64,000 bases of DNA from Calliopum simillimum (Eukaryota > Arthropoda > Insecta > Diptera > Lauxaniidae): contig OX638369.1 in NCBI GenBank assembly GCA_951812925.1, forward strand, positions 29,252,392-29,316,391, written 5' to 3'. The first letter of the stretch is position 1. Every line of letters begins with the position of its first letter. Positions 1-64,000 of the stretch are shown in pieces. A model generated the notes under the pieces. That model was not told the origin of the DNA and did not search any database. It saw only the letters and a program-made list of their open reading frames with translations. The position numbers and the translations under genes were made by a program.

Positions 1-465
1 CTGGATAGCACTCAAAGAGTTCTAAAGAAAATCCCAAACACAATTTTCTAAGGCATTCGTACTTTTAATTTTCATCTAAAAATCAGAAAAATGTCCGTGT
101 TTTTCCAAACACCCGAAAACGAAAATTTTATCGCAGAGGAGTTCCGATTGGAGTTGTGAGTAGCGCTCAAAGAGTTCTAAAGAAAATCCCAAGAACATTT
201 TCCCGAGATATTCGCCTTTTCATTTTGATCGAAAAATCAGAAAAATATCCGTGTTTTTCCAAATATCCAAAAATGAAAATTTTATCGAAGATGATTTCCG
301 ATTGTAGTTCTGGATAGCGTTTGAAGAGTTCTAAAGAAAATCCCAAACACATTTTTCTAAGATATTCGTACTTTTCATTTTAATCGAAAAATCAGAAATA
401 TGTCCGTGTTAATCCAAATAACCGAAAATTAAAATTTTATCGTAGATTGGAGTTCTATGCAGCTG
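1..465. repeat. Tandem repeat, ~154 bp unit, three copies
   Basis: agagttctaaagaaaatccc recurs near 16, 169 and 325, each time followed by related 'gaaaaatcagaaa.atgtccgtgtt' and 'gaaaattttatcg' segments. The array probably continues to the left of the window. The small reverse-strand ORF through it is a by-product. Confidence 0.85.
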
Positions 466-555
466 ATTCAAATTTAAATTTCTGATATTTTTTTGGCGCC
501 ACTCTAATTTCATAAACAAACTACATGTGTGTGAGCTCATTTGTGCGTAACACGC

Positions 556-592
556 AGATGCGTGTGTGTGTATATATGTATGTGTGTGTGTA
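556..592. repeat. (TG)n-type microsatellite
   Basis: tgcgtgtgtgtgtatatatgt followed by more gt pairs. The flanking 600-1730 is T-rich with gttgttgtt runs (782-800, 965-985) and no supported gene. Confidence 0.7.
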
Positions 593-1861
593 TTTTTCTT
601 ACCGTCGTATTTCGTTTTAAGAATTCCAAATTCCGTATTCCGTGTGATGTCTTCCGTGTGCCTTTAGCACTCGTTTCCTTAGACAAATATTTTGCTAAAT
701 CATGTCGAACACGTTTCATTTTTCTGTTACCGCTGCTACTAATTTTTCGCTAACCCCACATTTCGTTACAACCTGGTTTTCTTGTTGTTGTTGCTGGTTT
801 TTGCTCTTCAACGCATAGGCTTTTGTTGCGCAATTAATTCTTTTATTCTTTGTTGCTGAAGCGGCTGCTGCTGTTGCTGACTGCCACACACATGTGTAAC
901 GCAACTGTAGCAACTTTTAATTAAAACGCCATTTTGGAACGGCAAATTATTGTTATTTTATTGTAGTTGTTGTTGTTGTCGCTTGTTTTTGTTGCTAAAT
1001 TGTTACACACATCTACTGTTGTTGTACCATAAAAATTATTTATTAAGTTGCTTGTCTTGCCTCTAATTACATTTAATGGCTTCAACATTTCACCTCTCAT
1101 CTCACACACTTTGATTCACACGAAATTACTTTTACGTTTATATGGCTGTGTCTGTGCGTGTAAATGTTGGATATTATTTTTTTGACTACAGCAGCATATA
1201 TTTAATTGGTATTAATTACAAATTTTATCTGAATGTCAATTATATCGATTTTGGGTTTTTATACGAAAGTTCTTGGTATCCTATCCTAATACTTGTGTCT
1301 GGGCTGAGTTTTAAGCTTTTTTCTGCGAGTTCTTTTTGCTAAAGCAAATGCACTGCGCCCAATTGTTAAAAATTTGGAACTGTCGAAAAGTATTCTGATG
1401 TCTAAAGTTTCTTCGAAGTTCCCTAAAAACTTTATATGATTGAATAAAGTTTTGAATTCTTATATATTTTCTGTATTTTGAAAAACTTTCCGGGTATATT
1501 AATTACAAATTATTTAATTTTTTAATAGAAACACTTTAGTTCGAGGAATTTTTTAAGAATATGCGAAAATGAAGAAGTTCCCAAAAAAAAAAAAAATTAC
1601 GAGGATCCAAAATTCAGGCCAATTTTAAGAAATTTTGAAAACATCTGAACACGATGAAAATTACTTTAAGAAATTGTAAAATTCAATAACAGCAGCCATC
1701 AGTCAGTAAAATAGTAAAAACGAGTCATTAAAGTATGTATGCCCATCTGACATCAGCTACAATGTTGTGTGAAGACGCAGATCGGATCCCTCATTTGCGT
1801 CCACATCCTGTTTCTTGCAGTATTAAAATAAGTACCATTTGAGAAAATAAAATATGAGTTA

Positions 1862-2802
1862 CACAGGTTTACAAAAAAAAAAAAAAATGTCATGTTTTGA
1901 CCAGACTATGTGTTACCTTATGGACTTTGATGTCCTGCATCCAAATCCTGGTTCCATTTTTTTCCAGAACGTCTGAGAAAAAAGATTTCAAGGTCATATG
2001 GAGGTCAAAATTGGGTTCATGTGTCGTTTAGTGATAAATTCGCTCAAATTCTGAAACTAAATTTTAATCATTGAGCTTTTAGGCCTTAAAAAGAATATGT
2101 GATCAAAAAGGGTATCACGGACGTGGTTTCGGAGATAAAGCCATCGGAATTTCAGAATATATATCTTCTATGAAAGCCGCTATAAGTTGGGAACCCCTGG
2201 ATGGATCTGGAAAATATTGATGTCATATAAAAGGTATTTTGTTGTTGTTGTTATTTTTGTTGTTTTTTTTTTGTTGTTGTTGCTGCTGGTGTTGTTGATT
2301 TATTTGTTGTTGTAATTGAAAAATTTCACAAAATTTCAAAAAAAGCTCATATCTCGAAAACTATAAATCCAATTGAAAATATGTTCAAAACATTTTTATA
2401 GACCGTCAAAATATCTTTCATATGACACCAATATTTTACAAATCCATTTAGGGACTCCCAACTTATAGCGGTTTTCATAGAAGATATGTCCGGATCTTCC
2501 GATGGCTATATCTCCGAAACTAGGTCCGAGATACTCTTTTCGATCTTATATCCGTTTAAAGGACTAAAAATAAAATGATAAAAATTAGTTTCAGAATTTT
2601 AGCGAATTTATCACTAAACGACACATGACTTAATTTTAATTTAATTTTAATATATTTAATTACCTTGTAATATTTTTTTCAGACGTTCTGGAAAAAAACG
2701 GACCTGGGATTCAGATTCAGGACGTCAAAGTCCCTAGGAAACACATAGTCTGGTCAAAACGCCATGACATTTTTTTTTTTTTTTTTTTTTTTTATACCTG
2801 CG
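1862..2802. mobile_element. Foldback element A (941 bp, TTA target duplication)
   Basis: The left arm (1862 to about 2240) and the right arm (about 2385-2802) are inverted copies. For example, ccagactatgtgtt pairs with aacacatagtctgg, and gccgctataagttggga pairs with tcccaacttatagcgg. The ends read cacagg...cctgcg, flanked by TTA at 1859-1861 and 2803-2805. The loop carries a gtt microsatellite. Size, end and TSD suit a non-autonomous PIF/Harbinger-like element (inference). Confidence 0.8.
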
Positions 2803-2805
2803 TTA

Positions 2806-5800
2806 TTAACTGAATAAGTCTAACGCATTTAACGAGTTTGACAAACTATAGTGCAACCGCTTGACAAACAGTTGCACAAGAATTACATGATTATTGCGTG
2901 CAGCAGCAACCCTGGTCCCGAAACAGTGAGTATCAACTGTCAAATCCTATCGATAAAAGAAAACAGCTGATCGTGAATGAAAATAGAATTGTGGAAAGCA
3001 AGTTCCGGAGATGGTATTGTTCTCTAGTTACCCAACCGGCAACGAGGTAAGACGTGTTCTTCGAATATTTCAATCATATTGGATGAAACTAAGACTTTTA
3101 AGGAAAAAACCCATACATAAGTAATAGTGAACATTGACTAAGACCGTAGTCGTTGTTTTCCGAAGAATTTTCTGACCTGACTGAGAGTGTAGCCGTTGCA
3201 CGGGCTCTTGTAAGCAAACAAGGACAGGTCAGCAGAGGACAACGGGGAGGCAGTGGTTCCGCGACTCTCTTGAATGCTGACATCTGGACGGTAACACAGT
3301 ACCTAGAAATGTAAATCCCCCTCTCTGCCCTCTGAAGAACACAAAACAGGTTGCTGAAAACGTCACACATTTTTCAAGAAAACTGTTAGCATCAAGTAAA
3401 CAAATCTCTGAAGATACGATTAAAAGTTTAATGAGAAGTGTTTCAGAAAAAATCAATTTAATCATAAAAAACTAATAGTGTTCAATATATTTGTAATAAA
3501 AGTAAACATGAATAAAATTTCTGGTAAAAAAACGTATTTTTCTTGTTTTAATGTCAACCAGTTTAATAGTAATTTGAGTTAATTCGTGCACTAATTTCAT
3601 CGTGCGCAAGCCTTAATACCATCTCGGTTTTGTATTCATATGAAAGATAATTTTGTCTTTTTTTCATTTATTTCCATCCAGGTTGGTCTTGGAGGACCAA
3701 AAAGTAAAGTTGCGTGATATAGCCGACACCTAAGAAACTCTACACAAAGATTTAGAATTCGGAGAGGGTGCCACATCTGCAATTTTTTTTTTTTTTTGTT
3801 TTTTCAAGACAATGCACGGTATTAGAAGTCAATATAAACTAATTGCTTCTCTACCCACTCTGTTCTTCAGAGTTGACTCCCAGTGACATTGCAGACATAA
3901 ATAATGCTTGCTGGATAAAGATTTGACCCAAAAGAGGAGGTGATCATGGAAGCAAACGCCTATTTATAAAGGCATTGAAATATTAGAGAAGAGCTGAAAT
4001 TATTGTATCGCTCTTGATAACTAAAATTGAATTTGACCAAAACATATAAACAAAATATCATAAAGCAACAAGCCAGCTTTCGACGAAATCAATGAAATAT
4101 TAAAGACTTTAAAATACTCAAAATAATTTCAATAGTATAATGCATGTGAATCTAATGGCTGCGAGAAGATGAATTGATGATAACAAAAATATCAACCAAA
4201 TGCAAAAAATATAACATTGGCTTATTTGCAACCAAACTGAAGGAAGGTATCTCTCTGCAACAAAATCTCAAATAGAGTAAATCAAAAAAAAAGGAACAGT
4301 CTCGCAAAAAAGATCAGAATTTAAACTCAAATAGACGCAACTTAATATGCAGCATGTACGACGCCAATACCAATAGTCACAGCAGAGGTCACACACAGAT
4401 ATGGCCGTAGTAAGACAAATGTGTCTATAAAAGGATTAATGGAGCTACACAGCAAAAGCTGACTTATAGTTTTTATGGTGGTGGAGAGGGATAGATAGAA
4501 AAAAACACAACAATTGGAGGGGTGAGAAAATCTTCAACATTCCAAGCTTTGCATGATGTTGATCCACAGCCACAATTCATTTCGAGCAGTCGTATGTGCA
4601 ACAGCAGCGACAGCAGTAACACAGACAACAAACAAATAGACTTTGAGAGTTATAGAGATATGGACAATATACATACAAAACAAGAAAAAAAACACAAATA
4701 CAGACAAAGTCGAGCACTTGCTGTATGTTTGTCGGTTAGCAGCGCAGAGTCGAGTCGTTGGCGTTTAAGTGGGTGTTAGTAGGTCGTTTCAGTTAGTGAA
4801 CAAGCTGATGTCTGTTTGTCTGTCTATTTGTTTTCTTAGTTTAGTGTTGCATATTAATTGAGACAAATCATGGCTAATCGGCTACAATTTCTCATTGGAG
4901 TTTTTTTCTCCTTTTCATGGTATTTGTGTTTTGCATATGAAACTTGAGTCGTGCAGCATGTATCAGACTACAATCAATGTATGTATGCATGCAAACATTT
5001 GTTTATCAACTGATTTATCTTAAAGTTTAGTTGGCAGCAGCTGCTTTAGTGCGATTAATGGTTGGAGTTTATGCCTGAATGATGATCCCGAAATATTTAC
5101 ATTTCAACTCGTATATGGGTCATGCAGTTGGATAATCATGTGTGTAGAGCAGCTCAAGGTGTATTTCTCTATGGAATGTTTGATGTTAACTGAGACTGAA
5201 GTTTGAAGAGTGAATTTGAAATACATATGCAACATTGTGATGAAAAATAACAATTAATGTGCCATAAGCCTGAAAATAGTATATGAAAAATGTTGACTTT
5301 GGATTCGGATTCAGCGTCAAAAAAGACTTAAGACTTACATACCTGAATGTTTAGTCAGAAGTTTCTAAAGTTTTCGAATTATTCCCCAAGTTTATTTTTA
5401 AATGACGGCAACTCTATCCACTCGCACGGCAAATTCGCATTCGTTGAAATATGTATTGACTTTAACATGTGCAGTGTTGCCGTCTCACTCACTCTGCTGT
5501 GTTATTGCTGAAATGCAAATGTCATTTTACATGACATCAAAAAAACCTCACTTTGGAACAATCATTAACATCAGACATCTAATTTTTAATAAGATTAATT
5601 TTATACCCAAAAGAGTTTTTCAAACTTTCTAAAACTACTTACAACTAACTTAAAAATACCTTAAAATAACTTAAATATAGCTTATAATCGTAAAATAAAC
5701 CTAAAGTGCAGAGTCTTGAAAATTAGAAAGCGTGGTTTTTTTCTTATGCTCTACGCACTAATACGAAAAGGGGTTCCAGATTCAACGTGAGGATCGTCTA

Positions 5801-6107
5801 CCGCAAAGTTCCAAAGGACAGCAGCTTGGCAGCCCATAGAGAGCAGTTTGGCAGCTAATCACCACTTGCGTATCAGAAGCGCCTGTCGTCGTGTCCCATA
5901 GGGGCGTTAAATGTAACCTTTTGACTTTTTTGTGAATACCTTGAAAGGTATAATTTTTGGTCCCCGACCAAACACTGGGGTTAATAAAAGCGCTCCCTGG
6001 CGTAGTTTTCAGATCTTCTAAGAGTTTTTTTGTAAAAACAAGAAAAAACCACCATTTACTATGAATCCCAGGCAAACATGTTTAGGAATTAGGATTTTTT
6101 AAGCTAT
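2806..6107. other. Intergenic or intronic DNA without a supported gene
   Basis: I see no long open frame and no exon pair with recognisable protein similarity. There are A/T homopolymers (3781-3798), scattered stop-rich frames and an A-rich stretch 4040-4700. A fly-type initiator-like ttcagttagtg is at 4787 in a locally G-rich context, but with no coding support nearby. Confidence 0.5.
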
Positions 6108-6440
6108 CAGGCCTGTTTCAAATTCGCGTGATTTCAATTACTTTTCATTTAGAAGGCTTTTCGATGAAAACGGTAAGTCAAACGGCAAAAAGTATCAGAA
6201 TCTCTTTTGTGGAGAGTACAAGTTCTACAAATAATATTGATTTGCATTAACAAAAAGTAGCCAATTTTATCGAATATTTCCTAAACGGCTACCTTTTCTT
6301 AAATTTAAATTAATATTTCTTGTAGAACCTGTAATTCTCTAGAAAAGAGATTCTGATACTCTTTGTCGTGTGACTCACCATTTTTATCAAAAAGCTTCCG
6401 ATATTAAATGTAATTCAAACCACATGGTTTACAGCACATG
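6108..6440. mobile_element. Foldback element B1 (~333 bp)
   Basis: Inverted arms: tcgcgtgatttcaattactt pairs with aatgtaattcaaaccacatg, gatgaaaacggtaagtca with tgactcaccatttttatc, and agtatcagaatctctttt with aaaagagattctgatact. It is the diverged sister of the element at 6538. Confidence 0.75.
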
Positions 6441-6537
6441 ATTGTATGTGTATTTCAAAACGTTCAAAAAATTATAACTACTTTTGGTTGAAGAAGATAA
6501 CATTTTGATTTTGGATTCATATGAAACGTCATCTTCA

Positions 6538-6918
6538 GCCCTGTTACGTAATCCGTGTGGCTTCCATTACTTTTCATTAAGAATGCTTTTTGATGAAAAT
6601 GGTGAGTCACATGATGAAAAGTATTTGTATCTTTTTTGTGGAGAATTACATGTTCTACAAATAATATTGATTTATATTTACGAAAAAGTAACTGTTTCGG
6701 AAATATTCGATAAAGTCGAACTTTTCGACTTTTTGCAGTTTTTTAAGAATATTTCCTAAAAGGTTACTTTTTCGTTAATGAAAATCAATATTATTTGGAG
6801 AGCTTGTAATGTTCCGCAAAAAAGATTATAATACTTTTTATCGTGTGACTCACCAATTTCATCAAAAAGCCTCCTGAATGAAAAGTAATTGAAACCACAC
6901 GGATTACAGAACAGGCCT
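6538..6918. mobile_element. Foldback element B2 (~380 bp)
   Basis: Same family as B1 and less decayed: tacgtaatccgtgtggcttc pairs with gaaaccacacggattacaga, and gatgaaaatggtgagtcaca with tgtgactcaccaatttcatc. Short ORFs on each strand are mirror images of the arms and not genes. Confidence 0.8.
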
Positions 6919-6959
6919 GCTTTTCTTCTACTCATATTATTAAAAATCAAAAAAAGTAG

Positions 6960-7900
6960 GCTAAGGAGCATTTTTTGCAATTAAAGTACTAAAAAATCTA
7001 CTAAAAAAAGTAGTTTTTGTTAGAGATCAATATACACATTTACTTACTTTAAAAATTAGGCTATGAAGCATTTTTTTGATCTTAGTACTAAAAAAGTACT
7101 AAGAATATTACTTGTTGTCAAATATCAAAATATTTTCCTTACTCGAAAAATGTACATAAAAATGGTACTTGTGGTCGAACATGAAAATAATTACTTTACT
7201 CAAAAAAGTAGGCTACGGAGTACCAAAAAAGTACTTAAAATAGTAATTGTTGTCAAACATGAAAATACTAACATTACTCAAAAATTGTTTTTAAAGATCA
7301 AAATATTTGTTTTACTTAAAAAAGTATGATACGGAGCATTCTTTGTAATCATGGTACTAAAAAACTACTAGAAATAGTAGCTACCGTCAAAAACCAAATT
7401 ATTAACTTTACTCAAAAAAGCAGGTTACGGAGCATTTTTTGTAATATTGGTACTAAAAAAGTTCTAGAAAGAGTACTTGTTTTCAAAAATCAAAATATTT
7501 ACCTTATTCCAAAAAGTAGCCATTTTTTGTAAAATTTCTACTTAAAAAGTACTCAAAATAGTACTTGTTTTCAAACATCAAAATATTTATTTTACTCAAA
7601 AAAGTAGAAGTAGACTACTAAAAGTAGTAGTTGTTGTCAAAAACCAAAATATTTACTTTACTCAAAAAAGTAGGCTACGGAGCATTTTTTGTAGTCATGG
7701 TATTAAAAAAATACTAAAAATAGTAGTTTTTGTCAAAAACCAAAATATTTACTTTAGTCAAGAAAATAGGCCCCGGAGCACTTTTTTGTAAGAGTGCTAC
7801 TAAAAATGTACTAAAAAAACTAGTTGTTTTCACAAATCAAAATATTTACTTTACTCCAAAAAGTAGGCTACATAGCTTTTCATAATCATTGTACTAAAAA
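6960..7900. repeat. Minisatellite with 'aaaaaagtaggctacggagc' units
   Basis: About ten imperfect units of roughly 80-105 bp, each with 'gtactaaaaaagtactaaaa', 'ttgttgtcaaa.a.caaaat' and 'tttactcaaaaaagtagg'. Frames through it give lysine-rich repetitive peptides that should not be called genes. Confidence 0.85.
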
Positions 7901-8344
7901 AGTTTTAAAAAGTAGTGCCAATTTATGGAGAATTGTTTGTCTTCAACGAAACCACGAACAAGATTTCAGCGAAATCATATAAGGTGAATGCAAATCTTCT
8001 TATACTACGTTTCTATCGGAGTTTTAGCTGTGATGAGATGTACGGGATTTATTTTTGACAGTACAACGGGAAATTTAAGAAGTCCGTCCCCCTGGGATGT
8101 AAAAGAGAAAATATTTTTTTTTTTTTTTTTTGTATTTTTTAGGTGTTTCACAACTTTTTACAACATTATATTGCGAACAATTTTTTTCACCCTTTGATGT
8201 CGGAACCAAAAATTTAAAACAAAAATTTTTTTTTTTTTTGTTTTTTTCGTGTTTTCTGCGTATTTCATGGCTTCTTACGGCATTTTAGTAGAAACAATTT
8301 TTTTCATACAAGGGTCCCCCCTTTGATGCCGAAATATAAATTTT

Positions 8345-8610
8345 ATTTTCGTGTTTCCAAAAAAATTAATTTATATTATCTCTGAAAATATTTAATGGAC
8401 ATAGATGAGATTTGGTATATGCATTAAGATTATTGGCACAAATAATGTTCATGGGAAAAATGGACGGTGCCACGCCCTTAGAAAATGTCATATCTCTAAA
8501 ACTAATTAATTTATTGCACCTGGAAATGCTAGTTTAAAATAAATCTCGTCAGAAATAGTTTTACTTTTGTATGATAAACTAAATGATTAACGCCAAGATT
8601 TAGAGCTAAA
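8345..8610. repeat. Dispersed repeat fragment, relative of 52520-52650
   Basis: It shares gatgagatttggtatat, aatggacggtgccacgccct and atatctctaaaactaatt with the segment at 52520-52650. The sharing suggests a transposon family not otherwise identified. Beyond it, 8610-10170 has no supported gene. Confidence 0.6.
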
Positions 8611-10177
8611 TCTCGAATCAACCATTAATCAACTTTGAAATCTCTAGAAAAAACATACATAGTTTATCGCTTGGCATAAAATTTCTATATTATGATAACT
8701 TTAAAATTCTAAACCTTCAAATAAATCGTTTTGCTATTTAGTGCACTGTATATTTAATGAACCGTTTTAAGCCATAATTTAAAGTAAAATATATTTTAAT
8801 ACCTTTTTAAGCATCAAGTAAAGTCTTTAACAAAAACATTATGAAAGCAATGAATCAGTTGTGATTGAAGGCAGTTAAAAACTTTTAAAATTATGACCAT
8901 TTTTTATTTATCAAACACAACACATGTTGTCTTTTCAACGACTTTAATGGGATTTTAAATGACATGTGTGTGTCTTCAATGCAATTCATCATAAATCGTT
9001 ACTCGTGGTATGAATACCAGGAGCTTTTCTAAAAATTCAATATAAAAACGAGCAGAAAAAAACCACAATTGTGCACATGAAACATTTTGACACATCAATT
9101 TCCTGATTGGACACGCCAACGCCAAATACGAAAAACATTAAAAATGCCAAATCAGAAGAAGAGAAAAGAGAAAAAAAGCAGTTAAAAAGGCAAATTTCTA
9201 ACAATGCTGCCTTTTACAAGGCAACATACATATATAAAACCACTACATATTGACAATGGGATGCGCGAAAAATGCTCTATATTGAATGGGACGGTAGCGG
9301 AAAAATAACACATTTTCCATTTAGTAACAGAACATTGAAAATGTTAGATAAATCAATCAAAAAATGACAAAAACGAAGACAAACTTGATAAATGAAATAA
9401 AAAATGTGAAGTCAATGTAAAGAGAAAAGTATAAAATCTCCTTGCAAATGTATTGAAATGATAAAAGGAAAAGCAAAGGAGTAGAGGTAACTCAATGAAT
9501 AGAAATTTGTAAAAAAACCAAACGTTTGTCGTCGCACAAAAAAAAAATCGTTGTCTATTTTTTGGCACAAAAGCGCAAAGCAAAAATCATCGAAAATCAC
9601 AAGACGAAATCATTATAATGAATTTGAGCGCAAGAAATTCAATTAAATGGCTGGTAATTTTTTCAAGTAGAAATGATTTGATAACAACAAGCAGCAGACT
9701 GAAAAAGGCACATTCTAGCGTAGTATACATACATATAAATGGATGTTTGTATGTGAAGGCACACATTCTAAAGCATACCAATGCCCTTTCAAATAAATGA
9801 GTTCTTGACCGGCCGTTTGCCTTTTTTCAATTATCTTTTTCGTAAGACATTCATATGAGAATTTTTTATCTTTTGTGAAAAAAAAAAAAAAAAACAATAA
9901 TGTATAACGAAAAAAAAAATATTTTTCAATAAAAAGCTTACAGTAATGGCGTCTTGCTGACCACTAAAAGCAATTATACACAGAAAAAATTTTAGATTGC
10001 TATTAAATGAAATCTAAGAAAACGCGTTGTATAAGTGACCCCCTCTTTACGCATACGCACATTCACAACATTCAAATTGACGTTTTTCTGTAACCTCTTG
10101 ATTACAGAGCCTTGAGGCTTTTTGCCTCACTATTTGCCTCCATGTTCATGCTGGAAACTTGAATCAATTCAGCAAAA

Positions 10178-10425
10178 TATCGTTGTCCACATATGAGGAC
10201 ATTGGTTTTTCTATTCAAATAGTTGCTAGTTTTTTGCTGTTTCTCTCAAAATTTCGGTTTTTTGAAAGAGAAATTACTCTCCTTCGATAGTACTCTTAAA
10301 GCTTATATGTTTAGCCGTTTTTAGTCTGATTCTCACATAAATAAATTTTGCAACAAAAATCAATATTAAGACAAAATTGAGTTTTTCATGAATAATCAAC
10401 CATTGTCCTCATATGTGGACATGTG
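10178..10425. repeat. Short inverted-repeat element 'gtccacatatgaggacat'
   Basis: gttgtccacatatgaggaca at 10181 is inverted as attgtcctcatatgtggac near 10405, about 220 bp apart. A second, one-sided copy lies at 33526-33620 (ctacatatgaggacatacg, then ctctcaaattttggag). Probably a small non-autonomous transposon. Confidence 0.6.
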
Positions 10426-10569
10426 CAGAAATGTCTTATTTAGACACAAATGTTATGTTTTTAATTCGGGATCTAAGTGTATTAACTGACCACAAAAGGC
10501 TAAATAAAGGCTGAACAATTTCTTGATAGCCAAATCCGGGACAAGAAAAGAATTATTATACAAAGATGT

Positions 10570-11280
10570 GGCAAAAGTTATAGTCCATATTATATGACCT
10601 ATGATTTGTCTTTTATGGTCTTTGTTTTATAATCTGTTCTTTATTGTCTAATATATGGCCTATAACCTGTTCTTTATAGTTTATGATTCATAATTTATGA
10701 TCTACGATCTATCTATTTGCCCATAACCTCTGGTCTATAACCAGTCTTTTATCATCTTTGATCTATAATGTACATATATCGTCTATATCTATAATTTTTG
10801 GTCTATGAGCATTTTTTGTGGTATATGCTCTATGGTCTAGAATCTAAAGTTTATGATCTATGGTGCATAATAAGTAATCTATGACCTTTCCTTTATGGTC
10901 TATAGTCCATAATATATGGTCTCGGGTTCTAATCTCTGGTCTATGATCTATCTTTTTTGATTAATGATTTATAACCTATGGTCTCTGATCTGTTTTTTTA
11001 TGATTTGTGGTGCATAATCAATGATCTATGATCTTTGCTTTATGCTCTAGAGACCATTATATATAGTCAATGGTCCATAATTTTTGATCTATGATTTGTC
11101 TTTTATGGTCTTGGGTCCATAATCTGTAGTCTATGATCTGTTTCTTATGATCTATGGTGCAGAATTTATGAACTATGATCTGTTTTTTATAGTCTACCGT
11201 CCATAATATATGGTCTTTGGTCAGTTCTTTGTGGTCCATGGTCCACAAACTTAAATCGTACCATAAAAACATAAGACTAA
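10570..11280. repeat. Degenerate minisatellite of 'tatggtctatgatctgt' type
   Basis: About 700 bp are built from permutations of ttatggtc, tatgatct, ataatctgt and similar 8-10-mers. The reverse-strand frame at 11057-11284 reads as repeated 'WT.DHK.QII' and is a satellite artefact. Confidence 0.8.
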
Positions 11281-11554
11281 ACAATACAATATATATTTAT
11301 GTTAAATCCGGGACATTTTCGAGATATATATGAAAATTCTGGACATTTAATGGACAATTTTGAATCCGAAACGAGAAGGTCAAAATCAAGGACTAATATG
11401 CGAAATCCGGAATGGTTGGTCAGCCTAGGAATCATGTTGGTACCGGGCTCGTTTGCTGACATGATGAGTAACAGCAAGGGAAAGCTCTAGTTTTGTGTCA
11501 AGGTATACGGCCTGGGATAGGCCCATCTAAAATAATTTTATGTTAATTTTTCCT

Positions 11555-12210
11555 TATGGCATAACACGACGTATGAGTAATATTTAATCTTTAAAGCAAA
11601 ATTCAAAGTCAATAATTTAAAGAGTTAATCAATAGTATCTTAAGTTCGATATGCTACAGAACTTTTATTTTGCATCTGTTTTGTCAAGTATAATCAGATG
11701 TACAATAAAATTAAAGTCTAATTAGTGGCTGCTAAAAGTTTTCCTTTAATTATTGTTCGAAGCGACGTATGAGTAATATGGAGTTTTTAAACCAAAATAC
11801 TGTAATTTGTTTAAATCTAAATGCTTATATTTTAAGTTCGATACACTATATCATCTTGATTGCCATATGTTTTTGTAAATTCTGAAGAGATGTGCAATAA
11901 AATCAAAGTTTAATTTATGGCTGCAGAAAATGTTCTTAAAAAAGCTTACCACGAAAGTAAAATTAAGTTTTTCTATATTATTCCAAGCTACGACTTTTTT
12001 CACAAATGCTATTAAAGTTTTAGTCAATGCACAACACGACGTATGAGTATTAGTTAATTTTGAAATTAAAATACCATTAAGAGAAAAAGTTTATTCACTG
12101 ATATCTTAAGCTCGATGTACTAAAGCAACTTATTTTTCAGTGTTTTTTTAGATTATGATATGTTGTACAGTAAAATGACTGTTTAATCAATGGCTGCGGA
12201 CAGATTTCAT
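11555..12210. repeat. Tandem repeat, three long diverged units ('cgacgtatgagtaat')
   Basis: cgacgtatgagtaat or close relatives occur near 11569, 11763 and 12039. Each is followed by 'ttaagttcgatatgctac' and 'caataaaat.aaagtttaat..atggctgc' variants, giving irregular units of about 195 and 275 bp. It ends 320 bp before the first visible dipeptidase exon. A weak relative (catggcgtatgagtgat) is at 57368. Confidence 0.7.
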
Positions 12211-12529
12211 TTAAAATTTTATCTTAAAGTTATAAAAATAAAACAAATTTTCAATACTTTTTTAAATTTAATAAATATAATCAAATTTTATAAAAAATTT
12301 CTTTGAGTGTAGTTATAGACCAAAGGGATTACTGTGACTTTTTTTTAACCCATAATCGAATTTGCAAACATAGAGATTTCTGATTTCATTATTGAACTCA
12401 TATCCCTTGGTTAATAAATAAATAGATGATGGTTTTTGATCAAATAATAAAAATAAAATCACTTTCTTTTCCTCACTTCTGCCAACAAGTATGATAACCT
12501 TTTTTCTTTTGCATATTCTTTTATTACAG

Positions 12530-13871
12530 AGCGACACTCCCTCATCCTCCGATGTGGATGTGATACCACCAGTGCCACCACCTCCTATCATTAAACGCAA
12601 TGGTAGCATGCGTAGTCTACGGCATTATCCACAACACAGTACTAGCAGCAGCACGTTACATCATCAGCCACAAAAACAACAGCAACAACAGCGGCCTTCT
12701 TCCACAAGTAACCAGCAACAGCAGAACAGCAACAACACTATTGCCACACTGTGCAGCTCCAGCAAACTTCTCAACGATTGTGCCAACAATGCGCTGGAAG
12801 TTGGTTCCCTCATTGATGACTGCACAACATCGATACTTAAATGCGCAAATGCTGTGGGCACTGAACTGTTGGCAGTAACCTCCTCTGCAGGTTCCACAAC
12901 GCATAAGGCCACTTTGGCAACGTTGGCATCATCAGCCAAACCGGATGTTTGTCATGTTGCAATGCCGCTATACAGTCAACAACAGCAGCAACATTGCATA
13001 CGTGATGACATTTTTGCGCCAAGCAGTAAAAAATCTGACCCATCATTGTGTTTTCTGCATGTGACAGCACCGGACACCAAAACTGCCATCATGCCACGCA
13101 GCATACTCAGCGCAAGCGGTAAATACAATACGATTGGCGCGGGCAGCGATTATGCGCGTCAACTTGCGGCCTACAGTCTGGCACAGCAGCAGCAACAGCA
13201 ACTGGAATCATCAGCCATCGCACCGCATTGTCGCTGCCTTTCACAATCGCTTTCGAATTTTTCACGTGACTACTTTGGTCACAGCGGTCACAAGGGTCCG
13301 AATCGTGATGTCCACCACCAGATGGAGCATATTTTTTATACTGATCATCATGATTGGCTTAAAGAGCCACCACCGCCACCACCACCTGGAGTAGCGGCAT
13401 CAACACCGCACATCAGTCGCAGCTATGGGAATCTTATGGATATCGGTGGCGTTGTCGACTTTTCAAGCTCACAACTGCCATATCAGAAATTTCATACACC
13501 AGCGGCGCATGTCAGCAGTTGCAGTTTTGGTAGCGGTGGCATTGGTGGTGGTGCAATGAATGGCGGCAGTGGTAAATTGTTCAGTAACTCATTTACAGCA
13601 TCGTTGACAAGCGCAAGCAGTGGCCTTAAAGAGAAATTACTACAACAGCAACAGCATCCGCATCTGCATCATGGACATCATCAACACGGCGGCGTCGGTG
13701 GACATCATCATTCGCATCATCAGCAGCAGCAGCAGGCATCGTCTGCGGCTCAGCAACATAAGCAACAACAACAAATGCAACATTTACACTCAAGTGTGAC
13801 CAGCATTATGCCATGGAAGCATCGTCAGTGTCCCAGTCGTGGGTCATCGAGTTCGGGCACAAATTCATTTC
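12530..13871 (+). CDS. Membrane dipeptidase gene, internal exon encoding the low-complexity N-terminal region
   Basis: The frame is open for 447 codons plus one base. It is bounded by a good acceptor (pyrimidine-rich run ending ttattacag at 12529) and a donor (cgtaagt, GT at 13872). The ATG at 12491 lies in the intron, so the true start is in an upstream exon I cannot identify. The protein begins SDTPSSSDVDVIPPVPPPP. It has many Gln runs, a seven-Pro run near residue 285, a His/Gly/Gln-rich block near residues 380-425, and ends CPSRGSSSSGTNSF. No enzymatic domain is visible. It probably forms a disordered cytoplasmic tail. It is tied to the dipeptidase exons by splice phase: the single leftover base c joins gt of the exon at 16584 to give Arg. 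The link to the same transcript is inferred. The coding nature is strongly supported by length and codon pattern in AT-rich surroundings. Confidence 0.85.
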
Positions 13872-16250
13872 GTAAGTAGTTGTGACAAAAAGTATCACAG
13901 CATACATGGCAACATGAAAGCAAATGGTTTATTTTATTAAAATTATAAATGACGTTACATGGTTCTCACTGGTTAGATGTTGTCAAATGGGTTTACTTAT
14001 TGCTACGAACACTGCGATATGGTTAATATGAGCCAATTCATGAAGAATTTTTTTGCAAAAGTACATTTAGATGATTCCCCAAAAATTTTACCAAAACATG
14101 CCTTTTTGCCTTCACCTGTTTTTTATATTTTTTTATCAATTGAAGAATAGAATATGATGGCCTTTATTTCTGAAATCTTTTTGAAAAATCTATATAAACT
14201 TTGAAAATTGCAATCTGGTTTTTTTTTTCTAAATTTAACTTAAGCCACATATTAAAAGAAATAAATTAAATTTTATTTTTAAAAAGCTTAAAGAAATTTT
14301 TTTAAAATCCTACACACATTTTATGGTTGCCACCTGGTTATTTTCCTAAATTTTGTTTATTTCTTACTTTTTTCGACTAAATTAAAATTTTTGGTTTTAA
14401 ATACGGTTAAATAACCTTACTGAAAAATGTTCAAAACAACCAGTTGGCAACCCTGAAGGATTTTGTACAATTTTAAAAAAGTTTATATGAACATTTTGGA
14501 AACCAAAAACTTCAATTTCGTCAGAAAAAGTAAGATTTAAACAAAAATTTCAAAAATAACCAGTTGGCAACCCTAAAAATTTGTGTTGGATTTTAAAAAA
14601 CTATGTAAGTGTTTTAAGAGAAAAATTTTTATTTTTCCAATTAAAAAAAAAACATTTGAGTAAAATAAAAATAGAAACAAGTGGCAACCCTGAAATATGA
14701 ATTCTAAATTGGCTTCTGCACCATTTTTCTGATAACCCCAACCCTCCTAGGAGCGTCAGGAGGTTTATGAACAGCCTTTAATCATAAATAGGAAAATTGG
14801 TTGTAGAAGTCTAATAATGAATTAACCAATAAACAACATTCTCCCATAAGAAAATCATTCTCACGGAGTAAACTTGACAGGAGAATGTCAGCCGGGAAAG
14901 TGCTAAAATATTGCAAAAAAAAATAATATCAAAACGATAAAAACAAAAATTTTAAAAAAGTTGAAACTGGTGGATTGGAATTCTAATGGTATATTGATTG
15001 AATTGTCTAAAGATAGAAGAATAAGCACCCATAGTAATATAAAATAAACTTTCGGGAGAATGTCATCAACTCGTGTTCCATATAAAATTTCTAAACTTTT
15101 TTTAGAAAAAAAAACGTATAACTAGAAATAAAATCGTTTTTACTCCTTGGAGTACCAAAAAAAATAACAAAAACATTGACCAATAAAAAGCCGAAAAAAC
15201 CGAGCTTTTTGTTTTTGGTCACCATTTGTTTTATGACCATAAAAAAATGGTACTTATTGTTTCATGTAATATTTAATGAACCAGGCACCGTATTTATAAT
15301 AAGAATTTGTTCATTTCTCAATAAGAAAAACATGCATTATGCATTTTAATGGGGTGCCTTATACTTTTGGCCAAAGCTGTATTTGCTATTTTAAAAAATA
15401 ACATTACATGCGAAACGACCAAATTTGATGCTCCAAGAAGCGGGTTAAGACAGGCGGGAGAATGAGTTTTTAACACTTTGTGTTATAATTTCATAGTAAA
15501 ATACATTACTTAGAATTATTTTTTTTTTTTTTTTGTTTGTTTTTTTTTTTTTTTTTTTGTGTTTTAAGCTATTCGTATAGAAGTTATATGGTACATTTTT
15601 TCGGAGATTTGCCCATTTATTTTTTCAAAATATACATCAAACTACACTGTCACTAGTTTACTCTATTGCAAATGGAGATTATCTACGGAAAAATTTGATT
15701 TCATAAAAACTGCAAAAAATAGCAACATGAAATTGATGAAAAAAACTTAAAATTCTGTATTTTACACAATTTTTATAATCTAAATACGGACAACTACGGG
15801 CAATACTTTGAAAACATGCTCAAAAATAATTTTCAGGAAAAACAAATGTTGTGAATTAGAGGCAAAATCCGTATTATGAGTTTTTCACCATATTTGTCCA
15901 GTTTTATTTAAAAGAATACTTCTTAATAAAAGGTTTTTTTTTGCAAAATAAAATTTCTTAACTTTCAACCTCTGCAGCCATTATAAAGTATTTACAGCAA
16001 AAAAAAGAAATCAATTAAAAAGAATTCGATTTAATTTTCTCCATTATGTCACTTAATGCCCCTGCTTTTACTCTACCTACCTATCTACCAGAGGCATCTA
16101 CATAATAACATCAATTACTACCATTACGACAATTAACACCAGCGAGCGCTCATATCCATATGATGCACACATACATTTATACATACACAGAATTTAACTA
16201 CTACTGCTATGTATGAGTATGCTTTACATGTATTTTATACTTAACTGCAG
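13872..16250 (+). other. Dipeptidase intron with 'ggttgccacc' repeats and poly-T
   Basis: No coding evidence. At 14320-14700 the 'ggttgccacctgg' motif and its complement 'ccagttggcaaccct' occur four times, relating it to the satellite at 55 kb. Long T runs lie at 15520-15560. A (ac/at)-rich stretch at 16080-16200 precedes the AG-free zone. Confidence 0.6.
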
Positions 16251-16583
16251 CGTACGATTTAATTAATGTCATTTTCTTCTTTTACTTTTCTCTTTCTTCT
16301 TTTATTTCTTTTACCTCCGTTATGCTCTACATATATTGGCACAATACGTCGCCATTGTCATTGTCATTATTGTGTGTATTGGTTACCTTGGTTATACTCT
16401 TGATACCAATGTTTTTACTATTGTGCTGCTATATGTCTGATGTGGCATTAAACCCCGTACAAAACACAAACTGGAACACATACGATATTGAAACTCAAAC
16501 TGAAAACTTATTGAACGGTTCAACAACAACAACAACTATAAAAACAACAACAAATATTACAACAACACTTTTTATGCCAAAAG
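16251..16583 (+). promoter_or_regulatory. Long AG-free zone before the membrane-anchor exon (probable distant branch point)
   Basis: The consensus-like branch sequence cttaac lies at about 16241-16246, just before gcag (AG 16249-16250). A long pyrimidine tract runs from about 16271 to 16318. From 16251 to 16581 I find no AG dinucleotide at all; the first AG is the exon acceptor at 16582-16583. Such AG exclusion zones mark a branch point far upstream of its acceptor and often go with regulated splicing (established knowledge). The zone is also an open frame, so an alternative coding exon beginning at 16251 with compatible phase is the competing reading. Confidence 0.5.
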
Positions 16584-16682
16584 GTTTCGATGCCGCAAAA
16601 CATTGGCTCGCTGTCAGTTCGATATTGTTGATAATTGGTGCTGCAAGTGTCGCTGTACCATTGGCCTTACGTGTGGCAGCAA
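16584..16682 (+). CDS. Membrane dipeptidase gene, exon encoding the transmembrane anchor
   Basis: The acceptor is gccaaaag (AG at 16582-16583) and the donor is gcaa|gtgagt (GT at 16683). The exon completes an Arg codon and encodes FDAAKHWLAVSS followed by a hydrophobic stretch, about residues 455-476 of the visible protein. This gives one membrane helix with Lys/His before it and Arg just after it. One base (a) is left over and joins the exon at 18320. The reading frame is also open upstream through an ATG at 16322 and as far as 16251, so a longer or alternative first exon adding a second hydrophobic segment cannot be excluded. The complete lack of AG between 16251 and 16581 favours the short exon. 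Confidence 0.8.
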
Positions 16683-16954
16683 GTGAGTATATTTCATTAT
16701 TATCCGTATTTAAAATCACATAAGTAGTATAGATATGTCCCTCAGAATGTTCCACGGTAACGACTAATTTCTTTTTACGAATTTCGGAAAATGGCAAAGA
16801 AAAGAGTTAAGAAAGTAATATTTTTTAATGAAGCTTGGGAGGATCAATACAATATTGGAAAAAACAAGAACGGCAGAAAGCGATGATACTGTAAAACGGT
16901 CTGTTTGTGTCGATCCGAACCAGTCAAAAGTTTAACTTCGTAAACCAGGCATTG

Positions 16955-17205
16955 AACGCTTTTCAACATAAATTGTACTCCACACAGTCCTGATTTAAAC
17001 CGTATGGACTTTTTCCTGTGGGGTTCTCTCAAATTTAAAGTTTTTTTTAATAAATCAACTTCTTTGGTGCATTTGAAAAAAATATCCAGCAAGTCTTCGT
17101 GCCGAGCAGTCATAAAGCATTTTAGTGTTTGAATAAATGAGTGCAGTGCCCACGTGGGCTTACATTTGAATGATATTATTATTAAGAAATAAATTCCAAA
17201 ATTGT
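16955..17205 (+). pseudogene. Mariner-type transposase C-terminal remnant
   Basis: One plus-strand frame reads PHSPDLNRMDFFLWGSLKFK (about 16980-17045). This is the diagnostic 'sPDLnp.D(f/y)fLWg.lK..v' block that contains the last catalytic Asp region of mariner-like DDE/D transposases (family knowledge). A second segment ends NECSAHVGLHLNDIIIKK-stop near 17205, like the usual C-terminus. The two are in slightly broken context, and no N-terminal half is present. It lies in the intron between the exons at 16584 and 18320. Confidence 0.75.
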
Positions 17206-17539
17206 GTACTTTAATACGTAAAATAATAAACACATTTTCGACAGATAATTTAATTTTCTTTTTTTATTGATCCACAAAAGCAAAACTTTCTTTTGGGGCA
17301 GTCTGTATAAGAAATTGTACATATTCTATATGTATTAAGATTCCATTTTTGAAGAGAGAAATTAGACAAGATTAGAAATTTGTCTATGAAAATATGATTT
17401 TACAGATTTTTACCATACTATATGTGGTATTGTTACTTAAAACAGTTTTCTTAATGAGAGTAACTTTTATCAAGAGTAGTCTTTTAACAAAATTTGCATA
17501 TTCTGTTGACCATAAAGTATTTTTGGAATTTTTCTTACT

Positions 17540-18110
17540 TTTTTTACCATAACCAAAAGTCAAAAAATCTTGTGAAAGTCGAAAAATGTAGAGAAATCGA
17601 AAAATCTTGTGAAAATCGAAAAATGTAGAGAAATCGAAAAATTTTGTGAAAGTCGAAAAATTTAGCGAAAATCGAAAAATCTTATAAAGTCGAAAAATTT
17701 AGCGAAAGTCGAAAAATTTAGCGACAGTCGAAAAATTTTGCGAAAGTCGAAAAATTTTGAGAAAGTCGAAAAATTTAGCGAAAGTCGAAAAATCTTGCAA
17801 AAGTCGAAAAATTTTGCGAGTCGAAAAATCTTGCAAAAGTCGTAAAGTCTTTAGAAAGTCGAAAAATTTTGCGAGAGTCGAACAATTTTGCGAAAGTTGA
17901 AAAATTTTGCAAAAGTCTAAAAATCTTGATAAAGTCGAAAAATTTTGAGAAAGTTGAAAAATTTAGCAAAAGTCGAAAAATTTAGCGACAGTCGAAAAAT
18001 TTTGCGAAAATCGAAAAAGTCCCCATATTTTCAAATATTGAAAAATCTTGAAAAAGTCGGAAATTTTGCGAAAGTCGAAAAAGTCTCCATATTGTCAAAT
18101 ATTGAAAAAA
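17540..18110. repeat. Minisatellite 'gcgaaagtcgaaaaatttt' (~18-19 bp unit)
   Basis: About thirty imperfect units lie just upstream of the exon that carries the zinc motif. The same 'gtcgaaaaa' theme appears at 22740-23930 in this orientation and at 27440-28240 reversed. Confidence 0.9.
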
Positions 18111-18319
18111 CTTGAGAAAACATTCACGCCAATTATTCCAAATGATGGTAACTAAACAAGTGCCGAATTTCTGGTAGGATATTGTTCTTATCAAAAGTAG
18201 TATTTTTTCTGAAAATGTTTTGAGTGTCAGGATTTATAATGATTATTTCATATTAAAATAAAAATTAAAAAGTTTCGCAAAAAAATACTTATAAAACTTT
18301 TACTTTCTAAAACAAAAAG

Positions 18320-18446
18320 GTGCTCCCTTCGAGGAACGTCTGCGTGTCGCCGTACAGCTATTGGATCAAGTGCCTTTAATCGATGGGCATAACGACCTAC
18401 CTTGGAATATACGCAAGTTCCTGCACAATAAACTGAATGACTTTAA
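18320..18446 (+). CDS. Membrane dipeptidase (M19), exon with metal-binding HxD motif
   Basis: The acceptor is aacaaaaag (AG at 18318-18319) and the donor is ttaa|gtaagt (GT at 18447). The exon encodes SAPFEERLRVAVQLL and then PLIDGHNDLPWNIRKF. The GHND motif supplies the His and Asp that bind catalytic zinc at the start of the TIM-barrel in renal dipeptidases, which cleave dipeptides and leukotriene D4 (family knowledge). By phase-joined numbering these are residues 504 and 506. The catalytic domain starts almost directly after the membrane helix, with a linker of roughly 20 residues. This makes it a type II membrane enzyme with its active site outside the cell. Mammalian relatives are instead described as GPI-anchored. 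Two bases are left over for the next exon. Confidence 0.95.
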
Positions 18447-18551
18447 GTAAGTTGAATTGAATGCAAAATATTCAAGAACGCCTTCGATTCTTTTGCTTTA
18501 AATTAAACAAATATTCTTTGTCTTTTCTTTAACTTTACCTACCCCCACCAG

Positions 18552-18648
18552 TTTCGATGAGGATCTGCGAAATGTCATGCCTTGGGCGAGAAGCCCGTGG
18601 AGTCATACTGATTTGCAACGACTGAAAAAAGGACGCATATCAGCGCAG
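18552..18648 (+). CDS. Membrane dipeptidase (M19), next catalytic-domain exon
   Basis: It is separated from the previous exon by a short 105-bp intron. The acceptor is acccccaccag (AG at 18550-18551) and the donor is gcgcag|gtaagt (GT at 18649). The exon encodes NFDEDLRNVMPWARSPWSHT and then DLQRLKKGRISAQ. This matches the family pattern of a short loop followed by a 'D..RL..G.v.aQ' segment that leads into the FW...Y.PC strand encoded by the exon at 50552. It ends exactly in phase 0, as the next exon requires. The intron that follows is about 31.9 kb and holds the Polinton and most of the repeats in this window. Confidence 0.95.
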
Positions 18649-20252
18649 GTAAGTGAAAGTCAAATGAGAGATAAAACAGAAAACCAAAAAAAAACAAGGC
18701 AGAGATAGATAAATAACCTTTTTTCGACGAAATTATACCGCCCGCAGTCAATTATTGTCAACATTTCATTTTTGATAAAAAAAAACACAGACACAGGGCA
18801 TATGATAAAACAATAAAAGAAATTCGAAACTTCCATTGTACGCATATTTATTAGCGTCGTAATGATGAACACGCGCGCATCAACAACATGAACAGCCCCT
18901 CTGAACATATTTAGGGTTTAGCATTTCACATGTAGATATGTACCCTGAGGGTAAATTGGACCCTCAATATACACACAAAAAAAAAACCGAAGGCCTTACT
19001 ATGCAAGTCAATATTGCCCGCAATAATGTCATGTTTGGTTTTTGTTATACAAATAAACATCGAGATAAACAAGAAGAAGCATCCAAAACTACATACATAT
19101 AAAGTTACGATACGCCTAATGGTAATTTAAGCTATATTTATATAAATTGCGCCCTTCCTGCGCTAGCGGGCAATAGCAAAAGCAACTGCCAACGCTAATG
19201 TTTGTCTTTTGTCAATCAATACAGGCAACATGACATTGCAATTTTGCTGTTGTTGTTGTTATTGTTGTCATTGCTACTGCCCGCTAGTAGTAATGGTATC
19301 AAGTGAAATGCCAAAATGACAGTGGCGCATTAGAAAGGTCATGGCTTTATGGTATTTATCATTATTTCTGAAGCTGCTATGATACTGTATTTTTGGGATT
19401 GTAATTCAACAAAAGAATTTGTCAGTGCTGCGATTCCATACAAAAGAGCAGCAGCTAAAGCTTGTTGTCCAAAAATCATCATGAAATCATGCAAAGAACA
19501 ATTTTCTACAACTTTAACCCTTTCAGGACCAACGGGACATATGTCCCATTTGAATTTTTTTAAGTCAGACCCAAATTTTCTTTGCAATTGGAGCCAAACA
19601 GGTCTTGTTGATAGAAAATAGATATAGATATTCAAATGTTTCAGAAAAATTGAGCAGGACTTCACAGGGTGATCACAAATCCAAAAAATTGTGTTTTTTT
19701 TTTAACTAATTTTCAGTAGATTGAATCTGAATACGATGTTGGTAAATTGAAAAATTTAAAACGGCACCGGAAAACTGTGCATACCCTCCACACTACCCAA
19801 TGAAAATTTTATCTATTTTTTCACCTTTCGAGACCAATGGGACATATGTGTCCCAATTAGAATTAAAAAAAATTAAGCTTTGACAGCACATTAGAATAGA
19901 AACGTTAAATCGCTTAGCACGAATCTGCAAAAAAAAACTACAAATTTTCCAGCAGTTCAGGAGCGGTCTAGAGGAGATTAAGCCCAGCATATTCTGTTTT
20001 ATGGGTCTTTTTGCCCCTTTTTTCTTAAAAGTGGTTTGTAATGGGCTAAAATGTTACACAAAAATATTCCCCGGAAAATTTTATAAAAATTGTATAACCC
20101 ATTATAAACAGTTTTTGAAAAAGGGTCAAAAATACCCAAAACAATATGCATATATGTAATGGGTTAAATTGTTCTATAAAAATTTTTCCTTCCGTGATTA
20201 CATGATGATATTGGAACAAAAAGTTTCATCCAAAATGTAGCTTTAGACTTTT
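18649..20252 (+). other. Start of the giant dipeptidase intron
   Basis: No gene is seen. A TTAA followed by ccctttcaggaccaacggga at 19515, and a related cacctttcgagaccaatggga at 19821, look like decayed piggyBac-type termini, but no matching opposite end or transposase is visible. Overlapping two-strand ORFs at 19339-19665 lack any recognisable similarity. Confidence 0.5.
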
Positions 20253-21057
20253 AGACCCTACACCCAGGGTATATTCACTTTGTCCTTTCGATTGTAACGC
20301 AGAGAAGGAGGCGTGGCAGGTATGTTCTTGATCACCGTCACCTCCTGAGTCGTTATATCCATATACATATGTCTGTCAGTCCGTTGAAATCATTTTGATA
20401 TTTTTTGGGAGCAAGATAATTCAATAAAATTTGCCTTCGTCATCAAAGTTTAGTCGTCGGATTGAAAATGAGTGAAATCAATCAACGGACACTCCTACCG
20501 CCCATACAAAAAATATATTCAAAATGCAACTTTAGGAGTATTGTTCGCGATAATGCAAGCAAAATACACATAAATACTAAGAACGGTAAGCGCAGGCTCT
20601 GAGCAAAAACCAGTACTGTGCTATACTGAAAACGTGATTTGGGGTATATCCAGACAATTTCATTTAGACACCAAGAACTAAAAATGAAAGCTCTGAGCAA
20701 AAACTAAACAAACTCTGACAAGAAGGTGTGGCACCTTCCGTATAAGGAAAATCTTCAAAATTCTACACTGAAAACGATCTTTGGGGTATTTCAAGACAAT
20801 TTCATTTAGACACTAAGAACTAAGAATGGAAGCCCTGAACAAAAACTGGTTGAACTCAGACAAGAGGGCGTTTCACCTCCCATACAAGCATAAGCTTCAA
20901 ATTTCTATACTGAAAGCATTTTTTGAGATAAACCAACCAAATTTCGCTTAGATTTCGTTAACATTAGATCTGAGCAAAATCTAAGTGAATTTGGACATGA
21001 CAACGTGGCACCGCCCATACAAATAAAATGTTCAAAATTTTGCAGTGTAGTGTATTC
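20253..21057 (+). mobile_element. Dispersed ~0.85 kb repeat, copy 1
   Basis: Same family as at 35255 and 38167: it begins gaccctacacccagggtat and ends gcagtgtagtgtat. It is more diverged and lacks the (ctgg)n expansion. It lies in the giant dipeptidase intron. Confidence 0.8.
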
Positions 21058-22735
21058 AATTTTTGGCCAGGCCAAAGTTAACACCCTTCAACTTAATTTC
21101 ATCGAATAAATTTTTTGTAAAAACTGAATCCAATATTTTTAATCATTAACAAAATTGCAGCCAATTCACAATGTGACAATACTTTTATGCCAGTTTGTAG
21201 AATAAGGCCTAAGGAATAAGGCAAAGATTTCGTTTGAACAATTTCTAATATATGAAACTTAAAAGCAACGAAAAGTGCTATGTGACCTTAGCTATCATCA
21301 CTAATGTTATATGTGTTGATATTTGGCTTGTAAGAGCATCATGATTATTTAATCATAGTTTGTGTTTTTGTTGTATTTTAGTCCTTTGTTTTCTCGATGT
21401 TATTGTCCTAATTGCAAATAGCCGACTTTGTGTAACATTTTGTTGACGTTGCGTTGATGTGCAAACCGCTACCTAGCAACGCCTTTTCCAATCTTCAAAT
21501 ATTCCTTAGAAATGTAACGAAATTAATTATTCCATTATTTGCACTGCCGTGCTTTGTGTTTGTTGATTTTATGTCATTTGTTTGTTTTGATATTTTAAGC
21601 CTGAAGATAATATTTCGAAGAAGAACAATGAAGCTGTTGGACGGTTAATCTTTCTTTGAGATTTTAAAATTTTTCACCCATATTGAAAAGTATGCAAAAA
21701 TTTAAAATTCCAAAGAATTCTTTTTTCAATGCGTCAATAATTTTCTTTCTAAATAATTGGCAGCCAATTAATATTAATATTATAATATGCCCCACTTTAT
21801 ACAAGCAATTTCCTTTTTGTGACTTCTTTAAAGTTAAATTTTTGTCAGCAGCAAAGTTTGATAGCATATTATGCTGCAAGTATTGTAAAATTGCTACAAA
21901 ACACCACATAAAGTCATACATATGGTATATTCTAATTATTGAAAATTTGCAGTATACCTTGCTGGTGACCTCTTTCATTTGCTTACTAAGCAGCTTTTCA
22001 CAAATGAAACAAATGCAAGTAAGCACTCAGTGTGGTATGCTGCGAAGCATGAGCCACAAGCAACATTTCATGGTTTCGTAAGCAAACGTAAGCAAGCAAG
22101 AACCGCCACCAACACCAAACCAAAAACTATTTCCATGTTTTGCTATTGCTTAATGGTAAATGCTGAATTCTTGCACAACTTGCAAAAGTCAAGTCAAACC
22201 ACGTTAGTTGTAACAACTACAACTATGAATGGCATAGCACGCACACAAATACAAATACTCATGCATAAAATACGCGCTAAACGGAAACGGAAATATACTA
22301 CGCGCAGCTATTTGAATTCGTTGTTTAGTGCACGCAAAGCAATTTCGAAGTAAAAAGCAGCTTTATGTGGGTGGGCAATGAATGGTATGGGAGGTATATT
22401 GTTGCTGCTGCTGGTCATTTAAATGTTGCTTGTGCTGGGGAAGCGCTGCGATAGAGAATTAAATGTCTTTATGGAATTAACATTTTTTGTGATATTTTAT
22501 TTAAGTTAAAAAATGCATATAGTAAAATGTGCTACTAAAGTGTTGCTCTTTAGAATTTTCCTTTGGCAACCTTATGATTTTCAATCAAATTTTCTCTTTT
22601 AAGATTTCCCAAAATTTTATTTGACAATGATTGATGTTGATCGAGGTTTTTGAAACAACATGATATTGTTCGACGGCTTTGGTGTTTTTGGACTTGAATC
22701 GAATTTTTCATTGTTTCTTATATAGTTTCCAATAT
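21058..22735 (+). other. Intronic DNA without a supported gene
   Basis: Opposite-strand ORFs of 132 and 120 codons overlap at 21664-22081 with no recognisable domain and no splice context. I treat them as chance. The rest is ordinary AT-rich intron. Confidence 0.5.
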
Positions 22736-22739
22736 ATAC

Positions 22740-23930
22740 GTAATATCAAAAAACTTTGAAAAACTCGAAAAATGTTGAATAAGTCGATATTGAACAGCTG
22801 GAACAAGACAAGATAACTGAATGAGTCATATAGCGTCAAAAAATTTACAAATTGTGAAAAAGTCAAAAGAGAAACTCGTCAATATTTGAGAAATGGTTAA
22901 GAAATCCTAAAATGTTAAGAGGGCAAAACATTTTGAGAGTCGATATATATTGGAAAAGTTGGCGAAAAGCGTCGCGAATGTCAAAAAAATTTTGAATAAA
23001 TCGAAAAAAATCAAAAAACTTTAAAATAGTCTAAAAAGTCTAAAAAAAGTCACAGAAAAAGTGGGAAAAAGTCGATAAACTCAAAAAGTCTAAAATTATT
23101 CAAAAACTCGTCAACATTTGGAAAATGGCTAAGAAGCCTAAAAACATTGAAAGAGTCAAAAAAATTTAAAAAAGTCTGAAAACTTCCAAAAATTAAAAAA
23201 GTTTTCAAAAAGTCGAAATACACAAAAAAAATTTAAAAGTCGAATATCGTTGGAAAGTTAAAGGTTTAGAAAATTATTGATTAATTTAGAAAATATCAAA
23301 ATATATCCAAAAAGTCAAAAAAAGCCTAAGAAAAATTGCGAGATAGCCGAAGAAACTAAAAACTAAAAACTTTGAAAAAAAAAAAAAAAATCAAAATACT
23401 TTGAAAGAGTCGAAAAAAATTGTGAGAAAATCGAAATTCTCAAAAAGTTTTGAAAAAGTCTAAAATTATTGAAAAACTCATCAATATGTATGCATTTGAA
23501 AAATATCAATTTTTCAATGTGCAAGAGTCAAAAAAATTTCAAAAAGTCGAAAAATATTGAAAAGTCGAATAACGTTGGAAAAGTCAGCAAATTTTGAAAA
23601 AGTCAAAAAATATTGGAAAAGTCGAGAGAGACAAAAATTATCAAACAAGTCGAAAAACGTCGCAAAAGTCCAAAAACTTCGAAAAAGTAATAAAATTGTG
23701 AAAAAAACTCGAAAAGTTTTGAAAAAGTCAAAAATATTGAATACATCGAAAACATCAAAAAACTTTCAAAATGTCTTATAACGTCGAAAAAGTCTAAAAA
23801 TTTTGAAAAATGTCGAAAATTATTGAAAATGTCGAAAAAGTCAAAAAGTTTTGAAGAAGGCGAATAATTTCGAAAAAGTCTTAAAACATTTAAAAAGTTG
23901 AAAAACATCAAAAAACTTTGAAAAAAAGAT
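22740..23930. repeat. Minisatellite 'aaaaagtcgaaaaa..t' (~1.2 kb)
   Basis: Imperfect units of about 18-24 bp (ttgaaaaagtcgaaaaacgt and variants). They give lysine-rich frames on plus and Phe-rich frames on minus that are not genes. Confidence 0.85.
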
Positions 23931-25309
23931 AGATTTTTACATTAAACGATACTTTTTAAATGTTTCTAATGTTTTTCATATCTTCCAATGTTACTGATGT
24001 ACAGATGTAAGTATTCTATTGAATCTGTTTCCCCTAGTAGATGGCCAAAATAATTTGTCAGCATCATATGCTATCCTTTGCGATCACCTTTTATGATATT
24101 TGTCTTCGATATCCTCTGCGGTCATTCAAGAACTTGGCAGTAGAGAATTTCGCTAAGTAGCTTTTGGCTAGTATGTTCTATACATAACAATTTGTTGTGT
24201 TTGTTGACACTATTCATTATAAAATTAATGCTATTTTTAATCTTTTCAAAAATCTACATCATCTAATTTCTACTAAAATCTGCAAACAAATTTTAATTCT
24301 CTCATATGATCCAATTTTGCAATTTACTTCCTTTTACGAAAACTTCAGCACCAAATTACTAAGCTACTTCACCATCTTATGTGTGCTCATCAGTTGAACG
24401 CTTAAATTGAGTGGAGTGCAATTTTATCTATCTAGGTACATACATATATAAGCGTAGGTATCTACTAGGTAATAAAATATTTCACTTATTTTCTTCAAGG
24501 ACTTCTTCGTTTAGCAGCAGCAACAGGTATCATTGAAGCAAAGAACAAGAGCACCTCCTTTATTTTTGTGAAAATTTCATTGCGCATTCTCAAAGTTATA
24601 GCGTTCAACACAGTGGAATGTGCGGCAATTATTTGCTGAGAGATTCAAGCAACATAATACAAAAGCCCCCTTCCCCCCCCCCCGTTTGTTATGCGCGGTG
24701 TGGTGCCACCAACTAACCAAGCAAGGATTTCACAGTCACCTTTTAAATGAAATTTTCTACGCGTTGATCTTAATCAATGGTGAAAAATTGTCTTTAGCGG
24801 TGTATGTGTGTTGGGAATTTTTTCGCTTACTTATGTCTGTGTGCAAATAATCTGTGTATACGATATGCACATGCATACTTATGTGTTGCGATTATTGAGG
24901 TTGTCCTAATTTATTTTGCTGCTGCTCTTGTTGCCATAAATTCTTTATGCACTCGTGCGACTATGTTGCATATCTTAATGGATTGTTTTAATGATTTTCT
25001 TGTTGTTTTAATACTTAAACCATATAAATTATATATAGTATATGGTTTATTGTCATACTTAGTATACATTTTTTTAATGATCTGTATGCCTTACATGCCT
25101 TTTTGAGTTTTTAAGTTGCTCTTTTAGCTTCACATTTTGAATAGATTTTGTCCTTTTAGTTGCATAAAAAAGAGGCGTGGTAGGTAATTCACATAGATTT
25201 AACATCAAAACCAAAGCCTTTAAAGCGTTAATATGAACTTTTTTTTCGGACCAATGAGAGACAAGCCATTCTTACCTAACTCTAGTTTGTAGAAATTAGT
25301 TTAAAAGCG
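23931..25309 (+). other. Intronic DNA without a supported gene
   Basis: It contains a run of ten C (24673-24683) and otherwise unremarkable AT-rich sequence. Short ORFs at 24620-25106 lack similarity to anything I recognise. Confidence 0.5.
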
Positions 25310-25622
25310 TGTCCCATAATTCACGCAAAATTTGAATAAAGTGGAAACCACTTTTACTGCTTTTCTATAGTATTTTGTTATTATTGAAATAAAAAGTACA
25401 TATGATATTTTATTTACAAGAAAGCACATCGCGCTGATAACCTTCACGTCTTAGCTGGTACAGACGTGCTCTTTCGTCGAAATTTTACATGATAATTTAG
25501 CTATTTTTAGTAAATTTTAACTAACTTTAAACAATCAGTTCTCAGACAATTTTCTGTTTTTGGTTGACGAGATTTGACCCACAAATGGCGGCAAATTCAA
25601 ATCTTGCGTGATTTATGGGACA
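25310..25622. mobile_element. Foldback element C (~313 bp) with 'gtcccataattcacgcaa' ends
   Basis: gtcccataattcacgcaaaa at the left is inverted as ttgcgtgatttatgggac at the right, with about 28 bp of pairing. The interior is unrelated. No clear target duplication is seen. A loosely similar gtgtcccaaaacgcttaacg is at 26043. Confidence 0.65.
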
Positions 25623-26795
25623 TACCATCATTATAACATTACTTTTGACTCACGTTATATTAGCTTTGAACAATTTGTCACTAATCCTCTGAGTAAAATT
25701 CAGTTTTTTTTTTCGCTTTATTTCCCCCAAGAATTTTAAAAAAATACACTTTTTTGGGGAGAGCGAAACTAATGCATGCTCAACATACGAAACGCGTTTT
25801 CTACTTCATTTCGTCTCGCCAAATAAAATTGCAAACGAAGCACTATGCAAAAAAAGTATAATATCAACGAGCTACAACAGCAAAGCAATGCATAACAAAG
25901 GAAAAACAAACAAAAAAACTTTTACATTTACTTCATTTTCTTTCCGCTGTGATTCTCAACAAATCTCTGCAAAAGGTTAAATATAGAATGCAAGTAAGTT
26001 CTTCTGTGTGTTAACAAACGCGTCTGATGAGGTTAACCTATGGTGTGTCCCAAAACGCTTAACGCAAACCAGCCTTCCAATAATTATTTTAGATTTTCTT
26101 GTATGCATTTTGCTTTGTTTTTGCAATTTTGTATCATCTGATCCATGATTATTGGTAGCAAATAATACAAGTCGCTGTACACTATTTTATTATTTTTTTA
26201 TTTGATTAAATTTCAAATAAAAAAACCACTTAAACAGAAAAATCTTTCTAAAAATGGATTAAAAATATTTTTACCAAATTTCAAACTGTTTCAGTGCCAC
26301 TAATCTGATCAGCACGTTTTGGTCACAACACATTTTCAATTATAACTTTGCTTTTTAATTTAAAGATTATGAATAAATATTATTTTTCAATTAAACTTTA
26401 ACGCACAGAATAAATTAAATTTTTTAACTTCTAATACCGCGTTTAACGTTACAGTGATGCATAATATTAATATACAAGCAATGATGCACACATACGAGGA
26501 AATGGCTACGAGCTACGACGAAAGTAGTTACATAAATACGAGGTTTGCAATTTATCTATTCGGCACACGGAATCTACTACTGCTAAGTTACATTTAATTG
26601 TACATCATAAAGTACCATATATAGACAGTACATCGTCCCTATACAAGTGAAAAGTACTAAGTCAGTTTTTCAAGTTTTGAAATATTTGCTGTTCAAATGG
26701 GAATCGTTGTTTTCCTATTACTTTTATGATAAAAATAACCACTTTTTAATATAAATATGGCTAAATGGGTCTTTTAAAACTAAAGACTATATTAA

Positions 26796-27086
26796 CACAG
26801 GCCCACAAAAAAAAAAAAAAGTACCATGCGCGAAAGATCAGACCACCTGAACTTTATGTTTTCGGGGTCGCTGAATCCGAATATGGTGCCAGAATAGCGA
26901 AGTTGGTTCGCGTTTTTTCAGAAACCAGCAAAAATCAGTAATTTTCAGGATTATTGTTGATTTCTGAAAAAACGCGAACCAACTTCGCTATTCTGGCACC
27001 ATATTCGGATTCAGCAACCCCGAAAACATAAAGTTCAGGTGGTCTGATCTTTCGCGCATGGTACTTTTTTTTTTTGTGGGCCTGTG
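26796..27086. mobile_element. Foldback element D (291 bp, TAA target duplication)
   Basis: A nearly perfect hairpin. The ends are cacaggcccac...gtgggcctgtg, flanked by TAA at 26793-26795 and 27087-27089, and most of each ~130-bp arm pairs (for example gaagttggttcgcgtttttt with aaaaaacgcgaaccaacttc). The CACAGG end and TWA duplication match element A at 1862. Confidence 0.9.
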
Positions 27087-27439
27087 TAATTTGGATCTGA
27101 TATACCAAATAACTCAAAACTAGAAAAAATTGACTTATTGCTTTTTACTTGTATAGGGGCGATATGTTGACAAAATGTTTTTTACCCAAAATTTCATTCC
27201 TTATGAGTTCGATCACTGTGTTGTGTTGCAGTTAGGAACACTATTAATATCAAACATCTGAAATGTCTTAAAAACTTATACACAGCATATTCAGTTGCTT
27301 TTCAACTTTATGATTCTAGTATATGTTATTTCACCACGTGCAAAGCTCACCTCATACTTTTCGGTTTGTGCAGATGCTTTGTTTCGCAAAACAGGGTGCA
27401 TTGAAATTTATTTTGTTTTACATTTGATGCAACATTTCT

Positions 27440-28240
27440 AACATATTCCAGAGTATTCGAATTCATCAAAGTTTTTCAGTTTTTTCAAAAATTTTTGCCC
27501 TTATCAAACAAAATTTTTAAATTTTTCAACAGTTTCGAAAGTTCCAGCATTTTTGAGCTTACTCAAAAATTTTCCAATGCATCAAAATTATTCGACTTTT
27601 GCATTATTTTTCGACTTCTTCAAAATTTTCAAATCCATTAAACTTTTTTAAGTTTTTTCAAAATTTTTCGACTCTTCCCACATTTCTAACTCTTTCTAAA
27701 ATTTTGGAATTCATTTAATTTTTTTCAACTTTTTGATTTTTTTTCGAATTTTCCAACATTTTACAAAATTTCCGATGATTTCAATAATTTTCGAATCCAA
27801 CAAAATTTTTTGACTCTTCGACATTTTTCGACTTTTGACAAAATTTTCGATTTCGTTAAAGTTTTTTGACTTTCTCAACATTACCTATTCGACTTTTCCA
27901 ATATTTCCCTACATTTTCAAGAACTTTCGAATCCATCAAAATTTTTTGACTTTTCGACATTTTTCGACTTTTTCTAAAATTTTCGATTTCATCAAAATTT
28001 TTCGACTTTTCCAACATTTTTCTCCTTCTTATAAAATTTTCAATTTCATCAAATTTTTTCGACTTTCTCAACATTGTTCGAACTTTCCAACATTTTTTTA
28101 CTTTTTCAATAATTTTCGAATCCATCAAAATTTTTCGACTTTTCCAAAATTTTTCAACTTTTTCAATATTTTTCGACTTTTGCAAAATTTCTCTACTTTT
28201 TCAATAATTTTCAAATCCGTCAAAATTTTTCGACAAAAAC
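27440..28240. repeat. Minisatellite 'cgactttt.caaaatttt' (reverse of the gtcgaaaa family)
   Basis: About 800 bp of imperfect units such as tttttcgacttttccaaca. It is the complement orientation of the arrays at 17.5 and 22.7 kb. The 152-codon ORF through it is Phe-rich satellite translation. Confidence 0.85.
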
Positions 28241-31200
28241 ATACAAATCGATTAAATAGGCAGCTACTCAAAAATTCATGGAATAATCTGTAAGCAATAT
28301 TACAATATCAACATTTCCAATAATGAATACTTAATTTGGTCTGTTATTCCGGATGTATAAATAGCAAACTACGTATCAACAGGGGAGCTTGAACCTGCAG
28401 CAGTCATTCAGCAGTTTGTTTATATTTCCACGCTTTTAACTAATTTGCATGTTGTAGCGTATGCATAAATATAACTAACGTATACGCCAAGGTAACCCAG
28501 GCACAATGTGCGCTTGTTGAATAACAAATTGTTGACGAATTTTTTTTATTTTGTAAAAGTTATAGTTTTTGTTAGAATTTGTTGTTAGAGGATGTTGCTT
28601 TCTTTTGGGATTTGCATACCACTGGCATATGCTAAATGGCATATTTGATTGTTTATGCATAAAACATTTGTGAAAATTAGTCAGTTGCAGCAAAACAAGA
28701 AAAAATTCTAATGAAAATACAGAGTTTAAAATTCCTTTTCCGGTTTTGTAAAGTGTAAGCTCAGGTGCAATGAATTTTCACTATAGATAAAAACTTTTCT
28801 AATAACTCTGTAGCTTATGCACAAAACGCAGCAACTGAAAAATTCATTTAAGTCATTTTGCAAAATGTCACCTTTCCTTTTTTTTGCCACCAATTTTTGT
28901 TACAAAATTACCACGTAAGGCGCTTAAGTGAGACCTTTTAAATGATTTAACTGTCAACGTCAACGAGGCCTTCATTAGTTACACAGTCAGCCAGCTACCA
29001 GCGAAGACAGCACGCGCAGTTGTAGTAGTAGCAGTAGATTATGCATTGCTATGTGTGCTGCTGCTGTCTACGCCATTAACACAGCAGCCACATAAACTGT
29101 CACACACACACACAGTTCGTTTAGCATGCACAACAATGGCGTCTAACGACCATCCGGTTACCAGCGACTACAACAATAACGAGGGCAGCATAATATAACG
29201 TTAAAGTAACATTACAAAAATACCAAAGTGTAGTACGGTATTTGTCATGCAGCTGCTGTTGCAGTCTTCTTTACGTATACACGCGTATACACTAACACAT
29301 GTGGGAGCTCACCTACACATAGCAGCATACTTTTACCGTCGCGCTGTGACTGTCAGTAAAGTGCACATAGCGTAATATGGCTTGTTTTGACCTCTTTTTA
29401 AAAAAAGGAAAAAATTTTACAAAAATTGCAAATTCGAAAAATCATGCGAAATGTTTGAGATGAAAAAACTCATTTGACGAGTATGCTTTCAACCATGTGC
29501 AAAACTCATCTTCTCGTTACTTTTGGTTGTGAGTAACTACATAGTCGGCATAAAATTTTTAACTTTTTTCGTTGCTTTTTTTCACTTCATTTACAGGGTG
29601 CACTGAAGTTTATCTTGCAACAATTTCTGTCTAATAGCCATAACTTTAACCTCATTGCACTAAAATCAAGCCAAGACTGAACTGCTTTTTGTGATTTTGT
29701 ATACTTTTGATAAAATCGTGAAACTCATCCTCTTCATATCTTGTCGTTGCTTTCAACCACATGCTAAGTTTGCAATTTCGCTTCCTTTGGATGTTACCAG
29801 TTGGCATGAAAACATCAGCTGTTCTCGTTGTTTCTTACTACCACATTCACAGGGTGCACTGCATTTTAATTTGCTATAACGTTTGCTTAGTAACTTGCAA
29901 TAATATTTTGCATACATTCAGGCTCTGACAACAACACAACAAAAAACAATTTTTTGTTTCTTATATGCAGTCATATGTATTTGTTAACGCTAGATCCGAC
30001 TGCAATCTCAGAGTTGTCTATGTACCTGCAGGATTTTAAGATATCATTGCTTAAAATTAGAAAAAACGCATTTTTACCTGCTTTTTTTAAATGACATCAA
30101 ATACCCACTCTCTGCTTTATCAAAACATTTCCTAGAACTTTTCTAATGAGACTCTTACTTTTTTACTTTTCGAGTTACAATGTCTTGAGGAGAAAGTTTT
30201 TCAGCCCACATACAAAGGAAAAACCGATTTGTAATCAAAAACACTCGAAATAAGTTAAAATCTGCTGCAGGGTATGAAATGTGTTGAGATAAAAATGAAC
30301 GCCTCAAAAGTATTTCGTCATTTGTATGTGACTAAAATACCGTCTCTACAGAGAATCATAACTCGGAAAGTAAAAATCCTATTGGTAAAGTTCTGAGGGA
30401 ATATTTTGATAAGAAAATTGACAATTCTGAGGATTTATTCGGAGTCAGCGCCGAAGACTAAATAAAACTGCAAATAAAAAATTAAATGTTTATTCTCTTT
30501 TCTTCTTTTATTTTTGGGTGCCTGTGTAGTTAACATCTTTACCATGTAGGAAAAACTGCAATCAAACCGAGACTGTACTGCTTGATATTGAAATTTTCGA
30601 GCAAAGTCTCCAAAATTGCTTTCCCTACTCCACGTTTTTTATATTGTTGCTTTCAACCACATGCTAAAGTCATCTTCTCGTTTCTTTTGGTTGCAACTAA
30701 TTTTCACCACATTCACGGGGTGCTCTAAAGTTCATTTTTCCATAATTTTTGCATAGAAGATGCCCAAAATGCGTTGCATACTTGTAGGTTGTGATCATTT
30801 AGCATTTAGGGTTTGTCCATATACCTCGTGACACTCCGAGATGAAGGAGTCTGAGCCAAGCGTCAAGCTTTGTGTATTTTATATATTTTTACCTCACGCT
30901 ATCTTCACGTAGGGTGGAAGATGGTAATTTTTGAACGATTTTAGAGCCACGGGGTGCAGCTGTAGTAATACGAACAGAGCAGAAAATGGGTTAAAGTCAC
31001 ATGCACTACACAGAACATACATAGTAGTTTTGTACGTTCTCTGGATATTCCAGACTAATATCCCATAGAACAAAACTAGTCGAAGTGCGGATTCTAAAAG
31101 TCAGAAGAGTATTTTGGGCTTTTCTCAACGCCATCTAATAAACTTTCTATAGGTTTTGGGATTCAATTTAGCTTTTTGTCATTGATGAGTAAATTAGTTT

Positions 31201-33525
31201 TGGTCTTGTGCCTTGCTCTTTGTTATTTTTTAAGACCAATACAAAACAGCTTTGAAAAAATAAAATTTGGAATCGATGTTTCACATCCCTTTTAAGCATA
31301 AGATCATCTCTCAATGGGAAAATTTGAAAAAATAAAGTTTGGAAATGTTGAATACTCAACAGTCTTTAGAAATTTTTGCAAGACCAAGACTTAATGCAAA
31401 AGACCAAGACACAATGTCCACGACCAAGAGTGCTTTGGAAATGAATTACACTTATGTACCCCAACAAGTTCAGAAATTTAAAATTTAACCAAATGTAGAG
31501 AGTAAGATAAATCTTGCCTTATCCAGATTGACTCACAAACTGTAGTTCTGAGTCCACAAGAAAACTGGAGAAAGCATATATTGTAGACGTTTCGCAGAGT
31601 TTAGAATTATGCTGAATACATTCTAAGTATATGCAATCAATCTAAAAACTTCTATAACTAAGTAGTTCAAGCAGCAAGTCGATTATTACCAAAAGTTCAA
31701 GTAGAGTTTAATTGTAACACCTTGACACTTTAATGAGAACGACCTACGTGAAATTAAGTTTTTGCTCACTTTTATTGTGAAAAAAATCTACTGTGCAAAA
31801 ACGATTTTCATTATGCGCAGTTTTAAGCAACAGAATATTTTAACTGCTTCCGTGACTGCTATTTTGTTCGTTACAATTTATTTTTTAAGTTTTTCTTTCT
31901 TCTTTTTTTTGTTAATTTTCTTTGGTATGTCTTCCTCTTTGGTTTTAAGTCAACTGACAGTATAAAAGTTCTGTTTTGCAACCTTGTAGCTTGGTTACGT
32001 TTTACATGTCCGTTTCCGGCTTAAGCTTTAAACGCGGAAGTTCAACCATTTTTTCTTTTTCTTTTACTTTTCACTTGTTTCACTTACAATGACTATTGTT
32101 GTCGTTATTTCTGCTTATGTTGTTGTTGTTGTTGTTGCTTTTGTGTTCCTATGCCCAGGCGTTATTATCCGAGGAGTAGTAGTTACTGGATGTAGCACAA
32201 CTCATGTTTACTGGCCGAATTTTACACGTTGGCACTTGTAACAATTTTTATGTTTTTCTTTTTCCTTCTTTTTATGGTCTTAATACCGTAGTTAACAGAA
32301 ATTTTGTACAAAAGTGGGAGCTGACTGTAATGTCAGGTGTTGTAGGTTTAAAAAGTTTACAAGAGAAAAAAAATAAGCAGACTGCTGTGGTTTTGCTTCT
32401 TTTCGCTTCTATCGCCGCATTTTGGTTTTAACTTTTTCTTGGTTGAAAATTAAGTTAAACATTTGAAAAGTTTCCATTTTAAACTAAATTTCTTTATTGC
32501 CGTTTTTATTCAGTTGTTTCCTTTAAAAATGCAGTAGCTGCCAAACAACAACATTTTTCTCTCTTTGTTTTTGCTTTTGTTTTTGTTTTGCAGGAATAAC
32601 AACAACTATAGCAATTGCACGCTTATTGCATTTACGTGATTTTTTAGCCCCCAAGGATATGCAACATTTTTCTCAATTTGCAATTTTTCTATTTTTCGTT
32701 GATTTGATTTTGTTTTTTTTTTTTTTTTGCTTTATGTGTTCTACTGTTTACTCTATTTTTTATTTAAATATTTGCTTTGTTTTTACATTTTTGTTGTTTT
32801 TTCTGTATCTTGCTTTTGTGCATTTTCTAACACGTTAGCGTGTAAATCGTTCATGCATGTTCAGTTCTTTCAGCAACAACTCAACAGCAGCTCAGCAATA
32901 ATTCAGCAAACGTCAACAGAAATAAGAAATCTTAATTTTCTCCAAAAGAAATGTATGATTTTATGTTAAAAATTTGTTTTAAAATCGTAAAACTGTTCTA
33001 AATTTAAAGCATTAAATAGAAAAGTTTTCTTTAAGACCAATATTCCATTTCGAACAAGAGCAGGCACATATTCGAAGGTGCTGGATTAAAGAAAATCTTT
33101 TTTACTTTCTGATTCTAATATTTCCCAAAATGTGTTAAATGCATTCGATTTATCAGCTAATGTTACGTTTTGACCGACCGGAGATCTGTAATGTTTCAGC
33201 TGTTTTGGTATTAATATCTAAATCTTGCCATAAATCACGTGATTTCTCATACAAAAACAAATCTTGCTTGGCAAGATTTAATTTATTAAATCTTCATCTA
33301 AATCTTTACAGAGCTACCTTGTGTCATCACACAAAGACAAATGGAAGATAAATATTAGGAAAAAAAAAAACCACTTTATTTTTCGCGATTATGACAATTA
33401 ATATCAAAAAAAATCTCTTTCGGCCGATGGAAACGGACAACATTTAGCAACTAGATTTATGAATCTCATCAAAGCTAAATCTTTGCTGGAAACATATTTT
33501 AAGGCTACTCCTGTAACCTTTTTGC
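28241..33525 (+). other. Intronic DNA with dispersed 'agggtgcactgaa' repeats
   Basis: A recurring unit with 'tttcaaccatgtgcaaaactc', 'tctcgtt.cttttggttg' and 'acagggtgcactgaagttta' occurs near 29490-29610, 29750-29870 and 30650-30735, with relatives at 27330-27410 and 47715. It is an unidentified fly repeat. (ca)n lies at 29101-29113 and gttgttg runs at 32120. No gene is supported. Confidence 0.55.
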
Positions 33526-33949
33526 CGTAGATGTCTACATATGAGGACATACGTTTTCCTATTCAAACGTATGGTGATTTTCAATCATTCTCTCAAATTT
33601 TGGAGCAATAGAAAGAGAAAGCTTCCATCCACTTGTAACGCAGCTTTTTGCTCCCCGGTGGTCAAGGGTTCGGCTGTAAAAATTCATAATATATATTTAT
33701 GTGTAATTAAAAAGGACGGCCTCTCGGTTTAATTCAAAGTCACGGGTTAAGTATTTAATAATTTACTTAATTTTAATTTTTTTATTTGGTTCCTCACAAT
33801 ATATTTATTATAATAAATAAGACACGTCTCTCTACTTCCCACCACTTTCTGCTCCTATGCGTCACTCACTCCACCGCTAGCCGTGGCTTAGTTGAGTGCA
33901 GTAGTCCTTAGTTGCCTCGCGCTCACCTAACCGCGAGCTTTATAGCCAC

Positions 33950-34230
33950 AAGTAGCTGATATAGTATCAAGCTGCTCACACCTAATGCAACAGTTTTCTC
34001 TCAAACGCGTACTATTTAACTTTGAGTAGCTTATATCGTATCGGGCTGCTCACACCTAACGCAATGGCTACTTTTCTTGAATGCGTGCCCTATAGCCGTG
34101 AGTAGCTGATATACGATAGTATCGGGCTGCTCACAGCTAACGCAATGGTATTCTTTTGAACGCGTACTCTCTAGTCGTGGGTAGCTAATAAGCTAATGCA
34201 ATGGCTACTTTTCTCACCCCACGCTATTTT
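33950..34230. repeat. Tandem repeat 'gggctgctcacacctaacgc' (~76 bp unit)
   Basis: The gctgctcaca(c/g)ctaa(t/c)gcaa block recurs at about 33971, 34047 and 34123, each with 'gtagctgatat' before it and 'cttttgaacgcgtac' after it. Degenerate copies reach 34570. The base composition is noticeably more GC-rich than the neighbours. It may be part of an unrecognised transposon between 33.65 and 35.05 kb. Confidence 0.7.
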
Positions 34231-35254
34231 CTATTCTTCTGCATCTCCTTTGCACTTCGGAGAGAGAGATAGAGCACACCTGCGATCAACTGTGAGCAGC
34301 TGATTTATTATCGGACCACCCACGCCTAATGTAGTAGTTCTCTTTTCGCCACCGAGCACTATCTTCCCTTTACTACGCTCTCGCTATTGCCTACAATGCT
34401 CTCCTATGCACGTCTAAATACCGCTCACTACTCTGCTAATTGCATACCCGACTCTATTTGAGACGAACCCACGAATAACTGATATATTATCGGGGTAGTC
34501 GTATGTGCGGCCCCTCACCGTTATACTAACCATAAGCATCTGATTTATTATTGGGTTACGTGTGTTTAGTGCAGCGGTCTCTACGCTACTATGACCCACT
34601 ACTACAACTACTTTAATTTATCAAATATTTTGTTTCCTTGCTTCTTACCGCTTTATCTGCTTCTTCTACTTACTGCTGCTGCTGCTGCTGTTGTTTGCCG
34701 GTCGCCGGCCATGGAAAGACTGCTGTGTGTCTAAATTTATTTTTTGTTTTTGTGACAGCAAACAGATCGAACGACAGCTGCGTGTCAAAAACAGCTGTTG
34801 CGCAGTGTTGCCGTTGCGTCTGGCTTTGTTCATGTAGTGGGGGTTTTACCCTTAGCTAAATTTGTGCTCATTTTTCTTTACTAACTACTTAACTATGACA
34901 ATAAATCATGATTTTAAATAATTATAATAAAATTAATTACATTTCATGTGTAATTCAGAAATAATTTGATATGATATTGTATAATAATACGCATCTTATA
35001 CGAAGCGATGATTTGTAGGAGGAAAACGCGGCCCCGCAGACTTTCCTCCTCACACGCTTTAGTAATATGAATTTTTTTTCCATTTTAAAATAACGTCCAA
35101 ATATGTAGGTATTCAAAATCTAATATTTACAAAATTTTTTTCTATATTTTTATTTGTTTTTTATTTTTGCAAAATGCAATGTTTTGATCTTATTTAATAA
35201 AAATTGTATTTTAAAACTATTTCATAAATATTTTATTGGTAAATTCTTATTTTT

Positions 35255-36106
35255 ATACCCTACACCCAGGGTATATTCACTTTGTCCTTCCGTTTGTAAC
35301 GCAGAGAAGGAGGCGTAGCAGGTATGGAAAAGTATATATATTCTTGATCAGCGTCACCTCCTGAGTCGATATAGCCATGTCCGTCTGTCTGTCAGGCTGG
35401 CTGGCTGGCTGGCTGGCTGGCTGCCTGGCTGGCTGGCTGGCTGGCTGGGTGGCTGGGTAACGGCTGTGTGTGGAAATACATTTTTTGGGAAAACTGAGCA
35501 AGATAATTCAATGAAATTTGGTACACTGCCTTCGTCGTCAAAAATATATTCAAAATGTGATAATAAGAGCATTATTTGCAATAACAGAAGCAAAATACAC
35601 ATAAGTACTAGAGATAGTAAGTACAAGTTCTGAGCAAAAACTAGGCAAATTCGGACTAGAGGGCGTGGCACCTCCTATATAAACAAAAGTTTCAAAATGT
35701 TATACTGAAAGGGTTTTTTGAGATAATCCAACTTAATTTCACTCAAATACTAAGAGCATTAATTGCAAACTCTGAGCAGAAAGTAGAACTAGAGGGCGTG
35801 GCACCTCCCATATGAGCGAAAGTTTGAAAATGCTATACTGACAAATTTTTTTAAGAAATATTATCCGAACTTTACTCTAACACTCAAAACAATAAGTACA
35901 CGTTCTACGCAAAATCTAGGTAAGCTCGGAGAGGGCGTGGCACTCCCCATATAAGAAATTTGTTCTTATACTCTCCTACAGGTTACGGAAGAATTCAACA
36001 ATTTATTTTATTAAAAACTTGTATGTACAAGAATACGTATATTGGATAGTATTTATCAACTAAATGTTTAATAATATCCGAGTACTTGAAATGCAGTGTA
36101 GGGTAT
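35255..36106 (+). mobile_element. Dispersed ~0.85 kb repeat, copy 2
   Basis: It runs from ataccctacacccagggtat to gcagtgtagggtat, so the ends are short inverted repeats (ATACCCTACAC/GTGTAGGGTAT). It contains a (ctgg)n microsatellite at about 35395-35455 and repeated 'gagggcgtggcacctcc' blocks. No transposase is encoded; it is non-autonomous. Confidence 0.85.
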
Positions 36107-38166
36107 TTAGTTTTTGGCCAGGCCAAAGATACCACCTTTACTAGTTTTTTTTTTACTTATCAAAAGAATAGATAATTTGGAGATTTTTATAGGGCACATA
36201 CAACCCATATATGCCTTAAAAGTTTAAAAAAAAAAATACCAAAACATTTAGTCAATAAACAGAAAATTCCATGCTACAAATTTTAAATGTTGCCTCAGCA
36301 ATTTCTGGGTAGGCGGCAGTAGTGGCATTTAAAGAACTTAAATGCATGAATGCATCAGTGCCAATTACCTACAGGTCAAAGTGTTACCATACAATGATAC
36401 CATAGGTGCAACTACGGTCGAGTAGAAACGCATTAAGCAGCAGAGAGTATGAGTGTGTGCATATGCATGAATGTGAGAACTCAAGGACCTACTGCTTGTG
36501 CCTGTGCTTGTTGAACACTTTTAATTGTTGTATGCAGTAAAACGCCACAACACTACACACAAACTTTGGCAACGGCCAGCCATGACGATGTCTTTAATGA
36601 ACGACGGACGCAGTGCAACAATAATAACAACTTATGTGTGTAATTGTAGGTGTAGGACTTTGTTGAGTTTTTATAGTTTATTTTTTAACCAATTTTGAAC
36701 AGAAATGATTTTCTAAAAAAAACAACTTGACTTCATTAAATTTATTCATAAAATTGAATTGACTACTAAAGAAGCTGATGAATTATTTTCTTAAGACTTA
36801 ATTTTTAAACTTCTTAATTACTATGTACAATTGGTTAATTTATGAAAATTTTAAAAATAAAACAAACCCTTTTTTCAGTAAATAAATGAAATGTGTGCAA
36901 ATTTTCATTTTGTGTAAAACTTTCACAAACATGGAATAAACATTCAGCAGAGTTACCACACAAAAATAACCTTAGGTAGTGCCAACTACCTTGTTACCCT
37001 TGCACTTTCAAAAGTGTTTGAGTGTATGAGCGTTTGTTAGCCAAATTGTTTGGCATAGCAATTAGTTATTTGTGTCTGTTGAGCTCTAACACTAAATTGT
37101 TGTTTTTGTTGTTGGTTTGTATAATTGTAGTGTAGGTCAGAACTGGGCATACAAAAGTGTAAAAATATTAAATGGGGTCAGTGGCAAGATTATGCTCTGC
37201 ATAAATGATTTTATGTCTATGTAAAGCAAAAAAATATTGCACATTTAAGGATTTTGATCTGAATTTTTATTTTGTAACTAAATTTCCAATGTTGATTTTG
37301 TTAGGTTTTTTAGTTTATGAATCAATTTTCAAAAGCATTTTTACTTTCTGTTTAAAAATAAAATTTTTTTAACAGTTGTCTTCGAATTGATATATTTCTT
37401 TTTCTACTAAATGCCGCTATATGGGTGGGTCTTCAAAAAATATACCATTCAATGTCCCGGGGCTCAGAAACGTGTTTAAATTTAAAATTTTATACTTAAA
37501 CTATTTAATACAGATACGTACCCAGAGCTTATATACGTGTGTTATTTTTTAAAAAACAGTTTAAAAATTTTGTAAAAAACGGAAGTGTGCATCATTCTCC
37601 GCGTAAGTTTCTTTTTAAATTACTGTACTAAACATATTATTTTATCTTTACACAAATTAATCAATAAAAATTACAGGGGCTATCCACTAGTTTCAACTTT
37701 AAAAGGAAAAATGCTTTTTTCAGCATTTTGTCATTCTTCGTTTCAACATTTTCCGTCGTTTTTTAGCAACATTTCATCATTCTCCGTTTAGTAACCCTCT
37801 ACCTGGTTTTTTGTTGTTAGTTTTGCTTAAACTATTTATTTAAAAAATACAAATCAAAATTTAGTCATAAAACACTTCAATAAATTTTTTAAATTTCCAA
37901 CATAAATTTTTAGGGTTGCCACCTAGATATTTTCGAAAATCTTATATAAATAATTCTTACTTTTTTGACTAAATTGAAATTTTTGGTTTCAGAGCGGCTC
38001 AAATTAACTTCTTTAAAATTTTACAAAAGTTTCGGTGTTGTTTAAACCATTTATTTAAGAAATGAAAATTTAAATTGAGTCTTAAGAAGCTTTTCTAAAA
38101 TTCAACATAAATTTTTAGAGTTGCCACCTGTTTATTTTTAAGAATCTGAAATGATTCTCACTTTTT
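36107..38166 (+). other. Intronic DNA between two copies of the ~0.85 kb repeat
   Basis: No gene is seen. 37915-38130 contains 'gggttgccacctag' and 'gagttgccacctg' units, related to the satellite at 55 kb. Confidence 0.5.
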
Positions 38167-38870
38167 ATACCCTACACCCAGAGTATATTCACTTTGTCCT
38201 TCCGTTTGTAACGCATAGAAGGAGGCGTGGCAGATATAGAAAAGTATATATATTCTTGATCAGCGTCACCTCCTGAGTCGATATAGACATGTCCGTCTGT
38301 CTGGCTGGCTGGCTGGGTGGCTGGCTGGCTGACTGGCTGGCTGGCTGGCTGGGTGGCTGGCTGTGTGTTGAAATACACTTTTTGGGAAAACTGAGCAAGA
38401 TATTTCAATGAAATTTGGTACACTGCCTCCGTCATCAAAGTTAGCTTGGGGGATTGAAAATGAGCGAAATCGGTCAACGGACACGCCTACCGCCCATACA
38501 AAAAATATATTCAAAATGCAATTTTAGGAGTAATTTTCACGACAATGCAACCAAAATACGCATAAATACTAAGAATTGTAAGAGCAAGCTTTGAGAAAAA
38601 ACTGAGCAAATTCGGACAAGAGGGCGTGGCACCCTCCATATAAGCAAAAGCTTCAAAACGCTATTCTGAAAGCGTTTTATGAGATATTAGAACCAAATTT
38701 GACTTAGACACTAAGAATCATAAATGAAAGCTCTCAACAAAAATTGGGTGAAATCGGACAAGAGGGCGTGGCACCTCCCATATGAGCAAAAGCTTCAAAA
38801 TGCTATACTGAAAGAGTTTTTTGAGATAATCCCACCAAACTTCACTCACATACTACATACAGACTATAAA
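38167..38870 (+). mobile_element. Dispersed ~0.9 kb repeat, copy 3, left part (split by the Polinton)
   Basis: It starts ataccctacacccagagtat and carries the fly-type motif tcacctcctgagtcgatata, followed by a (ctgg)n run at 38300-38360 and several 'gagggcgtggcacctcccat' segments. It continues after the Polinton at 46825-47011. It is non-coding. Confidence 0.85.
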
Positions 38871-38876
38871 TGCACG
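38871..38876. repeat. Left target-site duplication of the Polinton (tgcacg)
   Basis: The hexamer tgcacg directly precedes the first base of the left inverted repeat and is identical to the hexamer after the right one. Removing the element and one hexamer rejoins the interrupted host repeat smoothly (...actataaatgcacg / ctctaagc...). Confidence 0.9.
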
Positions 38877-39274
38877 AGTAGGGTGTATTCGTGCGTTCGA
38901 GCACACTCCTGGCAGAGGCCCCTGGCAGAATTTTCCCCCTTCCTAGTACATCGTGGCAGAATTGCCCCTGTAGGAGCCCCTTTCTAGTACATCTTGGCAG
39001 AAGGTGCCCCTGTAGGAGCCCCTTTCTAGTACATCTTGGCAGAATTTCCCCTGTAGGAGCCCCTTCCTAGTATATCTTGGCAGAATTGCTGCTGTAGGAG
39101 ACAGAATTTTTTTTCCTAGTTGAATTTTTTTAAAGATATTTTTATAGGTCCTTTGTTGTTGTTGTTGTTTCTTATGTTTTTTATTTTTTTGTTATTTTAT
39201 ATGCTAATGGGGTTATGGTGAACATATACCTTAGTAGATTATGGAGGTAGTTCTTAAACTTATTGTTACCGGAA
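38877..39274 (+). repeat. Polinton left terminal inverted repeat (398 bp)
   Basis: It matches the reverse complement of 46380-46818 from the terminal AGTAGGG to ttgttaccggaa. Its outer half contains about four tandem units of roughly 45 bp built around 'tagtacatc(t/g)tggcagaa' and 'cccctgtaggagcccc'. The inner half holds a gtt run and a T-rich stretch. Tandem repeats inside Polinton termini are compatible with a protein-primed, slippage-prone end (inference). Confidence 0.9.
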
Positions 39275-39743
39275 AGTACATCGTGGCAGAATTTCTCAGA
39301 ATTGGCGGAGGTAAAAAATTTTCGGCATATTTTTTTTATTTTCCTGCTTGGTAGTTGAATTAAATGTGAAATATCGACTGCGTAACAAAAATCCAATGCT
39401 AACAAAACAAACAAACAAATCCATAATTTGTCCACAGTGTATGTCTGTGTGTACATATATTTTTCTACGCATATTTTGTATACAAATGAGAATTGAATCC
39501 CATTTCCACACCACCAATGATGTAGGGATTGAGATGCGCTTTTTTACTGTGGTATCCCCAGTAGACCCAATCCACATGTAGATCAGATTCAAGATAAATA
39601 AATATGTCTATTATCATATTTAAAATAGCGTAATATTTATCATCTCGCATAACCCATGAAATAAAAATTATATATTATTCATCATTCTCAATAAGTACTT
39701 CGTCTCATATCATATCTCTTATCTCTATAATATTCTAAATTGA

Positions 39744-40472
39744 CCAAATTCAAATCTCAAAAGATGTAAAAAATGTAATAAAAATTTTTCTCGAGCCTCT
39801 ACCATGAAACGTCATATGAAGAATAACTGTAAGAAGGTGAGTAATAATGCACCCGAAATTAAACTACAGTTGTATGCTAATCTGCAAGAAGAAAACCATC
39901 AAGACAATCAAAATTCGAATACACAGCAATCAATAAAAAAAAATATATCCAATCAACCAACATTCATGCTACAGTTCTGTCCTGCAATGGATAGTATGTA
40001 CCTTGCATTATTTAACCGACATAGTTTTGGTGTGGAAGCCCAAAAGTTTTTAATGGAAAAGAATTATACTAAAAAATATACAGGTTTAGCTAAAAAGGTG
40101 CTGAGTAATACGGGTGACGAACCTGTATCAATTATAACCCAATTCAAATACATCAATCAAGCTAACGAAAAGGCGTTTAAAACAGTGAAAATTAATACAA
40201 CACTAAACGAGGAGAATATTGAGCAAGATTTCATTAATAAAGTTGTGCAACCGATTGGAGAGAAAATTACAGAATTTGAACGGGAAAATAAAGCAATTGT
40301 ACTGTATATGTGCTATTTAAAATTCTTTTTTAAAAATCTTCAACCACTGGAGCAAAAATCACAACAGCAAATTGTACAGATTAACTCAAAAGTATATGAG
40401 ATGGATGATGATTGTAATTTAAGTTATGTTGAAGAGAATTCTGAAGACATCCCAGGTTTTAGAAATCAATAA
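39744..40472 (+). CDS. Polinton zinc-finger protein ORF
   Basis: The ATG at 39804 opens a 222-codon frame, but the frame is already open from 39744. The residues before that ATG complete a C2HC zinc finger: CKKC, then twelve residues including a Phe, then His and Cys four residues later. The functional start may therefore lie in an upstream spliced exon, or the ORF is 5'-truncated. After a Gln/Asn-rich linker comes a roughly 130-residue region with 'AFKTVKINTTLNEENIEQDF' and 'ITEFERENKAIVLYM'. As I recall, similar zinc-finger-plus-helical proteins accompany insect and cnidarian Polintons, often next to or fused with polymerase B; I could not check this. A role in DNA recognition is inferred only from the finger. 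No downstream polymerase frame exists here. Confidence 0.6.
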   Translation, partial: PNSNLKRCKKCNKNFSRASTMKRHMKNNCKKVSNNAPEIKLQLYANLQEENHQDNQNSNTQQSIKKNISNQPTFMLQFCPAMDSMYLALFNRHSFGVEAQKFLMEKNYTKKYTGLAKKVLSNTGDEPVSIITQFKYINQANEKAFKTVKINTTLNEENIEQDFINKVVQPIGEKITEFERENKAIVLYMCYLKFFFKNLQPLEQKSQQQIVQINSKVYEMDDDCNLSYVEENSEDIPGFRNQ

Positions 40473-40885
40473 TCCATTAATCTATTAGCATGTAACATGA
40501 AAAATGAAAATTAAAACTTATGATAAACTTAACAATTATAGGTCTTTTATTTTATTATTAATTCACTTTTCAGAAATATTAAAATCAAAATTAAACCCCT
40601 TGTAGGAATACACATACTTGAAACTTCAAATTTTTTTCAAAATTTTTTTTAAATTGAAAACTTGAAACTTCAAAATTTTTCCAACATTATTCAAATTGAA
40701 TAAGGATCTCGAAAGCGGTTTCATAAAACCATAATATCAGTCTTTGATAATGAAATTCATATGAAATCAGCATCATATAAACAATTTTTGTCCTCAATTC
40801 TGCTTAATTGTAATCTGATTCCTTGTTTATATTGCTAAGGATATTGAAAGCGGTTTTGCTAAATCAGCATATTAGCCTTCAATTC

Positions 40886-41011
40886 ATGATTTCATCATAT
40901 GATGAAATCATCATTGTTTATATAAACAATTTTAAGCATAAACTGATTCCTTGCATATATCCCTAAATCAACATATCAGCCTTTCATGATTTCATCATAT
41001 GATGAAATCAT
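40886..41011. repeat. Two identical 26-bp perfect palindromes, exactly 100 bp apart, in the Polinton
   Basis: A self-complementary 26-mer (left half atgatttcatcat) occupies 40886-40911 and again 40986-41011. Each is followed by attgtttatataa. Shorter relatives (gatgaaatca plus ttgtttatataaac) recur at 40755-40790 and 42355-42500. They lie in the non-coding gap between two ORFs. They could be regulatory or replication sites; no function is shown. Confidence 0.75.
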
Positions 41012-41549
41012 TATTGTTTATATAAGCGATCCGACAACAACAATTGTTAGGCAACCAATTTGTTATTTAATATCAAGTTTTCCGTAAATTTTGTTTACAT
41101 AAGCCTCATCCTGTTTTTAATTATTTTAGTATATAGAAAGGCATTTGCGAAAACATGATCAATCATGTTCTTGTGAGCTAGCTTATCCAGATTAATTAAA
41201 ATTTTTTGTTTATATTAATTGTATGAGGCTCACCCAACTTTTGAATTTTGTTTATCTTGGTCGCATCCTGTTTATAATTATTTTAACATATTGGAGTTCA
41301 TCTGCGTAAGATGTTTAATCATGAGTTATTTAAATGTTTACATAACTCCAGATATCCATTCCAGTAAAATAAATACTGTTTATGTATTGCAACAAAATAT
41401 GAAGGATAAACGGTTATGTCAACGAAATATATAATAGATATGTACATACATATTTATATAAAATTTTACAATAAAAGCTGGGAGTTTTGAATTGAAAATT
41501 AGTTTCAAAGATTTCGTTCGACAGCAACATACAAAAAGTAAAATTTAAA

Positions 41550-41921
41550 ATGGAAGCACAACTACAAAGTCTTTTCCAGATAAATCCTTCATCTAACATC
41601 AATCAATATTTACCTTTAAAGGATATGGAGATGAATAAAATATTTGAGATCCTCAGGATTGATCGAGTCCAGACAAAATATGGGGAGGCAATAAGATGTA
41701 TTTTAAGCGAAGGATGTTTTATTTATCTACCGAAAAGGTTTCTTAACATCACTCAGGAGCAAATCGACTACTTAAACAAAAATCCTCATATTTTGAAGAA
41801 GATTTTTAGTGCCGATGGAAGCAATCAATTTCATATTGATAAAACAATAATTGACTTCAATTTTTATGGACAATTTATAGATACTAAAAATATCTGGAAA
41901 TTAAAAAAAATTTATAAATAA
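41550..41921 (+). CDS. Polinton small conserved ORF, 123 residues
   Basis: This is an intact ATG-to-stop frame with a favourable context (aaaATGG), a TATA-like tttatataaaa about 100 bp upstream, and an AATAAA overlapping the stop. The protein is basic and small. Its centre reads 'MNKIFEILRIDRVQTKYGEA' and then 'FIYLPKRFLNITQEQIDYLN'. From memory, short insect proteins with a '...i..i..v.TkyG.....l......vfLPkRy' pattern occur repeatedly beside Polinton genes; I cannot verify this. Function is unknown. A single-strand DNA-binding role is a guess I would not rely on. It looks undamaged, unlike the neighbouring protease remnant. Confidence 0.6.
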   Translation: MEAQLQSLFQINPSSNINQYLPLKDMEMNKIFEILRIDRVQTKYGEAIRCILSEGCFIYLPKRFLNITQEQIDYLNKNPHILKKIFSADGSNQFHIDKTIIDFNFYGQFIDTKNIWKLKKIYK

Positions 41922-41969
41922 AATCTATTCAAATATAAAACAACACCAATTTTTCTTTTTATTTAATTT

Positions 41970-42272
41970 TTATTTCAGATTTGCTTTTGTTAGTAAAAAT
42001 TTTAGACATAAGTGACCACAATTTACAGTGTTGAATTTTTGGTACTGAAAATAGTTATAGCTAATATTTTTTCCTAAATATTTGATTATCTCCTTTGGTG
42101 GTTGAAGATTTCCAAAGCTGTCAAAATATTCAATTTCATTATTCTTTTTCCAGTATGCTACCCAATGTGTACCCGGTCCTTTTGATGTATCCAGATTGAT
42201 TATTCCGCATTCCGTTTTAAATGGTTAGTTTGGCAGTGTGTCACGTATAACCACACAATTGTTTATTTTAAG
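41970..42272 (-). pseudogene. Remnant of Polinton adenovirus-type cysteine protease
   Basis: On the reverse strand, about 100 codons end at a stop at 41970-41972 and match the adenain/Ulp1-type maturation protease of Polintons and adenoviruses. All four catalytic positions can be seen: His in GTHWVAYW, Asp in EYFDSFGN, Gln six residues ahead of the nucleophile, and Cys in NCGHLCLKFL. The Gln-x6-Cys spacing equals that of the adenoviral enzyme (family knowledge). The frame is broken by an in-frame TAA (42225-42227 on the plus strand) between the 'RDTLPN' and 'PFKTECG' parts, and by another stop at 42273-42275. The N-terminal portion is missing. In a full element this enzyme matures capsid proteins; here it is dead but diagnostic. 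Confidence 0.85.
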
Positions 42273-42776
42273 CTATATCAGCGACAGACATGAACAGACA
42301 TGAATGGACATGAATTTATCATAAGAGAAAATATGATCTCCTAACAGTCTGAGTTATGATGAAATCACTATTGTTTATATAAACAATCCTTGTCCTCACG
42401 TTGCTTAATGATTTAGGAATATAAGCAAGGAATCGGCTTATCAGCCTTTAATGATGAAATATCCTGAGTTATGATGAAATCATTATTGTTTACATTAAAA
42501 AACATGATCTCTTAAGAGTTTCAATAGTTATTATATATGTATGTGTGAGAAGCATCTGTGTGATATTTTATATTAAATATGTTGGTCAGTGCTATATGAA
42601 ATTTTTAGTGGATGGATGTTTGAAATGTATACTCCAACTCCAAATACACGATAGTAGCTGTAGCTTTCAATATAAATTAAAGTACTGGAAAGTCTTATTT
42701 TAATTTTTAATGAATCATTATGTATTTTAGATTTGCGTTTTAAGCTTTAGTCTTTTCTGCTTTTCTTGGAGGTTTA

Positions 42777-43010
42777 TTAATTGTATACTTCAGTTTCTTC
42801 TTCTAGCTCTCGATCCATTTCAGTCCTTTGATTAAAAGAACTTGAATTATGAAGCTGAAATCCTAATGATTTTAGAAATTCTTTGTTTATGGCTGTTAAT
42901 GTAAGTTTACTTTCTTTAAAAGGCTTTGACTGATACTTTGTTTCTTCCTCTTGTGCAACCGAAATCAATGATGATCCTCTTTGTAGGTTATTTTTATTGA
43001 AAATAATCAT
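42777..43010 (-). CDS. Small reverse-strand Polinton ORF
   Basis: Starting at the first ATG (43008-43010) it gives 77 residues; the frame is open a little further upstream without an ATG. It contains 'LTAINKEFLKSLGFQLHN' and an acidic, Glu-rich C-terminus. The 'lt..n..FLkSLGf' pattern is one I recall from short insect Polinton ORFs, but this is an unverified memory. No domain or membrane segment is visible. It is on the same strand as the protease remnant and could be the last part of the same transcription block. Function is unknown and it may be decayed. Confidence 0.4.
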   Translation of the reverse strand: MIIFNKNNLQRGSSLISVAQEEETKYQSKPFKESKLTLTAINKEFLKSLGFQLHNSSSFNQRTEMDRELEEETEVYN

Positions 43011-43299
43011 TATGAAAGTTTTAATAGTGACGTTGTTTAGCTGTACACAGTTCACAGATAACTAAATAATTTTTAGGGTAATTCATATGTTTGAAACATA
43101 TCTACTCAATGCTAATTTGTTACTGATCATAAATGCGATAAACAAATTTAGCAAAAAATATATATGTAGGTAATAACATAAGATACTGAAACCAACGTTC
43201 ATCCAATTCGTAATCGTAAATAACGAATTCGGTCTTTAGTTAGTATAGCCCATTTCTCTCAAATGATTTGTACACATGAGAGAAGTATAAAAAGTTTTG

Positions 43300-44170
43300 A
43301 AGCTTAAAATTTTCATATGTTTGAAAAGTTTGAGGTTTCAAATTTTTCAAATATTTTCAAATTTTTCAAATATTTTCAAATATTTGAAAATTTGAAAAAT
43401 TTTAACTTTTTTCAAATTTTTCAAATATTTTCAAATTTTTCAAATATTTGAAAATTTGAAAATTTAAACTTTTTTCAAATTTTTCAAATATTTTCAAATA
43501 TTTGAAAATTTGAAAAATTTTAACTTTTTTCAAATTTTTCAAAATTTTTCAAATATTTGCAATTTGAAAAAAGTTTGAAAAATTTTGAAGTTTCAAGATT
43601 TCAATTTGAAAAAAGTTTGAAAAAATTTGAAGTTTCAAGTTTTCAATTTGAAAAAAGTTTGAAAAATTTTGAAGTTTCAAGATTTCAATTTGAAAAAAGT
43701 TTGAAAAAATTTGAAGTTTCAAGTTTTCAATTTGAAAAAAGTTTGAAAAAAAATTGAAGTTTCAAGTTTTCAATTTGAAAAAGTTTGAAAAAATTTTAAG
43801 TTTCAAGTTTTCAATTTGAAAAAAGTTTGAAAAATTTGAAATTACAAGTTTTCAATTTGAAAAAAGTTTGAAAAATTTTGAAGTTTCAAAATTTTCAAAT
43901 TGAAAAAAGTTTGAAAAAAAATTGAAGTTTCAAGTTTTGAATTTGAAAAAGTTTGAAAAAATTTGAAGTTTCAAGTTTTCAATTTGAAAAAAGTTTGAAA
44001 AATTTGAAATTACAAGTTTTCAATTTGAAAAAAGTTTGAAAAATTTTGAAGTTTCAAAATTTTCAAATTGAAAAAAGTTTGAAAAATTTGAAGTTTCAAG
44101 TTTTCAATTTGAAAAAAGTTTGAAAAATTTTGAAGTTTCAAAATTTTCAAATTGAAAAAAAGTTTGAAAA
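43300..44170. repeat. A/T-rich tandem repeat inside the Polinton (~42 bp unit)
   Basis: Units of the type ttgaaaaaagtttgaaaaat + tttgaagtttcaagttttca repeat many times directly upstream of the 428-residue ORF. The first 250 bp are a self-complementary variant (caaatatttgaaaatttg). Related units in the opposite orientation are at about 40615-40705. The short repetitive ORFs that read through it are artefacts. Confidence 0.9.
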
Positions 44171-44172
44171 AG

Positions 44173-44208
44173 TATTTAAAGGATGCAAGAATGAATTCAA
44201 TATCAGTA
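44173..44208 (+). promoter_or_regulatory. Candidate core promoter of the large Polinton ORF
   Basis: tatttaaag begins at 44173 and tcagtat at 44203 places a possible start A at 44205, with 32 bases between the TATA T and that A. The ATG follows 32 bases later. This fits an insect TATA plus initiator arrangement, inferred from sequence alone. Confidence 0.4.
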
Positions 44209-44236
44209 TACTTTTTACCTTCAATTGTATAACATC

Positions 44237-45520
44237 ATGAATCCAAAAATTTTAGAAGATCTTATCAAAACTCGAAATATTTTAAAGAAGAAATACAAGC
44301 AAATAAAATTGAAAGAAACAGCAAATGATGATTTCTTAGAGAAAACTTTTAAGCCAATAACAAAACCATTAAAAGAATTATATAATGCGTCTAATGAAAA
44401 CCTAATAGAAAATAAAAAGATTGATAACAACTTTAATCGAGATTATAATGGAGATTATTATGACGATAATGCTAGGAGTTCACCAACTAAAAAGAGCAAA
44501 CTAGATTTTGAGAAATTTGACAACAAGAAACGAGAAAACAGTTCATCTAATGAAGACGTTCCGATATCTGAGAAAGATATTAATGAAGATGTCGAAAGCG
44601 AAAACAGTAAATCCTTCAAAAGCCAAAATAGTGAAGACGTTGAAAGTGAAAATAGTGAAGCTTTTGAAAGCGGAAATAGTATGGAGCTTGAAAGAGAAAA
44701 TTTTTCCGTTTTAGAGGACTTGAGTGGTTTAATAAAGTCAGCTGATTTCGATATATTGTATGGACCTAAAAAACAATTGGACGGAAATTGGAAATTAGGA
44801 AACATCAATTGTAAAATAAATAATGAGAAAATAATATTGCCTAATCACAAAAGTTGGTTTCTAAACCCTGGACTACATCAATTATTATTTTTAAAGAAGC
44901 CTAATCCAAATATCTATAATGATGATGATAAAAAAATATATAAGGCCATTTTAGAACAATCAAATGTTCATAAAGTTGGATTTGTATCAAATGGTCGTAT
45001 TAGGGGTCCAAATTCATATAAGTATAGAACAATAATTAAATATTTATTTACTAAAAATCCCAGATCTAGTAATAAATACGGAGGCAACGTACTAATGCAA
45101 TCAAATCAGCATAAATTTAATAATTTTGATGATTGGAATGCTCCAACTGAACTGGCGGATAGATCAGGAAACAAACAAAAACCTAGGAAAAAATCTACAT
45201 ATAGCGATTTGTATGGAGACAACATGAAAATACAATTAAATGAGCGCAAGTCTAAGTGTGATGACTGGGAGGATTCAAATGAATTGGAGGATAGATCGAG
45301 AGATAATCAGCAATTAAGGGAAAAATCTGCATCTAATGATATATATAAAGATTATATACAAATGCAAATTAATGAATACCAACCTAATTATGATGACTGG
45401 GAAGATCCTAATGAATTGGTTGGCAGACTGCGGCTTTTAATAACATTCGGGTGGAAAAATCATATTAGCGAAATAGTTTTAATAATTAATGAATTGCGTG
45501 AAGCTGGCATTATAGTTTAG
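44237..45520 (+). CDS. Polinton-associated protein (DUF8207-like), about 428 residues
   Basis: This is the longest ORF in the element. I start at the ATG at 44237; the frame extends slightly upstream without an ATG. A TATA-like tatttaaag at 44173 and an initiator-like tcagta with A at 44205 are spaced as expected for a promoter. The order is: an N-terminal helix 'LEDLIKTRNILKKKYKQIKL' and 'KTFKPITKPLKELYN'; a long acidic Ser/Glu-rich low-complexity middle (roughly residues 70-160); a folded-looking core with 'YGPKKQLDGNWKLG', 'GLHQLLFLKKPNPNIYN' and 'RGPNSYKYRTIIKYLF'; then three imperfect 'DDW..(P/S)(N/T)EL..R' repeats and a terminal 'IVLIINELREAGIIV'. This architecture matches a family very common in insect Polintons that I believe is catalogued as DUF8207 (recalled, not checked). 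Its role is unknown, possibly virion-related. Confidence 0.75.
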   Translation: MNPKILEDLIKTRNILKKKYKQIKLKETANDDFLEKTFKPITKPLKELYNASNENLIENKKIDNNFNRDYNGDYYDDNARSSPTKKSKLDFEKFDNKKRENSSSNEDVPISEKDINEDVESENSKSFKSQNSEDVESENSEAFESGNSMELERENFSVLEDLSGLIKSADFDILYGPKKQLDGNWKLGNINCKINNEKIILPNHKSWFLNPGLHQLLFLKKPNPNIYNDDDKKIYKAILEQSNVHKVGFVSNGRIRGPNSYKYRTIIKYLFTKNPRSSNKYGGNVLMQSNQHKFNNFDDWNAPTELADRSGNKQKPRKKSTYSDLYGDNMKIQLNERKSKCDDWEDSNELEDRSRDNQQLREKSASNDIYKDYIQMQINEYQPNYDDWEDPNELVGRLRLLITFGWKNHISEIVLIINELREAGIIV

Positions 45521-46379
45521 ATAAAAATACATACATATATGGTTGATCGATTGATTGATTGGTTGAATCTTCAATACACTTTTGGAAAAACATAAATAAA
45601 TCTTTAAGAAAAATTGTATTACTTCTAAGAAAAATTTTGTACCGAAATATCAATAAGCTATTAAAAAATACAAAAAAAAAATTTACAATTGTTCTTATTT
45701 AATATAGGTCAAGAACATGCAAAATTTCAAGTTTAGATACATACTGTAAACAAATTATGAATTAAAGGGTCTTTTGTTTGATTGTTTATTTAGACTGAAA
45801 TATAATACTCAATATAGTGAAGCTGCCAATATTATACGTATATTTTAGCTTCAACAAAGCAAGAGGGAAAAATGATCAATAAACAAATTGCAGCATACGA
45901 CGTACATACACACATATTTGTTTATCGAAAATTGGTTGACATATAAAATATGTGATCCACTAAGATATTCAAATAAGACTTGTACCTCATAAGTAATATG
46001 AAAAATATTGTTCATACAGACACAGACACATACATATTTGCATACCGAAAATCGGTGGACACATGAAATATGTGAGATATACAAATAACAAGTCTTATCA
46101 TGATAAGTTTTAATATTTTCACCCAGTCTGAAGTTTCTGATAACCTGATACATTAATTTCAATTTCATATTGAAAATTTTAGTCACTGAAAGGGGGGCGT
46201 GGATATGAGTTTGATTATCTTGACCTTTGTTAGATTGTCATGGATCCTATATCAGTTGGTCGAAAAAATATTATAAGTATATAGTAATGTAAGTAATATA
46301 CAAAATCTATTTTTTACATATAAAAACATTATATTCGCCAGATAGCATGATTTTAATACCTTATAATATGAGTCATCGC

Positions 46380-46818
46380 TTCCGGTAACAATAAGTTTAA
46401 GAACTACCTCCATAATCTACTAAGGTATATGTTCACCATAACCCCATTAGCATATAAAATAACAAAAAAATAAAAAACATAAGAAACAACAACAACAACA
46501 AAGGACCTATAAAAATATCTTTAAAAAAATTCAACTAGGAAAAAAAATTCTGTCTCCTACAGCAGCAATTCTGCCAAGATATACTAGGAAGGGGCTCCTA
46601 CAGGGGAAATTCTGCCAAGATGTATGAGAATGGCGCACATCCTGTCGCAATTCTGCCAAGATGTACTAGGAAGGGGCTCCTACAGGGGCACCTTCTGCCA
46701 AGATGTACTAGAAAGGGGCTCCTACAGGGGCAATTCTGCCACGATGTACTAGGAAGGGGGAAAATTCTGCCAGGGGCCTCTGCCAGGAGTGTGCTCGAAC
46801 GCACGAATACACCCTACT
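46380..46818 (-). repeat. Polinton right terminal inverted repeat (439 bp)
   Basis: It is inverted relative to 38877-39274. It is about 41 bp longer because it carries one additional, diverged subrepeat around 46620-46660 (tgtatgagaatggcgcacat...). Short ORFs on both strands here are by-products of the GC-richer subrepeats and are not genes. Confidence 0.9.
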
Positions 46819-46824
46819 TGCACG
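46819..46824. repeat. Right target-site duplication of the Polinton (tgcacg)
   Basis: This hexamer is identical to 38871-38876 and directly follows the last base of the right inverted repeat. Confidence 0.9.
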
Positions 46825-47011
46825 CTCTAAGCTAAAACAAGAGGAACTCGGACAAGAGGGGGTGGCACGTCCTATATATGCAAAAACGTCAAAACACTAT
46901 GCTGAAAACGTTTTTCACTCAGACACTAAAATCTATAAATGCAAGCTCTGAACAAAAACTGGGTAAACTCTCATATGAGCAAAATTTTAAAAATACTGCA
47001 GTGTAGGGTAT
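46825..47011 (+). mobile_element. Dispersed ~0.9 kb repeat, copy 3, right part
   Basis: It resumes with ctctaagctaaaac and a further 'acaagagggggtggcac' segment and ends gcagtgtagggtat, the imperfect inverted partner of the left end. With 38167-38876 it makes roughly 897 bp. The same family is at 20253 and 35255. Confidence 0.85.
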
Positions 47012-49399
47012 TTAATGTTTGGCCAGGCCAAATTTTACTCCCTTACTAGTTTTGACTAAATTTAAATTTTTGGTTTCAGAGCGGCTCATATAAACTTTTT
47101 TAAAATTGTACATAAATTTTCGGGGTTGCCACCCGGTTTTTTTTTTTTTTGTTAGTTTCGCTTTAACCAAATTTCGGTGCGACGAGTTTTTAACGATTTA
47201 AGCGTCGATCAATTTTTAACGATTTAAACTATTATTTTTTATTGTGTAATTACAATGGCGAAAGTAAAAAAAAGAAGTTTTAAAATAAATTTTCGAAAGC
47301 AACCACCAGCGCCATTGCCACAACGGCAAAAATGTAGAAAAACAATTTTCAGCCGAGCGACATATATCCCCTTTTAAAAATGACAGATTCATTTCATCAT
47401 ATTCTATACCCTCAAGTAATAAAAAAGTAGGTGGGAACAAAAAAAGGCATGTTTTGGTACATTTTTCGAAGATTTACCCATATAGTTTCGTCATCAATCA
47501 GTTCTGATCTCCTTGAAATTTCTTCATTTCAACTCACTTTTCTCATAATGTTTATTTATAATTATTTTAAGACACACTCTTACTAAAAGCTACTCTAATG
47601 TGCTTTCACTTTTTGATTTACACTTCGATTTTATGACACTGTAATCAAACTAACAGTAATTCCTTTCTAGCGATATTGGAAATTTCAAGTTGTCATAACA
47701 ATACCCTTTTTTCAGCACACTCACTAGGTGCACTGAAATATATTTGGCTACAGTTTTCGATAAGCAGTAATCAAAAATGTTGTGCATACTTTTAGGCGTC
47801 GATTATTTTTTCACCCCATTCACATTTTTTAGCAGTTACCAAAAATACTATGCATAATTTTAGGCTTCCATAATTTTGCATTTATCTTAGGATTATGACA
47901 TAACTTCTTTTGATTGGATGCATTCATATTATATCTCTAATAAGGAAGGTAATTCGCTGCATAGTAAAGGCAAAATATAATTTTTGCCTAATCACCTTTC
48001 TCATTTTGATTTTAAGAGCCAGACAAAAACACAATAAACACATAACTTCTTTGCCTCATTCAATAAATATGGTTAACATTAAGCATTAAATTAATCAGCT
48101 AAGATCAATTTTAATTATCCTTTAAATACTAAACACTATGATGTTGATTAAAAAGATGGAAATTTGAGAACCATATGCCAAAGGCGTAAAACGGACATAA
48201 AATGGATATGAAGCGAGATATTAATGCCACAAGTTTTGAGTTGTTTGTACATAAGTGAATCAACCGAAGAATTCATTGAGTTTCGTTTACTTTTGTGCGT
48301 TGGTTGCTTTAGGTTTCAGCTGTTGCATGCTGTATGAAGCAATGGTTTTGACTGCTGTTTTGTTGATATTTAATATGTACAGAAGACACTATACATATTT
48401 GTTTTCAACGCCAATTGGATGAATAAAACTAATACTGATAATATTTGTAATATGCTCACATAGTAAGCTATTGCAGTATGAAATTTCAAAAGCTACTAAT
48501 GGCTATACAGAAGCTCATTTAAATTTGTCTCACATAGATATTTCCACATATTACAAATTACTTACTAAGCTGATCAACTGGAGGTTATTTGTCAAATATC
48601 TCTGATGTTAAATTCATATCAATTTCTTGTTGTCTTCCATGTTATGGAGATGGTTATTTACATTGTTTGCAATAACAAAACCAAATATTAACAACAAAAA
48701 AACAGCTAATATGCACTACAGAACAACAATAATATCTCCATAGATATTAGTAAACGATTGTCATATGAAACTAATTTATTTATGCTTAGCTACGTACGTA
48801 CATGGTTAGCTCAGGCGTAATAATACAAAGTTATTGCTTATTAACTTTGAACACACACAATTAAAAGCAAAAATTATCTACAGTTGAATGGATCGGTTAG
48901 TTTGTACAATATAATGACATTGCATTAATTAGAATCCTTACTTTTGTCATATTTAATATATGTCTGAAGAGATTTTGCTTGTAAGTTTAGCTTATTATTA
49001 GTTACAATGATATATACTTCAAGCTAAAGAGACAACACTTAACAATGGAATATTAACTTGATGGCACAGCTATATGAAGTAGACAAGAGGCCACATTACA
49101 AAATGCATACATTTCAAAATTACTATCTTAAAACAAAAACCAGCAAAATTATGCCTTCAAAGACTTGAGTAAAACTCACAAGGCAGTACAAAACGCGGAA
49201 GAGCAAAACTCATCCAGAAAGGGTTATTGTAAAAAGAAGGCTAAGGGTCGATTTTGATGGAGTCAATTAACTCTGACTAGTTAGAACACTATTTTGTAGG
49301 CCTTTTTGATAACTAATCAACAAGCAATGTAATTAAAGCATCAATTGGTCAATATTTCAATAAACCATATTATTATGAAGTAATAAATTAGTATAACAA
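47012..49399 (+). other. Intronic DNA without a supported gene
   Basis: A 'gggttgccacccgg' unit lies at 47125 and an 'aggtgcactgaaat' relative at 47726. The rest is AT-rich with no coding signal. Confidence 0.5.
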
Positions 49400-50330
49400 T
49401 ACAAAATGCAACAATACATCAATATATCAACATGTCAATTTATTAATATATCAATATATCAATACATATATCAATTTATCAATATTTCAATATAACAATA
49501 TATCAATATATTGAATATATCAATATATCAATACATCAATATATCAATATATCAATGTATCAATATATCAATATATCAATTTATCAATATATCAGTATAT
49601 TAATATATCAATGTATCAATACGCCAATATATGAATACATCTATGAATCAAGAAATCAATGCATCAACATATAAATATTTCAAATATAATATATCAATGC
49701 ATCAATAAATCAATTTATCAATAGATCAATGTCTCACTAAATCAATATATCAATAAATCCATATACCAATAAATCAATATATCAATATACCAATGCATCA
49801 ATATATCAATATATCAATAAATATATCAACATATCAACATATCAATATATCAATATATTAATGTATCAAAACATCAAAAAATCAATATATCAATGTATCA
49901 GTATATCAATATATCAATACATAAATTCATCAATATATCAATGTATCAAAGTATCAATATATCAATACATCAATACATCAATGTATAAATATATCAATAT
50001 ATCAATACATCAATATATCAATAAATCAATGCATCAATATATCAATGTATCAATATATCAATATATCAATATATCAATATATCAATATATCAATATATCA
50101 ATATACCAATATATCAATATGTCAATATATCAATATATCAATGTATCAATATATCAATTTATCAATACGTCAATATTTGAATACATCTATGCATCAAGAA
50201 ATCAATGCATCAACATATAAATATTTCAAATGTAATATATCAATGCATCAATAAATCAATACATCAATAGATCAATGTTCACTAAATCAATACATCAATA
50301 AATCCATATACCAATAAATCAAAATATTAA
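49400..50330. repeat. (ATCAATAT)n satellite, ~900 bp
   Basis: Continuous 'atcaatatatcaatacatca' variants. The frames through it read as repeated 'YQYINIS' and reach 119 codons, but this is satellite translation. It ends about 220 bp before the acceptor of the exon at 50552. Confidence 0.95.
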
Positions 50331-50551
50331 TACTTTTGTAAAACAATTGTTAGAAGTTTGCTAAAATATACATGTACGTATACATAATTAGCAAATTAAT
50401 ATATCAATTCTCATAGAAAATGTTTTTAATTTAAATTTTACTTGCGCGGTGAATCTTCTTAGAAATGATTTAAGTGATTATTATGTAATTGATAAAAATG
50501 TGAGTTTGATAGTTTTTTCTAAAAGTGTCAACATTTTGTCTTATCTTATAG

Positions 50552-50684
50552 TTTTGGGCTGCCTATGTACCCTGCGAGGCACAACATCGTGATGCAGTGC
50601 AGCTGACGCTGGAACAAATCGATGTTATTAAAAGACTTACGGATCGTTATGCGCCTCAACTGATAACGTGTACTTCGGCAGAAG
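50552..50684 (+). CDS. Membrane dipeptidase (M19), exon after the giant intron
   Basis: The acceptor is gtcttatcttatag (AG at 50550-50551) and the donor is cagaag|gtgagt (GT at 50685). The exon encodes FWAAYVPCEAQHRDAV and then QLTLEQIDVIKRLTDRYAP. This is the highly conserved 'FWs.Y.pC..q..dAV..tleQiD' segment of renal dipeptidases (family knowledge). The phase continues exactly from the exon ending at 18648. The remaining metal ligands expected in this family (a Glu and two later His) and the stop codon are not found before 64000, so the gene continues beyond the window with the downstream intron longer than 13.3 kb. Together the five exons give 599 codons plus one base. Confidence 0.95.
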
Positions 50685-52269
50685 GTGAGTAAATTTGTAA
50701 AAGATACTTACTCGTTAACTCTATTGGTATTGGAAATTTAAAAAAGTTAATTAAAAGTGTCTCAAATTTAATACCAAAAAAGTTTTTTGATACTTACACT
50801 TAAAAAAATGCAATAAGCAATTTGGGATAAAAAGTTTTGAAAAAACTTCAGAAATTTTTATATTTTTTATCAAAAAAATTTGTTTCAATGTTCAAAATCG
50901 GGAATAAATCTACTAAAAGCAATTAAAAACAAATTTAAAAGCTTTTGAATTTTTTAAAAGTCCAAAGGAGTTAATCTTAAAAACAAAGAAAATATTTTGA
51001 TAGAAAAAATATTGAAATGAATAAAATGAGACAAAAAAAGCACACGATAAAACTAAAAATAAATGCAAAAATGTTTTGACATAAAACTTGCAATAGTTTA
51101 TGGGCCAATAAAGCTTAGCGTTTGAGTGAAGTTGAGAAAGGAAAAGAAAAGCAAGGAAGCTCAACTGCATTTTCTGATGCAAAAATCAGTTAACATAAAA
51201 ACAACAAAAACATTAAAATAGAAAAATATTTGCATAGAGTGGAACTTTTTAAAAAAAAATCAAGAAGAAAACTTAAACGTTAAAATAACAAAATCAGAAC
51301 AAAAATATGTAAAATGTATTAGTAATACTTAGATTAAAAAGAAATCAAAAAATTAATAAAATTAAAAATAAAGCCAGAAACTCAAAAAAAAATTAAAATT
51401 TAGAACAAAAAAAAATTTATTTTTAAAAAATTTAAAACGAAAGAAATTTCATTCAAATAGTATTTAAAAAAAGTTTCACCTTAAAAAAATTTTGCCTCCT
51501 GTGAGGATTGAACTCACGACCCCTGGTTTACAAGACCAGTGCTCTACCACTGAGCTAAAGAGGCGCTTGCTATTAAAACAAAATAGAATGCAATTTAACT
51601 TTTGCCACGAAAGTTTCAATATACATTATTCTACTTGAAATCATTAAGTTAACAGTACTCTATTTAATTAAATGAAATAGTCATGGTAGTCAATTCTAAA
51701 TGGTTAGTGATAAGAAAAAGTAGTGAGTTGCAGTATCTTATCACAAGAATTGCTACAAATTTTATGCGGTACCTAAAGATGAATGAAAACTCAGAAAAAG
51801 TTGACATAATGATTGTCAGAACAAAATTGACTTTAAATATCTATATACTTATGTAAGTATATAAAAATGAATGTTTATATATGAAGCAATCCACGCCAAG
51901 TGTACCAGCTTAAAATTTTTTTCTCTCCGATTTCGCTCAAATTTGGCAATATGGTAAATCCGGTGTGCAAGAACAACAATTCGGGAGTACTATTGGTTGT
52001 TAAAATACAAGGTGTTGAAGTTGGCGTTTTTAGTCATTTTCATGAAAAGCTGACACTAAAGTTTGTAAATTGATAAATATAAGTTTCACCAAAATTTTTT
52101 ACACTTAAAGATACTTTTGAATTTTTTTTAAAAAAACCCCCTTAGATTTTTTTTAAAAAACTTCAGCCAAGAAAAACATTAAAAAGTAAAATTGAAGCAC
52201 AATTTATAAGCTTTAAAATGATGTGTGACCCAAGATGGGATTCGGACGCTAAATAAGAGTTTTTAGCTT
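50685..52269 (+). other. Dipeptidase intron, proximal part
   Basis: A-rich sequence surrounds the tRNA. At 51890-52020, ccacgccaagtgtaccagct followed by tctccgatttcgctcaaatt resembles a repeat widespread in flies (from memory). No other gene. Confidence 0.5.
51494..51564 (-). tRNA. tRNA-Thr (anticodon TGT)
   Basis: The reverse strand folds into a complete 71-nt cloverleaf. The 7-bp acceptor stem is gcctctt/aggaggc (one G-T pair). The D stem is gctc/gagc with loop agtggta. The anticodon stem is ctggt/accag with loop cttgtaa, giving anticodon TGT (threonine). The T stem is gtgag/ctcac with loop ttcaatc. The internal promoter boxes look intact, and a run of seven T follows the 3' end on the coding strand as a Pol III terminator. 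It lies antisense within a dipeptidase intron, 0.8 kb after the exon at 50552. No intron is visible in the tRNA. Confidence 0.97.
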
Positions 52270-52274
52270 TTTAA

Positions 52275-52520
52275 CGCCCACGGAAGGCAAAAATCTTTTT
52301 TTACTCAAGAGGAAAGCATCTTACGGAAAAAGTGTGTAAGGCAAAAAATGCTTAGAATCATCCAAGCATTTTTTTTGAAATTTTTTTTTTTAACTTTCCA
52401 AAGAAAGAAAAAATTGCACACTTATTTCCTTGGTGATTCTAAGCATTTTATGCCTTGTACACTTTTTTCGTAAGATGCTTTCCTCTTGAGCAAAAAATGA
52501 TTTTTGCCTTCCTCGGGCGG
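52275..52520. mobile_element. Foldback element E (~245 bp)
   Basis: ggaaggcaaaaatc, actcaagaggaaagcatctt and aaatgcttagaatcat in the left arm are inverted in the right arm as gatgattctaagcatttt-type, aagatgctttcctcttgagc and gatttttgccttcc. The loop is T-rich. Confidence 0.7.
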
Positions 52521-53394
52521 GACATGGATGAGATTTGGTATATATATTATGAGTATCGGGACATATAATGTCCAAGGTAAAAATAGGCGGTCCATGTCCT
52601 TAAAAAACGTTATATCTCTGAAATTATTGAACGCACGAAGATGATATTTGGTGATAATTGCCCCGGTCTCGGTACAAGAGAGAGTATAGCGACGCACACC
52701 AAGAAATGCTATTTAGATAATAATATTAGATAACCGATTTCATATCAAATTTTTCGAAATTTGAAGTTGGGTTCTCAGTTTTTTTCAAAAATTTGAACAA
52801 TTCTTCTAAGAGCTTAGTTTAAGAACCTCTCATTATAAGTTTTGCGGAAAAAAAATTTTTATAGTTATGAGCGTGGAACATCAGAATGTCAAAATTTACA
52901 AAATGGTGGTAATTTTTTAAAAAGTCTTATGGCCGGTCTTACATTATACAATCATCCACCTTTGCGTTTGATTTTTGTTAAAAGTTCATTGAATTTTCTA
53001 GATTATAGATCATACTAAGAATACCTAAGTGGACAAGCCATGAATGCATGTTGTCTGAAATATATGTACCTACATTCCTTGGTATCTTTTAACTAACAAT
53101 TTACATGACCACATCCACTCTAATACATATTCAAACAAATGCAAAAAAGTCAAAAAGTTAACAGCATGGAACTATATTTTGTTAAGTGAATAGAAATAAA
53201 ATAAAAGACAACAAAAACTAAGGAAAGAAAATCCAACATTTGTGTAAAAGAAAACACAAAAATACAATATAAATACAATATTTCTTCACTTGAAACTTAA
53301 AAACTGGGTGATGTAAAAGTAAAGCAAAAATCAAACAAAACTTCAGCCAAGAAAAACATTAAAAAGTAAAGTGCGCTCGCTGAGAGTAAATATG

Positions 53395-53440
53395 GCACAA
53401 GGTAAGTTGAGTTGAGTTGAGTTGAGTATTAAGTTGAGTG
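53395..53440. repeat. (TTGAG)n pentanucleotide run
   Basis: gttgagttgagttgagttga at about 53405-53427, a simple microsatellite. Confidence 0.7.
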
Positions 53441-53701
53441 TGATTCCTGGAAAAGAAAGTATTAATGGTGTGCCCATTCTTGAGACTCTTGTGATTGCAA
53501 CTTGTCAGCGCATAACTTATAGTTGGTGAATAATGCATTTCTACGAAGCACAAAGGAAATTATTCTTAAGAACACTGCTTGAAAAGCAGCAGTAAATTTC
53601 TTTGAAAAAAGATCTTAGTTGTACTGAGAAATATTTATTGCAATGTGCTTAGTAATAAAAATTAAAAGGTGCAAAGATATAAAAAACTTATTTTAATAAT
53701 C

Positions 53702-53874
53702 ATATGTGACCTGGTCTATGAAAAGAGTGCTTACGTGTCAAAAAAAAAAATTTCCAATTTTTTGCCGATTCGCAAAATTGACCCTTAAAAGTTGTTTTCC
53801 TGCTGTTTTCACGAAATTTTTTTTTTCGCAAGTAAGCCCCCTTTTGATAGACCAGGTCACATATTATTTTCTAT
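53702..53874. mobile_element. Foldback element F (~173 bp)
   Basis: atatgtgacctggtctat at the left pairs with atagaccaggtcacatat at the right. The interior pairs partially. Flanks are AT-rich, so the target duplication is ambiguous. Confidence 0.75.
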
Positions 53875-53951
53875 TAAAGTAATTGCTTTTGATAGTAAGT
53901 AATTTTCATATTAAAACTTTTCCATGAAAAAAGCGTGTCTTATAAATACAT

Positions 53952-54201
53952 ATTCAGGCCTATCATTGAATCCATCGTAGATACGAATTTCGTGAGATCT
54001 ACGAATAATAAAATTATGATATTTCTTCGGTAGTCAAATTTATTCGTCGGAAATTAAAAAAAAAATTTGAGTTTCGGATGGAGTAAGTGATCCCAATCGA
54101 CGAATTTTGAATTCACGTCGTAGCAATTCGAATTCAATGATAGCACTTTCGTAGATTTCACGAAAATCGTATCTACGATGGATTCAGTGATAGGCATGAA
54201 T
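53952..54201. mobile_element. Foldback element G (~250 bp)
   Basis: attcaggcctatcattgaat and ccatcgtagatacga at the left are inverted as tcgtatctacgatgg and attcagtgataggcatgaat at the right. The short ORF starting at 54178 is chance. Confidence 0.75.
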
Positions 54202-55009
54202 ATCCCAGTCAAATCAATTGAAATTTTTGAAATTTCATTTCGTTTTCTTAGATTGTCTTATATGAACCAAAGAAAAGTCTACAAAACTGAAAACAACTTT
54301 ATGGTTTACACGAAGAAAGTAGGTAATGTAGGACTTTTCAATAGAATATTGCGAAATTTTACCTATAAATCTATGACACACTCTCTCACTTAATTCAACA
54401 CATTGCAATGCATTTCGCACATCCGTTTAAGAGCTGCGGGAAAAAGCAGAACGCATCACTTAATATCACACCGTGTGCTACAAATGAAGCACTGCGTTTT
54501 TTTCCTAACAAACTGCGCTCATACTTTTGAGTGCTTTTCCTTCAATCCAGCACACACAAACACAGTACGAAAGCTGTCTGCACGCTAAATGGTAACAGCA
54601 CCATGTTGAGCGATATCCGTTTCCGTTAATGCAGCAATATGCCACAACTACTTCGAGTACTTCTTCTGTTTCTTTAACTGTTTCACTTCAAACTTCAAAT
54701 ATACTCACACTTGCTTACCTACCCGTTGTGTTTCTTGCCACATTTTCACTTTTATACGCGCAACCATTAAGTAAAAGCAATGAATGAGGGGAATATGAAA
54801 AAAATCAAAATGGGGGGAAAAATACAGGACTACACTTTTTCGCAGGATATGAAAAATATTTCACAAGTTTAGCAAAACTGCTGCCAAAAATAAAAGTGTA
54901 AGTAAGTATGTGTTCGAATAAGAAAAGTTTAACTGTTTAAAGATAAGTACTTACATAAAAATTTTTAACTGCATACTACTTAATTTTAAGGAAATGTTTC
55001 GGAAGCATT

Positions 55010-56400
55010 TTTTTAGCGTTGCCACCTGGTTTTTTTAATAAAATCAAATTTTTCTCTCAATAAATTGTTAAAATCGAATTCTCTACATATTGGCATATTG
55101 GGTCTAAACAAATCAAAAGAAAAGTCTAAGGTTGCCATCTTTGTGTTTCTACCCATTTTTTCGCAAAATTGAGATTCTTCTTAAAATTTATTTATAGAAA
55201 AGTATTATTTTCGACTCAAAACCCATAACAATTTTTTAAGGGTTGCCACCTGTTTTTTTTTAAAAACACTAAAGTTTCTCTTAATAAATTTCTTCAATCA
55301 AACTCTCTATAAATTGACATATTGGGTCTTAAGCAAACGAAACAAAAATGAAGGTTGCAAAAAAACAAATACTTGGGGTTGCCATTTTCGTGTTTCTAGC
55401 CGTTTTTTCGCAAAATTGTATTTTTTAGATAAATTTCTTTATAGAAAAGACATATTTTTGAACAAGAAACCCATAATACTTGTTTAGGGTTGCCACCTGT
55501 TTTTTTTTTTTTCAAAACCCAAAATTTTCTTTCAATAAATTTCTAAAATCAAACTCTATAAACGGTCACATTGTGTCTTAAAAAGCAACACAAAAATTTA
55601 TGGTTGCCATATTAGGGTTCTAGCCGTTTTTTCGCAAATTACGTTTCATCTTTACATTTTTTGACAGAAATGTCATATTTTTGACCCGAAAACTTATAAT
55701 AATTTTTTAGGGTTGCCACCTGTTTCTTTTTTTTTTGAAACCAAATTTTTATTTCAACAAATTTCTAAAATCAAACTCTCTACGTATTGACATATTGGGT
55801 CTTAAAAAAACAAAACAAAAATTTAGGGTTGCCATATTTGGATTTCCAGCCGTTTTTTTTGCAAAATTGCGTTTCTTCTTTAAATTTCTTTATACAAAAG
55901 TCAAATTTTCGACCCAAAAACACATGAAAAAAATTTAGGGTTGCCACCAGTTTTTTTTAAAAAAAACCTTAATTTTCTTTCAATAAATTTCTACAATCAA
56001 ACTTTCTATAAATTGTGTTGCCATCTTGGTGTTTCTAGCCGTTTTTCGCAAAACTGAATTTTTTATTGAAACTTCTTTACAGAAAAGTCATATGTTCGAA
56101 CAAGAAACCGATAATAATAGTTTAGGGCTGCCACCTGGTCTTTCTAATAAAATCAAAATTTTCTATCAATTAATTGCTAAAGATAAACTTTATAAACGGA
56201 AACACTGTGTCTGAAAAAATAGAAAAACAAAAATTTAGGGTTGCCAAATAAGAGTTTCTAGCCGTCTTTGCGCAAAATTGTGTTTCCTCTTAAAATTTCT
56301 TCATATTAAAATCATATGTTCGACCCAAAACTGAATATTGGCTCTTAAAAAAAATTAAACAAAAATTAAGGGTTGCCATGCAGCCGTTCAAGTGTTTTAT
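55010..56400. repeat. Satellite of 'agggttgccacctg' units (~220 bp period)
   Basis: gttgccacc occurs at about 55019, 55241, 55489, 55712 and 55940, with gctgccacc at 56126. The spacing is about 186-248 bp. Each unit also holds a second 'gggttgccat' plus 'tttctagccgttttttcgca' half. Single units are scattered at 14.3, 37.9 and 47.1 kb. Confidence 0.85.
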
Positions 56401-58673
56401 TTATTTGAATATTTTTTTTACTCTTATAAAATTTCTGTAAATAAAATGTATAAATTATTTAGCTACTAAAAATTGATTATTACAATAATGCTGAAATTAT
56501 GCAAAAAAAAAGGTGATTTACATGGCGGCCACTTTTTAAATATAATTTTTCTGATAAAACAAATAAAGCTTAAGAAAATTGTCCTTGACTTGTTTTCGCC
56601 AAAACGCATCGGAACAGAAATAAATTGAAACAAAATATAAAAAGCACATCTGAGATATACAAAATTCAATGTTACTCATACGACATGTTAAACGCATGAA
56701 GTTTAAAGTCTTTTATACCTTTTTCTGGTAACTAACCCATTAACCTTTCTTCATTCTTTGAAAGAAAAGAAGCAAAAAGAATTTATTACCTCTCATTGCA
56801 TTTATTCATAACAAAACTTCAAAAAGATTTGACAAATAAGCAATTTCGACAAACAAATGGTGTTAATTTAATTTTTTCCAAATACTTTTTGAAAGATTAT
56901 TGCTAAAGTACTTGTTACACGTTTTACTCAACACATATAAGCCAATTACATTACAGTACCTACTGCAGAATAGTATGTAACTCATATAACTACAAAAGAA
57001 AAATTCAAAAAAAAAATATCCTTGAAAAACGTTGTTGGCAGAAAAGGAATGTACAAATTGAAAGATGTTGCAGAAAATGTCGATTGTTTTATGCTTCTGC
57101 GAATAAGAACGAATTATTACACACATGAGTCCATGTGCAGTCATGTTGAGAGAAATATTGAACAAAATTCAATGCAGGAAACAGGAAAAGGAACCAAAGA
57201 AGCACACTCCGAAAAGCTGTAGAAAAATTGTAACTTAGCGCTTTCACTAAAGCATACAGTGGAGCGAGTGTATGTTATACGCTTTAATCTCAACTCACAA
57301 TATCACCAAAAGGTTTAAAAATATTTCAGGTGTTTAACAAAGCAATAAATTTCACATATCGTTTAACATGGCGTATGAGTGATGTTTTATTATCATTTAT
57401 GATATGCAAAAAATAGCGTGCATTTGAAGAATTTAGTTTATTTAACTCAGTTCCGATATCATCTAAACTTTAAGTGTCAAAGGCGAGTTTGTTAGGCATA
57501 AAGTGCTTTATAAATTTTCCAATTTCAATGAAGGGCCGCTAAACAATGTGCGTGTTTTTCATATAAGAAGACACACCGTTTTTTTTTATTTTTGCTTATG
57601 TTTTGTTTTTTTTTTTTTTTGCAATTTCAACCTCTTCGTTAAAAAGGGTGAAAAAGTCAATTTCTTTTTACTTTTCTCTGTTGCACACAAATTGTGTGTG
57701 TATTATTCAATTCAGTTCAGTGTTTCTTTCGATTTAATGCAACGCAACGCAATTGAACGCAAAATCTTCAGCTTCAGTCGTCAACAACTCCTCTCGGCAT
57801 CATTGTCAATTTCAACTTCATTTCATTTCCTTGCTATTTGCACTCATGTAACACAACCATGAACCTGTACATTTTTCCTGATTTCTTTACTTTAATGCTT
57901 TTGTGCATTCATTCTACAGCGCAGCATATCCTTGCGGTAACTTTGCTACGTTTCTTTATAACTACTACGTATCTTCCTACATACTACACAATCCTGAAAC
58001 ATTTTACTTGAAGCTCAAATGAAAATCCTTGAAAATGCCATTCGACATAATAAACCAAGAAGAAAAAATAAAGGGAGCAAGAAAAATTGTAGTGGCAAAA
58101 GAAAAATATTTCCTAGTGTAATGTAAAAGAAAAAATATACCACTACTATCACATATAAGTATTGGGGGTACAACCAATAACAACAAAAACAACAATAACT
58201 ACCGCAATATGCAATTTACAATTTGCAGTTTACACAGGAAGGAATACTCTATACAGAGAGTCACAATACTTCAACGCAGGTAGAAAAACAGAAAAGAAAT
58301 TGCATTGGCAACACCAGTGTCAGCAGCAGTGGAAAAGATATATAAAAATCAATAGATCTTTAAGTGGAACAGATTTGAAATTGAAATTCACATTGAAGTC
58401 CAAACTTTGAAGCTGCATCGAGTGACTTTTCTAAACAAGTCTGTGCTTGGATTGCACTTGAATTTGTATTCTAAATTAATGAAAAATGATTGCTTATTTG
58501 ATATTTTAAGAAAATGCCAATTTGTCTTAGAGTTTAGAGCCTCAAAGTAAAGTGATTGCATATTTACTAACAGTTTCAAGTTTTGCTTTTTACTTTAGAA
58601 CAGACTTTTAGTAGGCCAAAAATTTTACAATATTTAGTAATTAATTTAAAAAATATTACATTAAAACTAAATA
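56400..58673 (+). other. Intronic DNA without a supported gene
   Basis: ORFs of up to 119 codons (57503-57862) are T-rich with no domain I recognise. Nothing else is seen. Confidence 0.5.
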
Positions 58674-60419
58674 CACTAGTTTACAAATGATTAAAATTTT
58701 TTTTCCCAGCGAATGCCGTTACTCATTTTATATGGAAAATGGGCTGCTGATTCCGAAAATTGCATTATTTTTTTTTTATTTCGTGTCGTTTTCGAGATAT
58801 CGGTCATTTTCGATTTTTGGACCAAAAAAAAAAGATAGTTCCACTTAAATACAAATATCTCAAAAACCAATGTTTGTATTCAAACAAATAATATGTCATA
58901 TTAAAGGTAATTAAATTACCTACAAATGATACTCACGTCACTTTTTGGCTGGTTTGTTAGTTTCGATGAAATAAATTGATTTCTGAAAAAAAGAGTATAT
59001 TTTTCCGAAAAAATTACAAAAATGTCTAAATCAACTGCAGATTTTTACAAGAAAAAAAAATTTTTAAAATCATTTTGTATTTTTATATCATAGTCTATAA
59101 ATTTGTTAGGCAAATAAAATACTATTTAAGAAAATCGATGGAAAAATGCAAAAGTTGTATACAATTCATTGATACGTTACCAAAATGCGTTTTTCCCTAT
59201 TTTTCCGTTTTTTTTGTAATAAACTGTTCGAAAATTTGAAACTTTTTGTAAAAGAAATTAGAAAATCCAAAAAATTCTTAAAGAAGGCATTAAAAGGAAA
59301 TACCCGTGTCTCGCCGTTTTTCTCTAGCACGTCAGATTTTTTTTTAATCGATTTTTGAAGTTTTTTAATCCACTGTACATGAAAAAACAGAAATAACGCA
59401 TTCTTGTGTTAAATCGATGAATTTAACTATATGATCCTTACATCTGAGGTGTATCATGTCTTCAGCAAACTTATGCAGGATACTACGCGGAATATTTTTG
59501 TAGACAGTTTTAACCCTCTCAAACCCCCACATGTAGGTCAAAATGGCCTTCATGTGGGGGTCAAAATGACCCACATGTGAGGGTTTTAGAGGGTTAAAAT
59601 TTTCTACAAAAATATTCCTCGCAGTATCCTGCATAAGTTTACTGAACGCATAATACACCTCAGATGTAAGGATCATATAGTTAAATTCATCGATTTAACA
59701 CAAGAATGCGTTATTTCTGTGTTTTCATGTACAGTGGATTAAAAAACTTAAAAAATCGATTAAAAAAAAATCTGACGTGCTAGAGAAAAACGGCGAGGCA
59801 CGGGTATTTCCTTTTAATGCCTTCTTTAAGAATTTTTTCGATTTTCTAATTTCTTTTACAAAAAAATTCAAACTTTCGAATAGTTTATTACAAAAAAACG
59901 GAAAAATAGGGAAAAACGCATTTTGGTAACTTATCAATGAATTGTATACAACTTTTGCATTTTTCCATCGATTTTCTTAAATAATATCTTATTTTCTTCA
60001 CAAATATATAGTCTCTGATACAAAAAAAAAATATTATAAAAAAGTTATGTCTTCTTGTATAAATTTGAAGTTGAATTTGATTTTTTCTTAATTTTTTCGA
60101 AAAAAAAAATTTTTTTTTTTAGAAATCAATTTATTTCACCGAAACTAACGAACCAACCAAAAAGTGATGTAGATATCATTTGTAGTAATTTAATAACCTT
60201 TAATATGACATATTATTTGTTTAAATACAAACATTGGTTTTTGATATATTTGTATTTTAATGGAACTATCTTTTTTTTTTGGTCCAAAAACCGAAAATTA
60301 CCGATATCTCGAAAACGACACGAAATAAAAAAAAAAAATGCGATTTTCGGAATCAGCAGCTCATTTTCCATATAAAATGAGTAACGGCATTCGCTGGGAA
60401 TTTTGGCTGTAAACTAGTG
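58674..60419. mobile_element. Giant foldback element H (1746 bp, near-complete hairpin)
   Basis: The ends are cactagtttaca...tgtaaactagtg with ATA on both sides. The arms of about 850 bp pair almost end to end: gaatgccgttactcatttta with taaaatgagtaacggcattc, gccgtttttctctagcacgt with acgtgctagagaaaaacggc, and ccttacatctgaggtgta with tacacctcagatgtaagg. The centre, about 59525-59590, holds 'cccacatgtaggtcaaaatg' subrepeats. ORFs on both strands are mirror images and not genes. Confidence 0.9.
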
Positions 60420-60544
60420 ATATCTATAAGGAAAAAACTGCTATGGTTTTGAAACTTGGCGTAGTTGTTTCTTAGACTAAATTAAATTTCAAAAATTGAC
60501 AAATTACTTTCTTTTCAATTTTAAAATATCCTTGTAGCAATCAA

Positions 60545-60650
60545 TTGTGCAAACTAGTGTACAATAAGTTGTGCAAACGATTGTACAAACAATAGTACAA
60601 TTGATTGTACAACCATTTGCACATCTGTTTGTGCAGTCGTTGTGTGTGTT
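60545..60650. repeat. 12-bp-type tandem repeat 'gttgtacaaacgatt'
   Basis: About eight variants of 'attgtacaa' and 'gtgcaaac' lie just beyond the 3' end of the reverse-strand LINE. They may be its tail repeat or a coincidental microsatellite. Confidence 0.55.
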
Positions 60651-60699
60651 GTTGTATGAGACTTCAATCTTTTACAAAATACATACAATCAATAAGACC

Positions 60700-61806
60700 T
60701 TAGGTAAGGTTAGGTTGCGAGGGCATCGTCTGCATATATGCCAGTCAACTTCCACTTAGACCATTCTGCTGGTCCATTGTGATCCCTCTTTAAATACGGT
60801 ACATAGTTCTAAGATACAATACAATTAATTTAATTCAGTATATTTTATACAGTTATCAATCTTGATGAAGCTTATTCATTGGTTGTTGGCTACTATTCGT
60901 GTTTTCTGTTCCCATTTTGATGCCTTGTTGTATTTCAGAATCTTAGCGGGGTCTATCTCCATAAGTTCTTGGATATCCTGAAAAAAGAAGGATCCATATA
61001 TTTTAAATCCTGTTTTTGCAAAAGCAGGGCACCGGCAAAGATAATGTTGATTATCTTCTCCCACGTCGCTGTTTCCACACCATCTACAAAGATCGTCAGT
61101 CTCAAACCCCATCTGTCTCAAGTGCTTGCATAACGTATTATGCCCTGTAACTACTGCTATAACTGACTTTAGATCACTCTTGCTGCACTTTAAAAGCAAT
61201 TTAGTAAGCCTTATTTAGGAGTGTTATAAATAGTTTTGGTCGTTTGATAATGGGTTGAGTTGCCCCATCTCCTCACCATCTCCAAAACCATTTTATCTGA
61301 AATTATCTTGCAATCGTGTGACATTGGTGGTTTAACGATACGATTAATATTCTCTGTAGGCAAGAATGAGCCCTTCCTAGCTAACTCATCTGCCTCTTCA
61401 TTTTCAAACCCAGCACAGTTCTAAATAGTGTTGTTCGTTAAGAACCTGAAGCTCTCTGCGACAATGGCTGACTACCTCAGATCTTATATTCCTATTTTGC
61501 AGAGCTTTAATGGCTGCTTGACTATCGATGTAAATGGTTATATCGGTAGGCGATATATCCCTCATCGAAATCAACCTTGCCACCTCTGCTATCGCAAGTA
61601 TTTCCTCCTTTAAATACTGAACAATTGTTCGATATTTTTACCGACTCTGAGTGATTAATTGGTTGACTGAAGATCCCGCAACCAGTTCCTATGTCCATTT
61701 TAGAACCATCCGTATAATCTTCTAAAGTGGTATCATTAAGGACATTCTTGATCTCCCATTGTTCAAGTGTGGAAATATTGGACTTTTATGCTTTTACTTA
61801 TATCTG
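60700..61806 (-). mobile_element. LINE 3' part: RNase H domain and C-terminal region (reverse strand)
   Basis: On the minus strand, 'YTDGSKMDIGTG' (about 61700) and, after a frame change, 'YIDSQAAIKALQNR' (about 61500) are the two acidic blocks of a retrotransposon RNase H. They continue into 'CSKSDLKSVIAVVTGHNTL', 'CRWCG' and 'DNQHYLCRCPAF' in a 107-codon frame ending at 60876. This order is typical of RNase-H-bearing non-LTR elements of the Loa/Jockey group (family knowledge). Frameshifts and stops show it is dead. The downstream 3' UTR extends to about 60700. Confidence 0.85.
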
Positions 61807-63277
61807 CAACACATTTGTTTTTTTCGGCCTTTCCCCGAAATTTCTTTAGTCCCCCGTGAACCCTCAAAATCGGATAAATTCAATAAAACTGTTCTAAAAT
61901 GCTTAAAAATGGAAAGTTATGCTATTCACGGGGTTCTCTAGATTGCTGAAACCAAATATGATGTTGGAAAATGAAAAACTCAAAATAGCGCCCGGAAAAC
62001 TGCGTACATACCCATTTTAAGCACCAAAAATGGGAAAAAATCGTTACAGGGGGTTTTAGCCTAGAAGTCTTGTTACATAGAATGAATTTATACGGTCGGT
62101 GTGGGATATTGTTTTTTATATAAAAAGTAAAGTTTACCAAAACTTTTTTTGTGTTTTTGATTTGTTTATTATTTAAGCAATAACAATAAAAAGTTAATAC
62201 AACTCAAAATTAAAAATATTTCTAACATTTTGCAAACCATTTTTTATAAACTAATTTGAGGTCGCTGACCACGAAAAACCCAATTATTTTTTTTTCCTTG
62301 TGGACGTTCCCGAGTTATTTGTTAATTTATATTTTCGAGGTTTTAGCTTCATATACATCAATATATTTCTATGACGCCAAGTTCGATCAATTTTATTTTT
62401 CCACGTTTACAAAGAGCGCTTCTAACAACTATACCAATAATTATGCTTCGAACAAAATTGACTGAGTTATAACAGGAAAAAGTTTGAAATTTCAAAAATT
62501 TTTGAAATTTTTCACATCAACTTCAAACGAAACATTTGGTTTTTGGCATATAATTTTTTTAATACTTGTTTTTTAGTAATTTTATTAAATGGCGCATATA
62601 ATTGCAAATATTTTAAGCCTATGTTGAGCAAAATCGAATGAAATTTCCAAAAGATATTAGGGTTTTAGTGCAATAAGGAAGATGTGAGAATTTTCGAATT
62701 GTTCGGCCTGAGTCAACCGATCCAATTTTTCAGCCTCCAGATAGAAAATATAAATTAACGAATAACTCGGGAACGTCCACGAGGAAAATAAAATAATTGG
62801 GTTTTTCGTGTTCAGCGACCTCAAATTAGTTTATAAAAAATGGTTTGCAAAATGTTAGAAATATTTTTAATTTTGAGTTGTATTAACTTTTTATTGTTAT
62901 TGCTTAAATAATAATCAAATCAAAAACACAAAAAAATTTTTGGTAAACTTTACTTTTTATAGTATAAAAAACAATATCCCACACCGACCGTATAAATTCA
63001 TTCTATGTAACAAGACTTCTAGGTTAAAACCCCCTGTAACGATTTTTTCCCATTTTTGGTGCTTAAAATGGGTATGTACGCAGTTTTCCGGGCGCTATTT
63101 TGAGTTTTTTCATTTTCCAACATCATATTTGGTTTCAGCAATCTAGAGAACCCCGTGAATAGCATAACTTTTAATTTTTAAGCATTTTAGAACAGTTTTA
63201 TTGAATTTATCCGATTTTTAGGGTTCACGGGGGACTAAAGAAATTTTGGGGAAAGGCCGGAAAAAACAAATGTGTTG
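61807..63277. mobile_element. Giant foldback element I (1.47 kb) inserted in the LINE
   Basis: Arms 61807-62337 and 62743-63277 are inverted copies: caacacatttg/caaatgtgttg at the ends, tcccccgtgaaccct/agggttcacggggga, gcgcccggaaaactgcgtac/gtacgcagttttccgggcgc, and gtggacgttcccgagtta/taactcgggaacgtccac. A unique loop of about 405 bp lies between. I see no clear target duplication. Mirror-image ORFs in the two arms are not genes. Confidence 0.9.
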
Positions 63278-64000
63278 GTTTTGTTCTAAATTTTATTGCG
63301 AACAAAATGAGCCCTGTCGGACCAAATTGGTGCATGTTCAACAAAATTAGAAATGAATACCTAATTTGCCCGCACTATTAATGTAATCTGTCTGACTTAT
63401 TTCTGGCAAAATGGTTGCGTGCCCATATTGAATTTATAGGTCTGATTTAATCCAACAGATGTTATGGCAGCCTTTTCTCTATTATAGAGATCTATTGGCA
63501 GGGCATTCAATATAACTTCCAAAGCTTTTGTTGGAGTAGTTCTCATAGCTCCAGTTATTCTTAAAAGGGTCAATTTTTATACTTCATCCAATTCCTTCAC
63601 ATTATTTTGTATTTCAAGGTATGGCCACCATATTATACTACCATATAACAGTATCGGTCTAATAATTGCCGTATATATCCAATGAATTAGCCACGGCTTA
63701 AGGACCCATTCTGACATGAGTAGAAAGCCGCATATGCATTCTTTATTCTTTTTTGACATTCAGTCTCCAATTTAGTTTCCTGTCTACTACAATTCCTAAA
63801 AATTTTGCATTATCTTTAAGCTTAAACACCTGTTCATTTACTTTTGGTAACTAGAAGATCGGGAATTTCCTTCTGTTGGTGAAAAGTACTAGTTCGGTTT
63901 TAGTTGGGTTAATATTTAACTCACAGTTGGTTACCCATTTTGTTAAGGTACGAAGCGCTGTCAATAAGACCTTTTAATCGATGGAAATAAGACTGACACC
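63278..64000 (-). mobile_element. LINE reverse-transcriptase C-terminal part (reverse strand, broken)
   Basis: The minus-strand frames contain 'NCELNINPTKTELVLFTNRR', 'DNAKFLGIVVD' and 'WLIHWIYTAIIRPILLYGSI' followed by 'IWWPYLE'. These are the classic end of a non-LTR reverse transcriptase and its downstream thumb region. It joins, across hairpin element I, to the RNase H part at 60700-61806. Several stops interrupt it. The 5' part is beyond the right edge. Confidence 0.85.

Follow-up and report, generated by a model that had tools for sequence, protein, structure and literature searches.

A young, deleted element with Polinton/Maverick-like ends in Calliopum simillimum, probably mobilised in trans

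Results

An element of less than 8 kb within the 64-kb stretch of DNA analysed here (the window) is best explained, with a probability that we put at roughly 0.6, as a young non-autonomous Polinton/Maverick derivative that was mobilised in trans. Its membership of the Polinton/Maverick group is partly supported and would rest on the ends, the target-site duplication and a putative protease remnant; the accessory genes are not tied to Polintons by comparison, because no relative was found in the viral and prokaryotic collections searched. A deleted Polinton, as this DNA was called in the preliminary description, fits the termini, the size of the arms, the duplication of 6 bp and the putative protease remnant; the accessory proteins add no further tie. 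The features are compiled in Table 1.

Table 1. Features of the element and its insertion site (positions within the window; frames and remnants are predictions from the sequence).
Feature	Position	Strand	Remarks
Whole element	38877-46818		7,942 bp
Target-site duplication, left copy	38871-38876		TGCACG; abuts left end directly
Target-site duplication, right copy	46819-46824		TGCACG; abuts right end directly
Left terminal inverted repeat	38877-39274	+	398 bp; starts AGTAGGG
Right terminal inverted repeat	46380-46818	-	439 bp; ends CCCTACT
Four 41-bp tandem units	38936-39100		In left terminal inverted repeat
Exact 19-bp piece of a terminal-repeat unit	39275-39293	+	Just inside left arm
242-codon frame	39744-40472	+	Begins with one C2HC/C2H2-like zinc finger
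26-bp perfect palindrome, two copies	40886-41011		Starts 40886 and 40986; upstream of 123-aa frame
123-aa frame	41550-41921	+	Open from ATG; no family assigned
Putative protease remnant, adenain/S273R type	41970-42224	-	Retains His, Asp, Gln and Cys positions
77-aa frame	42777-43010	-	From ATG; overlooked in the preliminary description
Non-coding A+T-rich tandem repeats	43290-44171		9- to 118-bp units, then 42-bp units
427-aa frame	44237-45520	+	Open from ATG; in-frame internal repeats

The boundaries agree with what had been claimed for this element, namely AGT...ACT termini (AGTAGGG...CCCTACT), inverted repeats of about 400 bp (398 and 439 bp) and a length of 7.94 kb. The element runs from AGTAGG to CCTACT, with AGT as first and AGG as second triplet, so that the (AGT)2 form is present in the first triplet only. 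The right arm is one 41-bp tandem unit longer than the left, and their best alignment, with one 41-bp gap, contained 1 mismatch in 398 columns, corresponding to a per-arm divergence of 0.0013 (95% 0.00003-0.0070). The perfect 6-bp duplication was likewise borne out by TGCACG on both sides and by related empty sites. TGCACG is the only duplication candidate of at least 6 bp within 15 bp of the element ends, and two random 6-mers from the window were equal in 172 of 200,000 draws. The element sits in a host repeat whose relatives within the window represent related empty sites: when the flanks were joined with one duplication copy, gapped alignments crossed the junction to the repeats at 35540-35953 (74%) and 20485-20923 (69%). 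No second copy of the element was present in the 64-kb window among the 60 best of 140 blastn matches.

Polymerase, integrase, packaging ATPase and capsid families were matched by none of the 29 frames of at least 60 codons overlapping the element, all of which were scanned against Pfam at E values up to 1. Beyond the frames listed in Table 1 none was longer than 128 codons, and no frame had the size of a core gene. This agrees with the absence of all four core genes stated before (0 of 29 frames with a match). Since no core-gene match was obtained and the longest unexplained frames comprise 128 codons, the element is, judged from its coding content, not an autonomous Polinton.

The earlier assignment of an adenain-type protease remnant was kept on weak matches. 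The best PDB match, itself weak, was the cysteine protease S273R (E 0.0013), whose H168 and N187 align to His20 and Asp35 of the remnant, and Pfam Peptidase_C48 was matched at E 0.02, below the family cut-off. Adenain itself followed at E 0.22, ranked behind several unrelated pseudouridine synthases (E 0.12-0.15); a weak match to Cbf5 in the PHROGs/NCBIfam profile search was discarded as spurious. The frame is stopped at 42225-42227 and its N-terminal part is not recognisable. In viral contigs the 84-residue remnant gave 26 pattern matches, none of them confirmed. Two protein-motif patterns had no match in the viral and prokaryotic collections, and the two stretches found with a third lay in frames unlike a protease and were attributed to chance.

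The longest stop-to-stop frames of the element comprise 441, 242, 141, 128, 128 and 120 codons. In 300 dinucleotide shuffles the longest frame had a median of 97 codons, a 95th percentile of 139 and a maximum of 172. As a shuffle yields on average 0.96 frames of 94 codons, the length of the 77-aa frame is not above chance and provides no evidence. Three accessory ORFs had been described as apparently intact; this holds for the 123- and 427-aa frames, which are open and have an ATG, but is not shown for the zinc-finger frame, which lacks a start. The length of 428 residues given for the largest one includes the stop, and the frame, open from its ATG, encodes 427 aa. It contains in-frame 8-codon repeat units at 44584-44701 and three 44-codon units that have diverged and are built around DDW motifs (residues 298, 342 and 386). 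The zinc-finger frame matched Pfam zf-C2H2 at E 0.00025, below the cut-off. The first ATG of this frame, at residue 21, follows the CxxC of the finger, and because none precedes that motif the gene is either 5' truncated or spliced.

Pattern searches for relatives of these frames in viral contigs gave 9 matches for the 242-codon frame, 17 for the 123-aa frame and 11 for the 427-aa frame, the last of which had 46 further matches in genome contigs; none was confirmed, and absence from these collections, which hold viruses and prokaryotes and no insect genomes, carries little weight. PHROGs and NCBIfam profile searches returned weak matches only, several of them spurious. Single-sequence structure models reached a mean pLDDT of 40.0 for the 123-aa frame and 38.8 for the C-terminal 266 residues of the 427-aa frame, and these predictions are too poor for fold comparison. 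A resemblance of the 427-aa protein to DUF8207-type proteins and of the 123-aa protein to a small OB-like protein from insect elements was considered, but Pfam supported neither identity and we did not rely on them. Two further matches below cut-off, DUF7879 (E 0.0011) to a frame at 46712-46951 across the right arm and UPF0175 (E 0.00076) to a frame in the 42-bp array, were rejected as chance matches in repeats.

Because the arms differ only by 1 mismatch in 398 columns and by one 41-bp tandem unit, the insertion looks young, although the arm identity could instead result from gene conversion or from one arm being copied onto the other during replication. Several rearrangements were detected in the interior: the 19-bp arm piece, an inverted copy of the 42-bp tandem array at 40616-40700, and repeats that flank the 123-aa frame and the protease remnant. 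The arm piece is likely the scar of a rearrangement or deletion. Half-copies of the 26-bp palindrome occur at 42355 and 42470, upstream of the protease remnant on the minus strand, and together with the complete copies they are possible candidates for shared control sites. Rearrangements on this scale are hard to fit into the time in which the arms gathered a single mismatch, and it is more likely that they, as well as the truncation of the protease, came before rather than after the present insertion.

Neutral simulations of the time since insertion left the frames open in 1,614 of 2,000 runs, and in 603 of 2,000 when the age was set to its upper bound. Open frames since insertion therefore say nothing about selection. 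They had previously been taken to suggest either recent deletion or selection; arm identity supports a young insertion, but open frames are the neutral expectation. The diverged repeats of the 427-aa gene suggest an older coding constraint. After neutral drift to similar divergence, all three 44-codon repeats were open in 2, 0 and 1 of 3,000 runs; the dN/dS values of the repeat pairs were 0.51/1.13, 0.73/0.67 and 1.06/1.23.

Discussion

Under the preferred reading, the element would have relied on an intact Polinton at another site of the genome, whose protein-primed polymerase would have copied it from the inverted ends and whose integrase would have inserted the copy. The element itself would keep only the cis-acting part, its ends, and carry some accessory genes that are either mere passengers or serve the element. 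The protease N-terminus, the start of the zinc-finger gene and the core genes would mostly have been lost before the present insertion, because the arms are nearly identical while the interior holds several rearrangements. Insertion of an autonomous Polinton followed by on-site loss of the core genes, the deleted form never having moved, is unlikely. Young arms and open frames would be equally expected in this case, and on-site decay is described as the rule for Mavericks, with 96% of vertebrate loci eroded (PMC8097293) and fragmented copies reported from a gall midge (PMC8504770). Against this, loss in place requires several separate rearrangements and the removal of every recognisable piece of a core gene within the time of one arm mismatch, and among the frames scanned no core-gene fragment of at least 60 codons was left. 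It is quite improbable that the element belongs to a different DNA transposon superfamily with 6-bp duplications, depends on a helper and took over its protease gene from a virus or Polinton. No integrase or transposase is left for classification and the accessory frames are without known relatives in Pfam, PHROGs or NCBIfam, but AGT...ACT ends, arms of about 400 bp, a 6-bp duplication and a protease of capsid-maturation type occur together in Polintons (PMC8097293, PMC4028283).

We doubt that the accessory genes were kept by selection, be it for the host or for the element as a satellite exploiting or restraining its helper. The openness of all three diverged repeats and dN below dS in one of three pairs favour selection, but dN/dS is near 1 in the other two, the constraint may stem wholly from autonomous ancestors, the frames are expected to be open neutrally and the zinc-finger frame has no start. 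Highly improbable is a satellite of a Polinton-type virus, which would offer its ends for replication and integration by the helper, perhaps be packaged in helper capsids, and carry selected accessory genes acting on helper or host, namely those for the putative DNA-binding zinc-finger protein and the 427- and 123-aa proteins. In animals, such an element would parallel the lifestyle of virophages and satellite phages, and selection on accessory genes in such copies, if established, would point to satellite-like parasitism among animal virus-like transposons.

Polintons have so far been studied as large complete elements or as decayed fragments. If mobilisation in trans is correct, this young copy, in which both ends are intact and replication genes are missing, would imply that Polintons can mobilise deleted relatives in trans like ordinary DNA transposons, and the element would be a natural test of which Polinton proteins and ends are required in cis. 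In the literature searched, with matches judged by title, no report of non-autonomous, mini, truncated or derived Polintons or Mavericks was found, but such derivatives may have been described elsewhere. Repbase lists some non-autonomous Polinton derivatives.

The element resembles Polintons/Mavericks (Polintoviricetes) in inverted arms several hundred bp long, AGT...ACT as first end triplets, a 6-bp duplication, accessory genes and, through a putative remnant with weak matches, an adenain-type cysteine protease (PMC8097293, PMC4028283). In intact vertebrate Mavericks the arms measure 46-1,447 bp (mean 402), the duplications are 6 bp long and (AGT)2//(ACT)2 is the commonest form of the ends (PMC8097293). 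The element differs from them in its second triplet, AGG, in its length of 7.9 kb compared to 12.7-24.6 kb, and in lacking genes for polymerase, integrase, ATPase and capsid. Nine Polintons that lost the capsid, protease and ATPase genes together (PMC4028283) share with it the loss of virion-forming genes; for them the loss of a capsid module is described, whereas the element additionally shows no polymerase or integrase. Drosophila-associated adintoviruses 1-3, insect-associated Polinton relatives compared here by description, have a virion-maturation protease but comprise 13.3-14.6 kb with ten to twelve proteins including polymerase, integrase and capsid (PMC8363768). The fragmentary Mavericks of Mayetiola destructor are also deleted copies in a fly genome; in contrast to the present element, which keeps both ends and neither of these genes, they are described as keeping only polymerase or integrase pieces, with consensus lengths of 600-4,500 bp (PMC8504770).

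The element is a discrete insertion into a dispersed repeat

Between 38877 and 46818 lies a discrete inserted element, whose terminal inverted repeats (arms) align with 1 mismatch in 398 columns, plus an extra 41-bp unit on the right; the termini read AGTAGGG at the start and CCCTACT at the end, and TGCACG flanks the element on each side, an identity of two 6-mers reached by chance within the window in 172 of 200,000 draws. This confirmed the AGT...ACT termini, inverted repeats of about 400 bp and perfect 6-bp duplication of the preliminary description. The element inserted into a ~142-bp repeat. When both flanks were fused with a single TGCACG retained and compared with the window by blastn, gapped alignments spanning the junction were obtained at 35540-35953 (74%) and 20485-20923 (69%), and near 35.9 kb a relative without interruption is directly readable. 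These relatives are the empty site in paralogous form. The dispersed family of ~142-bp units hosting the element covers 20485-21038, 35540-35958, 38477-38876 and sequence from 46819 onward.

Elsewhere in the window, long fold-backs lie at 58703-60400 (arms of ~850 nt in pieces 82-96% complementary, 26 nt central) and 61807-63277 (arm pieces 96-99% complementary, innermost arms 407 nt apart), a short search revealing no convincing target duplication for either. A near-perfect hairpin occupies 26810-27075 (127-nt arms, 97% complementary, 12-nt loop). The sole Rfam match at gathering score is a tRNA-Thr (TGT) at 51493-51564 on the minus strand. A minus-strand frame at 60876-61214, with a weak zf-RVT match below the cut-off (E 0.0088), is probably a non-LTR retrotransposon tail.

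Features of the Polinton-like element
Feature	Position	Strand	Remark
Left arm	38877-39274		inverted repeat
242-codon frame	39744-40472	+	zinc finger at its start
123-aa frame	41550-41921	+	opened by ATG
Putative protease remnant	41970-42224	-	adenain-like residue order
77-aa frame	42777-43010	-	absent from preliminary description
427-aa frame	44237-45520	+	opened by ATG
Right arm	46380-46818		inverted repeat; one 41-bp tandem unit more than left arm

Open frames and a putative protease remnant

In 300 dinucleotide shuffles, the longest stop-to-stop frame had a median of 97 codons, a 95th percentile of 139 and a maximum of 172. The longest frames of the element above this background comprise 441, 242 and 141 codons; since frames of at least 141 codons arose 0.03 times per shuffle, the last only just exceeds chance length. 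The 77-aa frame spans 94 codons stop-to-stop, a length found about once per shuffle (0.96). The 242-codon frame carries a zinc finger matching zf-C2H2 below the Pfam cut-off (E 0.00025) and a designed consensus finger in PDB (E 0.0014). Its earliest ATG is residue 21, downstream of the CxxC, so this frame is either 5' truncated or dependent on splicing. Of the three accessory ORFs described as apparently intact, the 427-aa and 123-aa frames alone begin with an ATG. Viral and prokaryotic sequence collections returned no relative of four element frames.

The minus-strand frame interpreted as a protease remnant contains His-Trp, Asp-Ser-Phe-Gly, Gln and Asn-Cys-Gly in the order of adenain-like proteases. 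Residues 7-51 align to S273R, His20 and Asp35 falling on chain positions 168 and 187, which are catalytic in S273R. The frame hits a stop at 42225-42227, and inspection of three minus frames by eye revealed no recognisable N-terminal part. The adenain match is weak (E 0.22), ranking behind six unrelated pseudouridine synthase sequences and ahead of a seventh (E 0.7), and Peptidase_C48 stays under the Pfam cut-off.

Age, selection and movement

The arm mismatch corresponds to a divergence per arm of 0.0013 (95% 0.00003-0.0070). Under random substitution at this value the three long frames all stayed open in 1,614 of 2,000 runs; the count fell to 603 of 2,000 when the upper bound was used. Frame openness is thus uninformative on selection after insertion. 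An older signal resides in three 44-codon units of the 427-aa frame, which differ at 54-76 positions per 132 bases. Simulated drift to these distances (star-like descent from unit 2, substitutions alone) kept every unit open in 2, 0 and 1 of 3,000 runs at three rates. Nei-Gojobori estimates placed dN well under dS in only one of three pairs (0.51 vs 1.13) and close to dS in the remaining two. Because drift rarely keeps the units open while dN and dS are mostly near-equal, the reading frame appears to have been guarded while its residues changed fast; this constraint may stem from complete ancestors.

The interior is rearranged, with a 19-bp exact fragment of an arm unit directly inside the left arm (39275-39293), a 42-bp array (43556-44171) with an inverted copy at 40616-40700, and a 26-bp palindrome present twice (40886, 40986), two half-copies of which occur further along (42355, 42470). 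Together with the near-identical arms, this suggests that the deleted form predates the present insertion and moved in trans, although arm-to-arm copying could prolong their similarity. The palindromic repeats (40886-41011, 42355-42482) lie upstream of the 123-aa frame and of the protease remnant, and look like putative common promoter or binding sites.

Relation to known Polintons

Arm length, terminal motif and 6-bp duplication are compatible with vertebrate Polintons/Mavericks as described in PMC8097293, and a protease of the remnant's type belongs to the conserved Polinton genes (PMC4028283). In contrast to an autonomous Polinton, none of the 29 stop-to-stop frames of at least 60 codons overlapping the element matched polymerase, integrase, packaging ATPase or capsid families (Pfam, E up to 1), in agreement with the absence of these genes noted previously; the element is thus not an autonomous Polinton. 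It is best called Polinton-derived and is presumably helper-dependent. Deleted and gene-poor Polintons have precedents: nine elements lack the capsid, protease and ATPase genes (PMC4028283), and a midge genome contains fragmented Mavericks (PMC8504770). Relatives known from insects measure 13.3-14.6 kb (PMC8363768).
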